In this document: in pieces, positions 1-64,000 of the stretch
How the letters are laid out: every line of letters starts with the position of its first letter
Numbering within the stretch: position 1 is the first letter of the stretch
Source of the DNA: Desulfococcaceae bacterium
GTDB lineage: Bacteria > Desulfobacterota > Desulfobacteria > Desulfobacterales > Desulfosalsimonadaceae
Direction of reading: 5' to 3'
NCBI GenBank assembly: GCA_030145385.1
Contig: JAQYVU010000009.1
Coordinates: 1 to 64,000 of the forward strand
DNA length: 64,000 nt
The notes under the pieces: generated by a model
Seen by the model: only the letters and a program-made list of their open reading frames with translations
Database searches by the model: none
Told to the model about the DNA's origin: nothing
Position numbers and translations under genes: made by a program

Positions 1-76
1 CCGAACTCGGAAGTTAAGCCCTTTAGCGCCGATGGTACTGCACGGGTAGCTGTGTGGGAGAGTAGGACGCCGCCGA
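1..76 (+). rRNA. 5S ribosomal RNA, 3' portion
   Basis: The first 76 bases match the second half of a bacterial 5S rRNA. They contain the conserved CCGAACTCGGAAGTTAAG segment, the AGCGCCGATGGTACTG segment and the GGGAGAGTAGG helix, ending near GCCGCCG. The gene is cut by the window start, so roughly the first 40 bases are missing. It is presumably the last gene of an rRNA operon running in from the left, since a strong terminator follows. The exact mature 3' end is uncertain by a few bases. Confidence 0.93.
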
Positions 77-90
77 AAAATCTCTTTATA

Positions 91-132
91 AAGCCCCGTA
101 TTTGAAATATTCAAATACGGGGCTTTTTTTTT
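91..132 (+). terminator. rRNA operon rho-independent terminator
   Basis: A perfect inverted repeat, AAGCCCCGTATTTGAA paired with TTCAAATACGGGGCTT around a 3-base loop, is followed by a run of T. It sits about 15 bases after the 5S gene and is the expected intrinsic terminator of the rRNA operon. Confidence 0.95.
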
Positions 133-223
133 GTTGAAATTTTGGATGCCTGCTATGCTTCTTAAAAAAAGAAAATGCTTAAAGAAAAACCAGGCGGCAG
201 TCAATTTCGCATGGTGCGCATTG

Positions 224-493
224 TCATTTTGCTCCAAACACCCGCTTTAGCAATTCAGTGGTCTGTTTTGCGGGATTTTTACGAATAGCGGCTTCTTCTT
301 CGGCCATATAATGAAAAATCCCATCCATGCCTTTTTGGATGACATAATCGTTTAGGTCTGTTTTTTTTATATCCGGCACAAACGGTATGGATTGATATTT
401 ATCCATCACTTCGCCATAAGCCTTTATTGCGCCTACATCGGACAGGCTGTTTTCAATAATCGGCTGCATTTCTTTGGCAAGTGAAGGAGACAT
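224..493 (-). CDS. Truncated DUF4197-family protein (C-terminal part only)
   Basis: This 89-residue protein resembles the C-terminal third of DUF4197 proteins, which are secreted proteins of about 230 residues and unknown function. The recognisable stretch runs from LSDVGAIKAYGEVMDKY to the terminal AEEEAAIRKNPAKQTTELLKRVFG. The signal peptide and N-terminal domain are absent, and the 290 bases upstream show no continuation. An AAGGAG lies 8 bases before the ATG, so the fragment could still be translated, but as a cytoplasmic protein. It is most likely a deletion remnant beside the rRNA operon. The family call is from memory of the conserved C-terminal motif. Confidence 0.6.
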   Translation of the reverse strand: MSPSLAKEMQPIIENSLSDVGAIKAYGEVMDKYQSIPFVPDIKKTDLNDYVIQKGMDGIFHYMAEEEAAIRKNPAKQTTELLKRVFGAK

Positions 494-652
494 CTGACTT
501 ACTCCTTGTTAAATAAGGGTTTTGTATTGGCTATTGAGAGATTAGTATAAAAATACTATAATTATCATTATTTAACAGTGACACCATGGATAATAAAAAA
601 CAATAGCCATTCGTATGGCAGTTAAATTATGTATAATAACATTTTTTTAGCG

Positions 653-681
653 TTGCTGTGCTATTGACCATTTTGTATAAT
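653..681 (+). promoter_or_regulatory. Candidate sigma-70-type promoter upstream of the methyltransferase gene
   Basis: A perfect -10 hexamer TATAAT (676-681) is preceded, 17 bases away, by a weak -35 TTGCTG. It lies about 100 bases before the start codon at 784 in AT-rich DNA. The -35 match is poor, so this is tentative. Confidence 0.3.
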
Positions 682-783
682 GGTATTTGAACTTGTCGTA
701 TCAATGAGAGGGACACATTGAACAAGATAACTTTAACGCTTAAATCGGTATTATGCTTTTAAAAAAAACAAAGGGAATGAGCC

Positions 784-1269
784 ATGACAAGCAAGATGAC
801 ATTTTGGGGTGTTGGTCCTAAGTACACTTTATTTTCAGCGGTATATTGCATTTTAATGGTTTCCTTAAGTTGGTATTTTGATCCATTTTTCAAAATACAT
901 TTTGTTTCGTATGGCGTATTAGCCACGCTTGCATCCATCCTGATTCTAATAGGAATTCCATTTTATATTATTTCTTTAGTCACCATAAAACGCGCTTTTG
1001 CAGCAGGGCGTCTTGTTACTGAAAAAACCTTTGGAATGTGCCGTCATCCTGTCTATTCAGCATGGATAATCTTTTTTGTGCCTGGGATTATGCTTTTAAT
1101 GAATACCTGGATTGGCTTATCCGCACCACTGGTGATGTATTTTTTGCTCCTGAAATTAGTTGAGAAAGAAGAGCTATATTTAGAGAGTGCTTTTGGCAAT
1201 GAATATTTGGCGTACAAGGAAAAGATTCCCACTGTATTGCCTGTCGGTTGGTTGAAATCAAAAGTATAA
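784..1269 (+). CDS. ICMT/PEMT-family membrane methyltransferase
   Basis: This 161-residue integral membrane protein has about four hydrophobic segments. Its C-terminal half carries the signature of the isoprenylcysteine carboxyl / phospholipid methyltransferase superfamily: GRLVTEKTFGMCRHPVYSAW (residues about 78-97), then EKEELYLESAFGNEYLAYKEKIP near the end. In the family the RHPxY segment and the C-terminal Glu/Tyr region bind S-adenosylmethionine. The substrate cannot be told from sequence; bacterial members act on lipids or unknown small molecules. The gene stands alone, with no tight neighbour. Confidence 0.8.
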   Translation: MTSKMTFWGVGPKYTLFSAVYCILMVSLSWYFDPFFKIHFVSYGVLATLASILILIGIPFYIISLVTIKRAFAAGRLVTEKTFGMCRHPVYSAWIIFFVPGIMLLMNTWIGLSAPLVMYFLLLKLVEKEELYLESAFGNEYLAYKEKIPTVLPVGWLKSKV

Positions 1270-1496
1270 CCAGCGATCATAGCCGATAGGTTGCCAGGCA
1301 TTACAGTAATTTTGCCGTTTAACAATTTCTCATTGTTTAATCGATAGCCAATGATTCTTATAGTTTAATGGTTTTGTTTTTTGTGAAACGTACTCTTTGA
1401 TGATTAAGTGTTATTGGTAATGTTCAGATACAGAAACCGGCGTAAAAAAAACAGCTATTGCTTAGAAAATAAAGTGAAAATTGGATGTAGAAAAAA

Positions 1497-2432
1497 TTGT
1501 CTGTCTTAGAGAATAAATCCGATAAGCAGTTAAGTCCTCGCAATACTAAAAACCGTGCGATATCGGCTGCAGTGGGTTCGGTGATACTCTGGTGCTTTAG
1601 CGGCGTGTGCTTTCGAAAAGGTTCTGAAATGATGGGTACGATGGTATACCTGACTTTTATGACTGGTGGCGGTGCCCTTACTGCGGTTATGTTGCAGTTC
1701 ATTCGCCGACAGCCATTGTCAGCCATTTTCCGGCCTCCTGTTCGGGTTATGGCGTCAGGATTTTTTGGCGTCGCCCTCTATACTGTTATGCTTGCTGCCG
1801 CTTTCGGCATTGCGCCGGAATCAGATCTTGGACAGATAAATTTACTGAATTATTTGTGGCCGGTTTGGGTGGTTGTTTTAGGAATTATTCTACTTAAAGA
1901 TCGCCCCAATTCATACCTGACAATTATTGGGGTCTTGTTTGGCCTGGCAGGCGTTATGATTTCCCGTGGCTTTGACCTGTTTTTTCAAGTGCCGTCAAAT
2001 TTTTCAGCACATGCCCTGGCTTTAGTCGGTGGTTTAATGTGGGCGACTTATTCAGTATTGTTGCGTAAATGGCAAATACCTGAAGAAAAGGGCGGGACAG
2101 CGTTTAATTTTGCTGTCTGTTCTATTCTTGCAGGCATTATTGCCGTTTTTCTGAATCAATGGCAGAACATGCCCCCATGGACGAATGCTTCATTTTTCTG
2201 GGTGTTGTTCGGGGCAGTGGGGCCTGTCGGATTGGCATATTCCTGGTGGGAAATTGGCGTAAAAAAAGGTCCGGTGTATCTAATCGCTGCATTAGCATAT
2301 TTTATTCCTATCGGGTCTTCATTATTAATCGGACTTATTTTTAGAGAATCGATGAATTATGGCCTGCTTTTTGGTGCCGCCCTGATAGCTACGGGTGCCT
2401 GGTTGGTTCGATACGCCGGCAGGGACTTTTAA
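1497..2432 (+). CDS. EamA/DMT-family exporter, YddG-like
   Basis: This 311-residue membrane protein has about ten hydrophobic segments and the two-repeat layout of EamA (drug/metabolite) transporters. The opening (SVILWCFSGVCFRKGSEM) and the LNYLWPVWVVVLGIILLKDRP segment (about residues 118-138) resemble the aromatic amino acid exporter YddG, which moves amino acids or similar metabolites out across the inner membrane. The start appears to be TTG at 1497, because the nearest in-frame ATG lies inside the first membrane segment. The ribosome binding site is weak. The substrate is inferred only from family resemblance. Confidence 0.82.
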   Translation: MSVLENKSDKQLSPRNTKNRAISAAVGSVILWCFSGVCFRKGSEMMGTMVYLTFMTGGGALTAVMLQFIRRQPLSAIFRPPVRVMASGFFGVALYTVMLAAAFGIAPESDLGQINLLNYLWPVWVVVLGIILLKDRPNSYLTIIGVLFGLAGVMISRGFDLFFQVPSNFSAHALALVGGLMWATYSVLLRKWQIPEEKGGTAFNFAVCSILAGIIAVFLNQWQNMPPWTNASFFWVLFGAVGPVGLAYSWWEIGVKKGPVYLIAALAYFIPIGSSLLIGLIFRESMNYGLLFGAALIATGAWLVRYAGRDF

Positions 2433-2536
2433 TCGGATTTGTTTAGCCGGGTGTTTAAAGGCCTTCTTTGTGCAAAGAACTAATCCGGTGACATGAAAAT
2501 GTTCTTGAATTCTAAACTTTTTCAGCCCTGAATCCC

Positions 2537-3604
2537 TTATTCGGGTTTTGATTTTTTGGGCTTTTTTGTTTTTGGAGGTGAATCCTTTTTGGGTGAAATT
2601 AAAGATGCGGTCTTTTTGGAAAGGTAGAAGGATTCAAGCCGGGCCCGGATGCGTTCTTCCAGATAACCAATAGACAGCGCTTTTTCAATCCCGGGAGAGA
2701 CGATTTCTGTGAGTTCGCAAATCACCATTTTCCGGGTAACCCCAATATCTTCCAAGATGACATCCAGTTCCCTGTCTCCGTATTTTTTAAAAAAGTATTT
2801 GACCAGTTCCGTATAAATGCCCTTAAAATACTTTGTTTTTCGAAAGTGAAGCCAAAAATCATACCCGATGACAATAAAGTCTTCCATATCATTGTCGTCA
2901 ATCGCGGAGAAATATTCAGATAACTTGGTTTCTGCAACAGATTCCCAGATCTCTTCTCCTGTATCAATAATCCGGGTTTCATCAAAATAGTTGATCAGGG
3001 ATTTTTCACTGCGCCGGATGGTGTTTTCAAGATTGCTTTCAATATAACTCTTTACTTTGTTTTCTAACGCAACCTCTAAAGAATGCATGGTTTTATTGAC
3101 GGCAAATTTCCCCACTTTTATCAAAGAAGATACACCGGGTACTTTTTTAGCAATAATGTTTTCTTCAAGCAGGTATTCCTTGATCCCGGTGAACAGAACT
3201 TCTGAAATCTGCTGGGAATAAGCGGAGCTGGTTACAAGACGATGAATTAAATCGTTTCTTGCACTTTTAAGGCTGCCAACCTTGTCCACGATATCGTCAT
3301 ATTGTTTGCGTGCAAAGATATCTTCAAGAGATGTTTTTTTGTTCTGGCGAGAGGCCAATACTTTTTGGCTCATTTCTCCGGCCAGTTCTGTAACGCCGCC
3401 GGCAACAGGAAGCTCGACCACATTTCGCCGAATAATTCCCAGGATCTGATCCGCCGTCATGACATCTTTTAGCTTTATTTTTTTGACCCATTCGAAAACT
3501 GCGGAAACTTCTTCTTCGATGGTCTGTTTATAACATTCGTCTTTGAAACGGTTTAATTCATGCGCAACGTGGGCTTCCAGAAGTTGATCAATGAGATCAT
3601 TCAT
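2537..3604 (-). CDS. Conserved protein of unknown function next to a FabR-like regulator
   Basis: The product is about 355 residues, hydrophilic and largely helical, with no signal peptide or membrane segment. Its C-terminus is rich in Lys and Pro (PPKTKKPKKSKPE). I chose the ATG at 3604 because AAAAGGAG sits 7 bases before it; an upstream in-frame ATG at 3646 would overlap the regulator gene. I recognise no catalytic motif. It lies 34 bases downstream of the TetR/FabR-like gene in the same direction and is probably co-transcribed, which suggests a role in lipid homeostasis by context only. Confidence 0.7.
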   Translation of the reverse strand: MNDLIDQLLEAHVAHELNRFKDECYKQTIEEEVSAVFEWVKKIKLKDVMTADQILGIIRRNVVELPVAGGVTELAGEMSQKVLASRQNKKTSLEDIFARKQYDDIVDKVGSLKSARNDLIHRLVTSSAYSQQISEVLFTGIKEYLLEENIIAKKVPGVSSLIKVGKFAVNKTMHSLEVALENKVKSYIESNLENTIRRSEKSLINYFDETRIIDTGEEIWESVAETKLSEYFSAIDDNDMEDFIVIGYDFWLHFRKTKYFKGIYTELVKYFFKKYGDRELDVILEDIGVTRKMVICELTEIVSPGIEKALSIGYLEERIRARLESFYLSKKTASLISPKKDSPPKTKKPKKSKPE

Positions 3605-3638
3605 GGCCGTCTCCTTTTTGGCTTGTTCCCTATATGGT

Positions 3639-4295
3639 TTATTCATAGATCAAGGCTCCCAGCAAAAGGAGATTGAGCTTTCGGATAGTGCGTCCGCTTA
3701 TATCATCGGGCTTAGATTCCGGATGAACCAGCATTTCCATACCGCTGCAGCTTGCAATCGTCAGCATGGTTTCTGCGATTAAATGAATATCGCCCGGTTC
3801 GATTTTGGATGTTTTACAGAGCCGCTTTAAGTCATCGGCCAGCAAATCGGTTAACTGGTCTGTTGAATCAAAAATTGCTGTTCGCATCGCCTCTGAACTG
3901 CCCGTGCGTTCCTGAAAAAACAAGTGGAGCAGTTGGGTGTTTTTTACCCAAAAAGTCATAAATGTTTCAACAAAAGGACGTGTCATGCATTCAATTGATT
4001 TAAGTAAAAGCACCGGAGAATCTTTTTTTTTAATGGCCGGAAACGTCATTTTTTTCCGGGTCTTTGCCAGGCATTCATCCAGCACTTCTTTGGCCTGAGC
4101 AACCATTGCCACTCCCATTTCGTCGATTTCACGGAAATGCCGGTAAAATGATGTCGGCGCAATCCCCGCTTTTCTGGCCACGGATCTTAAGCTCAAGCTG
4201 GCATACCCTTCTTCTGCGCAGAGTTGCAGGGCCGCCTGGATCAGAGCCTGGCTTGTTTTTTCTTTTTGTTTTTTTAAATCTTTGCGAGAAGCCAT
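3639..4295 (-). CDS. FabR-like TetR-family transcriptional regulator
   Basis: This 218-residue regulator has an N-terminal TetR helix-turn-helix (residues about 12-58). The segment YASLSLRSVARKAGIAPTSF followed by YRHFREIDEMG closely resembles FabR, the repressor of unsaturated fatty acid synthesis genes. In that family the C-terminal domain senses acyl-CoA or acyl-ACP. Neighbours fit: two acyltransferase-type genes lie upstream on the same strand. A GTACA-N2-TGTAC palindrome (6584-6595) ahead of the first acyltransferase is a candidate operator. The exact ligand is unknown. Confidence 0.82.
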   Translation of the reverse strand: MASRKDLKKQKEKTSQALIQAALQLCAEEGYASLSLRSVARKAGIAPTSFYRHFREIDEMGVAMVAQAKEVLDECLAKTRKKMTFPAIKKKDSPVLLLKSIECMTRPFVETFMTFWVKNTQLLHLFFQERTGSSEAMRTAIFDSTDQLTDLLADDLKRLCKTSKIEPGDIHLIAETMLTIASCSGMEMLVHPESKPDDISGRTIRKLNLLLLGALIYE

Positions 4296-4405
4296 TCTTT
4301 ATCCCCCTGACTGATGAGATTCTCTATATTTTATCCCGGGACAAACCCGATAGTTTATTTTTATGGGGTTATATACTGTAATCATAATTTATACAATACG
4401 GATAT

Positions 4406-5395
4406 CTATCCAAAGACCGGACCTTTCCGGCGTCCGGCAAGACGGTTAACTCCTTCCTGAATACAGGATTCAACCTCTTTGTATTTTTTGTCTACATATT
4501 CATTGTCTTTTGCACGCTCGGGATCCGTGTCGATTTCAATGGGCTCAAGTATTTCATTCCGTATTTTAGCCGGATACGGAATGTGCATCGGAAACGCCTC
4601 GAGTGTAATCCCGAACGGAAACCCAAGGACAAGCGGCGCGATATCCGTTCTCAGAAACTTTTTTAAACGGAGAAGTTTTGCCAGTTTTCGGCATTCCGAA
4701 AGCACAAAAACCGTATCATGCCCGCCCACCGTTGCAACCGGCACAATCGGTACGCCGGAGCGAATTGCCTGACGAATAAATCCTTTTCGGCCGCCTAACA
4801 CAACCTCATAACGCTTGGACCACGAACGCATGGCATCCACTTCGCCCCCCGGCCAGATGACGACGTCGTGTCCGGCGGCAAATGCGGCGGTAACGGACTC
4901 ACGTTTTGCCGGAATTACGCCGACGTTACGAAAATATTTTCCAAGGCCCGGCATGGCCATTAATGCATCGTGAGCCGTGCCGTGAAGGATGCGCCGCCCT
5001 TGGTACTTCCGCCACCATTCCGCACACAGCGTCCATGCATCCATTGTCAGCCAGGTTCCGGAATGAATTCCGATCAGCATGGAGGGCTTGTCCGGCAGAT
5101 GTTCCCAACCTGTCATCTCCACACGAAAATAATGATCCAGAATGAAATCCCATGCGGCACTGTGTCTTTTCATCATATCGACATTCGGGCCCTCCACGGA
5201 CCATTTTTCCGTGCGGCTGTTTAATATTTCTTTGATCCAGCTGCTTTTGGCCGGTTTTGCCATATTGGGGTCTTTTTTAATAAAATTGATAATGTTGTCT
5301 GTCTTATTCATCTTTTTATTTGTCGATTGATCCAGGTGGGCATCGTTGAATATATATCGGCCGGTTTCAGGCATTTTTGTTGTTGAGCTGTACAT
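4406..5395 (-). CDS. Lysophospholipid/diacylglycerol acyltransferase-like protein (LPLAT superfamily)
   Basis: This 329-residue protein has the LPLAT fold markers. HSGTWLTMD (about residues 111-119) gives the catalytic His and Asp of the HSG...D form seen in MGAT/DGAT-like members. WPGGEVDAMRSW is the second acyl-glycerol binding block, followed by GVPIVPVATVGGHDT. It should transfer acyl chains from acyl-CoA or acyl-ACP to a lipid acceptor at the membrane. AGGAG precedes the ATG. It follows a paralogue-like gene by about 70 bases and sits beside a FabR-like regulator, so a role in membrane or storage lipid synthesis is likely. Confidence 0.78.
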   Translation of the reverse strand: MYSSTTKMPETGRYIFNDAHLDQSTNKKMNKTDNIINFIKKDPNMAKPAKSSWIKEILNSRTEKWSVEGPNVDMMKRHSAAWDFILDHYFRVEMTGWEHLPDKPSMLIGIHSGTWLTMDAWTLCAEWWRKYQGRRILHGTAHDALMAMPGLGKYFRNVGVIPAKRESVTAAFAAGHDVVIWPGGEVDAMRSWSKRYEVVLGGRKGFIRQAIRSGVPIVPVATVGGHDTVFVLSECRKLAKLLRLKKFLRTDIAPLVLGFPFGITLEAFPMHIPYPAKIRNEILEPIEIDTDPERAKDNEYVDKKYKEVESCIQEGVNRLAGRRKGPVFG

Positions 5396-5467
5396 GGTTT
5401 TTCTCCTATCAAAATTGATAATTGCGTAAAAAGTCTGTTTAATATGGACGTTAAAAAAAATCAGTTC

Positions 5468-6424
5468 CTAACCGTAAGCTTCATCAGAAGGAAACAACTG
5501 GTTTTTTATTTGAAATATATTGCTTTTCCATGGTTTCACTTTTTGCGGTTTTGCCAGTCTGAGTGTCGCTGACTTCTTTTTCATCAATTCTTTGACTTCA
5601 TCGGTCATCAGATTCATTTCAGCGCGGATCCGCTCGATTTCAATATTTAAAAGCAGCCGGGCTTCTCTTTTTGTTGTATTTTCTAAATCTGCAGATGTAA
5701 TAGAGGCTTCATAACGCCTGCACAGAAGAACATAGCGATTGATCTTCTTATACGGAAGGAGCGGAATATTGACGCCTTTGAGGCCATTGGTAAACGGTAC
5801 GCTCCAGCCGAATGGCAGATCAGCCCGAATATTCCAGTCTTCTGCACCCTGATGGGCCATCAGGCAGATGCTTGCATCTGCTTTAATTGCTGCTGCGATC
5901 ATTCCTTTTGATCGAAAGGGGGCAACATATTCGTCATAAGATAAAAGACAGTTTGCGCCTTCAGGCGCTGTGCCGGTCAATTCGATTTCATTGTTTTTCA
6001 ATAAGTTTACGATATCATCGACGGTGTTTGCGTCCGTTGGTGTTCCCAATACTCTTTTGTAATATCCTTTAAGGCCCGGTATCAGAAACAATGCTTTATG
6101 CGGGTACATGCCGCCGATGATGTTTCCATATCCATTATCAATGAAAAATCTTCCAACAAGTGCTGCCAGAGGCATCCAGGCGATATTCGGGCCGTGGGAT
6201 GCAATCGCAACGACCGGTCGGCCATCCGTCGCAAGTAATGCTTCTCCATTGATTATCTCTGCTTTTTTTACGAGCTTGCTTAAAACAAAGTCTGTAAATG
6301 GTTTCCACTTTTTCATCTGCACGCCTTTGCCTTCACCGTTTGAAAGTTCGTGATCCTTGTCGCTGAAATCATCAATGAAGCTATCCGTTAAACCAGCAGG
6401 GCCTGTCATTTCGAAATTTTTCAT
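5468..6424 (-). CDS. LPLAT-like acyltransferase homologue with altered catalytic motif
   Basis: This 318-residue protein appears to be a divergent relative of the adjacent acyltransferase. The blocks IASHGPNIAWMPLAAL, YYKRVLGTPTDAN and TAPEGANCLL line up with acceptor-site motifs of LPLAT enzymes. The Asp expected eight residues after the His is replaced (HGPNIAWMP), so standard His-Asp catalysis is doubtful. A strong AAGGAGGT precedes the ATG. It is the first gene of the minus-strand set, with a candidate TetR-type operator upstream. It may act on an unusual substrate or be non-catalytic. Confidence 0.65.
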   Translation of the reverse strand: MKNFEMTGPAGLTDSFIDDFSDKDHELSNGEGKGVQMKKWKPFTDFVLSKLVKKAEIINGEALLATDGRPVVAIASHGPNIAWMPLAALVGRFFIDNGYGNIIGGMYPHKALFLIPGLKGYYKRVLGTPTDANTVDDIVNLLKNNEIELTGTAPEGANCLLSYDEYVAPFRSKGMIAAAIKADASICLMAHQGAEDWNIRADLPFGWSVPFTNGLKGVNIPLLPYKKINRYVLLCRRYEASITSADLENTTKREARLLLNIEIERIRAEMNLMTDEVKELMKKKSATLRLAKPQKVKPWKSNIFQIKNQLFPSDEAYG

Positions 6425-7037
6425 TTTTACCTCCTTGAATGTCTTGCTTTACAGTCTGGCTGATTGATAATTATCAGCCATGTTTCTGCAGAAAAAATAT
6501 GGTCATTCCATAAAAGCTTTAGACGCTATCTGTATATTTTATTGTTTTGACGTTTGTTTATGTATTTGTCAAAACAAATGCATGTACAAGTGTACGCAAA
6601 CATATGCGCAATGATTCACGCTGTCAAGCATTTTACTTAAAAAATAAATTAAAATTTGATAATTATTTGAATTAGTAGAATATCGATAATTTTTTTTGGG
6701 GGCTGTAGAGGAGGGGATGTTTCTTTTTACTTGTTTTGGAATGTTACAAACGGAGGATAATTTTTATTTGCAGGATTATTCAGTCCACTTCAAGAAACCG
6801 GAATAGAGTTTTTTTAGACAATGAGGGAGTTCGGACAGTATAGTGTATATTCTTTTTGTCAACAACCGTGGCGGGAGATGTCCCTTTTTGGAAGGCCGCA
6901 TCTCCCCCCGGCAGTCATATGCGCATCGTGTGTAAGTGTTTTATACAGAAGATAATGCATTCAATGTCATCTCGCCGGCGTTACATTTCATTTGATTTTA
7001 TTGATATTTATGGTATCCCCGCATGTGATTTTTTGTC
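6425..7037. other. Long AT-rich intergenic region between lipid genes and crotonase locus
   Basis: About 610 bases without a convincing gene. The part nearest 6424 carries the promoter region of the minus-strand acyltransferase gene, including the palindrome at 6584-6595. The part nearest 7037 follows the gene stub at 7038-7076. Open frames here have no family likeness and unnatural composition. Confidence 0.5.
6584..6595. promoter_or_regulatory. Candidate FabR/TetR operator palindrome
   Basis: GTACA-AG-TGTAC is a perfect 5-2-5 inverted repeat, about 160 bases upstream of the acyltransferase start at 6424. It extends to a GCGTACACTTGTAC-type sequence on the minus strand, which from memory resembles FabR operators. 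A FabR-like regulator is encoded two genes downstream. Binding is inferred. Confidence 0.45.
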
Positions 7038-7076
7038 TCAAGGTTCGCGCCATTTGGTTTTTCTGCCGACTGCCAT
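7038..7076 (-). pseudogene. Stub of a lost gene downstream of crotonase
   Basis: Twelve bases after the crotonase stop, AAGGAGG is followed at ideal spacing by ATG, but the frame ends after 12 codons (MAVGRKTKWREP). A strong translation start with no gene behind it suggests that a downstream operon member was deleted. Nothing further on this strand resembles its continuation. Confidence 0.35.
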
Positions 7077-7088
7077 ACATATTCCTCC

Positions 7089-7868
7089 TTAAGGTTTATT
7101 GAATGTACCGTGTCTTCCACTGCCTTCTTTAAACCGGGTTGCGCCGTCCAGCGTTTCACCGCTTTCAATAACTTTAACACCGCGCTTAAATTCATTTTTT
7201 AAGGCATCTTCCAAAGGAAGCGCCCATTGTTCATAAGCGCTCATCCGGTCGCTGTTCATGCATTCGTTTGGGAACGCAGCAATCTGCCGGGCGAGTTTTT
7301 CAGCTTCTTGAACAGCCGTGCCGTGGGGAACCACACGGTTTGCAAGGCCGATATTGTAAGCTTCTTCAGCTTCCACCGCTCGCCCTGTGAGGATAAGATC
7401 AAGAGCACGGCTCATTCCGATAAGGCGGGGAAGTCTTATTGTGCCTCCGTCTATAAGCGGGACACCGAATCTTCTGCAAAAAACTCCGAACACTGCCGTC
7501 TTTTCCATAACTCGTAAATCACACCAGAGAGCAAGTTCAATGCCTCCGGCAACAGCATAACCTGAAACAGCCGCAACAACAGGTTTGCTTAAGACCATTC
7601 TGCTGGGACCCATGGGGCCGTCTCCATTCTCATCAAGCCGGTGTATCCTGTTTTCGTCAAGACTTGCAACAGCCTTTAAATCCGCTCCCGCGCAAAAGGT
7701 GTTTCCTGTTCCTCCAAGAACTGCAACTTTTAACTCATTATCATTTTCAAAGTCTCTGAATGCCTGAGCGAGTTTTTCAGCTGTGGGACCGTCTACGGCA
7801 TTTTTAACCTCAGGCCTGTCGATGAGTATTGTGCAGATAAGATCTTTTTTTATAATCCGGACAGTCAA
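7089..7868 (-). CDS. Crotonase/enoyl-CoA hydratase family protein (EchA-type)
   Basis: This 259-residue crotonase-fold protein has the first oxyanion-hole segment FCAGADLKAV and the second YAVAGGIELALWCD. The Glu of GGIE is kept. The second catalytic Glu of true hydratases (in the PE after FG) is replaced in FGVFCRRFGVP, which is usual for the EchA-like subgroup, so simple 2-enoyl-CoA hydration is uncertain. It starts with TTG at 7868 behind AAGGAGGG. It lies between a glycyl-radical-enzyme remnant upstream and a gene stub downstream, so its original pathway may be partly lost. Confidence 0.82.
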   Translation of the reverse strand: MTVRIIKKDLICTILIDRPEVKNAVDGPTAEKLAQAFRDFENDNELKVAVLGGTGNTFCAGADLKAVASLDENRIHRLDENGDGPMGPSRMVLSKPVVAAVSGYAVAGGIELALWCDLRVMEKTAVFGVFCRRFGVPLIDGGTIRLPRLIGMSRALDLILTGRAVEAEEAYNIGLANRVVPHGTAVQEAEKLARQIAAFPNECMNSDRMSAYEQWALPLEDALKNEFKRGVKVIESGETLDGATRFKEGSGRHGTFNKP

Positions 7869-7898
7869 AACATCCCTCCTTGCGGTTTAATTGTTTTT

Positions 7899-8235
7899 TT
7901 ATGATCCATATTCAGCTCTTTCAATAATCTCAATTTGCATATTCTTGGTAAGACTTATAAAATGGGCATTAAGCCCTGAAATCCGGACAAGCAGATTTTT
8001 GTAGTTTTCAGGGTTTGCCATGGCATCCTTTAAGCACATCCGAATTGACGGCATTAAACTGCATCTGCATTCCTCCCATTTCAAAATAGATTTTTATATA
8101 AGAGTGCATATTGCCATCGATCGTTTCCCGGCTGTATTTCGGGCCAGGAGCAAGTTTAACATTAAATGCAATGCTATTATCCATATTCACAGGATCAACT
8201 CCCGGTGAATATCGCTGATAATTCTTTGCCGGAAA
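7899..8235 (-). pseudogene. Glycyl radical enzyme, C-terminal remnant with frameshift
   Basis: Reading the minus strand from the M20 gene's stop, the same frame gives NYQRYSPGVDPVNMDNSIAF and then MGGMQMQFNAVNSDVLK, typical of the end of pyruvate-formate-lyase-like enzymes. An extra G (CC at 8027-8028 on the plus strand) shifts the frame. After correction it continues DAMANPENYKNLLVRISGLNAHF and ends IIERAEYGS. The VRISGLNA segment is the glycyl-radical loop (usually RVxGY), so the radical Gly is still present. Only about 110 of roughly 800 codons remain. Subfamily is not determinable. It is a clear relic of an anaerobic radical pathway. Confidence 0.85.
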
Positions 8236-9588
8236 TCAGTTTTTTTTTGCGGATATCACGGATTCTCTGTAGCGCTGCATCAGCCGGAAGATGGTGTTTG
8301 CGCCAAAATGAATGGCGTCGACGGGCACCCGTTCATCAGCCGCATGAATGGTGGAAAAAAAGTCAAACCCGGGAGACAGATTCATGGGGGTAAATCCGTA
8401 GGTCTGGATGTTCAGCCGTGAAAAAAACCGACCGTCGGTTGCCCCTGGCAGCAGCATCTGAATGGGGATGCCTTCCGGGTCGGCTTCATGCAGGATATCG
8501 GCTAAGAGGTTGAACATTCCCAGGTCAGGTTCTGCAGGGCAGGGATCATAGCTGAGGATGTCAATATCGATATCTGTTCCGTTGCTCTGCCGGAGTTCTG
8601 CGATTAAATCTTCAGGGGTAATGCCCGGCAGCAAGCGACAATCGAGCTGAAGAGATATTTCCGAAGGGATTACATTGATTTTACTGCCGCCTTTGACAAC
8701 CGTTGGATTGACCGTGTTAAAAAGCAGGGGTTTGAATTTATCCCCCTTAGAACCGAGCAGTTTTAAAACGCTTCCGGTTAACATCGGATTGAGCAGCTGA
8801 CGCAGGATCAGTCCCGACGGCATCGGCATGGCAGACGCAATGGACTGAATCATTTGCCGGGGAACTTCGGTAATGTGCGGAGGCAGGTTTGATGTGCTGA
8901 TTTTGTTGATGAATTGTGCCATTTTGGACATGGCGCTGTTTTTTAACGGAAACGATCCATGCCCGCCAGGCCCCTTGATAGTTGCCTTGATCCAGCAGAT
9001 TTGTTTTTCCGATACCTGGATGGGATAAAATTTTTGTTGTCCCACATACATGGCGCATGCGCCGAATTCACCAATGGCATAACGGATGCCGGAAAACTGT
9101 TCCGGATAATTTTCTACCAGATACCGGGCACCGAAATTTCCGCCGGATTCTTCGTCGCTGAGAACCGCAAAAACGATATCCCCGGCAGGCTTCAGGTTTT
9201 CGGCCTTTGCCCGTAAAAGCGCGGCGGTCATCATGGCAACCATGCCCTTCATATCTAAAGCCCCCCGACCCCAGATAAACCCGTTCGATATTTTTCCTTC
9301 AAACGGTGGATGCCGCCATATTTGATTTTCTGTGGTCACCACATCCGCATGCCCGTACATGAGCAGGGGCGGGGCGTAGTTGCTTCCTTTAAGCCTGGCG
9401 ATTAAATTGGGGCGGCCGGGATCCTTTGCAATTAAAACCGATTCAATCCCGTTTTGTTTTAACAGGTCGGCAATATAGTCAATACAAGCCTTTTCATTGC
9501 CCGGCGGGTTGGTGGTGTCAAAGCGGATAAGTTTCTGCAGAATTTTTTCAGGGTAATGATAGTCGCTCGCGGTATCAGCGGAAGGCAT
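8236..9588 (-). CDS. M20-family metallopeptidase/deacylase
   Basis: This 450-residue protein has the M20 di-zinc hydrolase layout. YGHADVV gives the first metal His and Asp, GRGALDMKGM the bridging Asp, and SDEESGG the catalytic Glu pair (about residues 75-170). A lid/dimerisation domain follows, then PGATDGRFF near the C-terminus. There is no signal peptide. The family (ArgE/DapE/CPG2/PM20D1-like) cleaves N-acyl amino acids or dipeptides; the specific substrate is unknown. GGAGAA precedes the ATG. Its stop codon abuts the glycyl-radical-enzyme remnant, so the 3' end may mark a deletion junction. Confidence 0.87.
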   Translation of the reverse strand: MPSADTASDYHYPEKILQKLIRFDTTNPPGNEKACIDYIADLLKQNGIESVLIAKDPGRPNLIARLKGSNYAPPLLMYGHADVVTTENQIWRHPPFEGKISNGFIWGRGALDMKGMVAMMTAALLRAKAENLKPAGDIVFAVLSDEESGGNFGARYLVENYPEQFSGIRYAIGEFGACAMYVGQQKFYPIQVSEKQICWIKATIKGPGGHGSFPLKNSAMSKMAQFINKISTSNLPPHITEVPRQMIQSIASAMPMPSGLILRQLLNPMLTGSVLKLLGSKGDKFKPLLFNTVNPTVVKGGSKINVIPSEISLQLDCRLLPGITPEDLIAELRQSNGTDIDIDILSYDPCPAEPDLGMFNLLADILHEADPEGIPIQMLLPGATDGRFFSRLNIQTYGFTPMNLSPGFDFFSTIHAADERVPVDAIHFGANTIFRLMQRYRESVISAKKN

Positions 9589-9899
9589 GAAGCGTTCTCC
9601 AGTAATTTTTTCCGGGTTAATGGGACATCATTTAATAATTGTTGTAAATATAATATACTCGCAATTAGCTGCTTTGTATAGATTATCTTTTTTTCGCGCG
9701 TTTTTCAATTATGGTGGCTTTGTAAAAAAAATCCATTTGGAGCAAAGCGCCGTACCTTTGTGCTTTCAAAGTGTGTTATGGCTTTTGCCTGTTTTACTCT
9801 TGCCCCGAAAATGGCATGACTGTATATTAAAATTTCCTGATTTTATTGAAATGTTTTTATTTTACGCAATGCGTGGCACCTGTCGTGGAGGAGTGATGC
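9589..9899. other. Intergenic region between divergent M20 and penicillin acylase genes
   Basis: About 310 bases. It should hold the two divergent promoters, but I see no convincing -35/-10 pair, operator or RNA. A strong GGAGGAG ribosome binding site lies at its right end for the gene at 9900. Confidence 0.4.
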
Positions 9900-12455
9900 A
9901 TGAATGATTGCAAACCGGTTTTTAGATTTTTCAGACTTTTTGTTCTGGCTGGCCTGTTTTTTTCTGGGGGGCTGATGCTGTCCGGATGCTCTGATTTTAT
10001 GGATTTTACGCTAAGAAACACCGTTGATCCGGATATCGGTTCCATTGCCGTTGCCGGCATTGACGAAGAAGTGGTCATCCGGCGGGATGATCTGGGGGTA
10101 CCTGTCATCGAGGCCAAAAACTTTCAGGACCTGGCATTTGCAACCGGATATGTGATGGCATCCGACCGACTGGCACAGATGATATCATTGTCGCTGCTGG
10201 GGCAGGGGCGCCTGTCTGAAATGGCCGGCGATATTGCGCTGGATATGGATGTTTATGTGCGAACATTGGGTGGTGCCGATGCTGCAAGGCAGGAGTATGC
10301 AAGCCTGAATCCGGATATTAAAAAAGCCCTGGAGGATTTTTCAGCCGGGGTCAATGCCTATATCAGAACCCATGAAGACAGACTGCCCATGGATTTCATG
10401 CTCACAAGATATTCGCCTGAACCCTGGGAACCGGTCAATTCGCTGTATATTGTCAATGTCTATAATCTGGGCCTGTCGTTTAATCTGTCAGAAGAAATCA
10501 ACTACCTCAACATAGCCAAAAAAATCGGTCCAATGAAATCCGCCTGGCTGATCCCGATTTACCCGGATGAGCCGCTTGGTTTTGAAAAAGCAAAAATACT
10601 TGAAACCGTTGCATGGGATTCGGTAGGCGATGCCGCAAGCCTTCTGGCATCGGTTCATGATCAATTGAATCGGGTCATGATACCGCTGGGAACGCCTGCT
10701 TCTAATAACTGGGGGATCGCGCCGGCCATGACGCGCCGGCAGAAAAGTATTATTGCCAATGATACGCATCTGCCCCTGGAACAGCCATCCTTGTGGATGC
10801 TTATTCATATGAAATCACCGGGCCTTGACGCCGGCGGAATTGCCATTGCCGGGGTGCCGGGAATTGTCGCCGGATATAACGGCCATATCGCCTGGGGCGA
10901 AACCATGGTGATGGGTGACAACCAGGATATTTTTATTGAAAAGATCAAAAAGATTGACGGCAGAACACATTATCTTTATCAGGACGCCTGGTATCCGGTT
11001 GAGCAGCGAAAGGAAACATTTAAGGTAAAAGATGGAAAAGATGTTGTTCGCACCGTTTATACCACCCGGCACGGTCCCTTATTGAATTCAGCTCTGAAAA
11101 ATGAGCTGAAGAATGTGGCGCTGCCGGCAAAAATCGATTCAGGGTATGGTCTTGCTCTGCAATCGATGGCAACCTGCCCGGGACAGTTGTTTGACGGTAT
11201 GTTTCAGTTAATGCGGTCAACGGATATGGATGCCGCGCATCAGGCTATTCGAAAGATCAGGGGCATGGCGCTGAATTTTATCTATGGGGATGCGGACCGG
11301 ATTGCCTGGCAGGTGAGCGGAAGATACCCGCTGAGGAAATCAGGCCGGGGGCATCTGCCGTCACCCGGATGGACCGGGGAGTTTGACTGGACAGGATATG
11401 TGGATCCGGATGATCATCCATATGAGCATGATCCTGTTCAGGGATATCTTTTAACGGCCAATCACCGGACAGTGACGCCGGATCAGGATTTGGTTTTGTC
11501 CTCTTCCTGGTATTCTCCGGAACGGGCTGAACGCATAGAAACAATGATCCGGCAAACTGAAAAACATACCTGGGAGGATTCCGCAGCTATGCACAAAGAC
11601 CGGGTGGATCCTTTTTTTGAAAAATTTAAACATGCGGTTTTTCACCCGGACTTCATAGCAGACGTCCGGCAAATAATCGATTCATGGGAAAACAGCCGAA
11701 AAATGGCAAGGGCTGATGAGGCGCTTATCATTTTAAAAGGTTTTGACGGGAATATGCTGCCGAATTCCGCAGGAGCGGCGGTATACAGTATTTTCCGCCA
11801 TGAGTTTATCCATAATGTTTTTAAAGATGAACTGGAAGGAGAAGAAAGCAATGCCTGGAAAAATTTCATCTCCATGATCCAGGCAATTTACCCCGCAGAC
11901 CAGGACCATTTGATCGGGCGGGCAGACAGCCCTTTATGGGACAACGTTGAAACCGGGCATGTCGAAACCAGGGCGGAAATCATTGCCGATACCATGGCGA
12001 AAACCATATCAACCGCAGAGCAGGTGATGGGCAAAGACCGAGAAAATTGGGCATGGGGCAGTCTTCTGACGTATTCCTGGCAGACGCAGACCACCCGGAT
12101 GAAAGAATTTCTGCCTGCATTTGATCGTTTTGCCGTTGGCATGCTTGCCGGTTATACAGACAGGGGCCCTTACCCGGCCGGAGGGAATTACAATACCTTA
12201 AATGTGAGCGGGTTTCACAAGGGGGCTGACTTTAATGTGTGGCTGGTTCCGGCAATGCGTATGATTGTGGATTTCGGTCTGGATGAACCCATGATGCTCA
12301 CCAACAGCGGCGGTCAGTCCGGTAATCCGGCCAGTGATCACTATGATGACGCGATTGACGTCTGGTTAAATAGTGAGACAAGGTCTATGCCGTTTGGCGA
12401 TGAAAATATCAGGAAACAATATGACCGGGTTTATATATTAGCACCGAAACAGTGA
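9900..12455 (+). CDS. Penicillin acylase family (Ntn-hydrolase) lipoprotein
   Basis: This 851-residue precursor belongs to the penicillin G/cephalosporin/AHL acylase family. The N-terminus has a signal peptide with lipobox LSGC (Cys about 30). The alpha part follows, then the autoprocessing site before Ser268 in PASNNWG, the nucleophile generated by self-cleavage. YNGHIAWGET and a C-terminal NSGGQSGNPASDHYDD segment are also family marks. It hydrolyses amide bonds of acylated compounds, likely at the cell envelope. Lipid anchoring is less usual in this family. Substrate is unknown; N-acyl-homoserine lactones or acyl amino acids are possible, the latter suggested by the neighbouring M20 enzyme. 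Confidence 0.9.
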   Translation: MNDCKPVFRFFRLFVLAGLFFSGGLMLSGCSDFMDFTLRNTVDPDIGSIAVAGIDEEVVIRRDDLGVPVIEAKNFQDLAFATGYVMASDRLAQMISLSLLGQGRLSEMAGDIALDMDVYVRTLGGADAARQEYASLNPDIKKALEDFSAGVNAYIRTHEDRLPMDFMLTRYSPEPWEPVNSLYIVNVYNLGLSFNLSEEINYLNIAKKIGPMKSAWLIPIYPDEPLGFEKAKILETVAWDSVGDAASLLASVHDQLNRVMIPLGTPASNNWGIAPAMTRRQKSIIANDTHLPLEQPSLWMLIHMKSPGLDAGGIAIAGVPGIVAGYNGHIAWGETMVMGDNQDIFIEKIKKIDGRTHYLYQDAWYPVEQRKETFKVKDGKDVVRTVYTTRHGPLLNSALKNELKNVALPAKIDSGYGLALQSMATCPGQLFDGMFQLMRSTDMDAAHQAIRKIRGMALNFIYGDADRIAWQVSGRYPLRKSGRGHLPSPGWTGEFDWTGYVDPDDHPYEHDPVQGYLLTANHRTVTPDQDLVLSSSWYSPERAERIETMIRQTEKHTWEDSAAMHKDRVDPFFEKFKHAVFHPDFIADVRQIIDSWENSRKMARADEALIILKGFDGNMLPNSAGAAVYSIFRHEFIHNVFKDELEGEESNAWKNFISMIQAIYPADQDHLIGRADSPLWDNVETGHVETRAEIIADTMAKTISTAEQVMGKDRENWAWGSLLTYSWQTQTTRMKEFLPAFDRFAVGMLAGYTDRGPYPAGGNYNTLNVSGFHKGADFNVWLVPAMRMIVDFGLDEPMMLTNSGGQSGNPASDHYDDAIDVWLNSETRSMPFGDENIRKQYDRVYILAPKQ

Positions 12456-12564
12456 AAAGATGAAATCAGGCATGATAGGGTATTTTCAACGGGTCGGAAA
12501 TAATAATTGCCTGTTTTAAAGAAAATTGCCCGCATGCCTCAGAATGAAAAGGATTAGAATTTTT

Positions 12565-13584
12565 ATGGATCACAAGGGAAAACCATCGGCTTTGCAGGAT
12601 GTTCAGGTTCACCGGATAGACAGCAGCACTGTCGAATTATGCTGGGCGCCGAAAGAGAGAAAACCTACGGTTGCCGTATGCGCCGGCTTAAGAAGCAAAG
12701 ACGCATTGCAGGAAGTGCCTGTTGGTGAATCAAGTAACGGGTGTGTTACAATTACCGGGCTGGATCCGGCAACCCGGCATTACTATCATGTGGTCGATGA
12801 AGAAGGTGGCCGGATGGTGACTGCAGAGCGGCGTGTCCCCTTAGAAGGCGCTGTGAATTTCAGAGACATTGGCGGCTACAAAACCAGAGACGGGCGTGAA
12901 GTCAAGTGGGGAAAGGTGTTCAGGGCGGATGGTCTGGTCCGGTTGACCGAAAAAGACCATCTGATGATGAAGCAGATTGGGATTGAACGGGTATTTGATT
13001 TTCGAACACCGGCGGAAGTCAGCGAAGCCCCGGACAAACTACCGGAAGACGGGTCCATCACCCATGTCAATCTTCCGGTGACCCATGGAAAATTTGATTT
13101 TGTCGATGCCATGGCGCGGTTGAAACAGGGAGATGCCAGCTGGTTGACCCCTGATTTTATGGTGAACGGCTATATCAGAAATATCGAAGAGTTTGCAAGC
13201 GTCTGGGGAGAGGTGATTAATTGTGTCGCTGACTCAGAAGGACAGGCTCAGCTTTTCCACTGTACCGGCGGCAAAGACCGCACCGGAACATGTGCGGCAC
13301 TGATCCTTCTGATGCTGGACGTTGATGAAGAAACCGTTGTGCAAGATCACCAGCTTTCCAATATCTATATTGCTGGAATGCTGACAAAAATTTTAAAGCT
13401 GATTGAATCTTACGGCGTTGATCCGGACAAACTTGTTCCCTATCTTACTGCTCCGTTAGAATGCATCCATGCTGTTCTGGATCATATCCGAAACAAATAC
13501 GGGTCTGCTTCAGATTATCTGGAGAAAAAGGCGGGGGTCAAAAAAGAAACGCAGGAACTTTTAAAAGAAAAGCTCCTGCGCTGA
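12565..13584 (+). CDS. Tyrosine-protein phosphatase-like enzyme with N-terminal FN3-like domain
   Basis: The product is about 339 residues. An N-terminal beta domain (about 5-85; TVELCWAPKER and GLDPATRHYYHVV) resembles fibronectin type III. The catalytic domain begins at EGAVNFRDIGGY and holds the P-loop HCTGGKDRTG (Cys about 233), the CX5R motif of Y_phosphatase3 / IphP-type tyrosine phosphatases. No signal peptide is evident. I chose ATG 12565, 11 bases after AAAAGGA; TTG 12526 and ATG 12544 are in-frame alternatives. It follows the acylase gene by about 110 bases. The target is unknown. Confidence 0.87.
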   Translation: MDHKGKPSALQDVQVHRIDSSTVELCWAPKERKPTVAVCAGLRSKDALQEVPVGESSNGCVTITGLDPATRHYYHVVDEEGGRMVTAERRVPLEGAVNFRDIGGYKTRDGREVKWGKVFRADGLVRLTEKDHLMMKQIGIERVFDFRTPAEVSEAPDKLPEDGSITHVNLPVTHGKFDFVDAMARLKQGDASWLTPDFMVNGYIRNIEEFASVWGEVINCVADSEGQAQLFHCTGGKDRTGTCAALILLMLDVDEETVVQDHQLSNIYIAGMLTKILKLIESYGVDPDKLVPYLTAPLECIHAVLDHIRNKYGSASDYLEKKAGVKKETQELLKEKLLR

Positions 13585-13630
13585 TTTGTTTAATGCAAGT
13601 ATGATGATCTTGTGAAAATTCAGATTCGGA

Positions 13631-14194
13631 TTACTCGACTTCTGTAATTTCTATATCATCAATCCAGACGGTTCCCTTTGTCAGCAGAAAATCAAGGGTG
13701 ATTTGTTTTGCGTCCAGCGGTGCAATGGTTGTCAGTGTCAGGTTCTTCCACTCGCTTACCCCCTTCATTTCAAGCATCAGGTCTATCGTGGGAACCGGTG
13801 ACAGTCTTTTGGGTTTGTAATTGACCCGAATCGCCGGAGCGATAAAATTGGGGCTGTAACCCAGTCCTTTGGCTTTTATCCAGACGCTGAGCTGGTATTT
13901 TTTTCCGGGTTTGATATTCGTAATTTTCTTTTCCGGATAGAACAATACACTTCCGCCGGGCGGATTGATTTTTATCATATATGAATATGAGTCACTGTGC
14001 TTTTCCGCATCATTAAAGGCGAACTCGGCGGATGTCCCCCGGTAAGTTTTTGTGAGCCATCCTTCGGGAAGATTTTCAGTTGTTTTTGTCTCAAAGCTAC
14101 CATTGGGAACAATGTTTTTTGTCTTGCAAAGTGCGGGTGAAACAGCAATCAGGAAACTAACCAGAAAGATAATACCAGTGACAATTTTTTTCAT
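13631..14194 (-). CDS. Secreted protein with carbohydrate-binding-like jelly-roll domain
   Basis: This 187-residue protein has an N-terminal signal peptide (MKKIVTGIIFLVSFLIAV, cleavage near ALC-KT). The rest looks like a single beta-sandwich of the CBM4/9 type: it opens with IVPNGSFET and a PEGW segment, continues with KPGKKYQLSVWIKAKGLG, and ends with VWIDDIEITEVE, the usual last strand. There is no attached catalytic domain, so it may bind a surface glycan or be a structural envelope protein. It converges on the phosphatase gene. Confidence 0.7.
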   Translation of the reverse strand: MKKIVTGIIFLVSFLIAVSPALCKTKNIVPNGSFETKTTENLPEGWLTKTYRGTSAEFAFNDAEKHSDSYSYMIKINPPGGSVLFYPEKKITNIKPGKKYQLSVWIKAKGLGYSPNFIAPAIRVNYKPKRLSPVPTIDLMLEMKGVSEWKNLTLTTIAPLDAKQITLDFLLTKGTVWIDDIEITEVE

Positions 14195-14430
14195 TGTCTT
14201 CCCCTTTTGTTCGGATACTGTATTTAATACTCAAAATCGATCAATATTTTTTACACCAATATAATTTATAATAGGAAAAGAAGTTACGCAAGGGAAAAAA
14301 AATTATGTGTAAACGTTCTTTATTTGCGATTGCTAAAAACTTCATTCGTGTTTTGTATACCGTCAGATATGCATTTAATCCGAATTGTCTGTTGCAGTTG
14401 CGATATAGTTCCTAATTAATTAGATTTCTA

Positions 14431-14459
14431 TTGACACAAATCGAATAATCATATTTGAT
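14431..14459 (+). promoter_or_regulatory. Candidate sigma-70-type promoter ahead of the tandem lipoprotein array
   Basis: A perfect TTGACA is followed, after 17 bases, by TTTGAT. It lies about 97 bases before the ATG of the first array gene, within a 360-base AT-rich gap (14195-14555) in which I see nothing else. The -10 matches at 4 of 6 positions. Confidence 0.45.
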
Positions 14460-14555
14460 AAAATTATAATAATTCCTCATTAAAATAAATAGTTGTATTT
14501 ATTTTTCTAATCCGATGAGCTTGTTTTAGTTTTCGGTCCGGAAAGGGAGGAGTGT

Positions 14556-14996
14556 ATGGTGTCTCGTCAATGGCTCTTAATTATAGTATGTCTTTAGATG
14601 ACAGCTTGTTTTTGTATTCTCTCTTGTAGTGAGAAAAAAGAAGGTAAGGTTACTGGTACGGAAAGTGAGTTTGTGGTTCGACAGGATTCTGATAACGCTT
14701 ATGCGACTGATGCCAAAGGCAAGATAAAGAATGTGGGTGAAGTTGATGTGAAACAGTCAGTCGTCACCGGATACTGCAGGTCCTGAGGGGAATTGATTAA
14801 TCCCGGCAACTGGTTTGTGTCGGAGTATGAAAAAACTCCTGACCAGAAAGATAACATCAGATACCTGGCGGTGGAGGCTGAAGAAGAATTCAGTTTCAAG
14901 GGAGTTGCTTTTATCTATAATACAGTCCCTGAGAGATTTGAAACCATTCCGGAAAATCTGGAAATTGTTATTGCGTCATTCAAAACCGTACAATAA
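14556..14996 (+). pseudogene. First tandem lipoprotein paralogue, with in-frame TAG and TGA
   Basis: From ATG 14556, behind a strong GGGAGG, one continuous frame encodes the same family as the next four genes: VCL, stop, MTACFCILSC lipobox region, EKKEGKV, then KGKIKNVGEVDVKQSVVTGY, CRS, stop, GELI...W, and a terminal ENLEIVIASFKTV. Codon 14 is TAG (14595-14597), where the next paralogue has Leu. TGA (14784-14786) stands exactly where the paralogues have the second Cys of CxxC. Both are one base from sense codons and no frameshift exists, so inactivation is recent or one stop is recoded. A restart at 14598 would lose part of the signal peptide. Confidence 0.8.
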
Positions 14997-15080
14997 AAAA
15001 TTAAAATGATATTTTTTTCAGGAGTTTACTTTAGACTCGTGATGATTAAATAACAGCAAAATCAGTTTAAAAGGAGAACT

Positions 15081-15536
15081 ATGAGACATTGCTCCCATCG
15101 AATGACGGCAATCGCCTGCCTGATGACCGCATGCCTTTGTATTTTTTCATGCAAAACGGCAAAAGAGGAAAAAAAAGGCAGCCTGTCAATTACTGATACG
15201 GAATATAGTATTCGGCAGACACATGAAAATTCTTATGTCCTGGATGCGTGCGGAAAAGTAAAAAATGTGGGTGACGTTGATGTCAAAAAAGTGGTAATCA
15301 CCGCTTACTGCAAGTCTTGCGGTGAGGCAATGATAAGTGAAAATTGGTTTATATCGGATTGTGAAAAAACCGAAGAACAGAAAGATACCGTCAGTTATCT
15401 GGCCATAGGCGGAGAAGAAGAGTTCAGTTTCAAAGAAGTTGCATTCTATTTTGGTCCGGCCGATTTCCAACCGGACAAGTTTCCCGAAAAAATTGAAGTA
15501 GTCATAGAGTCATATGATGCTGTTGAAGATATTTAA
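15081..15536 (+). CDS. Small lipoprotein, tandem family copy 2
   Basis: This 151-residue member of the array has a signal peptide with lipobox-like FSC. A hydrophilic Lys/Glu linker follows, then one beta-rich domain: CGKVKNVGDVDVKKVVITAY, CKSC (Cys77, Cys80), a W, EKTEEQKD, EEEFSFKEVAFYF and the terminal EVVIESYDAV. The G.[VI].NVG.VDVK pattern recalls FxLYD-type domains, which are extracellular beta modules of unknown function; that link is weak. AAAAGGAG precedes the ATG. Likely anchored in the envelope facing the periplasm or outside. Confidence 0.82.
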   Translation: MRHCSHRMTAIACLMTACLCIFSCKTAKEEKKGSLSITDTEYSIRQTHENSYVLDACGKVKNVGDVDVKKVVITAYCKSCGEAMISENWFISDCEKTEEQKDTVSYLAIGGEEEFSFKEVAFYFGPADFQPDKFPEKIEVVIESYDAVEDI

Positions 15537-15600
15537 ATGATTTAATAAGTCATCAGGACTGATGAATATTGGTGTTGTTTTTATATGCCTTCATGGGGTG

Positions 15601-15633
15601 CCGGACGGTTTTTGTATTTCCGGACGGTTTTTT
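15601..15633. repeat. Short direct repeat between lipoprotein copies 2 and 3
   Basis: CCGGACGGTTTTT occurs twice, 6 bases apart. The two units can also pair through CCGGA/TCCGG, with a T run after the second, so this may act as a weak terminator. It could separate transcription of copies 2 and 3. Confidence 0.45.
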
Positions 15634-15738
15634 ATATGTAAATCGAGATTTGATTTTTGAGTTTTTTTGGTATATTAATTTGACCAATTTGAATGACGTA
15701 TAAATTTTATGATTTTGTTTTCAGGAGGTATTTTTTCT

Positions 15739-16185
15739 ATGTTTTTTTATAAGCGTATGGCGGCAATGATTTTGTTTTTATTGATTGCATGCCTTTGTTT
15801 TGCAGCCTGTGGTGAGAAAAAAGAAGGCAAGGTAATTATTACGGAACAGGAATTCAGTATTCGGCAGGACGCGGAATACAACTGGGTGGTCGATGCAAAG
15901 GGTAAGATCAGGAATGTCGGTGATGTTGATGTGAAAAAAGTGGTTGTCACCGGCTACTGCCGCTCCTGCGGTGATGTCCTGTCTGCAGGGATATGGTTCA
16001 GAAATAATGTCGAAAAAACATCGGAACAGAAAGATGTGATCAGTTACCTGACCGCCGGAGATGAAGAAGAATTCAGTTTTCGGGAACTTGCATTTTATTT
16101 TATGCCGGGCGGCCCGGGGCCGGAAGGCAAGATGCCGGATAACCTGGAAGTCGTTGTTGAATCTTTTGAAACCGTTGACGGTTAA
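15739..16185 (+). CDS. Small lipoprotein, tandem family copy 3
   Basis: The product is about 148 residues. The ATG at 15739 follows AGGAGGT; an upstream in-frame ATG at 15709 would put the Shine-Dalgarno inside the gene. Signal peptide and lipobox FAAC are followed by GEKKEGKVIITEQEFSIRQD, then the family core KGKIRNVGDVDVKKVVVTGY with CRSC, EKTSEQKD, EEEFSFRELAFYF and a terminal EVVVESFETV. It has a Gly/Pro-rich insert (GGPGPEGK) before the last strand. It is the closest to the family consensus. Confidence 0.83.
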   Translation: MFFYKRMAAMILFLLIACLCFAACGEKKEGKVIITEQEFSIRQDAEYNWVVDAKGKIRNVGDVDVKKVVVTGYCRSCGDVLSAGIWFRNNVEKTSEQKDVISYLTAGDEEEFSFRELAFYFMPGGPGPEGKMPDNLEVVVESFETVDG

Positions 16186-16373
16186 TGGATTTTTTTTCTA
16201 TACCATCGATTGATGAAAAAAATATGTGAGCGGCGAATTCTTTTGTTTGATGAACACTATGAATTGATATTGACTTGCCATTGTAAGTGAATTTTTAATA
16301 TTTAAATTGTCATATTGCATTGAGTTATTAAATTATAAAATTTTGTATTTTCAGCTGAAAAGGAGAATTCTCA

Positions 16374-16817
16374 ATGAAATCTTGTCAGCGGCTAATAATA
16401 CTCATTTTGACAATAGTCCTGAGCCTGAGTTTAATCGCCTGTGAAAAGAAAAAGCAGGGCAAGGTTGTAATTACCGAGCAGGAGTTTGTTTTAAGGCAGG
16501 ATAAAGAAAATCAATATACAATTGACGCAAGGGGCAAAATCAGAAATGTCGGTGAAGTGGATGTCAAAAAGGTGATTGTCACCGGTTACTGCAGATCCTG
16601 CAGTGAATTATGGATTGTCGGTCAATGGGTGATTACGCCGGAAATTGAAAAAATGCCCTATCAGAAGGATATCATCAGCTATATATCTGTCGGAAATGAA
16701 GAGTCATTCAGCTTCAAAGAAATCGCAGACATGTTATTGCGAGCTGATCAAAAATCTCCGAACTTGCCTGAAAAGCTGGAAGTCGTCATCGAGTCCTTTG
16801 AAACCGTGGAAGAGTAA
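16374..16817 (+). CDS. Small lipoprotein, tandem family copy 4
   Basis: This 147-residue protein has a signal peptide and lipobox LIAC, then KKKQGKVVITEQEFVLRQD and the family core GKIRNVGEVDVKKVIVTGY with CRSC, W, EKMPYQKDIISY, ESFSFKEIA and terminal EVVIESFETV. AAAAGGAG lies upstream of the ATG. It is separated from copy 3 by about 190 AT-rich bases and from copy 5 by 110, so each copy may have its own promoter. Function unknown. Confidence 0.83.
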   Translation: MKSCQRLIILILTIVLSLSLIACEKKKQGKVVITEQEFVLRQDKENQYTIDARGKIRNVGEVDVKKVIVTGYCRSCSELWIVGQWVITPEIEKMPYQKDIISYISVGNEESFSFKEIADMLLRADQKSPNLPEKLEVVIESFETVEE

Positions 16818-16927
16818 AATCAGTTTCTGGATGGATTTTAAACATATATTATTTATGCACGTTGATAGAAAATGCGGCATTGTAAATTATTAACATTATT
16901 TGTCAGATCAGATGAGGTAGGTAGCAA

Positions 16928-17437
16928 ATGAAGATTTCTTCTCGATTTTTACTGCTAACCAGTTGTTTTTCGATGATGGTTTTATGCCTGGTTGCCTGTG
17001 AAAAGAAAAAAGAAGCTAAGCTTGAGGTGACACAACAGTCGTTTACGTTGCGTCAGTTCAGTGATAATGGATGGACAATCGATGCAACCGGAAAAATAAA
17101 AAATGTCGGTGAGGTGGATGTCAAAAGAGTGGCCGTTACCGGTAAATGTAAAACCTGCGTGCAGGTGTGGGTTCCGCAAAAGTGGTTTGTTGCCACTGAA
17201 AGTGAAGATATCAGTGTCTCGGACAAGGAAGAGATTGTTGAGTCCATCGGGGCTGGTGACGAAAAATATGACTTTGACCAGGTCGATGTCATCGGATATA
17301 TTTCAGCAGGAAATGAAGAAGCGTTTCAGGCCAAAGAAATTGCGTATTTTTATACTCAGTCTGCCGATCAGGAGCCGGATCCAATGCCGTCTGAACTTGA
17401 CATAATCATCAAATCTTTTGAAACAGTTGATAAATAA
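16928..17437 (+). CDS. Small lipoprotein, tandem family copy 5 with internal insertion
   Basis: At 169 residues this is the longest and most divergent copy. Lipobox LVAC is followed by EKKKEAKLEVTQQSFTLRQ and the core GKIKNVGEVDVKRVAVTG with CKTC. After the conserved Trp an extra stretch of about 20 residues (IVESIGAGDEKYDFDQV) resembles the following IGYISAGNEEAF segment, as if that strand-loop unit had been duplicated. It ends DIIIKSFETVD like the others. It converges on the CoA-ligase-like gene with only 4 bases between the stop codons. Confidence 0.8.
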   Translation: MKISSRFLLLTSCFSMMVLCLVACEKKKEAKLEVTQQSFTLRQFSDNGWTIDATGKIKNVGEVDVKRVAVTGKCKTCVQVWVPQKWFVATESEDISVSDKEEIVESIGAGDEKYDFDQVDVIGYISAGNEEAFQAKEIAYFYTQSADQEPDPMPSELDIIIKSFETVDK

Positions 17438-17441
17438 AAAT

Positions 17442-18695
17442 CTAAATCATACTTTTTTCTTTAAGACGAATCGCCACCGGGATCCCGATATTTTCTAAAA
17501 GATTTTTCTCAGCGTTCTGAATTAAGGCTTCCAGTTCTTTTATCTCATCGGAAAAGATCGCGTCATTGACCGGTATCCAGACTTCAATATATTTTTTTTC
17601 GTCCCGCTTTTTGATTAAAAATTTTGCGGCATCGGATGGGAGATCCAGCAGCGATTGAATTGAAAGCTGTATCTGTTTTTTGTGAACTTTGACACCATCG
17701 ATATTGATCAGGTCATCCGTGCGATCACCCAGCCACTCGATGCGGCAAAGCGTTCTACCGCAGGGGCACGGGACATTGATAATTCTTGCTTTATCGCCTG
17801 TTTTAAATCGAATCAGCGGAAATGCCCGGGTTGTCAGTGTTGTCAGCACCAGTTCACCAAACCGTCCTTCCGGCAGGGCTTTGCCGGTCTCCGGATCGAT
17901 GATTTCAGGCAAAAAATGATCTTCATTTATATGAAGGCCTTCATGGGCATCACATTCAAATGCGATTGCGGGTCCCGGAACCTCACTGAGCCCGTAATGA
18001 GTCCAGGCATTAACATGCAGGTCTTGTTCCAGTGATCGACGGTCGTCTATCGCTATAGCTTCCCCGATAAGGATTAATGTCTTTAATCCAAAGGCATTGG
18101 TATTGATTTCATTTTTACGGACATAGTTAGCCAGCTGGAGCGCAGAAGACGGGGTTGTGATGAGCACGGAAGGTTTGTAGTCCCTGAGCACCATCAGTTT
18201 CTTTTCAATGGACATGGGCGTATGCGGAATAACACTGGCTTCAATTGCTTCAGCGCCGTTTTTATAATCCCGTCCCCAGTTTGCCAGTCCCGGATTTAAA
18301 GTGATTTGAAGAATATCATGGGCAGTGACGTCGGATGCCTGAAGCGCTCTTGCCAGAATGGACTGCCAGTTTGAAAGATCCTGGGGGGTATATCCGCTGA
18401 CGGTTGGGCTGTGGGTGGTTCCTGGCGCGGTATGAATCCGGACAATATCCCGAAGGGGCACAGCAAAAAGATTATACGGATAGTTCTCGCTGATGTTCTG
18501 GCGTTCCATAAACGGCAGCCGGGCAATATCCGACAGATTTTCAATTTGAGACAGATCAATGCCCATTTCCTTGAATCGTTTCTTATGAAAAGGAACATTA
18601 CGGTATGCCCGGTTTAATGTGCTTTGAAGGCGTTCCAGCTGAAGCTGGTTCTTTTCTTCAGAGTTCATACGAATAAAGTCATCATTTATCATCAT
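17442..18695 (-). CDS. Divergent phenylacetate-CoA ligase (PaaK)-like protein
   Basis: The product is about 417 residues and matches PaaK-type adenylate-forming ligases along its length: DIARLPFMERQNISENYPYN, HYGLSEVPGPAIAFECDAHEG, and LVLTTLTTRAFPLIRFKTGD ahead of a Cys-rich CPCGRTLCR. The core phosphate-binding motif is altered: SSGTTGxP of true ligases reads APGTTHSP. Activity is therefore uncertain. ATG 18695 follows GGAGA and overlaps the livF end by 14 bases, so it belongs to the transporter operon. It may be a neofunctionalised paralogue of the ligase at 24338-25639. Confidence 0.8.
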   Translation of the reverse strand: MMINDDFIRMNSEEKNQLQLERLQSTLNRAYRNVPFHKKRFKEMGIDLSQIENLSDIARLPFMERQNISENYPYNLFAVPLRDIVRIHTAPGTTHSPTVSGYTPQDLSNWQSILARALQASDVTAHDILQITLNPGLANWGRDYKNGAEAIEASVIPHTPMSIEKKLMVLRDYKPSVLITTPSSALQLANYVRKNEINTNAFGLKTLILIGEAIAIDDRRSLEQDLHVNAWTHYGLSEVPGPAIAFECDAHEGLHINEDHFLPEIIDPETGKALPEGRFGELVLTTLTTRAFPLIRFKTGDKARIINVPCPCGRTLCRIEWLGDRTDDLINIDGVKVHKKQIQLSIQSLLDLPSDAAKFLIKKRDEKKYIEVWIPVNDAIFSDEIKELEALIQNAEKNLLENIGIPVAIRLKEKSMI

Positions 18696-19422
18696 AAAAT
18701 TCTCCGTAATCTTTGCCAAGGTAAGCTCTTTTGACCTCCTGATCCGCCAGAAGCTCTGAAGCCCGCCCCTGGAGGACCACTGTGCCGGTTTCGAAAACAT
18801 AGCCGTAATCGGCTATCTGGAGCGCGGCCTGAGCATTCTGCTCAACAAGGAGTATGGTTATTCCTTCTTCTCTCAATGTTTCCAAAGTCCGGAAGATTTT
18901 TTCAACAATCAGCGGTGCCAGCCCCATGGACGGTTCGTCTAAAAGGAGCAGTTTGGGATGTGACATGAGCGCGCGGCCGATTGCGAGCATCTGCTGTTCG
19001 CCGCCTGAAAGTGTTCCGGCCGCCTGTTTTGCACGTTGTCCTAAAATGGGAAACAGTTCCAGAATTTTCTCAAGAGTCTGTTTCACCGCAGCATGCTGTC
19101 GTTTTCGATACATGGTGTAGGCGCCGAGCTTCAGGTTATCCAGGACGCTGATGGGCGGAAAAATTAAACGGCCTTCCGGTACAAGGCTGATTCCATGTTT
19201 GACAACAGCCGGGGGATCAAATCCTTTAAGGGGGATGCCTTCAAAGGTGATTTCGCCTTCCCATCCCGGCAGCAATCCGCAGATGGCTTCAAGAAGCGTG
19301 CTTTTTCCGGAACCGTTTGCTCCGATTAATGTAATGATCTGGCTTTTTTTAACTGAAAGACTGACCCCTTTGACGGCCATTATCCGACCATAGTAGCATT
19401 TCAGGTTTCTGATTCTCAGCAT
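18682..19422 (-). CDS. livF: Branched-chain amino acid-type ABC transporter ATPase LivF
   Basis: This 246-residue ATPase has Walker A GANGSGKST, signature LSGGEQQML, Walker B LLLLDEPSMGLAP and the switch His region VEQNAQAA. PSMGLAP and VEQNA are typical of LivF rather than LivG. It energises uptake of a small carboxylate or amino acid across the inner membrane with the other Liv subunits encoded just upstream. Its 3' end overlaps the ligase-like gene, indicating co-transcription. Confidence 0.93.
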   Translation of the reverse strand: MLRIRNLKCYYGRIMAVKGVSLSVKKSQIITLIGANGSGKSTLLEAICGLLPGWEGEITFEGIPLKGFDPPAVVKHGISLVPEGRLIFPPISVLDNLKLGAYTMYRKRQHAAVKQTLEKILELFPILGQRAKQAAGTLSGGEQQMLAIGRALMSHPKLLLLDEPSMGLAPLIVEKIFRTLETLREEGITILLVEQNAQAALQIADYGYVFETGTVVLQGRASELLADQEVKRAYLGKDYGEFYDDK

Positions 19423-19524
19423 GTTCTTATTATCATTAAAATGTTAATGTCTATGTTCAGGCAATAAGAAGCCTCTCACCTTTCATAAATGCCGGATTGC
19501 GCTCTATGAGCTAATCCAGCCTGC

Positions 19525-19573
19525 GTCTTCCGTCTTCCGTCTTCCGTCTTCCACCTTCAGTCTTCAGTCTTCT
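19525..19573. repeat. Heptanucleotide tandem repeat at the end of livG
   Basis: Seven consecutive 7-base units: four exact GTCTTCC, then ACCTTCA, GTCTTCA and GTCTTCT. The last units overlap the C-terminal codons of livG (stop at 19557). A related but shorter CTTCAGC-type array lies at 22447-22474, at the end of the substrate-binding protein gene. Confidence 0.75.
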
Positions 19574-20345
19574 TCCCCGCTGTCCCTAAGTAAGCTGCAA
19601 TTACTTTTTCATCCGCCTGAACGGTCCTCGGGGTGCCCTGGGCTATTTTTTCCCCCTGATCCAGAACCACAATCCAGTCGGAAATTTCCATTGTCAGGCT
19701 CATATCATGTTCCACTAGAAGGACGGTCACTCCCTGTTCACGGATTTTTTTGATTAAATCACCCAACTGCATGGTTTCTACAATGTTTAAGCCGGCTGCA
19801 GGTTCATCCAGCAGCAGCAGTTTGGGACGAGATGCCAGGGCTCGCGCTATTTCCAGCAGACGCTGCCAGCCAAACGGAAGGTCTCCGCTTGTTTTATCCG
19901 CATGCCCGTTCAGTCCGACAAAGTCAAGCAGCTCCATGGCAAATTGGTGGGCTTTTTTTTCTTCACCAGCGACCCATGGAAAGCGCAGGATGCTGCCCCA
20001 CATACCGCACCGCGTCCGTGTGTGCTGACCGACCAAAATATTTTCCAATACGGTCATGCTTTCAAACAGTTCAACGTTTTGAAAGGTTCTTGAAATGCCT
20101 ATATCAACCAGCGTATGGGGCTTTTTATTTTTTATACCGGTTCCGCTAAATACGATTTTGCCTTTGTCCACCGGAAAAACCCCGGAGATCAGGTTGAAAA
20201 GGGTTGTCTTGCCGGCGCCGTTCGGGCCGATCAGGCCGGTAATGGATCCGGGATTGAGCGAAAACGTGATATCGCTCAGTGCCTGAACGCCGCCAAAGGC
20301 CTTAAAAACAGTTTTGATTTCAAGTAAAGGAAGTTCAGTGGTCAT
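19557..20345 (-). CDS. livG: Branched-chain amino acid-type ABC transporter ATPase LivG
   Basis: The product is about 262 residues. Walker A GPNGAGKTT, a long LivG-type insert (VGQHTRTR...), a modified signature (SGDLPFGWQRLLEIARAL), Walker B LLLLDEPAAGLN and VEHDMSLTMEISD identify LivG. ATG 20345 is preferred (TTELPLLEIK); an in-frame ATG at 20366 is an alternative. Either start overlaps the end of livM, typical of a translationally coupled operon. Its C-terminal codons run into a heptanucleotide repeat, so the tail may vary between strains. Confidence 0.93.
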   Translation of the reverse strand: MTTELPLLEIKTVFKAFGGVQALSDITFSLNPGSITGLIGPNGAGKTTLFNLISGVFPVDKGKIVFSGTGIKNKKPHTLVDIGISRTFQNVELFESMTVLENILVGQHTRTRCGMWGSILRFPWVAGEEKKAHQFAMELLDFVGLNGHADKTSGDLPFGWQRLLEIARALASRPKLLLLDEPAAGLNIVETMQLGDLIKKIREQGVTVLLVEHDMSLTMEISDWIVVLDQGEKIAQGTPRTVQADEKVIAAYLGTAGKKTED

Positions 20346-21294
20346 TTTTTTTATTGGCCCGTTCATAAATATCTAAAAGGCCCCGGGTCAATCCCCTGGG
20401 GAGAAAAATCATTACAATCATGAGAATGAGTCCATAAACTACCATTTCAAATTCGGAAAAAGCATGAAGCCATTCCGGCAGAAGTGTCAGCAGCGATGCC
20501 CCGAGAAGGGAACCCCAGATACTGGCCATGCCGCCGATGACTACCATGGTGACCATTCGGATGGAGGCGATAAAACTGAATGTACCCGGACTGATAAAAA
20601 ATACCAGGTGGGCATATAAAAAGCCGGCCAGGGCACTGAAAGCCGCACTGAGTACAAAGACCTGGAGTTTAAGTTTTCGTGTATCAACCCCGACGGCGGA
20701 TGCCGCTTTTTCACCATCATGGATTGCACGCAAAGCCCTGCCGATTCGAGAGTCGATGATGCGTTGACAGATAATAAAGCTGGTGAGAACAAATCCCCAG
20801 ACCAGGAAAAAATAATTCCGGCCGGAAGAAAATGAAACCGGACCTAATTCCAGGGTCGGAATGCCGATAAAACCGGACGCCCCGCCGGTGACACTGCTCC
20901 ATTCCCTGAACAGAATATTAACAATCATTCCAAAACCCAGTGTCCCCATACCCAGGTAATATCCTGACAGTTTAAGGGTCGGGATACCGACAATGTAGGC
21001 CACAATCATCGCTGCAGCAATGGCGGCCGGCAGTGCCAACCAGGGAGACAAATTATAATGGACGGTTAAAATAGCTGTGCCGTAGGCGCCAATGCCGAAA
21101 AAAGCGGCATGCCCGAGGGAAATCTGACCGGCATAGCCCATCAGCATATTCAGTCCGAGCGCCAGCAGGGTGTTGATGCCGATAAAGGTGAGCACCTGAA
21201 TGTAATACGGATTTTCAATGGTATAACCTGCCAGTATAATCAGCAGTGAAAAAACCGCATAGCAGATTCTGTTTCGGGTCTGGTGGTTGTTCAT
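20335..21294 (-). CDS. livM: Branched-chain amino acid-type ABC permease LivM
   Basis: This 319-residue inner-membrane permease has about nine hydrophobic segments. Family marks are NTLLALGLNMLMGYAGQISL with GHAAFFGIGAYGTA, and MVTMVVIGGMASIWGSLLGA near the C-terminus. It pairs with LivH to form the translocation channel of the importer. It sits between livH and livG in the standard order. The start codon has only a weak ribosome binding site. Confidence 0.93.
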   Translation of the reverse strand: MNNHQTRNRICYAVFSLLIILAGYTIENPYYIQVLTFIGINTLLALGLNMLMGYAGQISLGHAAFFGIGAYGTAILTVHYNLSPWLALPAAIAAAMIVAYIVGIPTLKLSGYYLGMGTLGFGMIVNILFREWSSVTGGASGFIGIPTLELGPVSFSSGRNYFFLVWGFVLTSFIICQRIIDSRIGRALRAIHDGEKAASAVGVDTRKLKLQVFVLSAAFSALAGFLYAHLVFFISPGTFSFIASIRMVTMVVIGGMASIWGSLLGASLLTLLPEWLHAFSEFEMVVYGLILMIVMIFLPRGLTRGLLDIYERANKKNDH

Positions 21295-21442
21295 TATTTG
21301 TTTATATCGTGTAAAGTGTTAAATCGGTTTAGTGTTAATGACTCGTTATGCATTTTCAGCCGATAATTATATCTTTTCCTCGAATGATATATTATAGGCG
21401 ATATTTGGCTTTTTACTTCAGCCTTATACATTCTGCCGCCCC

Positions 21443-22321
21443 TTAAAACCGGTTCGCATCCGCAGAACTGATAATGCCGCCGGGCCTTACGTAAAGAATA
21501 AATAAAAGCAGTACAAAAGCGGTGGCATCCTTTAGCCCTGAAGAAACAAATCCAACGCCGAGGGCTTCGAGTATGCCGAGGAGAAATCCGCCGATCAGCG
21601 CACCCCAGAGACTGCCGAGACCGCCCAGCATGGCGGCGCAGAATCCTTTCAAGCCAAGCATTGTTCCCATATCATAACTGCTCATGGTAATCGGTGCGAT
21701 AATTACACCGGCCAGCCCCCCCATGGCAGTGCTCAAGCCAAAAGCCAGCATAACCATTAATTTGGAAGGAATCCCGACAATCCAGGCCGCCCGTTTACTG
21801 ATGGCATTGGCTTCCATCGCTTTTCCGGTTAAAGTTTTTTTATAAAACAGCTGCAGGCCCACTGAGGCGACCAGAAAAATTACAATGATCCAGATGCTTT
21901 GGGAAAGCAGTTTGGCGCCGGCGATATCCAGTGGCGGGTGAGACGAAAAAGAGGGAATACTGTAAGCGTCCTTGCCCCAGATGATCATCCCAAGACCCCT
22001 TAAAAAAATAGATGCTCCGACAGTAATTATTATCAATACAATAGGTTCGGGATGCTTGACCGAACGAATGGCAAGGCGTTCAAACACCAGGCCGGCAATA
22101 GCGACGCATATGATGGTCAGGATAATTGCCGGCACCAGCGGCAGATGCATGGAACCGAAAAAAGTTACCATACAAAGAGAGCCCAGCATAACAAACTCAC
22201 CGTGCGCAAAATTGATGAGATCCGTCGAGTTGTAGAGCATGGAAAAGCCAATGGCGATGACGGCATAAATCGCGCCGTTGGTAATCCCGGAAAATAAATA
22301 CTGGAGTATTTCTTGCATGAT
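21443..22321 (-). CDS. livH: Branched-chain amino acid-type ABC permease LivH
   Basis: The product is about 292 residues. GAIYAVIAIGFSMLYNSTDL with INFAHGEFVMLG near the N-terminus and KGFCAAMLGGLGSLWGALIGG later are LivH signatures. The start is placed at MQEILQYLFSGITNG, the usual LivH opening; in-frame ATGs at 22333 and 22366 would add up to 15 residues. It forms the membrane channel with LivM. A gap of about 150 bases separates it from livM. Confidence 0.92.
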   Translation of the reverse strand: MMQEILQYLFSGITNGAIYAVIAIGFSMLYNSTDLINFAHGEFVMLGSLCMVTFFGSMHLPLVPAIILTIICVAIAGLVFERLAIRSVKHPEPIVLIIITVGASIFLRGLGMIIWGKDAYSIPSFSSHPPLDIAGAKLLSQSIWIIVIFLVASVGLQLFYKKTLTGKAMEANAISKRAAWIVGIPSKLMVMLAFGLSTAMGGLAGVIIAPITMSSYDMGTMLGLKGFCAAMLGGLGSLWGALIGGFLLGILEALGVGFVSSGLKDATAFVLLLFILYVRPGGIISSADANRF

Positions 22322-22476
22322 CGATTGGTCCATTGCATGTAATTCCGGCCATGGAATCAATTCCATGGCCGGTGAAATATCAAAATTTTTTTATATGAAA
22401 CCTGAAGATTCTAACACTTTTTGTTTGAAACAAGCGGTTTCGGTTTCTTCAGCCTTCACTCTTCAGCCTGAACCCC

Positions 22477-23646
22477 TTATTTTAATAATTCCCATGTACC
22501 GTCTTTAATTTTTACCATCACAAAAGCTTCCGGGCTCAGACCGTTATGGTCGGTTTTGCTGAAGTTGAAAATACCGCTGACGCCCACATGATTTTTTGTG
22601 TTTTCAATTGCTTCACGGATTTTTTCTTTATCCCCGTTACTGTTTTTAAGTGCTGCTGCCAGTATTTTCACCGCATCATATGCATATCCGCCAAATCCGG
22701 ACACCGATGTGGCGTATTTTTTTTCATACTCACTAATGTAGACATTGAGAACTTCTTTTTGGGGATCGCTGTCCGGAAGAAGGCCGGCGACCAGAATCTT
22801 TCCGGTGGGCAGCATGATGCCTTCAGCAGCCGATCCGGCCAGTTCAATAAATTTGGGAGAGGCAACGCCATGACTCTGGTAAAGGGGAATGTCCAGGCCC
22901 AGCTGCTGAATGTTTTTTGCCAGCACCGCAGGACCGGGGTTTGTTCCCCAGCAAACAATCGCTTCCGGGTTATCCTGACGGATTTTTGTTAACTGGGCCG
23001 TCATATCCGTGTCTTTAGCGCCGTATGTTTCTGATTTTGTAACCGCTAAGCCGGAACCTGCCGCCTGGGCAATGAGTTGCTCTTTTCCGCTTTCACCAAA
23101 TGCATTGCCAACAGAAATAATACCGATTTTTTTGGTGTTTTTTGCTTTTAAATTTTCATAAATTGCAGCAACCGCCAGAATATCACTTTGAGCGGTTTTA
23201 AATACCCAGGGGTCGATCGGGGCAACGATTTTATTGCCGGCCGCACAGCTGATAAACGGAATTTTCGCTTTCTGGATCATGGGCATGACTGCCAGTGTCG
23301 TCGGGGTACGGCTGGGCCCGATAATTGCGATTACGTTGTCTTTGTTGATGAGTTTACTGACACCCATTACTGCTTTGGAAGGATCTCCTTCCGTGTCATA
23401 AATTACCGCTTCCAGCATATGCCCGTCAATACCGCCGGCGGCATTAATCTGCTCAACGACCAGTTCCATGGATTTTTTTTCAGGATCACCTAAAAAAGAG
23501 GCCGGGCCGGTTACGGCAAAAATACCGCCGATTTTAAAGGGCTTTTTTTCTGATGCGGAAAATGCGGGAGATGTGACCAGCAGGCTTGCGATGGCCATAA
23601 TCGATAAGATTAACATCATCGGACGGTATCGGTTGACTAATAACAT
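22477..23646 (-). CDS. Periplasmic substrate-binding protein of the Liv-type importer
   Basis: The product is about 389 residues. A signal peptide (cleavage near AFSASEKK) precedes a type I periplasmic-binding fold: PFKIGGIFAVTGPASFLGDP, then VEQINAAGGIDGHML, SRTPTTLAVMPM and GFGGYAYDAVKIL. ATG 23646 follows AAGGAGA; an in-frame ATG 42 bases upstream lacks a site. It delivers the ligand to LivHM. Ligand identity cannot be read from sequence, but CoA ligases at both ends of the operon suggest an aromatic or branched-chain acid. Confidence 0.92.
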   Translation of the reverse strand: MLLVNRYRPMMLILSIMAIASLLVTSPAFSASEKKPFKIGGIFAVTGPASFLGDPEKKSMELVVEQINAAGGIDGHMLEAVIYDTEGDPSKAVMGVSKLINKDNVIAIIGPSRTPTTLAVMPMIQKAKIPFISCAAGNKIVAPIDPWVFKTAQSDILAVAAIYENLKAKNTKKIGIISVGNAFGESGKEQLIAQAAGSGLAVTKSETYGAKDTDMTAQLTKIRQDNPEAIVCWGTNPGPAVLAKNIQQLGLDIPLYQSHGVASPKFIELAGSAAEGIMLPTGKILVAGLLPDSDPQKEVLNVYISEYEKKYATSVSGFGGYAYDAVKILAAALKNSNGDKEKIREAIENTKNHVGVSGIFNFSKTDHNGLSPEAFVMVKIKDGTWELLK

Positions 23647-23666
23647 AATTTTTCTCCTTTTTAATT

Positions 23667-23791
23667 GATGGCTTCGTAAAAAGTCCAAATTCTGTGTTGC
23701 ACTGCATTCTTCGTCACTTTAAAGTAGGTTCGCTACATCTCATGTCTCTGAATTTGTGCGCCTTGAATTTGGAGCTTTTTTCTTTGCCATC
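23667..23791. repeat. Palindromic intergenic element A (MITE/REP-like)
   Basis: A 125-base element has imperfect terminal inverted repeats: GATGGCTTCGTAAAAAGTCC with AAATTC on the left, and GAATTTGGAGCTTTTT ending CTTTGCCATC on the right. Its core reads GTTGCACTGCATTCTTCGTC and then GTAGGTTCGCTACATCTCATG. It lies just upstream of the binding-protein gene. It shares its architecture with elements at 33112-33270 and 51800-51903. Confidence 0.7.
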
Positions 23792-23878
23792 GGATTCTGA
23801 ATTTTTACAGGACCATTTAAAATTGATTGGTGAAAAAAAAATTATCGATGCTGCTTTAAAATCGGAATATGCGGTTTT

Positions 23879-24310
23879 TTAAAGCGTACTTAGTGAACTC
23901 CCGTTAACTACGGTGACGCTGTTATCCAATAACACCTTTATGGCTTCTTCGGTTTGATCAAACCTGAAAATCATGATGGCCTTATCACCGCTTTGCTGGA
24001 TAAAGGCATACATATATTCAACATTGATTCCGGCGTTTTTAAGAATGTCGAGAATTCTGTAGAGGCCGCCGGGGTTGTCATCCACTTTTACGGCAACAAC
24101 GCGTGTTTTTCGGACGGTAAATCCTGAATTTTTAAGCGCTTCTTCTGCTTTCGCATTGTCGTCTACAATTAATCTTAAAACACCGAAATCGGATGTGTCA
24201 GCCACGGCCAAAGCCCGGATATTGACACCGGCCTTTGCCAGGATGCCGGTAACATCAGACAGGCGACCTGCTTTATTTTCTATAAATATAGATATTTGTT
24301 CGGCTTGCAT
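23879..24310 (-). CDS. Double-ACT-domain regulatory protein
   Basis: This 143-residue protein is built of two ACT domains: EQISIFIENKAGRLSDVTGI with LAKAGVNIRALAVADT (about 4-70), and VVAVKVDDNPGGLYRILDIL with KNAGINVEYMYAF (about 72-140). ACT domains bind small ligands, usually amino acids. Proteins of this kind are commonly encoded beside paaK in anaerobes and probably sense an aromatic or branched-chain amino acid, modulating the ligase or transporter. AAGGAGG precedes the ATG. It lies 27 bases after the ligase gene. Confidence 0.88.
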   Translation of the reverse strand: MQAEQISIFIENKAGRLSDVTGILAKAGVNIRALAVADTSDFGVLRLIVDDNAKAEEALKNSGFTVRKTRVVAVKVDDNPGGLYRILDILKNAGINVEYMYAFIQQSGDKAIMIFRFDQTEEAIKVLLDNSVTVVNGSSLSTL

Positions 24311-24337
24311 GGAGTGCCTCCTTTATCTGAACAATTA

Positions 24338-25639
24338 TTAGATTTTACGATTATCGATTACCCGGGCTGCCTTGCCCTCACTGCGTGCAATGGATTTTGG
24401 CTCGGCAAGCTTGACCTTGGCAGAGACCCCAAGTGTTTCCTTGATGTCTTTTGAAATTTTATTTTCCAACTGCTGGAGCTGTTTGACTTCGTCGGAGAAT
24501 AATTTCTCATCGATTTCTACCCGGACCGTTAATGTGTCAAGGTTGTCTTTTCTGTCTACAACAAGCTGATAATGTGGTTCCACGCCTTCAACCTGCATGA
24601 GTACACTTTCAATTTGAGACGGAAATACATTGACGCCCCGGATGATCAGCATGTCGTCAGTTCTGCCGCTGACCTTGTTCATTCTTACATGGGTCCGGCC
24701 GCAAATACAGGGGTCCGGATTCAGGGTTGTAATATCACGGGTCCGGTAACGGATGATGGGAAAAGCTTCTTTTGTGATGGTGGTGAACACAAGTTCGCCG
24801 GTTTCACCGTAGGGGAGTGCTTCACCGGTATTTGGATTGATGATTTCCGGAATAAAATGGTCTTCAAAGATATGGAGTCCTTTTTTGGCTTCCAGGCATT
24901 CAATGGACACACCGGGTCCCATCACTTCGCTGAGCCCGTAAATATCAATGGCATCCATATTAAGTTTTCGTTCGATTTCTTCCCGCATATCCTCGGACCA
25001 TGGTTCCGCCCCGAAAATCCCTGCTTTAAAGTGCAGGTCCTTGAACGAAATACCCATTTCTTCGGCCGCTTCCGCCAGATGTAAGGTATAAGACGGTGTT
25101 GCGGTTAAAATCGTGGGTTTGAAGTCTCTCATGATAATGGCCTGGCGCTTGGTATTGCCGCCGGAAACCGGAATTACCGAGGCACCTAATTTTTCCGCGC
25201 CGTAATGGACTCCCAGGCCGCCTGTAAAAAGTCCGTACCCGTAGGCATTATGGATTATATCCCCGCGTGAGGCACCGGCAGCTGAAAGAGCGCGTGCCAT
25301 TAGCTCCGACCATGTATCAATGTCTCTTGCCGTATAACCGACAACCGTCGGCTGCCCGGTGGTTCCGGATGAGGCATGGATGCGAACCACGTTTGCCATG
25401 GGTACGGCAAACATGCCGAACGGATAATTATCCCTTAAATCCTGTTTGGTGGTGAAAGGGAGCCGCTCCATATCCTTCAGGGTTTTTATATCTCCGGGCA
25501 GAATGCCGGCATCATCAAGCTTTTTCTTATAAAATGGTACTGTCGCGTATACATGGGAAAGAACCGCCTGGAGCCTTTTGAGCTGAATGGATTCGAGCGC
25601 TTCCCTGGGCATCGTCTCATATTCAATGTTGAAAATCAT
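24338..25639 (-). CDS. paaK: Phenylacetate-CoA ligase
   Basis: This 433-residue adenylate-forming ligase has the phosphate-binding motif SSGTTGQPT (about residue 90), [34 protein letters not shown] and the C-terminal [20 protein letters not shown] with the hinge and Lys region. It activates phenylacetate or another aryl or branched acid to the CoA thioester with ATP. All core motifs are intact, unlike the paralogue at 17442-18695. A strong AAGGAGG precedes the ATG, and it is the first gene of the minus-strand ligase/ACT/Liv set. Confidence 0.93.
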
Positions 25640-26037
25640 CCTTGCCTCCTTTTATCAAATTCCGTGCCGGAATATGATAATTTGATAAACTTGGTCAATT
25701 TAAACCGATCAATTTAGGTTATATGAAAATGGTCTGCATCCTTGTTTAAAATCAGAAACACTCATCATAAAAAAAGGCTGTAGGTGGTAAACCCCACAGC
25801 CTTTTAAGGCATATGCCACAGGGGTTCAGTTATCCGTCTCCCCATGGCGTTAAATTAATTTCAGTATCTGATTTGTTGTCGATCCATGGGAAGACTAGTT
25901 AAAAAAGAAAAAGTTTACCATGGCTCGTCTTCTGTAATTATTTTTTTTCATTATTCAGGTTCGGCTGGTTTGAATTAATTGTATTATAATTTATAATACA
26001 ATTAAACTGTTAGAATGAAATATGTCAAGCGAAAAGT
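25640..26037. other. Intergenic region between crotonase and the ligase operon
   Basis: About 400 AT-rich bases. It holds the terminator at 25769-25806 for the upstream crotonase gene and, nearer 25640, presumably the promoter of the paaK operon, which I cannot define. No coding sequence is evident. Confidence 0.5.
25769..25806 (-). terminator. Rho-independent terminator downstream of crotonase
   Basis: On the minus strand GGCTGTGGGGTTTACCACC is followed by TACAGCC and seven T. The GGCTGT/ACAGCC stem extends into flanking A/T pairs. It lies about 230 bases after the crotonase stop and insulates the ligase operon. Confidence 0.75.
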
Positions 26038-26829
26038 TTAGCCTTTTAAATTCCCCTTAAAGTCCGGTTTTCGTTTTTCGAGAAATGCCAGGGTCCCTTC
26101 CCGGACGTCCTCACTGGCCATGCATAGGGCGAAAGCATCAATCTCCATTTTGCAGCCTGTTGTCAGATCAACATCCAGCCCCTGGTTAATGGTCTGCTTT
26201 GCCATATTTAAAGAAAATTTGCCTCTGGATGCGATTGTTTTGGCTGTTTTAATGGCCGATTCCATAAGTTTTTCCGCCGGTACGACCAAATTGACGAATC
26301 CCATTTGAGATGCCTCTTGTGCGGAAATCATCTTGCCTGTGAAAATCATTTCCTTTGTCATGTTTTTCCCTATAATGCGCGAAAGACGCTGGGTGCCGCC
26401 AAATCCGGGGATAAGTCCCAGGGTGATTTCCGGGAGTCCGAATTTTGCGTTTTCAGACGCATAAATAAAATCACATGAAAGCGCCAGTTCAAGCCCACCG
26501 CCCAGGGCAAAGCCGTTAACAGCGGCAATGACCGGAATTGTCAGATCATGAAGCGCTGCCATGGCCTTATGACCGTTTGCAGAAAAAAATTTGCCTTGAA
26601 GGGGATTTAATTCAGCCAGTTCCGTTATATCTGCACCGGCAACAAACGCTTTGTCACCGCTTCCGGTCAGGATCAGAACCCGGATTTCTTCATTGGCGGC
26701 CACAGATTCAGCTGCCTGAAAAATTTCATTTAATACTTCCGTATTGAGCGCATTTAATGATTTGGGGCGGTTGATGGTGACGGTGGCAATATTGTCATTG
26801 ATTTCAAAAAGTATATTGTTATAGGTCAT
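26038..26829 (-). CDS. Enoyl-CoA hydratase / crotonase (Crt-like)
   Basis: This 263-residue crotonase keeps both catalytic glutamates: GFALGGGLELALSCD (first Glu) and FGLPEITLGLIPGFGGTQRL (second Glu). The oxyanion hole is supplied by FVAGADITEL and GGG. It should hydrate short-chain 2-enoyl-CoAs, such as crotonyl-CoA, in beta-oxidation or butyrate-type metabolism. GGAGGG precedes the ATG. It is transcribed alone and ended by its own terminator. It differs from the crotonase at 7089-7868, which lacks the second Glu. Confidence 0.92.
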   Translation of the reverse strand: MTYNNILFEINDNIATVTINRPKSLNALNTEVLNEIFQAAESVAANEEIRVLILTGSGDKAFVAGADITELAELNPLQGKFFSANGHKAMAALHDLTIPVIAAVNGFALGGGLELALSCDFIYASENAKFGLPEITLGLIPGFGGTQRLSRIIGKNMTKEMIFTGKMISAQEASQMGFVNLVVPAEKLMESAIKTAKTIASRGKFSLNMAKQTINQGLDVDLTTGCKMEIDAFALCMASEDVREGTLAFLEKRKPDFKGNLKG

Positions 26830-27067
26830 ATTTGTCCCTCCATGGAATCTTAAGATTTTTTTTATAATGATTCAGGTAAATAAATTAAGTTGACGACTTT
26901 GTCAAACACAACCATCATTTCAGCGGGTTGAATACTTTGGATAAAATTGGGAATTCGGGATTGACGGTATGAATGTATTTATTGATTAAATATCAAAGAT
27001 TTATTATGTACAATAAAAGCATCAAAAAGGATGTGATTCAGCGGAGGCGCTGGTCAAGCCGGAATCC

Positions 27068-27101
27068 AAAAAAAAACTTGCCGGAATAATTTCCGGCAAG
27101 T
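27068..27101 (-). terminator. Terminator of the tRNA-Arg gene
   Basis: A perfect 11-base stem, ACTTGCCGGAA with TTCCGGCAAGT around TAAT, is followed on the minus strand by a long T run. It begins 12 bases after the tRNA 3' end. Confidence 0.95.
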
Positions 27102-27112
27102 CCTTTATATGA

Positions 27113-27189
<77 letters not shown>

Positions 27190-27515
27190 ATTTTGTAAGA
27201 AAAATCAAATAACATGATTTGTTTTTTTTGTCCATATCAAATATAATAATTTATCATATTAAAATATAAGATAAAATTAAATTAACAAGCATATTGAAAA
27301 TATACGGTTTTTTAATTGAAAATTTAGTAATTGCTACTTGTAATTTATCATTATAAGCATTGTAATATCTTATTCGGCAATAATGCAAATCCGATTGTAT
27401 TTTCAAAGTTTAAACGTACGGAATGAAAGTTCACGGGAAAAACATCGGAACAAAACAGAGCGGGTTTTTTATACCTAATCATTTGAGATGATTAAAAATT
27501 TGAAATAATAAAAAA
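27190..27515. other. AT-rich intergenic region upstream of the RpoH-type sigma gene
   Basis: About 325 bases between the tRNA and the sigma factor gene. It must hold both promoters (tRNA leftward, sigma rightward). I see no convincing Shine-Dalgarno before the sigma gene start and no clear RNA structure. Confidence 0.4.
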
Positions 27516-28508
27516 ATGACGGTTGATATCATAATGAGTGATCCAAAGAAAAAAAGCAAAAGCCGGGCAAAGAGCAATAAAAAGAAACACAAGCCGGATA
27601 TCAATAATTTATCGGTAGATCAAACAAAGACAAAAGCCAAGGCCGGCAGTAGCAAGAGCCTTGTTGAGTATGATCCGCTGCAGCGTTATTTATCTGAAAT
27701 TAGTCAATACAGACTTCTTACCCGGGATGAGGAAATCGAACTTGGAAAAAGAATCACTGAGCAAGACGACTCAGAAGCTGCGTTTATCATGGCGACTTCC
27801 AATTTAAGACTGGTGGTAAAGATTGCCTTGGAATTCCAGCGTGTGTGGATGCAGAATCTGCTTGATCTTATTCAGGAGGGTAATATTGGACTGATGCATG
27901 CGGTCCAGAAATTTGATCCGTATAAAAACGTTAAATTTTCTTATTATGCATCTTTCTGGATAAAAGCATATATCCTAAAGTTCATAATGGACAATTGGCG
28001 ACTTGTAAAAATCGGAACCACCCAGGGGCAGCGGAAGCTTTTTTTCAAGCTCAAAAAAGAGAAGCAGAAATTAATTGAAGAAGGTTTTGTTCCGCATACC
28101 CAGCTCCTGTCCGACCGGTTGGGTGTTTCTGAAAAAGAGGTTATGGAAATGGACCAGCGGCTTGACGGCTGGGATATTTCTCTGGATGCACCGCTGAGAG
28201 AAGATTCTGACACTGAAAGGGGTGAGTTTTTGAGTTCCAATGCTTCATCCATAGAGAGCCAGGTCGCCAAGAAGGAAATCGAAACCCTTTTGCAGGAAAA
28301 TGTGGCGTTATTCAGAACTCAATTAACCGAACGGGAGCTTGAAATATTTGATAAACGGATATTTACAGACACGCCGTTAACGTTACAGGATATTGGCGAT
28401 AAATACAGTATTTCACGAGAACGGGTTCGCCAGCTTGAAAAAAATATAATAAAAAAAATGAAAGCGTTTTTCAAAGATGAGATACCGGACTTTGATTTAT
28501 ATGAGTAG
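27516..28508 (+). CDS. rpoH: RNA polymerase sigma factor, RpoH (sigma-32) type
   Basis: This 330-residue sigma factor has a Lys/Ser-rich N-terminal extension (about 1-45) before the sigma-70 regions. Region 1.2/2 runs from DPLQRYLSEISQYRLLTRDEE to NLRLVVKIALEFQ, with LIQEGNIGLMHAVQKFDP and FSYYASFWIKAYILKFIMDN; region 4 is TLQDIGDKYSISRERVRQLE. The RpoH-box-like TTQGQRKLFF points to the heat-shock class. Sequence does not show its stimulus. An in-frame ATG at 27534 is an alternative start. Confidence 0.85.
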   Translation: MTVDIIMSDPKKKSKSRAKSNKKKHKPDINNLSVDQTKTKAKAGSSKSLVEYDPLQRYLSEISQYRLLTRDEEIELGKRITEQDDSEAAFIMATSNLRLVVKIALEFQRVWMQNLLDLIQEGNIGLMHAVQKFDPYKNVKFSYYASFWIKAYILKFIMDNWRLVKIGTTQGQRKLFFKLKKEKQKLIEEGFVPHTQLLSDRLGVSEKEVMEMDQRLDGWDISLDAPLREDSDTERGEFLSSNASSIESQVAKKEIETLLQENVALFRTQLTERELEIFDKRIFTDTPLTLQDIGDKYSISRERVRQLEKNIIKKMKAFFKDEIPDFDLYE

Positions 28509-28545
28509 GGATGGAAGTTTTTATAGCTCCAATCAGGACAATAAA

Positions 28546-30294
28546 ATGAAAAAATGGATTGGTACGTTAGCTGTTTTGATATGTTTTATTTTTATGCTTG
28601 ATGGGTGTGCTCTGAAGAAAGCCAAGCCAGGTGCGCCTGAAGGCTATTATACGGACGACCAGATGATCAGCCCGCAGCAGCCCGGTGAAGATGGCAGTTC
28701 CGGCAACAGTTATTATTTGTTCATGGAATCTCAGATTTTAAAAGGCCGCGGTCGTTTGGATGATGCCATTTATTTTATGAAACTGGCAATGGAAGAGGAT
28801 CCTGCATCGTTATTTTTAAAAAAAGAGCTGGCTATTTTATATCTTCACAAGGAAGAAAATGAAAACGCGCTGGTGGTTGTTGAAGAGATTCTTGAAAAGG
28901 ATCCTGAATCGGTGGACGCCCTGGTGATGTCAGCAACAATAAAAAAGACGTTAAATAAAGAAGCGGATGTAAAACCGATATATGAAAAAGTACTTTTAAA
29001 TGATCCGAAACGGAAAAGCGTTTATCAGATTTTGGGCAAAATGTATTTTGCGGAAGGAGATATGGATAATGCCTTTCGTGTATATGAAAACATGCTGGAA
29101 CACTTTCCCGATAATTATGTGGGATATTATTATATCGGAGAAATTTATGGCGTCAGAGCCGAATACGATAAAGCGGAAGAGGCGTTTTTAAAGGTTCTTG
29201 AACTTTCGCCGTCACTGGATGAAGCCCGCCTTGAACTAGTTAAGATCTACCGGTTAACCAATCAGGAGCAGAAAATAATAAAAATGTACGAACAAATCCT
29301 TGATCGAAATCCGGACAATCTTATTGCCGCAATCGAATTGGGGCTTTTGTATAATAAAAAGGATACCGTAAAATCCGGATCCATTCTAAGAGATTTGGGA
29401 GAAAGGAGTTTAGGCGATCCTAATGTGGTCGGAACCGTATTGCAATATCTGATACTCCAGAAGCGGGCCGATGATGCCATTATTGCTCTTAACGGAATGT
29501 CGGAAGGTGCCCCGAAAAGTTCCGAGATCGCTTATGCAACCGCTATTGTTTATTATGAAAAAGGCAGTCTGGACCTGGCCCTTGAAAATTTTAAAGCCGT
29601 CAAATCAGATACCCGGTTTTATCAGAACGCTCTCATACACATGTCCATCATTTATTACAATAATAATGATTTTGATACGGGAATTGAGGTGTTAACGGAT
29701 GCCATGACCAGGGTTCCGGATTCTACAAAGCTGGAATTAATCCCTTACCTGACTTCTTTTTATAAAGAAAAGGACATGACAGAAGCGTCTATTCGGTTAA
29801 TCCGGGAAGGGCTTCTGATTGATCCGCAAAATACGGATCTGCTCTTTGAATTAGGGGTTATTTATGACCGGCAGGGGGACGTCGATCTGGCCATTGAGCA
29901 GATGGAAGCTGTTCTCAAGTTGAATTCGGAACATGCGGATGCATTGAATTACCTTGGGTACACCTATGCAGATCAAGGGATTCAACTGGATGAAGCCGAA
30001 GCCATGATTAAAAAGGCCCTGGAATATAAACCGGATAATGGTTACATCATTGACAGTCTCGGATGGGTATATTTTAAAAAGGGTCTTTTTGAAGAAGCAT
30101 TGCTGCAGCTCAAGCGGGCCGTTGAACTCATTCCCGATGATCCGGTCGTTTTAGAACATTTGGGAGATATTTACATTCAAATGAACGATCCGGCAAAGGC
30201 GCTTGAATATTACGAACAGGCACTTCAGAAGGCGGATAAGGATAAAAAAGGGTTGCAGGAAAAAATTGAGCAACTGAATCAGGATGGGTTTTAA
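28546..30294 (+). CDS. TPR-repeat lipoprotein
   Basis: The product is about 582 residues. A signal peptide with lipobox LDGC precedes an almost continuous array of tetratricopeptide repeats from about residue 55 to the end, for example ALVVVEEILEKDPESVDALV and LDEAEAMIKKALEYKPDNGY. ATG 28546 follows AGGA and opens directly at the signal peptide; earlier in-frame ATGs lie inside the sigma gene. TPR lipoproteins scaffold envelope complexes. It is 5 bases from the next lipoprotein gene, so the pair is probably one operon. Confidence 0.88.
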   Translation: MKKWIGTLAVLICFIFMLDGCALKKAKPGAPEGYYTDDQMISPQQPGEDGSSGNSYYLFMESQILKGRGRLDDAIYFMKLAMEEDPASLFLKKELAILYLHKEENENALVVVEEILEKDPESVDALVMSATIKKTLNKEADVKPIYEKVLLNDPKRKSVYQILGKMYFAEGDMDNAFRVYENMLEHFPDNYVGYYYIGEIYGVRAEYDKAEEAFLKVLELSPSLDEARLELVKIYRLTNQEQKIIKMYEQILDRNPDNLIAAIELGLLYNKKDTVKSGSILRDLGERSLGDPNVVGTVLQYLILQKRADDAIIALNGMSEGAPKSSEIAYATAIVYYEKGSLDLALENFKAVKSDTRFYQNALIHMSIIYYNNNDFDTGIEVLTDAMTRVPDSTKLELIPYLTSFYKEKDMTEASIRLIREGLLIDPQNTDLLFELGVIYDRQGDVDLAIEQMEAVLKLNSEHADALNYLGYTYADQGIQLDEAEAMIKKALEYKPDNGYIIDSLGWVYFKKGLFEEALLQLKRAVELIPDDPVVLEHLGDIYIQMNDPAKALEYYEQALQKADKDKKGLQEKIEQLNQDGF

Positions 30295-30299
30295 GCCGG

Positions 30300-31085
30300 A
30301 TGAAAGAAGTTTTAAACCGGATGAATGCAAAAACCTGTCTTGCTTTTTTTCTGACCACTCTGTTTTTGCCTGCCTGCTATAATATCGTAAAGAAAGATGC
30401 CGGGTTTGATTTTCAAAAAGCACCTCCGGAAGTGAGCAGGTACCTTTCAATCCTTGAACAGAGAAATTACGCGGTTAGGTCTTTTAAGGGGATCGGCAAA
30501 ATCAGTGTCTGGGATTCAGACATGTCTCGGACATCTCGCGCAGCATGGCTGGGAACGGCAGATGGTCGGCTTCGAATTGAATTCCTGGGCCTTCCCGGTC
30601 AGCCGGTGGCTAAATTTATATTTGACGGAAACCATTATTCTTTTTTGTCCCATATGGATTCCCATGTATACGGCAAGGCAAGCTCGGATCCGAATTTAAA
30701 GCAGGTGACCGGAGTCTCCATAAAAACCAGCGAAATGATTGAATATCTGGCAGGGGGAATCCCGGTATACGAACATGATTCCGTTTTGCTAAAACAGGCG
30801 GATTCGGATGACCGATATGTTCTGATTTTCAGGAAACACTGGTTGGGCGTGGTTGAAAAAATATTTTTCAATGGGTTTGTTCCTGAAAAAGTTGAAATAT
30901 TCAGGTGGGGAAGCAAAGCATATCAGGTTGAGTTTAAAACCACAGAAACCGTCAACAAACGTCAGATCCCTTTTCATCTGGTAATTACCAATGGGGATAA
31001 CCAGGGATTCAGTTTTATAGTTGACAGATACTGGTCTGATATTAATGTGCTGCCTTCAACGTTTGAAATTTCTCCTGCGGATTGA
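30300..31085 (+). CDS. LolA/LolB-like (DUF4292-type) lipoprotein
   Basis: This 261-residue protein has a signal peptide and lipobox LPAC (Cys about 26). The body reads as a beta-sheet lipocarrier fold of the LolB/DUF4292 type: YAVRSFKGIGKISVWDS with RAAWLGTADGRLRIEFLGLP, then later EKVEIFRWGSKAYQVEF. Such proteins receive or carry lipoproteins or lipids at the outer membrane. It follows the TPR lipoprotein gene by 5 bases. The assignment rests on domain pattern and is moderate. ATG 30321 is an alternative start. Confidence 0.7.
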   Translation: MKEVLNRMNAKTCLAFFLTTLFLPACYNIVKKDAGFDFQKAPPEVSRYLSILEQRNYAVRSFKGIGKISVWDSDMSRTSRAAWLGTADGRLRIEFLGLPGQPVAKFIFDGNHYSFLSHMDSHVYGKASSDPNLKQVTGVSIKTSEMIEYLAGGIPVYEHDSVLLKQADSDDRYVLIFRKHWLGVVEKIFFNGFVPEKVEIFRWGSKAYQVEFKTTETVNKRQIPFHLVITNGDNQGFSFIVDRYWSDINVLPSTFEISPAD

Positions 31086-31162
31086 TTTGATTTAACCGGT
31101 TTTTCCTGCTTTTCGCTTGGTGGATATTTGTAAAATATAAATTTTTTTTTGACTTTGACCTG

Positions 31163-31948
31163 ATGAATTATCCAAAAAAGATTATCGCTCTGGAATCCCG
31201 GCTGAGGCACTGCACAAATGTTATAACTCTGGGCGTTCATCCAAATTTTTCAGATTACACCGAAGAAGAAACATCACTGATAATCAATTGTAACAGAGTT
31301 TATTATCCGTCATCATTTTATGCGGACATGTTTGATGCAATGGGGAAAAACATATTTCCCAGTATTCACACCTACCGGTTTGTCCAGGATAAAATCAAAC
31401 AGACGGCACTATTCAAGCTGCTGAGAATTCCTCATCCGGCAACCAGAACCTTTTACGCAAAAAGTAAACGAGAAAAGATATTATCATATTTTAATTTTCC
31501 GTTTATTGGAAAAATCCCCCGGGGGTCGGCTTTGGGCCGGGGCGTGTTTCTGATTCATAATCAAAATGAATTGGAAGAGTACTGTTGCTTGACGAAAGTG
31601 GCATATATTCAGGAGTACCTGCCGATTGACCGGGACATTCGGGTTGTTATTATTGGAGACCGCGTCGCGCATGCATACTGGCGGGTTAACCCGCCCGGAG
31701 AGTTTAGAAGCAATGTGGGGCTCGGGGCTGAGATATCTTTTGACAATATCCCGGAAAAGGCCCTTGAACTTGCCCTTGATACTGCCCGGCGCTGCGGATG
31801 GAATGATGTGGGTATCGATATCTGTGAATGTGAAAACAGGTATTATGTACTGGAAGCGAATATGAAATATGGCAAGGCCGGTTTTAAGAAAGCCGGGATT
31901 GATTATAGCCGGCTGATGGAGGCGATGATCCGGAATGGAGAAATATAG
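31163..31948 (+). CDS. ATP-grasp family ligase (RimK-like)
   Basis: This 261-residue protein has ATP-grasp features: FNFPFIGKIPRGSALGRGVF (nucleotide-binding Lys and glycine loop), AYIQEYLPIDRDIRVVIIGD and C-terminal VGIDICECENRYYVLEANMK, where Glu and Asn bind metal. The arrangement is RimK-like, a group that ligates amino acids to a protein or small-molecule carboxylate. It is shorter than typical RimK (about 300). Its end overlaps the dGTPase-like gene by 14 bases, so the two are translationally coupled. Substrate unknown. Confidence 0.85.
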   Translation: MNYPKKIIALESRLRHCTNVITLGVHPNFSDYTEEETSLIINCNRVYYPSSFYADMFDAMGKNIFPSIHTYRFVQDKIKQTALFKLLRIPHPATRTFYAKSKREKILSYFNFPFIGKIPRGSALGRGVFLIHNQNELEEYCCLTKVAYIQEYLPIDRDIRVVIIGDRVAHAYWRVNPPGEFRSNVGLGAEISFDNIPEKALELALDTARRCGWNDVGIDICECENRYYVLEANMKYGKAGFKKAGIDYSRLMEAMIRNGEI

Positions 31949-33104
31949 CTCAGATTCACTTGAAAAATTAAGCGGTATATTGGATCACAGAGAAGCGGAT
32001 TTGCTCGCTGATTTCGCCACAAGAAGCATTGACGGCATTCGCAGATTTCCGGAAGAAAGGCTGGCGAGTGACTATCGCCAGAGCTTTGCGGTTGATGTGG
32101 ATCGTATACTCAATTCAATGGCCTATACCCGGTATATTGATAAAACACAGGTTTTTTATCTGATCAAAAATGATCATATTACACACCGGATGCTTCATGT
32201 TCAGCTGGTTTCCAGGGTGGCGAGAACCATCGGCCGGTTTCTCGGGTTAAATGAAGACTTGATTGAAGCCATTGCAATCGGCCATGACATCGGACATCCT
32301 CCATTCGGTCATGATGGCGAAAGAATTTTATCAGAAATATGCACGTCATTTAATATCGGCCGGTTTCATCACAACGTTCAGAGCGTCCATTTTCTGGAAA
32401 AGGTTGAGCGCAAAGGGCGCGGCTGGAATCTATGCCTGCAGACATTAGACGGGATTTTGTGCCATGATGGTGAAATTCATAATCTGAGGGTTGAACCCAA
32501 TCGCGGGAAAAAATTTTCAGACCATGAATCGGAAATAGACCATAAGAAATCCGGCGATCCTGTCAGTCTTATTCCCATGTCTCTGGAAGGCTGCGTGGTA
32601 CGTTTTTCGGACACGGTCAGCTATATTGGGAGAGATATTGAAGATGCCATCCGGCTGGGCCTTGTCAGGCGGACTGAACTGCCTGCAGGAAGCGTGAGCT
32701 GTTTAGGGGATACGAACGGCAAGATTGTATATTCCCTGGTCACGGACATTATTTTAAACAGTTACGGAAAACCTTATGTTTCATTCAGTCCTGAAGTCTC
32801 GGAAGCCTTGAAGTGCCTGAAGAACTTTAATTATGAACGGATCTATATGAATCCGCTGATCAAAAAAGAGTTGCCGATAATCGAGCAGCTATTTAAGGAA
32901 ACTTTCAGCCGGTTTCTGGATGATGTTGAAGAGAACAGGATTTCTTCTCCGGTTTTTAAAAATTTTATTAACGGCATGTCAGATGAATATGTGGCCGGTC
33001 ATTGCCCGGAGGAAATCGTTCGAGATTTTATTGCGGGCATGACAGACCAGTATTTTTTAAGACAATCCCCTGATGCGTTGAAGCCGAAGCCTATCAGTCT
33101 TTGA
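31935..33104 (+). CDS. HD-domain dGTP triphosphohydrolase-like protein
   Basis: This 389-residue protein of the dGTPase family has the HD metal site: His in ITHRMLHVQLVSRVARTIGR (about residue 85) and GHDIGHPPFGHDGE (about residue 116). Then FHHNVQSVHFL and RFSDTVSYIGRDIEDAI follow, giving the later His and Asp ligands. The family hydrolyses dNTPs to nucleoside and triphosphate and controls dNTP pools or acts in phage defence. Length is near that of bacterial dgt-like type 2 proteins. It is coupled to the ATP-grasp gene by overlap, an unusual pairing. Confidence 0.9.
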   Translation: MEKYSSDSLEKLSGILDHREADLLADFATRSIDGIRRFPEERLASDYRQSFAVDVDRILNSMAYTRYIDKTQVFYLIKNDHITHRMLHVQLVSRVARTIGRFLGLNEDLIEAIAIGHDIGHPPFGHDGERILSEICTSFNIGRFHHNVQSVHFLEKVERKGRGWNLCLQTLDGILCHDGEIHNLRVEPNRGKKFSDHESEIDHKKSGDPVSLIPMSLEGCVVRFSDTVSYIGRDIEDAIRLGLVRRTELPAGSVSCLGDTNGKIVYSLVTDIILNSYGKPYVSFSPEVSEALKCLKNFNYERIYMNPLIKKELPIIEQLFKETFSRFLDDVEENRISSPVFKNFINGMSDEYVAGHCPEEIVRDFIAGMTDQYFLRQSPDALKPKPISL

Positions 33105-33111
33105 ATATTAA

Positions 33112-33270
33112 GGGCTCGCTCAAAAATAACTTCACATTTTATTGAGCCGATCCATTCCGCATGACTGCGTTGCTCGGCGGTTAAATAGTCCAGCTATTTG
33201 CCCTTCTCGCGCCTTGTTATGCGGGTGCCTCGAAACTCTAAAACGTAAATTTCTTTTTTTGCAAACCCTT
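33112..33270. repeat. Palindromic intergenic element B (REP/MITE-like)
   Basis: After the dGTPase-like gene a stretch carries imperfect terminal inverted repeats: CTCAAAAATAACTTCACATTTT-like on the left, AAAACGTAAATTTC with a T run on the right. The core contains CATGACTGCGTTGCTCGGCG, GTTAAATAGTCCAGCTATTT and TTCTCGCGCCTTGTTATGCG. No open frame is evident. It shares its layout with elements at 23667-23791 and 51800-51903. Ends are approximate. Confidence 0.6.
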
Positions 33271-33313
33271 AGGCTTTGGCAATAGGCATTTTGACCAATT
33301 TAGGCGCTGATTT

Positions 33314-34036
33314 ATGTATGAGAAAAGAACATATCGTGATTTGATTAAAACCGGCGGTCTGGTATCCTTCGGCGTGTCGGTCAAGGAAACGGATTTGTGG
33401 ATCTGCGCGGACCGGCTGCTTGAAAATGAAGCAAAAGAACATGTTTTTAAAATCAGGGGCTACATCGAATCCTATATCAATTCACATCCTCAGTTTTTAA
33501 AAACGCTTGTACCCTGGATAATTGATGAACCGACCCCATTGATTGTCCGGGAGATGGCGGACGCCGGAATCCTTGCCGGCGTTGGTCCCATGGCAGCCGT
33601 GGCCGGAGCGGTTGCGGAATCGGTGGGTACCGAACTTCTGGTGTATTCAAATGAAATTATCGTTGAAAACGGCGGTGATATATTTATTAAGCTGAATCGG
33701 CCGTTTACTTATTCCATTTATGCGGGGCACTCCCCCTTGAGCATGCGTTTTGGAATTCGCCTTGATTTTCAGGACACACCATTTGCCGTGTGCACTTCAT
33801 CGGCAACCATCGGACATTCTTTTAGTGCCGGAAAAGCGGATGCGGTATGCGTCGTCTCCCATTCATGCGCTGTCGCAGATGCCGCGGCCACGTCAATCTG
33901 CAATCAGGTCACGTCTGAAAAGGAAATTCAGCGGGCGATTGATTCTGGAAAACTGATTGACGGTGTTTCCGGAATAGTTGTCATTGCCGGAGCAAAAATG
34001 GGCATCTGGGGTAATGCGGAGATTGTTCCGCTGTAA
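33314..34036 (+). CDS. UPF0280 family protein (ApbE-like fold)
   Basis: This 240-residue protein matches UPF0280. It opens with YEKRTYRDLI and has the central block LAGVGPMAAVAGAVAESVGT with VENGGDIFIKL, then CTSSATIGHSFSAGKADAVC and SHSCAVADAAATSICN. The last two blocks recall ApbE flavin transferases, to which the family is related, but biochemical function is not established. It is cytoplasmic by sequence. It stands alone between a palindromic element and the LapA-type gene. Confidence 0.9.
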   Translation: MYEKRTYRDLIKTGGLVSFGVSVKETDLWICADRLLENEAKEHVFKIRGYIESYINSHPQFLKTLVPWIIDEPTPLIVREMADAGILAGVGPMAAVAGAVAESVGTELLVYSNEIIVENGGDIFIKLNRPFTYSIYAGHSPLSMRFGIRLDFQDTPFAVCTSSATIGHSFSAGKADAVCVVSHSCAVADAAATSICNQVTSEKEIQRAIDSGKLIDGVSGIVVIAGAKMGIWGNAEIVPL

Positions 34037-34262
34037 TGCAATCTATACCCTTTGCATGCAATATTCCGTGGTATATTTAATCGAAAAAACGGTTGAGTTT
34101 TTATATTAAAAAAGTCAATATGTCTAATTGCAATGCATTATTAAACAATATTTTTACATAATCGTGTCATTGTCCGGTGTTTTTCATAAAAAAAAATAGC
34201 CGTCCCGATTGCTTTTCCGGGAAATGATTTTGTACCGTCAACCTGAAGATGGAGAGGTTTAA

Positions 34263-34646
34263 ATGAGAAAGGTTAAGCTGACTTTTTGGCTGATGTTAGC
34301 GGTTCTGCTTGTTGTCGTTTCTTGGCAGAACCTGACTTTTTTGGTTGAAAAAAAAGGTGTCGAAATTGATTATTTGATCGGCAATTATCATGCTCCGGAA
34401 CTGCAAATTGGACTTTACTTTTTGATTTTTTTTCTTGTGGGCTTGCTCATTTCTTATTTCAGCAGCCTTTCTGAAAGGTTTGTGGCGCGAAAAACCCTGC
34501 GCAGGTTAAAGGATGAGTTAACAAATGCCGGGAAAAAGATTTCTGATTTAGAAGCCGATCTTGCATCACGGCAAGCTGCCGAGTCAAATCCAGACCGTCC
34601 AATTACCAGTAAAGCGGTAAATGTTACCGAGTCATCAGCAACTTAA
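34263..34646 (+). CDS. LapA-domain (DUF1049) membrane protein
   Basis: This 127-residue protein has two transmembrane segments (about 8-27 and 48-70) separated by a short loop. WQNLTFLVEKKGVEIDYLIG is the usual LapA-family pattern. A coiled-coil tail (LRRLKDELTNAGKKISDLEADL) follows in the cytoplasm. In E. coli LapA partners the LPS-assembly protein LapB/YciM, a TPR protein. Whether this one acts in LPS turnover is inference. A GGAGAGG site precedes the ATG. Confidence 0.82.
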   Translation: MRKVKLTFWLMLAVLLVVVSWQNLTFLVEKKGVEIDYLIGNYHAPELQIGLYFLIFFLVGLLISYFSSLSERFVARKTLRRLKDELTNAGKKISDLEADLASRQAAESNPDRPITSKAVNVTESSAT

Positions 34647-34687
34647 TTTTCATAAAAGAGTATTCTAATTTTTAAAAAAAATTGTCC

Positions 34688-37348
34688 ATGACGCAATCTA
34701 AAATCACCCCCATGATGAAGCAGTATCTGGCGATAAAGGAACAGTATATGGACTTTATACTGTTCTACAGGATGGGGGATTTTTATGAAATGTTTCTTGA
34801 TGATGCCAAGACGGCATCCCGCGAGCTTGAAATTACATTAACCGCCAGAAACAAGAAGAATGACGATGCGGTCCCCATGTGCGGTGTTCCCGTCAAGGCG
34901 GTTGAAGGGTATATCTCAAGACTGATTAATAAAGGATACAAGGTCGCCATATGTGAACAGACAGAAGATGCGTCCAAGGCCAAAGGACTGGTCAAAAGGG
35001 ATGTTGTCCGTGTTGTTACTCCCGGCATGGTGATTAATGATGCGCTTTTAGATGAAAAATCCCATAATTTTGTTTTAGGGGTCTCACGGCATAAGGATTT
35101 TTTTGGCCTTTCCTGTCTGGATTTATCCACCGGTACATTTCGGGTGGCTGAAACAAACAGCCCTGAGTCGATTATCGAAGAAGCCCATAAAATATCTCCC
35201 AATGAAATTATTCTGGCGGAAGCCTTAAAAACAGACTCTTTTTTTTCCTCCTTTTTAAAATCCTTTTCCCATACTTCCATCACTTTTCTTCCGGACCGGA
35301 TATTTACTTATCGTGAAGCAAGAAGTCGTTTACTCGAGCAGTTTAACACCCGAAGCCTGGAAGGTTTCGGGTGTGAAAAGATGCTTGCCGGGATCTGTGC
35401 GGCCGGAGCCCTTGTTTTCTATGTTCAGGATTCGCAAAAACAGGAGATTAAACATCTCACGGGCCTGGAAACATATGTACTTGACCATTATCTGTTAATT
35501 GATGAGATCAGTTTTAATAATCTTGAACTCTTTAAAAATATAAAAACCGGATCCAGGCAGGGGACACTGCTCGGCGTGATGGATGCAACCGTCACAGCCA
35601 TGGGGGGAAGGCTTTTAAAAAAATGGCTTCGATACCCATTGGTGGATATTTCCGAAATAAATGCCCGACTGGATGCGGTTGAAGAAGTAAAGAACAACAT
35701 TGCCATTCGTAAATCGATTCGGGGGCATTTAAAATCGGTTGCAGATATCGAAAGACTGGCCGGCAGAATTTCGATGGGATATTCAACTGCCAGGGATCTT
35801 CTGGCGTTGAAACAATCCATCTTTGCCTTGCCTGAAATTATCCGGGAATTAAAGCACCTGACGGCTGATTTATTCCAATGGGATGAATTAAATTATTCGC
35901 CGTTGAGGCAGACAGCGGAACTGATCGACCACGCCATCGTGGATACCCCCCCGCCAGCGGTCAATGAAGGCGGAATGATAAGATCCGGCTACAACAGTGA
36001 GCTTGATGAACTGATAAAAATTTCCCGTGACGGCAAGGGCTGGCTGGTGGGACTGGAATCAAAAGAGAAGGAAACTACCGGCATTGGTTCGTTGAAAGTA
36101 CGATACAATAAGGTTTTCGGCTATTTTATAGAGGTGCCAAAATCCCATTCAAAATCAGTGCCCCCGCATTATGTCAGGAAACAGACCCTGGTGAATGCGG
36201 AAAGATATATTACAGATGATCTTAAAAAATTTGAAACCAAAGTGCTGGGCGCCGAAGAGAAGCGGGCCGCACTCGAGTACGAGCTGTTTTGTGAGATCCG
36301 GGCGCATGTGGTTGGGAATAATGCAGCAATTATGGCAGCTGCCCGGTTTATTGCAAAGCTGGATTGTCTTTTAAACTATGCTCAAATTGCCGACCTAAAT
36401 GATTATGTTCGCCCGGAAATCAATACCGACGGGGTGATCCATATTGAAGACGGCCGGCATCCGGTGGTTGAAAAGTTGCTGGCCGGCGAGCGTTATGTTC
36501 CCAATACCATTCATATAGACAACCGGGATCAACAGGTGCTGATTATTACCGGGCCCAATATGGCCGGCAAATCGACGGTCCTGCGTCAGGTGGCGCTCAT
36601 CGTGCTTATCGCACAGGTGGGGGCGTTTGTACCGGCAAGTTATGCCTCTGTCTCGATTACCGATAGAATATTTACCCGTGTCGGCGCACTGGACAACCTG
36701 TCCCAGGGCCAGAGCACGTTTATGGTGGAAATGGAGGAAACGGCCAACATAATTAATAATTCGTCTCCGGACAGCCTTGTGATCATGGATGAAATCGGAA
36801 GGGGGACGAGTACCTTTGACGGGTTGAGTATTGCCTGGGCGGTGGCTGAATTTCTGCATGACATACGCGGTGCCGGGGTGAAAACGCTTTTTGCGACCCA
36901 TTATCATGAATTGACTGACCTGGTGAAGGTCAAGCCGCGGGTTAAAAATTTCAATATTGCGGTTAAGGAATGGAATGATGAAATTATTTTCCTGCATAAA
37001 ATTGTTGAGGGTGGTACCAATCGCAGCTATGGGATACAGGTGGCGCGGCTGGCAGGAATTCCGGATAAAGTGATTAAACGCGCGAAAAAGGTGCTTTCGA
37101 ATATTGAACATGCCGGTCACGTGCTGGGTGACAAAGAAAGCAGCCGTGAGGAAAAGAAATTGTCAAACAGCGGGCAGGTCCAGCTGAGCCTGTTTCGGGC
37201 ACCGGAAAATGTGATTTTGGAAAAATTAAGAGAAGTTGATATCGCCTCGATGACACCGCTGGAGGCGCTCAACTATTTAAGCCAGCTTAAGGAAAAAGCC
37301 GGCGGCGGTTCCATGGAGCCTGCTATAAAAAAAATGTCTGATCACTGA
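34688..37348 (+). CDS. mutS: DNA mismatch repair protein MutS
   Basis: The product is about 886 residues, the normal MutS length. The mismatch-recognition motif GDFYEMF with Phe and Glu is at residues 30-36. The ABC ATPase has Walker A GPNMAGKST (about 620), DNLSQGQSTFMVEM and Walker B LVIMDEIGRGTST, then FATHYHELTDL, and a C-terminal tail LSLF...TPLEALNYLSQLK. It binds mismatches and recruits MutL. ATG 34688 is preferred; TTG 34682 would add two residues. Ribosome binding is weak. Confidence 0.97.
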   Translation: MTQSKITPMMKQYLAIKEQYMDFILFYRMGDFYEMFLDDAKTASRELEITLTARNKKNDDAVPMCGVPVKAVEGYISRLINKGYKVAICEQTEDASKAKGLVKRDVVRVVTPGMVINDALLDEKSHNFVLGVSRHKDFFGLSCLDLSTGTFRVAETNSPESIIEEAHKISPNEIILAEALKTDSFFSSFLKSFSHTSITFLPDRIFTYREARSRLLEQFNTRSLEGFGCEKMLAGICAAGALVFYVQDSQKQEIKHLTGLETYVLDHYLLIDEISFNNLELFKNIKTGSRQGTLLGVMDATVTAMGGRLLKKWLRYPLVDISEINARLDAVEEVKNNIAIRKSIRGHLKSVADIERLAGRISMGYSTARDLLALKQSIFALPEIIRELKHLTADLFQWDELNYSPLRQTAELIDHAIVDTPPPAVNEGGMIRSGYNSELDELIKISRDGKGWLVGLESKEKETTGIGSLKVRYNKVFGYFIEVPKSHSKSVPPHYVRKQTLVNAERYITDDLKKFETKVLGAEEKRAALEYELFCEIRAHVVGNNAAIMAAARFIAKLDCLLNYAQIADLNDYVRPEINTDGVIHIEDGRHPVVEKLLAGERYVPNTIHIDNRDQQVLIITGPNMAGKSTVLRQVALIVLIAQVGAFVPASYASVSITDRIFTRVGALDNLSQGQSTFMVEMEETANIINNSSPDSLVIMDEIGRGTSTFDGLSIAWAVAEFLHDIRGAGVKTLFATHYHELTDLVKVKPRVKNFNIAVKEWNDEIIFLHKIVEGGTNRSYGIQVARLAGIPDKVIKRAKKVLSNIEHAGHVLGDKESSREEKKLSNSGQVQLSLFRAPENVILEKLREVDIASMTPLEALNYLSQLKEKAGGGSMEPAIKKMSDH

Positions 37349-37415
37349 TCTCGCTTTTAGATTTATTCAAGAACTTAATTGTTATTTAAGGATTAGAACA
37401 AGACTGTTATTATTT

Positions 37416-39389
37416 ATGTCAAAAAGAAAAACTTTCATAACGATATTAATTTGTTGTACCGTATCTGTATTCTGGTCCTGTGCCTCATCCGGTTCCACTT
37501 CAAAGAATCTTTTTTTTCAGGCGGAAGCATGCCGTCAGGAACTTCGGAAAAATCCCGTTAAGCAGAAATATCGCAGTCACTGGTTTGGGTGCATTCGGAA
37601 ATTCGAGGCCGTATATCAGCAGGATCCTTCGGGAATCTGGGCTGCCGCCGGTCTGTTTAATATGGGCGGTCTTTACGAGGATCTGTACCGTCATTCTTAT
37701 AAAAAAGAAGACCGGCAGGAAGCTGAGAAAATTTATAAACAAATCGTCAAACAATATCCGGCAAGTGCATATAAAAATAGAGCGTTGGCAGCCATAAAAA
37801 ATCTGCCAAAATACAATCGCGGTCCCGGAGATATTGCATCTGTGAAAAAGAAATTTTTTGAAGCAGAAGCAAGTTACACGGAACTGCTTTCCCATCCGAA
37901 CAAACAGAAATTCCGCAGTTACTGGTTGGAATCAATTAAAAAGTTTGAATCGGTTTACGAGCAGGATCCATCAGGGCCATGGGCGGCGGCCGGCCTTTAC
38001 ATGATGGGTAACCTTTACGAAGATTTGTATAAACATTCCTTTAAGGAAGAAGATAAGCAAAAATCAAAAGAATTATTTGAAAAAATTGTTCGTCAATATT
38101 CGGACAGCGCGTACAGCAAAAAAGCGGAAAACAGGCTCAAAGATGATATTCAATCACTGATTTTGAGCAGCGAAACCCCAAAACCGAAACATACGGCTGC
38201 TTCGGTTAAAAAAACAACTGCTTCAGCAGAACCTGAGAAAGAAAATAATTCCGGGCCGGCGACCGTGACCGGCATCCGCTACTGGTCGAATCCTGAATAC
38301 ACAAGGGTTGTTATTGATACCGACAGGGCTACGCAATTTCAGAACAACCTGTTGAAGAAAGACCCTGCAATTGATAAGTCCCATCAGCGACTCTATGTTG
38401 ATTTAAAAAACAGCCGGTTGGGGAATACCCAAAAAACGATACCGATCAATGACAGCCTGTTGAAGGCGGTCAGGGCCGGTCAGTATACTGCGGATAATGT
38501 TCGCGTGGTCATCGACATTAATTCGTTTGAAGATTATAATATTTTTTCTCTTTCTAATCCTTTCAGGATTGTTATTGATGTAAGAGGCCAGGCTTCTTCC
38601 CAAAAAGCGTCTCTGGAACAAGATCGTAATAGCCCGGATACCGCATCCATCGCAAGACAGTTGGCATTGGGTGTTCAGCGAATTGTGATTGATCCCGGGC
38701 ATGGCGGTAAGGATTACGGAGCGCCCGGCTATTTGAAAGGGGTGCATGAAAAAAATGTGGTTTTGGAGATTGCAAAAAAGCTGGCTGAAAAAATCAGGCG
38801 GGAATTGGGTTGTGAGGTCATTCTGACTCGGGAACGAGATAAATATCTGACTCTGGAAGAACGGACTGCCATCGCAAACACAAAAAAAGGAGACCTGTTT
38901 ATTTCCATTCATGCCAATGCCTCAAGAAATAAACGGGCATTCGGAATTGAAACATACTTTTTGAATTTAACAACGGATGATGAATCCATAACAGTTGCAG
39001 CAAGGGAAAATGCGACTTCGGAGAAAAATATCAGTGAACTTCAAACCATATTGAATGACTTGCTTCAGAATGCAAAAATAAATGAATCCAGTCGACTGGC
39101 AACATATGTGCAAAAAGAGTTGTGCCGTAATATGGGGGGGAAATATGACCGGATTAAGAATAAAGGGGTTAAGCGGGCGCCCTTTTATGTGCTGATCGGT
39201 GCTCAGATGCCGGCGGTTTTGATTGAAACTTCTTTTATCAGCAACAAGACGGAATGCCAGCGTTTAAAGGATATAAAGTATCAGGGCGAGCTCTGTGACG
39301 GAATTGTCAGCGGTATCCGAAAATATATCAAAGAGACCCAGCCGACAGCATATTTTGGCGATCCGGTTAAAGAGGAGCCCCAGGGGTAA
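37416..39389 (+). CDS. N-acetylmuramoyl-L-alanine amidase with AMIN domain and duplicated N-terminal repeats
   Basis: This 657-residue protein has a signal sequence ending near WSCASSG (possible lipoprotein). Next come two copies of an about 95-residue helical TPR-like repeat (about 28-120 and 145-240, each with YEQDPSGxWAAAGLYxMGxLYEDLY-like sequence). An AMIN domain (about 283-390) follows, then Amidase_3 (about 420-645). The zinc site shows in VIDPGHGGKDYGAPG, EKNVVLEIAKKL and SIHANAS, with catalytic Glu in VLIETSFISN. It cleaves the amide between MurNAc and the peptide for cell separation. The duplicated N-terminal module is not a usual part of AmiC. Confidence 0.92.
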   Translation: MSKRKTFITILICCTVSVFWSCASSGSTSKNLFFQAEACRQELRKNPVKQKYRSHWFGCIRKFEAVYQQDPSGIWAAAGLFNMGGLYEDLYRHSYKKEDRQEAEKIYKQIVKQYPASAYKNRALAAIKNLPKYNRGPGDIASVKKKFFEAEASYTELLSHPNKQKFRSYWLESIKKFESVYEQDPSGPWAAAGLYMMGNLYEDLYKHSFKEEDKQKSKELFEKIVRQYSDSAYSKKAENRLKDDIQSLILSSETPKPKHTAASVKKTTASAEPEKENNSGPATVTGIRYWSNPEYTRVVIDTDRATQFQNNLLKKDPAIDKSHQRLYVDLKNSRLGNTQKTIPINDSLLKAVRAGQYTADNVRVVIDINSFEDYNIFSLSNPFRIVIDVRGQASSQKASLEQDRNSPDTASIARQLALGVQRIVIDPGHGGKDYGAPGYLKGVHEKNVVLEIAKKLAEKIRRELGCEVILTRERDKYLTLEERTAIANTKKGDLFISIHANASRNKRAFGIETYFLNLTTDDESITVAARENATSEKNISELQTILNDLLQNAKINESSRLATYVQKELCRNMGGKYDRIKNKGVKRAPFYVLIGAQMPAVLIETSFISNKTECQRLKDIKYQGELCDGIVSGIRKYIKETQPTAYFGDPVKEEPQG

Positions 39390-39491
39390 TCTGATGATTG
39401 TAACGGGCTTGAATTAATTTTAAAAATATAGAAAAATAGTAATTTTTCATAAAAAACAATTTTTCCCATAAAAAGATAATAAGGACAGGAA

Positions 39492-40856
39492 ATGAATAGC
39501 ATACAGGCGATTTCAATTTTTGACGGGCGTTACCGTCGTTATACAAAAGAATTAAATGAAATATTTTCAGAATACGGATTAATCAAACATAGGGTATTTG
39601 TTGAAATTCAATGGCTGAAGTTTTTATTCCGGGAACTGGCCGTTGAAACTGTCTCTGAAGAAGATATCCAGCGGATTGATTCTATTTTTTCCGATTTTAA
39701 TGTGGATTCGGCGGTTGAGGTAAAAGAAATTGAAAAAGAGACAAATCACGATGTCAAGGCTGTTGAATACTATATAAAACAGAAACTGACGGAAATGGGG
39801 ATGGCGCATCTGAAGGAGTGGGTGCACTTTGCCTGTACGTCTGATGATATTAATAATACATCATATGCTTTAATGGTGAAAGAAGGCCGTGCAAAGCTTA
39901 TTGGTGATATTTCAGCAGTGATTGAACAAATTGAATCCTATGCAAAAGAATATAAGGGCGTTCCCATGATGTCCCGGACGCATGGGCAGCCGGCAACGCC
40001 GACAACGGCCGGAAAAGAATTTGTAAACTATGCCTGGCGTTTAAGGATTGAATTGACAAATCTGAAGTTACTGTATGTGCACGCCAAAATGAACGGTGCC
40101 AGCGGTAATTTTAACGCACATCAATTCGTTTTTCCGGACATTAACTGGATTGAGGCCAGTGAAAAATTTATTTCACAGTATTTAGGCCTGACACCCATTT
40201 TATACACAACCCAGATTAATCCGAATAATTATCTCTCTGAAATACTGCATAACCTGATTCGAACCGCTTCAACCATTATTGATCTGGACCGGGATATGTG
40301 GGGATACATATCTTTAGGCTATTTTAAACAAAAAACGGTTCCAGGAGAAGTGGGGTCTTCAACAATGCCCCATAAAGTCAACCCCATTGATTTTGAAAAC
40401 AGTGAAGGAAACATGGGAATGGCTATTTCCATTATGGAGCATCTTGCGGTAAAATTGTTAAACTCAAGGTTCCAGCGGGATTTGACAGACAGCACCGTCC
40501 TCCGCAATTTAGGCGCAGTCTGGGGATATCTCGTGATTGGGCTGCAAAGCACAATAAAGGGTCTGAACAAGATTGGAATTAACCACGAAGTCATTGAAAA
40601 TGACCTTGAGGCCAATCCTGAATTACTGGCGGAAGCGATTCAGACCGTGATGCGGGTGTATAAAGAAGAAAATCCATATGAAAAATTAAAAGGTCTTACT
40701 CGGGGCAGGCGTATTTCTGTCGATGATATCAGTCAATTTGTTGATGACCTTGAAAAAGTTCCGGAAGCGGTGAAAGCACGAATGAAAAAACTGACGGTGA
40801 ATAATTATACCGGGCTTGCTGAAAAACTGGTTGAGCATTATTTCAGCAAAATATAG
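39492..40856 (+). CDS. purB: Adenylosuccinate lyase
   Basis: This 454-residue member of the fumarase/aspartase superfamily has SRTHGQPATPTT (catalytic His region, about residue 160) and the flexible signature loop GSSTMPHKVNPIDFEN (about residue 286). DLTDSTVLRNLG follows. Length and motifs match the E. coli-type PurB. It catalyses two steps of purine synthesis, releasing fumarate from SAICAR and adenylosuccinate. AGGACAGG precedes the ATG. It is the last gene before the GTPase/roadblock cluster. Confidence 0.96.
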   Translation: MNSIQAISIFDGRYRRYTKELNEIFSEYGLIKHRVFVEIQWLKFLFRELAVETVSEEDIQRIDSIFSDFNVDSAVEVKEIEKETNHDVKAVEYYIKQKLTEMGMAHLKEWVHFACTSDDINNTSYALMVKEGRAKLIGDISAVIEQIESYAKEYKGVPMMSRTHGQPATPTTAGKEFVNYAWRLRIELTNLKLLYVHAKMNGASGNFNAHQFVFPDINWIEASEKFISQYLGLTPILYTTQINPNNYLSEILHNLIRTASTIIDLDRDMWGYISLGYFKQKTVPGEVGSSTMPHKVNPIDFENSEGNMGMAISIMEHLAVKLLNSRFQRDLTDSTVLRNLGAVWGYLVIGLQSTIKGLNKIGINHEVIENDLEANPELLAEAIQTVMRVYKEENPYEKLKGLTRGRRISVDDISQFVDDLEKVPEAVKARMKKLTVNNYTGLAEKLVEHYFSKI

Positions 40857-40997
40857 TTTTTGTTTGATTAAATAAAAGTAATACGCTAAAGCTTAATATC
40901 GTTTATCTGACAAAACAGCGATTTTCGATTCAATTTATTTTTTTTGATTCGATATCGATGACGGCTACTGAATATATTTGTGAAGGGGTGATAATAG

Positions 40998-41390
40998 ATG
41001 GATTTTACAATCGAATTTGATAAGCAGCAGATTGAGTCAATTGAGAATATTCTTCAGGAAGAGCTCATTGATTTAGGTGTGCAAAGCGTCATTTTGATGG
41101 ATTTGGCCGGCAATGTAATCGTTAATCTTGAAAACGGTGATGCAAGTCATGACGTGTATTCTTTAGCTGCCCTTGCGGCCGGGAATTATGGTGCGGTCAG
41201 TGCAATGGCAAATATTATCGGTGAACAGGAATTTTCGCTTCTTTTTCATAAAGGCGAAGAAGAAAGCATTCATTTCAGTAAAGTTGTAGAAGATTTATTG
41301 TTGCTTACTATTTTTAATAAAAATGTGTCTTTGGGTTTCTTGCGCTTAAAAGTAGCAGAAGCGATCAAGCGAATTCAAGTTTTGATCTAA
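40998..41390 (+). CDS. Roadblock/LC7-domain protein (MglB-like)
   Basis: This 130-residue single-domain roadblock/LC7 protein reads VQSVILMDLAGNVIVNLENG, then YSLAALAAGNYGAVSAMANI, and ends with LRLKVAEAIKRIQVLI. In bacteria such proteins (MglB) bind and activate small Ras-like GTPases that set cell polarity. The next gene encodes such a GTPase, 153 bases downstream, which supports a GTPase-activating or adaptor role. GGGGTGA precedes the ATG. Confidence 0.85.
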   Translation: MDFTIEFDKQQIESIENILQEELIDLGVQSVILMDLAGNVIVNLENGDASHDVYSLAALAAGNYGAVSAMANIIGEQEFSLLFHKGEEESIHFSKVVEDLLLLTIFNKNVSLGFLRLKVAEAIKRIQVLI

Positions 41391-41543
41391 TCTTTATTTC
41401 TGTTAAATAATAACAAATAGAGAATAGTCTTCGTCAATTTTATTGGCGATTAAATTTGTTGGCATCTAATGTTGTTTGTTGCCGGATTTGTTATGGTAAT
41501 CGGCAAAATTTTATTTAACCTGTGAGTGCTGGAGGTAGGTGAT

Positions 41544-42149
41544 TTGGCATTAATAAATCCGAAAAAGAAGGAGGTCCAGGTAAAAATAGTCTACTATGGT
41601 CCAGGCCGAGGGGGTAAAACAACAAATCTTGAGTATATAAATAAGAAGTTTAAAAAACGAATTCAGAATGAAATGGTGACGGTAAAAACTTATGGGGACC
41701 GAACCCTGTTTTTCGATTTTTTACCATTCGACATAGGTGAAATTAAAGGGCACAGCATTAAGGTCCAGCTTTACACCGTACCCGGCCAGGTAAAATATAA
41801 TGCCACGAGACGATTGGTTTTGAGAGGTGTGGACGGCTTGGTATTTGTCGCTGATTCAATGGATTTAAGACGCGAAATGAATATCCGTTCGTTACAAAAC
41901 CTTAAAGAAAACCTGGAAACATTTAATAAGAGTATTTTTAATATTCCGCTGGTATTGCAGTATAACAAACGCGACCTGGAAGAAGAAGGCATCCCTATTC
42001 TTTCAACCGATACACTTCAACGAGACCTGAACAGCCGTTTAAAGGCACCGAGTTTTGCGGCAAGTGCCGTTAAGGGAGATAATGTTGCCGCAACAATGAA
42101 AAAAATTATTGCATTAACAGTCGGATCATTGAGAAAGAAACTTGAATAG
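41544..42149 (+). CDS. MglA-like small Ras-superfamily GTPase
   Basis: The product is about 201 residues. The start is TTG 41544 (ALINPKKKEVQVKIVYYGPG), with GGAGGT 7 bases upstream; this is the normal MglA-type opening. P-loop YYGPGRGGKTTN, switch II VPGQVKYNATRR (bacterial MglA-like), and base-recognition NKRD are all present. MglA controls polarity, gliding and type IV pilus switching. Here it sits between roadblock proteins and a PilB-type ATPase, so pilus or polarity control is likely. Confidence 0.92.
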   Translation: MALINPKKKEVQVKIVYYGPGRGGKTTNLEYINKKFKKRIQNEMVTVKTYGDRTLFFDFLPFDIGEIKGHSIKVQLYTVPGQVKYNATRRLVLRGVDGLVFVADSMDLRREMNIRSLQNLKENLETFNKSIFNIPLVLQYNKRDLEEEGIPILSTDTLQRDLNSRLKAPSFAASAVKGDNVAATMKKIIALTVGSLRKKLE

Positions 42150-42161
42150 GAGGGCAACGCA

Positions 42162-42899
42162 TTGACTACGAAGGATGACGATGGAAGCCTCGGCGCCGAG
42201 GTTTCAAGTCGATTAGATGAATTGTTTGGAGATGATGATTCCGAAGTGATTCCGGTTTCAATAGAATCTTCTGATGCAGTCAGTGTTGCTGACGAATCAA
42301 AAAGTATGCCCAAAAAGACAACGAAACCAAGCTCTGACAGTGATGTCGATAGTTTTGGCGAAGACTCTCCGATTAGAAATTTAAAGGCACTGGTTTTTTC
42401 CATTGACTGGGAAATTACCGATGAAACAATGGTTGATTTTCTGACGGAAACAAAGCGCCTGCAAAAGAAATATAAGGATGATAAAGTCCTTTCACTTTTC
42501 CTGAAACTGCATGAATCCATCGGTAAGTATATCAAAGCCAAAAAGGCCCGCGCGCATCCGGATTCCATTAAGTTTGTTGCTTCTGTATATAAAAGTTTTG
42601 AAAAGGTCCTTCTTTCTCCCGGAATGAAGGGAAATCAGAAGAAACAATTGCTTAATATTGAAGTTAAAAAATTTAAGGATTTTAAGCAACGGGTTCTTAT
42701 CAGGGATAGTGCTGGCGCGCCGACAATAACTGCAGAACCTGCTGCAGGTGTTGATGCCAGAGTGGCGCAACCGGTCAGCGGTGCAGGGCTGTCGCCGGAA
42801 TCCAAAGAAGCGATTGATTATATGGTGGAACAAATCAAAAAGGAGATCAAGGCAGAATTCCATACATTACGACAGATAATCAAAAATCTCGGCGCCTGA
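42162..42899 (+). CDS. Unknown acidic/helical protein in the GTPase cluster
   Basis: This 245-residue protein has an acidic, disordered N-terminus (about 1-70, with LDELFGDDDSE). A helical middle follows (RNLKALVFSIDWEITDETMV to LHESIGKYIKAKKARAHPDS), then a Pro/Ala linker and a C-terminal amphipathic helix (SKEAIDYMVEQIKKEIKAEF). No catalytic motif is seen. It starts with TTG behind AGGAGGG, 12 bases after the GTPase stop, so it is very likely co-translated. It could be an effector or scaffold of the GTPase; that is inference. Confidence 0.75.
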   Translation: MTTKDDDGSLGAEVSSRLDELFGDDDSEVIPVSIESSDAVSVADESKSMPKKTTKPSSDSDVDSFGEDSPIRNLKALVFSIDWEITDETMVDFLTETKRLQKKYKDDKVLSLFLKLHESIGKYIKAKKARAHPDSIKFVASVYKSFEKVLLSPGMKGNQKKQLLNIEVKKFKDFKQRVLIRDSAGAPTITAEPAAGVDARVAQPVSGAGLSPESKEAIDYMVEQIKKEIKAEFHTLRQIIKNLGA

Positions 42900-42995
42900 C
42901 AATAACAGTTTGCGCTTGGTTTTTTGTTTATTGGTAAATGTTTTGTAATAGAATGATATAGTTTAATATTTAATGATTTTTCGGAGACTGAATAA

Positions 42996-43466
42996 ATGAA
43001 CGTTTTCGCAGGTGATATGGCTAAACTGGTTCTTAAAAGAACAGTTCGGGCTGACTTGGGAGAGGTTTCGCTGGATAGTGAAATGTTGCAGGTTCTGATG
43101 GAACTTGACGGGACAAAGAACCTCGGCCAGGTTGCCCAGTCGTTAAATATGAATTTAAAACAGCTCAGGTCGATTTTAAATCGCCTTTATAAACTTCATC
43201 TTTGCGAAACCGCAAAAGAGGCAATCCCCAAGCTGGAAAAATCCTTTTTTCATTATTTATCTGCAGAATTGTCCCGGGCAATGGGTCCCATTGCTGACGT
43301 TGTGATTGAGGATGAAATCAGTGAAATGGGAGAGAGTCAATTAAAATTTCCCTCCCACCGTGCTGCCGAACTGGTGGATTTACTGGCCCGCCAAATTCTC
43401 AGAGAAGAGAGAAAAGTTGCATTTCAGCAAGCCATGGTCAGAAAGCTTCGAGAAGTAAAAGCATAA
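42996..43466 (+). CDS. Winged-helix-like protein of unknown function in the GTPase cluster
   Basis: This 156-residue protein has an N-terminal half that looks like a winged-helix/PqqD-like module (SEMLQVLMELDGTKNLGQVA, then LNMNLKQLRSILNRLYKLHL). The C-terminal half (FFHYLSAELSRAMGPIADVV and the helical RQILREERKVAFQQAM) is a small domain I associate with bacterial GTPase/roadblock signalling proteins, without a named function. ATCGGAG-like DNA precedes the ATG. Probably a protein-interaction component rather than a DNA-binding regulator, but this is uncertain. Confidence 0.7.
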   Translation: MNVFAGDMAKLVLKRTVRADLGEVSLDSEMLQVLMELDGTKNLGQVAQSLNMNLKQLRSILNRLYKLHLCETAKEAIPKLEKSFFHYLSAELSRAMGPIADVVIEDEISEMGESQLKFPSHRAAELVDLLARQILREERKVAFQQAMVRKLREVKA

Positions 43467-43553
43467 ATTAATAAAGTTAATTGATTATAAAGTGCCAGAT
43501 TCTATATCAATGTTATATATCAATGCTGCCAATTTAATTAAGGAGGAGAAGAT

Positions 43554-44732
43554 ATGACGGTTATTTGTGAAGAGTGCGGGAAAGTTTATCATATAGACCC
43601 TGATAAACTAGACCAGTATAAAGGTAAATCCGTCAGGGTCCGATGTGGTGAATGCGGGCATGTGACCCAGATCTCAAAATTGATTGAAGCGACGGAAGAA
43701 CCTGCTGATGATTTCGCAGCAGCTGATGTTCCCAGCATGCCTTCACTGGAACCCGATGTCGATGAAAGAGAAGAAGAACCCGCTGAACGTCCGGAAAGAA
43801 TCAGTGCCGGATCAACTGAAATTCGTTCCAGCGGCTGGCTCGGGTTAAGAGGAAAAATGATGATTCTCTTTCTCGTCCTTCCGATTCTCTTGATGGCAGC
43901 TTCCGGATATATTTCTCAACAGCAGTTAAACAAGCTGGCCAATGAAATTACCGAAGACAGTACCGCCCTTGTTTTGGAAGAAGGTAAAGAAAAATTGATG
44001 CAGAAAGCCAGGGATGTGGCGTTACAGGCTGAGATTTATTTGAGAAGCCATCCAGATCTGGTTCGAGAAGATTTTTTCTATGATCCTGAATTCAGCGGCA
44101 TTGCAGTACAGAGTGTCGGGCAGAGTGGCTATACAACTCTAATCCAGCAACCGGAGCCGGATAAAGGCCAGAATTGGACAATTTGGGCGCATCCTAATCC
44201 GAATATTATCGGAATTGATGATATTGACATGATTAGAAAAGCTCTTGGTCCTTACTTTGACCACTTTTTTAAAGCACTAACTGGTGCTCAGGGGATGAAA
44301 GAGTCTGAAGGCTTTTATCGCTGGAAGGATCCGGATGGGAAAATCAGGGAAAAATATATGGCAGTCGCCCCGATACAACTGGAAGGAAAGCCGTTTCTGA
44401 TGATGAGTACTGCATATATTGATGAGTTTACAAACAAAACAGAGACCCTAAAGAACAGGGCCAAAAAACTGGCTGACGACACCCGCAATATCAACTTTGG
44501 TATTCTGATTGGTGCTATTATATTGATCGGCTTAATTATTATTGTTTACGGTTACCGGCTGACCAGGAATATTCAGTATCTGACGGAAGCGGCTGACCGC
44601 ATCAGTGTCGGTGACCTTGAAGCTGAAATTGATGTTCATTCAAAAGATGAAATCGGCAGTCTTGCTGATGCGATTTCAAGAATGCAGGACAGTCTCAGAT
44701 TTTCGATTGAGCGGTTAAGACGAAGACGATAA
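43554..44732 (+). CDS. Zinc-ribbon / periplasmic sensor / HAMP membrane protein without output domain
   Basis: This 392-residue protein opens with an MJ0042-type zinc ribbon (CEECGKVYHIDP, VRCGECGHVTQ; residues 5-42) and a Glu/Pro linker. A transmembrane segment (about 98-120), a periplasmic sensor region of about 200 residues, a second transmembrane segment (about 315-335) and a HAMP domain (TEAADRISVGDLEAEIDVHS, ending ISRMQDSL) follow. It stops right after HAMP with no kinase, cyclase or chemotaxis domain, so it must signal through a partner. AGGAGGAG precedes the ATG. A terminator follows. Confidence 0.85.
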   Translation: MTVICEECGKVYHIDPDKLDQYKGKSVRVRCGECGHVTQISKLIEATEEPADDFAAADVPSMPSLEPDVDEREEEPAERPERISAGSTEIRSSGWLGLRGKMMILFLVLPILLMAASGYISQQQLNKLANEITEDSTALVLEEGKEKLMQKARDVALQAEIYLRSHPDLVREDFFYDPEFSGIAVQSVGQSGYTTLIQQPEPDKGQNWTIWAHPNPNIIGIDDIDMIRKALGPYFDHFFKALTGAQGMKESEGFYRWKDPDGKIREKYMAVAPIQLEGKPFLMMSTAYIDEFTNKTETLKNRAKKLADDTRNINFGILIGAIILIGLIIIVYGYRLTRNIQYLTEAADRISVGDLEAEIDVHSKDEIGSLADAISRMQDSLRFSIERLRRRR

Positions 44733-44752
44733 TTTTTAAAAAGATGTTACTC

Positions 44753-44801
44753 TAACAAAACAAGCAATGTGCTCAATAATGGCACATTGCTTGTTTTGTT
44801 A
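44753..44801 (+). terminator. Strong hairpin terminator inside the signalling cluster
   Basis: A perfect 20-base stem (TAACAAAACAAGCAATGTGC and its complement) surrounds a 9-base loop about 20 bases after the HAMP-protein stop. Its outer A/T pairs provide a U-rich 3' arm. It divides the cluster into at least two transcription units and may work in both directions. Confidence 0.8.
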
Positions 44802-44865
44802 TATAAGAATTAAATAATATTTCTCCGGTTTAGTTTTTCCGGTAGAAATTTTACAGGATGAAGCA

Positions 44866-45912
44866 ATGATTATAATACCGAGGGAGAAGCCTGCTGCTCA
44901 GGATTTAAACAGTTATTACCTTAAAATTGATAAGCTGCTTGAACATTACCAGGGCGCATTAGGTACCGGTGGAGTTTATTTTAAATCTCCGGTATCTGAA
45001 GGGGTTATATTTTTTGATGAGGACAACCTGCTCAACGGCTACTATAAAGGTAAAAAAGAAGAGTTTAAAGGTAGTGCCGCATTAAACAAAATTAAAGAAA
45101 CTGTTTCTAAAAACAATTATTCGGTTACAGTGTATTATATTTTACCAGAAAGAGTTTATTACTGGGCAAATCTTTCAAATGCCGAACAATTGTACAGTGA
45201 TTTGAGTTCAGAATTTACAGACCTTGAAGCCCTGATCAAAAAGATGGAAAATGAAAAAGTTACCGGTTATATTGATGTGAAATTAAATCAGAATTCCGGC
45301 GGTGGGCTGTTGTTTATATACAATGGTGAAGTGATTGGCGGGGCATCCGCCCAGGGCGATGGTGAACTGGATCGATCTGTTGAATATCGGGATGATTTGA
45401 TAAAAAGATCCCGGGAAGTTGGCGGAATTTTTAATGTTAAGAAAATCCAATTGTCAAAAATAACCACACTGGCTAAGCCTTCTGAAATAAAATCGGCCAA
45501 GCCGGTTTTAAAGTCATCCAAGCCCGCTCATCCCAATAAATCCACAGTACGACCGCAAAAGGACCCGCAGCGTGTATTGCGCATGCTTCAGGACCTTTTG
45601 GTCTTATTGGAAAAAGTGGTCAGGTCAAACAAGCGGATCAAGGTTGATTTTGAAACACTGCTGAACAAAGAGTTTGTTAATAAAGTGGATCAGTATGATT
45701 TTCTCGATCCATTTGCCGCTGAATTTCGATATTCGCATGGCAAAGTAACATTCAACGGAACCGCCAGTCAGAAAGAGCTTGTGGTTTCGATTGTTGAATG
45801 TGTTAAAGATATGACTGCAGGTCTTGGCATGACAGCGGTTTTCAGAAAATACCTGGCGACGTGGAAAAAAAAATACACTGATGAAATCATTGATTTTAAT
45901 ATAGAAATGTAG
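44866..45912 (+). CDS. Unknown protein with two-part structure in the GTPase/PATAN cluster
   Basis: This 348-residue cytoplasmic protein has an N-terminal part (about 1-200; GVYFKSPVSEGVIFFDEDNL, later SGGGLLFIYNGEVIGGASAQ) that resembles the PATAN/DUF4388-type fold in pattern. A Lys/Pro/Ser linker leads to a C-terminal helical domain (about 225-348; RVLRMLQDLLVLLEKVVRSN). No catalytic residues are recognised. It is the first gene after the terminator and is followed 62 bases later by a response regulator containing a PATAN domain, so it may share an interaction partner. Confidence 0.7.
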   Translation: MIIIPREKPAAQDLNSYYLKIDKLLEHYQGALGTGGVYFKSPVSEGVIFFDEDNLLNGYYKGKKEEFKGSAALNKIKETVSKNNYSVTVYYILPERVYYWANLSNAEQLYSDLSSEFTDLEALIKKMENEKVTGYIDVKLNQNSGGGLLFIYNGEVIGGASAQGDGELDRSVEYRDDLIKRSREVGGIFNVKKIQLSKITTLAKPSEIKSAKPVLKSSKPAHPNKSTVRPQKDPQRVLRMLQDLLVLLEKVVRSNKRIKVDFETLLNKEFVNKVDQYDFLDPFAAEFRYSHGKVTFNGTASQKELVVSIVECVKDMTAGLGMTAVFRKYLATWKKKYTDEIIDFNIEM

Positions 45913-45974
45913 CACACTTATAAGTGACCAGATGATTCCATGTATCATCTTTTGTAGAATAAAAGGAATAGAAA

Positions 45975-47108
45975 ATGAGACCCAATGTTTTAATCGTTGA
46001 TGATGACCAGGCATTTCTACGCTTGATTCAGAAAGATCTAGAGGGATTTTCAGAGACATTTAATGTATTAACAGCCGATTCTGGAAATTCAGCTTTAGAT
46101 TTACTCAAAAAGACATATGTGTCATTTGTTGTTTCTGATTTACGAATGCCGGGAATGGACGGTTTTGAGCTGCTATCAGGTATTTTGAAGAAATTTCCGG
46201 ATATTCCAGTGTATATGATGACCTCTTATGATAAACCGAAGACTAAAGATGTGGTAATCAAGAGTGGCGCCACCGGTTATTTGAAAAAACCGTTTACCGC
46301 CATTGAATTGTTTGGTGAAATAACAAAAACTTTAAATAAAAAAGCGGAAGGCGGAAGCCTTCACAATGTCACCCTGGAAACATTTTTGCAGCTCATTGAA
46401 ATGGAACAGCAGACAAGCACGTTGCGGATAGTTGATAAAAAAGGGAATCGGGGCGGCGTCCTGTTTTTCAGAAACGGTGAACTGATGAATGCCCGGGTGG
46501 GCGAAAACCAGGGCAAAGATGCGGCCTATGAAATTTTATCCTGGTCCAATGTTTCATTGTCAATTGAACATGACTGTGTATTTCAGGAAAAGATTATCCG
46601 GGGAGATCTCCAAGCCATTTTATTGGATGCCATGCGCGTGAAAGATGAGCTGGCCGAAGAAATTGAAATGGAAGAAGAGGCCGCTAATAGCGAAATCCTT
46701 TTGGATTCACCGATTCAGGAAAAAAAGCCGGAATCGGCAGTCGCGAACCCCAAACCGACTGCCCGTGAAATTCCGACTAAGAAGCCTGAAATCGCTGCAA
46801 AGGTCCGCCCGGTAAAAAAAGACGTTGAAGTGACAAAACTTTCTCCGATTGATACGATTCGCATGAAAATTAAAAATTCTATCGGCAGCCGAGACGGGGT
46901 TCTGGATATCTATCATGACCCGAATTGGGATGCTTTGATAGATCAAGGTTTAAATATTGGAAATGCCTTTAATTGCGGTTGTTTAAATGTATTATACGCC
47001 AACCGGGAGACGAATGACCAGTTTATTATTGTCCCGGGAGAAGAAACAACAGTGATATCAATTTCATCGAACTCCCCCTGGGATCGCATTCTTGAGGTTC
47101 TGGGATAG
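45975..47108 (+). CDS. Response regulator with PATAN (DUF4388) domain
   Basis: This 377-residue protein has an N-terminal receiver (about 1-118): acidic pocket VDDDQAF, phospho-acceptor Asp in VVSDLRMPGMDG, Thr in MMTSYD and Lys in YLKKPF. A PATAN/DUF4388 domain follows (about 130-225; TLETFLQLIEMEQQTSTLRI, GVLFFRNGELMNARVG). After a charged linker a C-terminal alpha/beta domain (about 285-377) ends the protein. PATAN response regulators in other bacteria control pilus function and phototaxis. No cognate kinase is encoded nearby; AAAAGGAAT precedes the ATG. Confidence 0.88.
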   Translation: MRPNVLIVDDDQAFLRLIQKDLEGFSETFNVLTADSGNSALDLLKKTYVSFVVSDLRMPGMDGFELLSGILKKFPDIPVYMMTSYDKPKTKDVVIKSGATGYLKKPFTAIELFGEITKTLNKKAEGGSLHNVTLETFLQLIEMEQQTSTLRIVDKKGNRGGVLFFRNGELMNARVGENQGKDAAYEILSWSNVSLSIEHDCVFQEKIIRGDLQAILLDAMRVKDELAEEIEMEEEAANSEILLDSPIQEKKPESAVANPKPTAREIPTKKPEIAAKVRPVKKDVEVTKLSPIDTIRMKIKNSIGSRDGVLDIYHDPNWDALIDQGLNIGNAFNCGCLNVLYANRETNDQFIIVPGEETTVISISSNSPWDRILEVLG

Positions 47109-47169
47109 AAACTATATAATTAATTTTTACATATGACCATTAATATGAAAGATCTGCTCGGATAATGTT

Positions 47170-47538
47170 ATGAAAGATATATTCAAAGATGTGATGGGAA
47201 TAGAAGGCGTTCACGGGCTCATGGTTGTCTCGACTGAGGGTAGCGTGATGCTGAGTAAGTTTTCTCCTGATTTCAGAGAAGAGGAGGAAAAACTTTCTCA
47301 GATTAATTGGGAGCCGTTTACCATTGAGATGAGCAGTATTAAAGATGCTGAGTTAATTTATGACAGCGCGCGGTTTTATATTAAAAAAAGCGAGACTGGA
47401 TTTCTGATTGTTATTATCGGTGATAATGCTCCTATTTCATTAGTAAGGCTTAATTGTGAAATTTTGCTTCCATTGCTGACAAAAATACAGCCGGCCAGTA
47501 AACGAATCGGTAAAATCCTGAGAAAAAAGATATTTTAA
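47170..47538 (+). CDS. Small roadblock/LC7-like protein
   Basis: This 122-residue protein has the sequence rhythm of a roadblock/LC7 domain: MGIEGVHGLMVVSTEGSVML, then SARFYIKKSETGFLIVIIGD and LVRLNCEILLPLLTKIQ. It is the second such protein in the cluster after the one at 40998-41390 and could form a heterodimer with it or provide a second GTPase regulator. Similarity is weaker than for the first copy, so the call is moderate. Confidence 0.72.
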   Translation: MKDIFKDVMGIEGVHGLMVVSTEGSVMLSKFSPDFREEEEKLSQINWEPFTIEMSSIKDAELIYDSARFYIKKSETGFLIVIIGDNAPISLVRLNCEILLPLLTKIQPASKRIGKILRKKIF

Positions 47539-47731
47539 AGATATTTTTGAATTAAAAATTGTATCTTAACGTTTATTTTTCCGCTCATTAATCTGTTTAT
47601 GTATTAAATCAATCTCGTGTGACATGCATAACGGTTTCTTAATAGTTTCTCTTAATATTTTTACTCCATAAAAAAAACAGCTGGCTTTACATGTAAGTTA
47701 AAAACAAAAAGACTGGCCAGGAGTCGCAATC

Positions 47732-50119
47732 ATGGAAAGTGTGCAAACGAAAGCTGAAGATTGTCAAGCGAAAATTAAATCGGCAGAAGCCTATGAAAAG
47801 CATGGGCTTTATGATGAAGCCCTAGAATTGTATAAAGATATTTTAGCCGAGGATGCTGATCTGGCTGAAGAAGTTATCCAAAAAATTAAATTCAAAGTTA
47901 ACGAACTCGGTAAGGAGATTGAAGACAAAGACAATCAAACCCCGTATAACCTGTCAACCGAAGAGGTGTCTCACATAAAAACCGGGCTTTCAATTGGGGA
48001 AAGCGGTCCTGAGATCTGTGACAGCGCAACCGCTTTTAAGGAGCTCGGATTATACAAGGAAGCAGTTTCAGAATATAAAAAATTATTTCAGACAGATTAT
48101 TTATTCGATGATTTTTTTGCGGATTTTCTGGAATGTAACCTGGCCGTTAACAGCCCTTCGGATGTCGTTCAGGAAGTAGAAACGATTCTTAAAGAAAATA
48201 ACCTGGATAATAAGACCCGGGCCTCGATTTATTTTATGCTGGGTGTTGAGCTGGATAAACGCCACTATAAGGAACTGGCCATCAGGTGTTATGAGTCAGT
48301 TCAAAAAATCGATCCGATTTATCCTAAAATTAAAGAAAAAATTGAGTCTGTTCAGCCGGATAAACGGTTTGACTCACGGTATGATTATCTGTTGCGCAAC
48401 AAAATTGTGGATACGGACCAGCTTCAGAAAGCCTTGGGCTTGTCCAAAAAATTGAAAAAAAGTGTTGAAGCTGTTTTGATGGAACAGTTTAAAACCTCTA
48501 AAGAGGATATCGGAAAGTCTCTGTCTGCCTATTATAACTGCCCGTTTAAAACATTTGATCCCAAAATGGAAGTTCCTTATGAACTGATCAGCAATTTAAA
48601 AAAACCTTTTTTGGTTCAGGATGTATGGGTGCCGCTCCATTGGGAAATCGATCATATTGAGATTTTGATCGATGATCCAAAGGATCTTAGCAAACTTGAT
48701 CATGCCAAAGCACTTTTTAATACCAACAAGTTTGTATTTTCCGTTGGTATGAAAGAAGATATCGTTGAAACCATAAATCATTTCTTTGCACAGGGCAAGA
48801 CGCACAAGACAGAAGTGAGCCCTGGAGCTTCATCTGATGAATTTGATCAAATGCCGGATATCGCATTTGAGGAGGTCGATGATGAGGACGATGACCTTGA
48901 TGAATCAGTTAACGAAGCCTCCGGAAAAGTCGTTCAGCTGGTGGATCAGATATTAATTACCGCGTATCGTAAAGACGCATCTGATATACATATAGAACCG
49001 TCTACCATCGCAAAACGGACAAAAGTACGTTTCAGGATTGACGGGGTCTGCCAGGATTTTCTTGAAGTCCCGAATTCCTTTGCAACAGCGATTTTATCCA
49101 GAATTAAAATCATGTCAAACCTTGATATCGCAGAAAAGCGATTGCCCCAGGATGGGAAAATCAAGTTTAAACGAAAAGGTATTCCTCCCTTTGAGTTGCG
49201 GGTCGCGACTTTGCCCACCGCCGACAGTCAGGAAGACGTTGTTATGAGAATTCTGGCAACCAGCGGCGCAATGAAACTGGCAGATTTGACCCTGACTGAA
49301 AGGAATATGGAAGTTCTACTAAAAGCGATTGCCAAGCCCTATGGTCTGGTTCTTGTTGTCGGTCCCACCGGATCCGGTAAAACAACAACCCTTCATTCAG
49401 CACTGCACCATATTAACACGCCGGAACGTAAAATCTGGACGGCTGAAGATCCTGTTGAAATCTCTCAGCTCGGGTTGCGGCAGGTTGAGGTGAAGAATAA
49501 GATCGGCCTGGATTTTTCAAGAATTATGCGTGCCTTTTTAAGGGCTGACCCTGATGTGATTATGGTTGGTGAGATGCGTGACTATGAAACAGCATCTATC
49601 GGCGTCGAAGCCTCGTTGACCGGCCATCTGGTTTTCTCAACACTTCATACCAACAGCGCCCCGGAAACGGTGACCCGTCTTTTAGATATGGGGCTGAATC
49701 CATTAAATTTTTCCGATGCTTTTCTTGCCGTATTGGCGCAACGCCTGCTGCGCCGATTGTGCAAGAACTGTCGGAAAGCTTATTCTCCGAGCCAGGAAGA
49801 GTTTGAAGATATTGTTAACGATTACGGAGAAGAAGATTTTATAAAGACCGGGATAAAATTATCCCCGGACCTCAAGCTGTATGCGCCGGTCGGATGTGAT
49901 CAGTGTAATGGTACCGGATATAAGGGCCGATTGGGAATTCATGAGCTCATGGAGGGAACGGCGGACATCAAACGAATGATTAAAAAACAGGCCAGTGCGG
50001 AAGATTTATTTATCAAAGCAAACGAACAAGGTATGACAACCCTCATGCAGGACGGAATCCTGAAAGTGTTTGACGGGCTTTCTGATATGGATGAGGTCCG
50101 TAGGGTGTGTATCAGTTAG
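47732..50119 (+). CDS. PilB/GspE-type secretion ATPase with N-terminal TPR extension
   Basis: This 795-residue ATPase has an N-terminal extension (about 10-200) of TPR-like helices (YDEALELYKDILAEDADLAE). A degenerate MshEN/T2SSE_N region (about 215-360) lacks the usual RLG...G c-di-GMP motif. The ATPase has Walker A GPTGSGKTTT (about residue 545), Asp box and Walker B DPDVIMVGEMRD, and a zinc tetracysteine CKNCRK...CDQCNGTGYKG. Such motors power pilus extension or type II secretion. No pilC, pilin or secretin gene is nearby, so partners must lie elsewhere. Confidence 0.92.
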   Translation: MESVQTKAEDCQAKIKSAEAYEKHGLYDEALELYKDILAEDADLAEEVIQKIKFKVNELGKEIEDKDNQTPYNLSTEEVSHIKTGLSIGESGPEICDSATAFKELGLYKEAVSEYKKLFQTDYLFDDFFADFLECNLAVNSPSDVVQEVETILKENNLDNKTRASIYFMLGVELDKRHYKELAIRCYESVQKIDPIYPKIKEKIESVQPDKRFDSRYDYLLRNKIVDTDQLQKALGLSKKLKKSVEAVLMEQFKTSKEDIGKSLSAYYNCPFKTFDPKMEVPYELISNLKKPFLVQDVWVPLHWEIDHIEILIDDPKDLSKLDHAKALFNTNKFVFSVGMKEDIVETINHFFAQGKTHKTEVSPGASSDEFDQMPDIAFEEVDDEDDDLDESVNEASGKVVQLVDQILITAYRKDASDIHIEPSTIAKRTKVRFRIDGVCQDFLEVPNSFATAILSRIKIMSNLDIAEKRLPQDGKIKFKRKGIPPFELRVATLPTADSQEDVVMRILATSGAMKLADLTLTERNMEVLLKAIAKPYGLVLVVGPTGSGKTTTLHSALHHINTPERKIWTAEDPVEISQLGLRQVEVKNKIGLDFSRIMRAFLRADPDVIMVGEMRDYETASIGVEASLTGHLVFSTLHTNSAPETVTRLLDMGLNPLNFSDAFLAVLAQRLLRRLCKNCRKAYSPSQEEFEDIVNDYGEEDFIKTGIKLSPDLKLYAPVGCDQCNGTGYKGRLGIHELMEGTADIKRMIKKQASAEDLFIKANEQGMTTLMQDGILKVFDGLSDMDEVRRVCIS

Positions 50120-50275
50120 ATATATAATTTATGTATTTTTGTTCGTAGCCTGGAGAAATAAAAAAAACATTTGCTGGATTTATTGGCGGATTGATCAATA
50201 AGTTATTCCTGTTGGATTAAAATCAGAAGATGAAGTAACGGATAGAATTAATTCAGGAGCTGTAAAATATATCAA

Positions 50276-50713
50276 ATGGATCTCACCTTTAAACACCTTC
50301 TTAAATTTTTTAATCGGTCTTCCGGGCAAGAACAAGCAGCCCCGTTAGATGGGAATCCGTATAAAAGATCCTTTAATCGCTTTTCCATCGAATTTGAAGT
50401 TATAGCTTCTGTTATTGGCAGTGAGGAACATCAAGACAGCGAAAGAAGTGAGCTGCATGATGTGTCCGGCGGGGGAGCCATGTTTATCTCACGATTACCG
50501 GAAAGATATTATCCGGGGCAGCTTTTAAAACTGGATATTTTTTTAGCCGGTACGGAAGATGTCCGCGCCTGCATTAAAACCGAGGCATCGGTAGTCCGTA
50601 TTCATCAAATTGAGACAAATGGCCAGGAAGAATCAGGTGTTAAAACAGGCATTGCTGTATCATTTCACAAACCTTTTGAATTTGAAAGAATTGATAGTTC
50701 TTTATTCCGGTAA
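50276..50713 (+). CDS. PilZ-domain protein
   Basis: This 145-residue protein has the PilZ pattern: KRSFNRFSIEFEVIASVIG (a variant of the RxxxR motif), then HDVSGGGAMFIS (D/NxSxxG motif, a c-di-GMP-binding element), LDIFLAGTEDVRACIKTEAS and VVRIHQ. PilZ proteins bind cyclic di-GMP and regulate motility or secretion. The first motif lacks a clean RxxxR, so ligand binding is probable but not certain. It lies between the secretion ATPase and a nucleotide cyclase. Confidence 0.85.
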   Translation: MDLTFKHLLKFFNRSSGQEQAAPLDGNPYKRSFNRFSIEFEVIASVIGSEEHQDSERSELHDVSGGGAMFISRLPERYYPGQLLKLDIFLAGTEDVRACIKTEASVVRIHQIETNGQEESGVKTGIAVSFHKPFEFERIDSSLFR

Positions 50714-50719
50714 ATTACC

Positions 50720-51796
50720 ATGAAACAGACTTATCGTCGTGATTACAATTCTGTTGGGGGTAAGATGCTGGCGGCCCTGGCGTTGATGGCTGTCATTCCT
50801 TATCTTCTGCTTTTTTATTTGTATGTAATCGGTAAAATTTCGATTTCCGAGACATTCATTCTGTATCTTCCCATCATTCTAATGTCAACGCTTACCGGTT
50901 ATTCCCTGATTCGAAGATCTGCAGACAACGTTTTTTATTTGAGCAGGGAAACCCGGCTGGCTGAAAATGGCGATAAAACTGAACCGATTCAGATTCAGGC
51001 GGACCGGGAGTTAAATGAAATCGCGACCCATTTTAATTCTCTTATTGGCAGGCTGGATAAGATGAAACGCAAAAACCAGGAGCAGGCTACCCAGTTGATG
51101 GTGTATTCCCGGGACCTGGCTTTATCTTATCAGAAAACAAAACAGGAAGAAGAACTCAGAAACCGTTTGAGCCGCTATGTGGGTAATAATCTGGTTGAAA
51201 AACTGATTGACTTAAAAGGCGGCGGGCTGGTTGATACCGAAAGGCGCCAGGTTACCGTTCTGTTTGCAGATATCCGTTCTTTTACCACAATTGCCGAACG
51301 CATGACTGCCGAAGATGTGGTTTTGATGCTGAATCAATACTTTAGCGTAATGGTCGATATTGTTTTCAAAAATAACGGATTGCTGGATAAATTTGTCGGT
51401 GACCAGATGATCGCCGTTTTCGGACTCGTGGATGCGTCGGGGAATGCGGCTGAAAATGCTATTCGAACCGCCATTGAGATGCAGGAAGCCACTGAAGAAA
51501 TGATGAAAAAAAGACTCCAGACCAACCATGAGCTTTTTGAAGTCGGTATTGGTGTTAATACCGGCAATGCGATTATTGGAAATATCGGGTCGTCAAACAG
51601 GATGGATTATACGGTTATCGGGGATTGTGTTAATGTGGCCGCGCGATTTGAGGAAATGGCGATTGGCGGCGAGATTATCATCGGGGAGCAGACATTTCTT
51701 GAAAATCCTGGCGAATTCAACATCGAAAGCAGGGGTGAGGTTTATGTAAAGAATAAAATGGAGCCGGTCATCTGCTATAATGTCATAAGGGATTAA
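50720..51796 (+). CDS. Membrane class III adenylate cyclase
   Basis: This 358-residue protein has two N-terminal transmembrane segments (about 15-37 and 45-62). A HAMP-like/coiled-coil stretch follows (DRELNEIATHFNSLIGRLDK), then the catalytic domain (about 160-358). Metal-binding Asp in LFADIRSF, the second Asp in KFVGDQMIAVFG, adenine-specifying Lys (LDKF) and Asp (RMDYTVIGD), and VNVAARFE all appear intact. It probably makes cAMP and lacks a large periplasmic domain. It starts 6 bases after the PilZ gene, which implies one operon linking cAMP with c-di-GMP signalling. Confidence 0.92.
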   Translation: MKQTYRRDYNSVGGKMLAALALMAVIPYLLLFYLYVIGKISISETFILYLPIILMSTLTGYSLIRRSADNVFYLSRETRLAENGDKTEPIQIQADRELNEIATHFNSLIGRLDKMKRKNQEQATQLMVYSRDLALSYQKTKQEEELRNRLSRYVGNNLVEKLIDLKGGGLVDTERRQVTVLFADIRSFTTIAERMTAEDVVLMLNQYFSVMVDIVFKNNGLLDKFVGDQMIAVFGLVDASGNAAENAIRTAIEMQEATEEMMKKRLQTNHELFEVGIGVNTGNAIIGNIGSSNRMDYTVIGDCVNVAARFEEMAIGGEIIIGEQTFLENPGEFNIESRGEVYVKNKMEPVICYNVIRD

Positions 51797-51799
51797 CCC

Positions 51800-51903
51800 G
51801 CACAAGCCCGATCCTTCCATCTGCTGCGTTATAAGTGTTTCGCGGTATAGCGTGCTACAGGTTCTCACCTTTTATGCCTTGCATATGGATGAATCCGGAC
51901 TGT
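51800..51903. repeat. Palindromic intergenic element C (REP/MITE-like)
   Basis: Between convergent genes lies an imperfect palindrome: CACAAGCCCGATCCTTCCAT on the left against the complement of ATGGATGAATCCGGACTGTG on the right. The core contains CTGCTGCGTTATAAGTGTTT, GCGGTATAGCGTGCTACAGG and TTCTCACC. It shares its layout with elements A and B. It may also act as a bidirectional terminator. Confidence 0.6.
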
Positions 51904-51945
51904 GAAAAATGAGGTTGATTTTTGCATCAATGTGTTAAGCCGGTT

Positions 51946-53415
51946 TCAATTTTCAATATGTTTTTTAACCGTCCGCCGGTCCAGGCCGGTTCTCCGGGCC
52001 ACTTCCCCATAAGTTCCAAATTTGTCATATAAAAGCCGGCAATATTTTTTTATCAGGTTTTTGGCGTCAATGTTTCCGTTTTCCATGTCTTTTGACAGTC
52101 CCGGCGCTGAATCAGTCGTTTCCTTATCAAAAATGCTTTTATAGCTTCTTTTTAACAGGATTCTTCTCACACACTGGCCCAGCTCCCGAACGTTTCCGGG
52201 CCACCTGTAATTTTTTCCCAGCTGGTCATGAATTTTTTTTGTCGTCATTTCAAGAAGTTCAGGCGATGGCCGGCCGGTAATCCTTTCAATCGTAAAAGCC
52301 AGAAGATCATCAAGTTCCCCGGAATCTTCCCTGATCCGTTGCCACAAGGGCGGGATCTGTATAATATCCGAGCATAGCCGGTAAAAAAAATCATCCCGTA
52401 ATAATGATTTTTGCGCAATGGTTTCGATTGAACGGTTTGTGGCTGCGATGATTCTGCCTTTAAATCGGTATTCTTTATGGCTGCCGACCGGGCAGAATAA
52501 TCTTTCTTCCAAAACCTTCAGCAGTTTGATCTGGACAGGGATCGAGACCTCTCCGATTTCATCTAAAAATATTGAACCGTATTTGCTGCACCGGTTAAAA
52601 ATGCCCTTGTGGTCTTCCACAGCCCCGGTAAATGCACCTTTTTTATGACCGAACAATTCGGATTCAATCAGATTTTCCTGAAACTGCGAAAGATTCAATG
52701 CCACACAGGATCGTGTAAAGCTTTCGGCAAAACACCCTGTTTTTTCATCAAACGGAATATATCCGCTTCTGCCGATGGCCATGGCAGCGGCTCCCTTGCC
52801 GGTGCCGGTTTCTCCCAGGATCAATGTTGAAAAATCTTCCATCCGGTTCCACAGATACTGATTGTATAAGTCCAGGTCATAAGTGAATACATTATTCCAC
52901 AGGTCTTCACGCATTTTTTTCATGCAAGGGCTCCGGCCCACAAGGCCCCGATCAATAAAGTAAAAAGCCCTTCTCAGCTGAAAACATAACGAAAAAAAGT
53001 GATTGGACGCATTGGAATCAAATCCCCTTTTACGAAAAAGGGATAATGCTTCGGCGGCAAATGGCACTTTCATCGATTTGTCATTGTTGTTGATTTGATC
53101 CAGAATCAGCTGGTCAATACGTTTTGCGAAAAAATGAAATATATCAAACAGGAATGCGGCCATAAGGATCTGCCGGTCCTTTCCCGAGAACTTGTTCAGG
53201 TCGGCCCGGCCGTTTTTCTCTAATATTGTAATTTTCTGCCGGATTTCTGCAATCGCTTTTTGAGTGATTTTATTGCGGGAAGTATCCGGAAACATGCCGG
53301 CGATCTTTGCATCAGCTGACGCGCGTTCATCAGAAAAGGGATTGGCCAGGACGGCCTGTTGCACAATAAAGAAAAAGTCACGTTCTTCAGCCGCTAAACT
53401 GTTTGTTTGAGACAT
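51946..53415 (-). CDS. Sigma-54-dependent transcriptional activator with novel N-terminal domain
   Basis: This 489-residue activator has an N-terminal region (about 1-190) that is helical and not a receiver, PAS or GAF domain I recognise. The AAA+ domain (about 200-420) has Walker A GETGTGKG, sigma-54 contact loop GAFTGA, Walker B GSIFLDEIGE and sensor RDDFFYRL. A Fis-type helix-turn-helix (TYGEVARRTGLDRRTVKKHI) ends the protein. It is divergent from the small peptide/acyltransferase operon, with palindromes and a sigma-54-like promoter in between, so it probably activates that operon. The signal sensed is unknown. Confidence 0.9.
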   Translation of the reverse strand: MSQTNSLAAEERDFFFIVQQAVLANPFSDERASADAKIAGMFPDTSRNKITQKAIAEIRQKITILEKNGRADLNKFSGKDRQILMAAFLFDIFHFFAKRIDQLILDQINNNDKSMKVPFAAEALSLFRKRGFDSNASNHFFSLCFQLRRAFYFIDRGLVGRSPCMKKMREDLWNNVFTYDLDLYNQYLWNRMEDFSTLILGETGTGKGAAAMAIGRSGYIPFDEKTGCFAESFTRSCVALNLSQFQENLIESELFGHKKGAFTGAVEDHKGIFNRCSKYGSIFLDEIGEVSIPVQIKLLKVLEERLFCPVGSHKEYRFKGRIIAATNRSIETIAQKSLLRDDFFYRLCSDIIQIPPLWQRIREDSGELDDLLAFTIERITGRPSPELLEMTTKKIHDQLGKNYRWPGNVRELGQCVRRILLKRSYKSIFDKETTDSAPGLSKDMENGNIDAKNLIKKYCRLLYDKFGTYGEVARRTGLDRRTVKKHIEN

Positions 53416-53430
53416 AATACATCCTTTTAA

Positions 53431-53485
53431 ACATTAAATGTATACATGATATTCATTTTATGAATATGTTTTATGTTTAACATAA
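53431..53485. promoter_or_regulatory. Cluster of palindromes, candidate activator sites
   Basis: Three perfect inverted repeats follow one another: ACATT-A-AATGT (53431-53441), ATATTCAT-TTT-ATGAATAT (53449-53467) and TTATGTT-T-AACATAA (53471-53485). They lie about 100-150 bases upstream of the expected start of transcription at the sigma-54-like promoter, the usual position of enhancer sites, and beside the activator gene. Confidence 0.5.
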
Positions 53486-53554
53486 ATAGTGGTGCCTGAC
53501 AAATAAATTAATATTTTACTATAATAACAATAAGTTGAAAATATAATAAGTGAA

Positions 53555-53571
53555 TTGGCATGCTTTTTGGA
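53555..53571 (+). promoter_or_regulatory. Near-consensus sigma-54 promoter
   Basis: TTGGCATGCTTTTTGGA has GG at -24 and ten bases later GG where GC is standard at -12. It lies about 50 bases before the small peptide gene at 53623 and beside a divergent sigma-54 activator gene. The -12 mismatch makes it tentative. Confidence 0.5.
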
Positions 53572-53622
53572 TTAAAACTAATAAAGCTCTAAATTTAATT
53601 TAAACAATAAGGATGCCGGTTC

Positions 53623-53814
53623 ATGAATTTAATAAATACGATAAAGAAGGGTCTCAAAAAAATGACCATGGTGGTAATGGCATCAATTGTTATGCTTATT
53701 TCTATGATAATGCCGGTTAAAACGGATGCCGCAGGACTGCTGAGCGCAGACGGTGGTTATGGGTGGTGTTCTTTCATATTTTATATTACAGTATGCGGAC
53801 TTTTTGGAATATGA
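53623..53814 (+). CDS. Small exported or membrane peptide
   Basis: This 63-residue peptide has a basic N-terminus (LINTIKKGLKKM), a hydrophobic segment rich in Met/Val/Ile and a possible signal cleavage at TDAA-G. A short Gly/Tyr/Trp-containing tail with a second hydrophobic stretch (WCSFIFYITVCGLFGI) follows. AAGGAT precedes the ATG at good spacing. It is the first gene behind the sigma-54-like promoter, 26 bases ahead of the acyltransferase fusion. I recognise no family; a regulatory or structural membrane peptide is possible. Confidence 0.6.
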   Translation: MNLINTIKKGLKKMTMVVMASIVMLISMIMPVKTDAAGLLSADGGYGWCSFIFYITVCGLFGI

Positions 53815-53840
53815 TAACTCTGCAAAAGGATAATTCATCA

Positions 53841-55751
53841 ATGTCAAAAAACGAGGATTGCGGGAAATCTGCCGGCAAAAGCCAGTTTGGCCTGATGACC
53901 ACAAAAAGGTTTGCGCCTTTTTTCTGGACCCAGTTTTTAGGGGCGTTTAATGACAATGTGTTCAGAAACGGTCTTATGATCATGATCGCTTATGGCGCAG
54001 GCAGCCTTCTGTCCGGCAAGTCGGATATTATGGTCAATGTGGCTGCCGGTTTGTTTATCCTCCCTTTTTTTATTTTTTCCGCAACCGCGGGCCAGATTGC
54101 GGATAAATATGAAAAATCCATGATGATTCATCGGATTAAAATTTTTGAAATCCTCATCATGGTATTTGCCGCCATTGCTTTTTATTTTAACAGTGTTTCT
54201 TTTCTGATTGTTCTTCTGTTTTTGATGGGAACCCAATCCGCTTTTTTCGGGCCCGTCAAGTACAGTATTATTCCGGACCATTTAAAACCGGACGAAATTG
54301 TCGGCGGCAATGCGATGGTGGAAATGGGGACTTTTGTCGCCATATTGCTCGGACTGATTACCGGAAATTCAATCAACCCGATAAAGCTTTCTCCGCTATG
54401 GATTGGAACAGCATTGTGTCTTGTGGCTGTTGCCGGATGGAAGGTAAGCCAATTTATTCCGGATGCTGCGCCGCCGTCGCCAAACATTAAAATAAACTGG
54501 AACCCGTTTTCCACGACATGGGAGACTATCGGTTACGCACGCAAAGTCCATTCGGTATTTTTATCCATTCTTGCCATTTCATGGTTCTGGTTTTTGGGGA
54601 TGGCCTACCTGACCCAGCTGCCAAATTATACCCGCGAGGTCCTCAAAAGTTCCCAGGATGTGTATACGCTGCTGCTGACGGTTTTTTCCGCAGGCATCGG
54701 CCTGGGATCCCTGCTGTGTGAAAAAATGTCCGGCCGAAAAGTGGAATTGGGGCTGGTACCTTTAGGTTCCATTGGAATCAGTTTGTTTGGTTTTGACCTG
54801 TTTTTTGCATATTCGTCTCCGAGCGTGGATCATCTGATGGGGGTTGGTGAATTTCTGAAGTCTGCCGGCAGTATCCGGGTTCTTGCAGACTTAGGCCTGA
54901 TCGGAATATTCGGGGGCTTTTATATTGTTCCCCTGTTTGCATTTATCCAGCTGCGAACAAAAGCCGTTTATCGGGCCCGGGTGATTGCGGCAAACAATAT
55001 TTTAAACGCCCTGTTAATGGTTGTTTCAACGATTAGCGGTGTTGTATTTCTCGGTAGTCTGAAATTGAGCATCCCTGATTTTTTTCTGGTCATCGCTATT
55101 ATGAATGTGGTGGTGGCAATATATATCTACACGGTGGTGCCGGAATTTGTCATGCGGTTTCTCATCTGGATCATCACTCACACCATATACCGGGTGCGTC
55201 ATGTCAATCTGGACCGGATACCGGATGACGGCCCGGCGGTGCTTGTTTGCAATCATGTCAGCTTTATGGACGGCTTGATCCTCGGCGGGGCCTGCCGCCG
55301 TCCTATCCGGTTTGTCATGTTTGAACCGATTTTTCGGATTCCGGTGTTAAAGTTTATATTTAAAACCGGTAAAGCCATTCCCATTGCATCCCGACGGGAA
55401 AATGAAGAAGTGTACTTCAATGCATTTGATGAGATCTCAAAAGCCTTAGATGAAGGGGAACTTGTCTGTCTTTTCCCGGAAGGCAAGCTGACAACAGACG
55501 GTGAAATTGATGAATTCAAACCGGGAATTGAAAAAATTATTAAACAAAATCCTGTGCCGGTGATTCCCCTTGCCCTTCGCGGGTTGTGGGGAAGCTTTTT
55601 CAGTCATCAAGGGGGAAAGGCGCTGACTCGTCTGCCAAATCGGTTCTGGTCGAAAATTGAAATTCACACCGGTGAGCCGGTGGCACCTGAAACTGTTTCA
55701 GCCGATGCTCTGAGAAGACGCGTTCTTGAACTGCGAAAGGATTATAAATAA
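53841..55751 (+). CDS. MFS transporter-acyltransferase fusion (LplT-Aas-like)
   Basis: The product is about 636 residues. The N-terminal two thirds is a major facilitator transporter resembling lysophospholipid flippase LplT (FAPFFWTQFLGAFNDNVFRN, about residues 24-43; some ten membrane segments). The C-terminal third is a PlsC-type acyltransferase with NHVSFMD (catalytic His and Asp), RENEEVYFNAFDE and LFPEGKLTTDGE. It lacks the acyl-ACP synthetase part of full Aas. It should flip lysophospholipids inward and reacylate them. ATG 53841 follows AAAGGA; a longer frame from 53763 would overlap the small peptide gene. Confidence 0.9.
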   Translation: MSKNEDCGKSAGKSQFGLMTTKRFAPFFWTQFLGAFNDNVFRNGLMIMIAYGAGSLLSGKSDIMVNVAAGLFILPFFIFSATAGQIADKYEKSMMIHRIKIFEILIMVFAAIAFYFNSVSFLIVLLFLMGTQSAFFGPVKYSIIPDHLKPDEIVGGNAMVEMGTFVAILLGLITGNSINPIKLSPLWIGTALCLVAVAGWKVSQFIPDAAPPSPNIKINWNPFSTTWETIGYARKVHSVFLSILAISWFWFLGMAYLTQLPNYTREVLKSSQDVYTLLLTVFSAGIGLGSLLCEKMSGRKVELGLVPLGSIGISLFGFDLFFAYSSPSVDHLMGVGEFLKSAGSIRVLADLGLIGIFGGFYIVPLFAFIQLRTKAVYRARVIAANNILNALLMVVSTISGVVFLGSLKLSIPDFFLVIAIMNVVVAIYIYTVVPEFVMRFLIWIITHTIYRVRHVNLDRIPDDGPAVLVCNHVSFMDGLILGGACRRPIRFVMFEPIFRIPVLKFIFKTGKAIPIASRRENEEVYFNAFDEISKALDEGELVCLFPEGKLTTDGEIDEFKPGIEKIIKQNPVPVIPLALRGLWGSFFSHQGGKALTRLPNRFWSKIEIHTGEPVAPETVSADALRRRVLELRKDYK

Positions 55752-55754
55752 ACA

Positions 55755-56543
55755 ATGGTATTCCTCGCGTCCCGGTCGATACCGGCTGGAATCCGGAGGT
55801 TTTTTCTGGCCGGATTGCTGTTATTTCCTCTCAATATTGATGCCTCAGATACAGATAAAACAGATAAACCGGTGTTGAAAAGTAAAGAACATGTTATTTT
55901 ATTGCATGGCATGGGTCGAACAATATATTCCATGCGTAAACTGGAGTCTTATCTTGAAGAACACGGATATCAGACAGTCAATGACGGGTATCCCTCCACC
56001 AGTGAGCCGGTGGAAAAAATTGCCGACGAATATCTGGCACCTATGGTAGAGCAGTGCTTGGAAAAAGGTGCAGACAAGATACATATTGTTACTCATTCTT
56101 TGGGCGGGATCGTCACCCGGCAGTATCTTCAGCGTCAGTCACTTCCTGATGGCAGCCGGATTGTCATGATCAGCCCGCCGAACAAGGGGAGCGAACTGGC
56201 GGATTCATTTCGGAATCTGTCCATTTATAAATGGCTTAATGGCCCGGCCGGGCAGGTGCTTGGCACAGAACCGGAGAGCCTTCCAAATTCGTTAAAGCCG
56301 GTTAAAGGGGAAATCGGGGTAATTACCGGCGACAATACATTGAATCCCTTTTATTCATGGCTGATTCCCGGAGAAGACGATGGCAAGGTGTCCGTGGAAA
56401 GAGCAAAGCTTGAGGAAATGGCGGATTTTCTGGTCGTGCCGAGCAGTCATTCTTTTATCATGAATCGTGATGAAGTATTGTATCAGGTGGCTTTTTTTTT
56501 GAAAAAAGGTGCGTTTAATCATTCTTTACGCAAAATGGAGTAA
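55755..56543 (+). CDS. Alpha/beta-hydrolase, lipase-like, probably exported
   Basis: This 262-residue protein has a hydrophobic N-terminus (FFLAGLLLFPLNIDAS) that looks like a signal peptide. The hydrolase core has VILLHGMGRT (oxyanion His-Gly), the nucleophile elbow THSLGG and the C-terminal SSHSFIM His. It resembles triacylglycerol lipase / PGAP1-like esterases. It starts 3 bases after the acyltransferase fusion gene, so one operon likely links lysophospholipid recycling with lipid hydrolysis. The acidic triad residue is probably in the PGEDDGKVSV segment. Confidence 0.85.
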   Translation: MVFLASRSIPAGIRRFFLAGLLLFPLNIDASDTDKTDKPVLKSKEHVILLHGMGRTIYSMRKLESYLEEHGYQTVNDGYPSTSEPVEKIADEYLAPMVEQCLEKGADKIHIVTHSLGGIVTRQYLQRQSLPDGSRIVMISPPNKGSELADSFRNLSIYKWLNGPAGQVLGTEPESLPNSLKPVKGEIGVITGDNTLNPFYSWLIPGEDDGKVSVERAKLEEMADFLVVPSSHSFIMNRDEVLYQVAFFLKKGAFNHSLRKME

Positions 56544-56665
56544 CCTGATGCGGGTATAATGAAAAAACATGCGGCAATAAAAAAATGTAAAGCAATGAGA
56601 AAAAATCGATTGTGCATAAACTCTCCTGAACTTTTAAAGCAGTTTTTATAATATAAAAAAATTAC

Positions 56666-57136
56666 CTATTTTTCCATAAACGTATTCAATTCTGTCAGAA
56701 CATAGTTTTTAAATTTTTTTTCATTGCCCAGATAATGCCAGACTTTTTCCAGGTTTTTCCATTTGACCTCTTTGTCGTTTTTGATTTCAGAGATGATCAG
56801 GGATTTTGTATAAAGCTGGTAGTCTTCTTCATAATGTTTGTTTGCGGGCAGGTCCGTGTTGATTGGTTTCCACTCAAGCGTTCCTGTTTTTAAAGCATCA
56901 GAAAAAGATGCCTGCAGTGTCTCATGGGACCATTTTTCAATTTTAATGCAGGAAGGGCACCGGTATTCATTATGGAAATAATAGGCAATAAACTGTTTTG
57001 AGCTCGAGTCGGCAGCTGCCGTGGAACTGTCATCTGCAAAAGTGTGTGCGGAAAGCAGGCCAAGGACAAGGATAAGCATAGCGGCCAGGGCCACCGAAAA
57101 TAAGGATGAACAATGTTTTAAAAAGGGCATATGCAA
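56666..57136 (-). CDS. ArsF-family thioredoxin-like secreted protein
   Basis: This 156-residue protein has a signal peptide (cleavage near HTFADDS) followed by a thioredoxin-like domain: IAYYFHNEYRCPSCIKIEKW with a CPSC redox motif, LEWKPINTD, YTKSLIISEIKNDKEVKWKN and a final helix. It matches the family annotated as nitrophenyl nitroreductase subunit ArsF-like; the function is poorly defined. It is probably periplasmic thiol chemistry. It lies 10 bases after the M48 protease gene, so the two are likely co-transcribed. Confidence 0.8.
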   Translation of the reverse strand: MHMPFLKHCSSLFSVALAAMLILVLGLLSAHTFADDSSTAAADSSSKQFIAYYFHNEYRCPSCIKIEKWSHETLQASFSDALKTGTLEWKPINTDLPANKHYEEDYQLYTKSLIISEIKNDKEVKWKNLEKVWHYLGNEKKFKNYVLTELNTFMEK

Positions 57137-57146
57137 CCTCCTTTAT

Positions 57147-57950
57147 CTAAGGTTTTTTATAATATTTTCTGGCTTCGGGAATCAGCGACTGAATATTTTT
57201 AATTCGTTTGGCGTCAGACGGGTGGGTGCTTAAAAATTCCGGCGGCGATTGTCCGCCCTTTTTGGCTGCCATCCGTTGCCAGAAAGCAACTGCGGCATTC
57301 GGGTCATAACCGGCCATGGACATGAAAATCAGGCCCAAATGGTCAGCTTCGTTCTCATGCAGCCGACCGTAGGGCAGCATTAAGCCGTACTGGGCACCCA
57401 GTCCGTAAACAGCCATCCAGAGCTGCTGGGTTGTTTCCGGTTCGGTTTCCAGGGCCGTTGATAAAGCCACTCCACCCATTTGCGCAATCAATCCCTGGCT
57501 CATTCGCTCGTTCCCATGCTGCGCGACGGCATGGGCAATTTCATGCCCCATCACAACCGCCAGTCCGGTTTCGTCTTTTGTCAGCGGCAGGATGCCGGTA
57601 TAAACGACCACTTTGCCGCCAGGCATGCACCACGCATTTACTTCATCGCTTTCAACCAGGTTAAATTCCCATGCATAATTTGACAATTCTTCGCTCATGT
57701 TATTTTGTGCAAAATATTGTTCAACAGCTTTTTGAATTTTTGAACCCACACGTTTAACCATATGGGTCTGCGCCTGATTTTTACTGAGTTGATTTTCAAT
57801 TAAAAACTGGTCATATTCCTGAAGGCTCATGGAGAGCATTGTTTCTTCAGGCAGCAGATTGAGCTGCTGCCGGCCGGTAATTGGAACTGTGCTGCAGGCA
57901 ATTAATATAAATCCAATGATTGTGATCAGGATTATTTTTATGTTTTTCAT
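57147..57950 (-). CDS. M48-family zinc metalloprotease lipoprotein
   Basis: The product is about 267 residues. A signal peptide with lipobox LIAC precedes TVPITGRQQLNLLPEE, a common opening of LoiP/YcaL-type M48 proteases. The zinc site HEIAHAVAQHGNERMSQ (HExxH) is followed by the third ligand in HENEADHLGL and by the Asp-rich YDPNAAVAFWQRM. ATG 57950 follows AAGGAA; a longer upstream frame lacks a site. It degrades damaged or misassembled outer-membrane proteins in the periplasm. It is the first gene before the ArsF-like gene. Confidence 0.92.
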   Translation of the reverse strand: MKNIKIILITIIGFILIACSTVPITGRQQLNLLPEETMLSMSLQEYDQFLIENQLSKNQAQTHMVKRVGSKIQKAVEQYFAQNNMSEELSNYAWEFNLVESDEVNAWCMPGGKVVVYTGILPLTKDETGLAVVMGHEIAHAVAQHGNERMSQGLIAQMGGVALSTALETEPETTQQLWMAVYGLGAQYGLMLPYGRLHENEADHLGLIFMSMAGYDPNAAVAFWQRMAAKKGGQSPPEFLSTHPSDAKRIKNIQSLIPEARKYYKKP

Positions 57951-58345
57951 ATAGATTCCTTTTATAAGGTTTCGGAAGTGTGCGTCTTGAATCCCGGAAA
58001 TCGGTTTTTCATATCTGAATTTTCGATTGATGAAAATATTATATCCGGTAGCCGATATCTCGTCTGTTATTATGTGGAAAATAAATATCACGAACGGATG
58101 ATATGTTCAATGACCTTATGCATTTGTACTTAATCCAGGTTCCCATCACTTAAATTTTTTGCAGCGTACATTTTTGATATGGAAATAGTGTCTTATGGCG
58201 CATTGGAACTGCCGGCTTATTATCAGCGTTTGCGTACCCTTGCAGGTGGTAGTTGTATTTAAATAAATAAATTGGTAAAGATCATAGAAATACGGTAACT
58301 TTAACCTGCAAAATTCCATTTCAACTCAAAAGAAAGTGTTGGAAA
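57951..58345. other. Intergenic region between divergent M48 and beta-repeat genes
   Basis: About 395 AT-rich bases containing promoters in both directions. I found no RNA, operator or open frame I would defend here. An AAGGAA site for the M48 gene lies at its left edge. Confidence 0.4.
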
Positions 58346-59068
58346 ATGAAAATGAGATTGTTGTTAGTTTTTTTGATCTTAATGATTCTGTTGCCATCTC
58401 AAGCCTTGTCATGGACGTGGACACCACTTCAGCTGTCTGTCTGGGAACCGTTTCAGATGTTTCCTGAAAATTTTAATGTATACGGTATTCGAATGAATCT
58501 GGCTTATGGGAGTAATCAGAATCTGACCGGCCTTGATATCGGAGGGATTAATGTTGTCGCTCAGAGTCAAAAAGGCGGTCAGTTGGGCCTGATTAACCTG
58601 TCCGAAGATTCCTGGGGGGGCTGCGCGGGGTTGATGAACTATTCGGATAACCTTCATGGGCTGCAGTTTGGCCTCCTGAACACTGCTAAAAATTATTCGG
58701 CCGGGGTCCAGTTAGCCGGCTTGATGAACCTTGCCGATCATGTAAAGGGAATACAAGTGCATATCTGCGTCCTCGGCAATGGTGCCGTAAGTGTCGACGG
58801 AGCTCAACTAGTGCTTTTGGCGGGATATAATTTGACGGATGATTTAAACGGCCTGCAAATGACAATGTTTGGATTTAATTATGCCAATGAATCCGTTAGT
58901 GGCGTTCAGTTTGCCATGCTTTATAATTATGCAAAAAACCTGAATGGCTTACAGTTTGGGCTTGTGAATGCGTGCGAAAGCCTGTCTGGTGTTCAAATCG
59001 GATTGGTTAATGTTATCCGCAAGCAAGAAAAGATGACGATTATGCCGTTAATAAATTTCAAATTTTGA
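58346..59068 (+). CDS. Secreted beta-repeat protein (LA_2272-like surface family)
   Basis: This 240-residue protein has a signal peptide (cleavage near ALS-WTW). It is otherwise built of about ten short repeats of the form GxQxGLxN (for example GGQLGLINLSED, GLQFGLLNTA, GVQLAGLMNLAD, GLQFGLVNACES, GVQIGLVNVI). The pattern is that of LA_2272-type surface repeat proteins seen in spirochaetes and other bacteria and is likely a beta-solenoid or outer-membrane-associated sheet. There is no catalytic motif. The function is unknown. Confidence 0.78.
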   Translation: MKMRLLLVFLILMILLPSQALSWTWTPLQLSVWEPFQMFPENFNVYGIRMNLAYGSNQNLTGLDIGGINVVAQSQKGGQLGLINLSEDSWGGCAGLMNYSDNLHGLQFGLLNTAKNYSAGVQLAGLMNLADHVKGIQVHICVLGNGAVSVDGAQLVLLAGYNLTDDLNGLQMTMFGFNYANESVSGVQFAMLYNYAKNLNGLQFGLVNACESLSGVQIGLVNVIRKQEKMTIMPLINFKF

Positions 59069-59164
59069 TTGGAATTATTTTATAATCAGTTAATCTGAAA
59101 TTATTTAATTTCTCCAAAGGAGAAAAAGAATGCAGGCAAGTTTGTTTGCCATAAGGATTTTTCA

Positions 59165-60841
59165 ATGAACCTGAGAACCTGTGTCGCGCCATCCGGAAAA
59201 TTTACCTACGGAATTCACAAACCCGGTTTTAATGTCGTCAATATGCGGGAAAACAATTATGTCGGCCCGGTTGGTCTTTTTGACAATGACACCCCTTTTG
59301 AAAATCAATCAAATTTTCCGCCGAATATGGTGACAGAACCGAATGCGGATATGATTTATGAAATAGCCAATCCCTTTCCGTTTCGCGGGGTAACATACAT
59401 CGCCAGAAGCTGGGCGGAGGCAAAAGCGCAGAACCAGTTATCTATTATGCTGCCTGCTCCTCCGGATGTCTCTTTTACGGAAACCATCAAAAAATGGTTT
59501 GGCAAGAACCAGTTAACATCGGAAAAATCGGACGTTATTTTCCAGACATTGCCGAAACCTCTTCAATTAACAATCGCTTCAACTTCAACCGATCCTGATG
59601 ATTTGATCTCTCTTGCCGGTATTTCATGTGAATTTATTTTTGAAAAAAATACTCTTCAGCCCTGCGGCTTGAGATACCGGAAAAAGGAGAACGGAATTGC
59701 CCGGCCGGTTATTAAAGATAAAATGCTTTATGAAGTGATTGCCAATAACCCCTTTTTGCCGGATGGCTATAAACGGGTGATGGTTTTAAAACCGGGTGTG
59801 CAGGGCGGGAGTGAAATCGTGGGTGAGTGGAGCAATTCCGACGCTGGCGGACAAACCCATGTTTTTGAATATCTCCGCAGAAACAGTTATATTCCCTGGG
59901 GGCATTATGCGGCAAACATGGCCGATGATGCCGTGCGATACCGGGTCAATGATCTGTCGCAAACCGATATGACTGCTCTTCGCCATCTGTATTATCAGAG
60001 AACCTTTATCCGGCTGGCCCAGGCCCTTGGAATATCCACTGAATGCGAAAGACGATGCATGGGGGAAGAAGAGCTTGAAAGTCTTCGAATTCAGGTTACA
60101 GGCGCCCTGAAGTCTTCATCAAAAAGGGATAATCTTGAGTTTAACCGTACGTTGTGGGGGTGGAACTTCGGATTTGACTATGCCCCCAGCAAGTATCGGT
60201 TGCATGCGTCACATCAGCAAATTCATCAGCAGTATGCCATGGTGCCGTCATTTGTGACTGCGGATCACTTGGCGGCCGACCAGGACCATTGTGGCAATAT
60301 GATGACTGCTTTTGCATGTGGGGATTTAATCGCCGACTTTATCCGGCAATACCGAAAGCAGACCGGGAAAAAATTTTTTGAAACTTATATTTCCGCCATA
60401 TACAATAATCAGCGTCTGGACGGTAAAAACAAGGCCCGCAGCCTGGTCATTTTTGAAGATGAAAATGTCATGCTTTTTGTACCCAAAGCCCAGACATCCC
60501 AATGGGAAATCCAGTTGATGACGCTTGACCCGGTCGGAAATATACTTGAGGCGGATTTAGCAACCCGGTGTTCGATTGATCGCTCGATTCTGTTAGCTGT
60601 TCAGATTCTGGAAAAAATGGGGGCAAAAATGATCACCAGTATCGAGTATTCAAAATCTTTCAATACCGGCGAGGATGACGACCAGAGATTGCTGTATGCA
60701 TTTCTGCCGCGTTTGCCTGAATCTCCGGGCGCATTCAGTGAGGCGCAGCTGCGATGGATTAACGGGCATTATCCGGAAGATTTTGCAGCTGCCTGCAGAT
60801 TAAAAATTTCGAAAACCGCAGGTGTTTATGAAATAAGATAA
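59165..60841 (+). CDS. Large protein of unknown function with His-rich motif
   Basis: This 558-residue protein has no signal peptide. It contains a striking HASHQQIHQQYAMVPSF segment (about residues 350-366), reminiscent of the HxHxH of HIT/GalT-type nucleotidyl transferases. Other conserved-looking blocks are GVQGGSEIVGEWSNSDAGGQ, YIPWGHYAANMADDAVRYR and VIFEDENVMLFVPKAQTSQW; a phosphate-handling role is possible. Several Trp- and Gly-rich blocks recall sugar-phosphate enzymes, but I cannot assign a family. It stands alone before glnD. The HIT/GalT idea is inference only. Confidence 0.7.
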   Translation: MNLRTCVAPSGKFTYGIHKPGFNVVNMRENNYVGPVGLFDNDTPFENQSNFPPNMVTEPNADMIYEIANPFPFRGVTYIARSWAEAKAQNQLSIMLPAPPDVSFTETIKKWFGKNQLTSEKSDVIFQTLPKPLQLTIASTSTDPDDLISLAGISCEFIFEKNTLQPCGLRYRKKENGIARPVIKDKMLYEVIANNPFLPDGYKRVMVLKPGVQGGSEIVGEWSNSDAGGQTHVFEYLRRNSYIPWGHYAANMADDAVRYRVNDLSQTDMTALRHLYYQRTFIRLAQALGISTECERRCMGEEELESLRIQVTGALKSSSKRDNLEFNRTLWGWNFGFDYAPSKYRLHASHQQIHQQYAMVPSFVTADHLAADQDHCGNMMTAFACGDLIADFIRQYRKQTGKKFFETYISAIYNNQRLDGKNKARSLVIFEDENVMLFVPKAQTSQWEIQLMTLDPVGNILEADLATRCSIDRSILLAVQILEKMGAKMITSIEYSKSFNTGEDDDQRLLYAFLPRLPESPGAFSEAQLRWINGHYPEDFAAACRLKISKTAGVYEIR

Positions 60842-61032
60842 CCGCATTGATATTGATCCCTTTCTGTTGATTCACGATTCCACTTCAAGAATGCTTTATT
60901 CAGTGATATTTTTTTTCGCATAACAATTTTGTAGCATATTTTTACATTTTTGTATTATTGTATAATGAATATCTGTTTCGATTTTTTTGGTTAAATACCT
61001 GTAAATATGGTATAAATAAATATTTATCAAGC

Positions 61033-61048
61033 TGGCACAGGTGTTGCA
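61033..61048 (+). promoter_or_regulatory. Consensus sigma-54 promoter of glnD
   Basis: TGGCACAGGTGTTGCA matches the sigma-54 consensus TGGCAC-N5-TTGCA exactly, with GG at 61034-61035 and GC at 61046-61047 ten bases later. Transcription would start near 61058, giving a leader of about 14 bases to the glnD ATG at 61072. Confidence 0.85.
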
Positions 61049-61071
61049 TTTAAATACCGTAGAGGGAAACT

Positions 61072-63711
61072 ATGAGCATAATAAAACAAACATCAGAATC
61101 ATACTCAGCCACATATTCGGACATTTTGGGTGATTACCGGTCATCATTGTTCAGTTCTCCGTCGACTTCGGAAGAAACATCAGACGTGCTTAAAAAGCAT
61201 GCGTTGAGTATTGATAATTATTTTCAGAGCTGTTTTGAATCCAGCAATATTGGCCCTAAGATGGATTTTATCCGAAATCCGTATGCCATTATTGCTTTAG
61301 GCGGTTACGGCAGGTCGGAGCAGTGTGTTCATTCTGATGTGGACCTGCTTTTTCTTTTTCAAAAAAATGTGCCGCCGGCAGCCGATGAGTTGATCCGTGA
61401 AATTATATACCCGCTCTGGGACCTCAAATTAGAGGTCGGGTATGCCACGCGTTCTCTGGATGAGTGTATTTTTATGGCAAAAAGCGATTATGAAGTTTTA
61501 ACATCAATTTTAGATGCCCGGTTTATTTGCGGAATATCTTCTGTGTTTATCAAATTAAGAGATCTGGTCCATCGAAAAATTGTTAAGCGCAATGCCAAAA
61601 AAATAATGAACTGGCTGCTCGAAAGAAATATCGAGCGCCACCATGATTTTGGAGACTCCACTTTTCTGCTTCAGCCGAATTTAAAAGAAGGAAAGGGCGG
61701 TCTCAGGGATTACCACACACTCCGGTGGATCGCCGGGGTAAAATATGATCTGCAGCAGACACGCGATCTGGAGTTCCATGGCGTTATGTCTCATCTTGAA
61801 TACAATGAATTAATGGCTGCGCTCTCGTTTATATGGAACGTCAGAAACAAACTGCACCTGCTGACAAAAAGAAAGTGCGATCAGCTTTATTTTGAATACC
61901 AGCGGCCGGTGGCCGAGTCCATGGGATTTTCGGATGAAAAGGGCCAATCTGCTGTTGAAAAGTTTCTCGGTGAACTCCATTCCCATATGACCTTTATCAA
62001 AAATCAGCTTCAGCTATTTTTATATGAATTCGGGTACGGGAAAAAGGGCAAATGGCGCCAGAGTGCTCAAAAGATAAGTGAAACCCCCGGGATTCATCTG
62101 TTTAAGGATCGTCTGAATTTTGATTCATCTAAAACCATACTCAATGATCCGGAAATGCTGATCAAAATTTTTGAAGTCAGCGCAAGACTGAAAATGCCGC
62201 TCAGCCGGGAGGCAGAGCGTCTGGTGAGGGAATTTAACTATCTGGTAGATGAGAAGTTCAGATCATCCCTATCCGTACGAAATTTGTTTGAGAACATACT
62301 AATTCTGCCGGCACCAACTTTTAATATCTTGGAACAAATGCTGAATACCGGTTTTTTAACTAACCTGGTTCCCGAATTCAAAAATATTGTCAACCGGATT
62401 CAATATGACGCCTATCATCTTTTCCCGGTTGATCGTCATCTGCTGAGAACCGTGTATACACTTAAAATGCTAGGGGAATCGGAAGATCCGGAGCAGGATG
62501 AACTCTGTGTCAAATTATATCGGGGTTTAAAGCGTAAAAAGATTCTGCTGTTGGCTGCATTGCTTCACGATATTGGAAAAGGGCACGAAGGCCGGCATTC
62601 GCAGGCAGGCGCTCAAATATCATCTGCCGTGTTAAAGCGCATGGGATATAGTCCCCGTGAGATAGATCTGGTTTCATTTCTGATTGAAAATCATCTGCTG
62701 CTGATTAAAATCGCCACCCGCCGGGATATTAATGACGAAGAGACGGCAATTATATGTGCCCGCCAGATCAGGGACGGCAATCGGTTAAGGATGCTTTATC
62801 TTTTAACAGTCGCTGATTCCATCGCAACCGGGCCGAAAGCCTGGAACAGCTGGACCGCATCGCTGCTCAGGGATTTTTTTCTTAAAGTTCTTGGAATCCT
62901 TGAAAAAGGGGAGCTCGCCACCACAAGTGTCGTCAATCGAATTGCAAAGAAAAAGAAAGCAGTCCTTGATGCGGGACGGGAACTTGGTGGCGTTGATGTG
63001 GGGAGAATTTTTGATGAAATGTCTCCGCGTTACGTACTGTATATGGAAGTGGAAGATATCATCTCCCATATTCGCTTGTATAATCGTCTTTCTGAAAAAC
63101 CGTTTGAATTAGATATTGCTCATGACGCTGAGTTAAACAGCCGGACAGTGACGATTTGCGCAAAAGACCGTCCCGGTCTGTTTTCGAAAATTGCCGGCGT
63201 CTTTACATTAAATAATATCAATATTCTCGATGTGCATGCCAACACCTGGAAAAATGAAATTGCCCTGGATATTTTTAAAGTTGAACCGCCGCCCGAGCAA
63301 CTGTTTGAAGACGAAAGATGGCAGCGGGTGGGGAAAAATCTTGAGGCGGTTCTGGCAGGCGAGATGGACCTTCAAGCGGAAATGTCCAAAAAAGAGATCC
63401 TCGGCAAACGGAATGAGGCGTTTGTGTCGATACGGCCGAACCGGGTGGCCGTGGATAATGAAGGCTCCAGTTTTTATACGATAATAGAAGTTTTTTCTTA
63501 TGATTTTAAGGGTTTGCTTTATGAGGTGACGGATTCAATCAGCCGATTGGGGTTAAACATTACCGTCGCAAAGATTGCCACCAAAGTGGATCAAGTGGTG
63601 GATGTTTTCTATGTCAGGGATGAAAATGATGCGAAAGTGGATGATCCGGCAGCTGTTGAACAGATCAAAAAAGAAATTATGGCGGTTTTGCCTGCCAAAA
63701 TGGACAGATGA
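61072..63711 (+). CDS. glnD: [Protein-PII] uridylyltransferase / uridylyl-removing enzyme
   Basis: This 879-residue bifunctional nitrogen sensor has a nucleotidyltransferase domain with GGYGRSE (77-83) and SDVDL (88-92). A GlnD-type linker domain follows, then an HD hydrolase with LLHDIGKGHEGRH (about residue 500) and two C-terminal ACT domains (about 691 and 801; CAKDRPGLFSKIAG). It uridylylates PII under low glutamine and removes UMP when glutamine is high. A consensus sigma-54 promoter directly upstream implies induction under nitrogen limitation. It is 55 bases from the ammonium transporter gene. Confidence 0.95.
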   Translation: MSIIKQTSESYSATYSDILGDYRSSLFSSPSTSEETSDVLKKHALSIDNYFQSCFESSNIGPKMDFIRNPYAIIALGGYGRSEQCVHSDVDLLFLFQKNVPPAADELIREIIYPLWDLKLEVGYATRSLDECIFMAKSDYEVLTSILDARFICGISSVFIKLRDLVHRKIVKRNAKKIMNWLLERNIERHHDFGDSTFLLQPNLKEGKGGLRDYHTLRWIAGVKYDLQQTRDLEFHGVMSHLEYNELMAALSFIWNVRNKLHLLTKRKCDQLYFEYQRPVAESMGFSDEKGQSAVEKFLGELHSHMTFIKNQLQLFLYEFGYGKKGKWRQSAQKISETPGIHLFKDRLNFDSSKTILNDPEMLIKIFEVSARLKMPLSREAERLVREFNYLVDEKFRSSLSVRNLFENILILPAPTFNILEQMLNTGFLTNLVPEFKNIVNRIQYDAYHLFPVDRHLLRTVYTLKMLGESEDPEQDELCVKLYRGLKRKKILLLAALLHDIGKGHEGRHSQAGAQISSAVLKRMGYSPREIDLVSFLIENHLLLIKIATRRDINDEETAIICARQIRDGNRLRMLYLLTVADSIATGPKAWNSWTASLLRDFFLKVLGILEKGELATTSVVNRIAKKKKAVLDAGRELGGVDVGRIFDEMSPRYVLYMEVEDIISHIRLYNRLSEKPFELDIAHDAELNSRTVTICAKDRPGLFSKIAGVFTLNNINILDVHANTWKNEIALDIFKVEPPPEQLFEDERWQRVGKNLEAVLAGEMDLQAEMSKKEILGKRNEAFVSIRPNRVAVDNEGSSFYTIIEVFSYDFKGLLYEVTDSISRLGLNITVAKIATKVDQVVDVFYVRDENDAKVDDPAAVEQIKKEIMAVLPAKMDR

Positions 63712-63766
63712 AATAATGCGCGGGGATGGGCGCATCAATAATTAAAATTTTAAAAGGAGAAGTGAA

Positions 63767-64000
63767 ATGTTAAAAAAAAGTACATTACTGACAGCCTTTT
63801 TAATGTTACTACCAATTTCTTCCGCCTTTGCCGCAGATGTTATCGATTCCGGAGACACTTCATGGATGATTGTCGCCACAGCCCTTGTGATGATGATGAC
63901 ACCGGCAGGTCTTGCGCTGTTCTATTCAGGAATGTCCCGGTATAAAAATTTATTGAATACATTTGCCATGACATTTGTATCCTATTGTCTGGGCAGTGTC
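63767..64000 (+). CDS. amt: Ammonium transporter Amt, N-terminal part (window end)
   Basis: The first 78 codons of an Amt-family channel are present before the window ends. A signal-like first segment (LTAFLMLLPISSAFA) is followed by TSWMIVATALVMMMTPAGLA with LFYSGMSRYKN, the family's first membrane helix. A strong AAAAGGAG precedes the ATG. Amt conducts ammonium across the inner membrane and is regulated by PII proteins, which GlnD modifies, so the gene order fits nitrogen control. Whether glnB/glnK follows cannot be seen. Confidence 0.93.
   Translation, partial: MLKKSTLLTAFLMLLPISSAFAADVIDSGDTSWMIVATALVMMMTPAGLALFYSGMSRYKNLLNTFAMTFVSYCLGSV

Follow-up and report, generated by a model that had tools for sequence, protein, structure and literature searches.

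The first gene of a five-gene array of small CxxC lipoproteins, predicted to be Ig-like, is very probably a recently inactivated duplicate, that is, a fresh pseudogene. The array lies in a window of 64,000 nucleotides (the whole stretch of DNA analysed, positions 1 to 64,000 of contig JAQYVU010000009.1 of the Desulfococcaceae assembly GCA_030145385.1). Its features are the following.

14545..14552, + strand: GGGAGGAG, likely ribosome-binding site of copy 1 (read directly)
14556..14996, + strand: copy 1, small-lipoprotein gene, very probably inactivated; 147 codons including the final TAA, two internal stops
14595..14597, + strand: TAG, codon 14 of copy 1, within the signal peptide (translation and alignment)
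14598..14600, + strand: ATG immediately 3' of the codon-14 TAG (read directly)
14784..14786, + strand: TGA, codon 77 of copy 1, at the second Cys of CxxC (alignment)
15081..15536, + strand: copy 2, intact (ORF list, five-copy alignment)
15739..16185, + strand: copy 3, intact (aligned start 15739; the listed ORF begins at 15709)
16374..16817, + strand: copy 4, intact (ORF list, five-copy alignment)
16928..17437, + strand: copy 5, intact, with a longer insertion in its second half (ORF list, five-copy alignment)

The sequence-only reading from which the analysis started had described a TAG and a TGA in a frame otherwise intact over about 440 bases. This was confirmed: the translation of copy 1 (14556-14996) runs from an ATG at 14556 through the 147-codon frame to its own TAA, with no frameshift and no indel. 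Further frameshifts or deletions in copy 1, which had been named as evidence against the proposal, were not found. The alignment also agreed with the placement of the two stops. The codon-77 TGA aligns with the second Cys of CxxC in copies 2-5 (4/4), and the codon-14 TAG with Leu14 of copy 2.

The array locus is syntenic with a locus of Desulfobacteraceae bacterium isolate S12.Bin036 (loci L051/L079). In both, the array is flanked on one side by genes for a peptidase, a tyrosine-phosphatase-like protein and a small secreted protein, and on the other side by an acyl-CoA-ligase-like gene and an ABC transporter gene (names from translations). The S12.Bin036 array consists of four genes, versus five in the window, copy 2 being missing there. 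Outside the array, the window has an 851-aa gene (9900-12455) that separates the peptidase gene from the phosphatase-like one and is not present in the syntenic S12.Bin036 locus.

The frame of copy 1 is disrupted where that of its syntenic ortholog is intact. This ortholog shares 77% protein identity with copy 1 and has Leu and Cys at the two stop sites, each stop codon being one base away from the ortholog codon. A GGGAGGA ribosome-binding motif and the start position are common to the two genes. In the protein tree, copy 1 grouped with its positional ortholog (support 100/92) and not with its array neighbours; only the copy-1 subtree was used from this tree, in which the copy-3 row is out of frame (very long branch). 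Four further members of the copy-1 subtype are intact and carry CRSCGELINPGNW, those of G002, G009 and G001 and a paralog in the genome of the window itself (contig C28).

Ribosomes starting at the intact site of copy 1 would make a 13-residue peptide, and a restart at the ATG next to the TAG would give a 62-residue fragment with no usable signal peptide. As far as can be read from the sequence, a protein started at 14598 would lack a usable signal peptide: the basic n-region is absent, and few hydrophobic residues precede the lipobox Cys. No ribosome-binding site was seen before this ATG on direct reading. The TAG at codon 14 leaves no usable start whose frame stays open through the TGA, and we infer that no full-length copy-1 product would be made. 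The TAG had been taken to argue for simple decay; it cuts the signal peptide, and pylS was not found (see below), both of which count against recoding.

Among the matched stretches, internal stops are peculiar to copy 1. The 36 genomes searched in the taxonomic family, with its own genome among them, gave 107 such stretches in 32 genomes; stops were found in copy 1 only, and the other nine matched stretches of its own assembly had none. A class-wide search, which overlaps with the family set, gave matches in 28 of 291 genomes, with stops again only in copy 1; 27 of these 28 genomes belong to the same taxonomic family, to which the array family is almost confined. A scan with longer matches reported stops in copy 1, copy 4 and the C77 copy; for copy 4, this match took in bases 5' of the ATG, and with the shorter matches neither copy 4 nor the C77 copy showed a stop.

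It is improbable that the codon-77 TGA encodes selenocysteine (CxxU), through a lineage-specific Cys-to-Sec change, with the TAG bypassed by the restart ATG or due to later inactivation. Such a reading has to explain away both the upstream TAG, which removes the signal peptide, and the lone TGA. The TGA does fall exactly on an invariant Cys, and the part of copy 1 downstream of it is still well conserved. Yet the relatives, in which TGA or Cys was to be looked for according to the sequence-only reading, gave Cys throughout. In an alignment of 50 copies in all (the remaining matched stretches, including a close copy-1-subtype one, G008:C18, 71%, were assessed from their match rows), the TGA column holds Cys in 49 of the 49 other members. 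Copy 1 keeps nine of the ten columns that are invariant among these 49 rows, and the tenth is the TGA. No Sec-bearing (TGA) homolog was found among the 107 stretches in 32 genomes, nor among the matches in 28 of the 291 class genomes.

The capacity to decode UGA is, on the other hand, on the side of selenocysteine. The genome assembly measures 5.24 Mb in 209 contigs, with 97.04% completeness and 4.23% contamination. It contains a tRNA-Sec gene (selC, 75.1 bits versus a cut-off of 47; ARAGORN agrees) and selA (610.7 bits). The selD gene has an in-frame TGA and is apparently split over two contigs (C68/C112; L074, L073), and three of the seven FlpD family matches in the genome also have an in-frame TGA (contigs C193, C144 and C51; L097-L099). 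These three FlpD genes and selD are probable selenoproteins of this genome. The selB gene, however, was not found in this assembly, which counts against a selenocysteine in copy 1: all TIGR00475 matches were below the cut-off, the two strongest being EF-Tu-like by translation, and SelB-wing_3 gave none. Nine of ten other genomes of the same genus have a selB match that passes the cut-off and is close to full length, the tenth having partial matches only. Because selC, selA, selD and TGA-bearing FlpD genes are present, and selB is found in nine of ten same-genus genomes, the genome very probably does decode selenocysteine, and the lack of selB is probably an assembly gap.

The search for selA, selB, selC and pyl genes that had been proposed from the sequence alone was thus answered positively for selC and selA, and negatively in this assembly for selB and pylS. 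The best pylS match in the 97%-complete assembly scored 33.6 bits versus a cut-off of 178.15, and pyrrolysine at the codon-14 TAG was rejected on this ground. A genome-wide reassignment of TGA or TAG was rejected too, because both serve as ordinary stops: the 34 window ORFs of at least 250 aa (mechanical ORFs, some perhaps spurious) end with TAA in 14 cases, TGA in 10 and TAG in 10.

Two hairpins downstream of the TGA were considered as SECIS elements.

14788..14804, + strand: hairpin pointed out by the sequence-only reading, 2 bases after the TGA, weak
14803..14823, + strand: second hairpin, loop UGGUUU, spacing 24 nt, roughly fits the SECIS model

The bacterial SECIS model, as given in the accessible part of its description (PMC13188914), has 16-37 nt between UGA and loop, a G within the first two nucleotides of the loop, a loop of 3-9 nt, a stem of 4-16 bp and an MFE of -7.5 or lower. 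The first hairpin exists as described, but it is weak (-2.9 kcal/mol) and no better than dinucleotide shuffles, 144 of 200 being at least as stable. Only some 5 nt separate the UGA from the start of its loop, where the model as described there (PMC13188914) asks for 16-37 nt. It was rejected as a SECIS, being too near the UGA and no better than shuffles.

The second hairpin is the better candidate, with its loop 24 nt after the UGA and an energy of -6.9 kcal/mol (hairpin-only energies were computed with our own script, not with bSECISearch), or -8.4 in an RNAfold run on the 47-nt stretch, versus the model limit of -7.5. At the in-frame TGA sites of the genome, the best fitting hairpins had -13.3 for selD and -11.6, -4.7 and -4.5 for FlpD, values reached by 6, 2, 53 and 24 of 100 shuffles, respectively. 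By the standard SECIS model, the hairpins at two of the three FlpD sites are no more than weak, and the copy-1 value of -6.9 beats both, a point for selenocysteine. However, comparable or better hairpins are common where no selenocysteine is encoded: -6.9 was reached by 18 of the 49 Cys-encoding members (49 of the 50 aligned rows, copy 1 being left out as the test case), by 34 of 200 shuffles and by 20 of 100 in a second set, and -7.5 by 15 of the 49 Cys members and 24 of 200 shuffles. The loop letters UGGUUU stem from Trp-Phe codons. A different, weaker hairpin (-4.6) gives the best fit in the syntenic Cys ortholog. The SECIS prediction that had been called for thus yields a roughly fitting hairpin, yet the hairpin scan does not separate copy 1 from Cys-encoding relatives or from shuffles, nor does it set two of the genome's own in-frame TGA sites apart from shuffles.

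The nature of the protein also bears on the question. The intact ortholog reads as a lipoprotein-type sequence, with a signal peptide and a lipobox Cys. AlphaFold2, run on 17 family sequences, gave a confident six-strand model (mean pLDDT 90.4, pTM 0.74). Its best solved-structure matches by VIA-align had Z scores of 7.2 or lower, where a Z under 8 may mean just a common arrangement, and were mostly single glycoside hydrolase domains plus an archaeal fusexin domain, which we take to be Ig-like. Foldseek gave no match with an E of 0.001 or lower. From the model, the family probably consists of lipoproteins with an Ig-like beta-sandwich. The CxxC ends the third predicted strand (strand 65-74; Cys74, Cys77). 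In an Ig-like lipoprotein it would form a structural disulfide or bind a metal, and would less likely be a thioredoxin-like active site. Such a fold does not favour selenocysteine, and no thioredoxin-like fold was among the matches listed for the model, although one may occur beyond them.

No named family was found with support in Pfam, NCBIfam or PHROGs. Among the matches listed for six window sequences, no family passed the curated cut-off, DUF2393 reaching 13-14.7 bits versus 26 in three of them. Among the matches listed for the 17 members, the first member had none over the cut-off, and the others had best E-values of 0.0022 or weaker; FxLYD appeared in one of the 17 with an E-value of 0.038. 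No PDB sequence match had weight (best E 0.47). Among the matches listed in a literature search by title and abstract, none was about this lipoprotein family.

In its complete form, the selenocysteine alternative supposes a very recent Cys-to-Sec change in an extracytoplasmic Ig-like lipoprotein, in one lineage of a Cys-only family, with a chance hairpin acting as SECIS and with expression cut by the TAG-ATG restart or already lost. The chance that all of this holds is slight. If true, copy 1 would represent a Cys-to-Sec change at its very start.

Another improbable explanation is that one or both stops are metagenome consensus errors, the gene of the organism being intact. The state of the assembly (209 contigs, 97.04% completeness, 4.23% contamination) leaves room for it, and each stop is one base from the ortholog codon in a frame whose remainder is well conserved. 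However, two independent substitution errors would be needed within 441 bases, and the nine other matched stretches of the assembly have no internal stops.

Under the pseudogene reading, the age of the inactivation can be examined. Differences between copy 1 and its ortholog numbered 18, 14 and 66 at codon positions 1, 2 and 3. Codon tests were done on seven of the 50 copies, with the topology assumed from the protein tree and, in the branch omega fits, the two stop codons of copy 1 treated as missing. Omega was 0.135 on the copy-1 branch versus 0.127 elsewhere (p = 0.88), so no relaxation was seen, and omega = 1 along the whole copy-1 branch was rejected (p = 1.6e-5). When the ortholog branch was given an omega of its own, copy 1 came out at 0.173, the ortholog at 0.044 and the rest at 0.141. 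Copy 1 was under purifying selection until recently. Its inactivation, if real, is young, given the third-position bias, the omega without relaxation, the nine of ten invariant columns kept and the absence of indels. An ancient pseudogene was rejected, since omega = 1 on the whole branch is refuted and the frame and nine of the ten invariant columns are kept.

In a further, two-part model, the branch ends in a neutral stretch and the stops count as data. The best fit was obtained with some 15-22 neutral substitutions (lnL -2386.4 and -2386.3), versus lnL -2399.4 with practically none; the optimum is flat, with 10 and 29 substitutions within 0.5 of it. When the stops were masked, a neutral tail of 15-22 substitutions cost 0.8-1.5 lnL. 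A tail of this length accounts for both stops, which would both have arisen late. The other six subtype members agree at 64 positions, and copy 1 departs from them at eight of these, one of the eight being the stop, whereas five other subtype members leave 1, 2, 2, 4 and 2 of 57-60 fixed positions and the most distant sixth leaves 15 of 71. This is a weak excess of departures at subtype-invariant positions.

The coincidence of the TGA with a conserved Cys is mildly striking, not strong. A count over all 1314 single-base changes of the intact ortholog gave 62 that make a stop; six of these turn Cys into TGA, one of them at codon 77. With six of 62 stop-making changes of this type, a TGA on a Cys is unremarkable in a gene free to decay.

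Rearranged or damaged members of the family were observed in other genomes. In G004, of the same genus (L057, G004:C32, 1960-2403, minus strand), a single gene stands at the array locus, with a copy-1-type signal peptide and a copy-3-type body, a hybrid that apparently arose by recombination between array copies. A member in G011 (L103, G011:C53, about 949-1368, minus strand) changes frame in its middle, CxxC region included, and returns to the original frame further on; either sequence errors or two shifts that compensate each other would produce this. Fragments are found in G007 (L104, G007:C39, about 1003-1110) and G008 (L105, G008:C61, about 979-1152), apparently relics of lost copies.

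That the broken copy 1 is a silent cassette feeding sequence to its intact neighbours by recombination is hardly credible: the tandem array and the G004 hybrid suggest that copies recombine, but copy 1 groups with its positional ortholog rather than with its neighbours, and nothing seen indicates phase variation.

We thus favour a fresh pseudogene, and the decayed family copies elsewhere (frame-disrupted in G011, fragments in G007 and G008, the hybrid in G004) were counted for it. The array would grow, shrink and recombine in a birth-and-death process, in which copy 1 would have gained two nonsense substitutions while the C28 subtype gene and the four neighbours stayed intact. Its loss was probably tolerated because four other array copies and, on C28, another intact member of the subtype are present; redundancy, we infer, allowed it. 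Of the two readings left side by side at the outset, a fresh pseudogene with a double nonsense is therefore supported and a partial recoding is not, though the genome very probably has the selenocysteine decoding that the latter presupposes. Chance alone can place a TGA on a conserved Cys, with a passable SECIS-like hairpin behind it, in a decaying duplicate of a Sec-decoding genome, which calls for caution with similar cases. For copy 1, the ortholog comparison and the second stop separated selenocysteine from decay, and the SECIS scan could not.

Several known systems can be compared with copy 1. Deltaproteobacteria using both Sec and Pyl exist, according to the accessible part of the report (PMC8318568); this genome resembles them, as far as described there, in belonging to a related group and in its very probable Sec decoding, and differs in that no pyrrolysyl-tRNA synthetase was found here. 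Bacterial selenoproteins with CxxU have Cys homologs, in the parts of the sources available (PMC1088965, PMC1794560). On that description, copy 1 shares with them an in-frame TGA aligned with a conserved Cys, and its genome very probably decodes Sec. It differs in being a single instance with no TGA homolog found, in its upstream TAG, in a candidate SECIS that does not stand out from background and in its Ig-like predicted fold.

Bacterial pseudogenes formed by nonsense mutation in tandem paralog families are a case of birth-and-death evolution. Copy 1 has in common with them an otherwise intact frame, an intact syntenic ortholog, redundant paralogs and decayed copies in relatives. The one difference is that a conserved Cys is hit by one of its stops while the genome very probably decodes selenocysteine.
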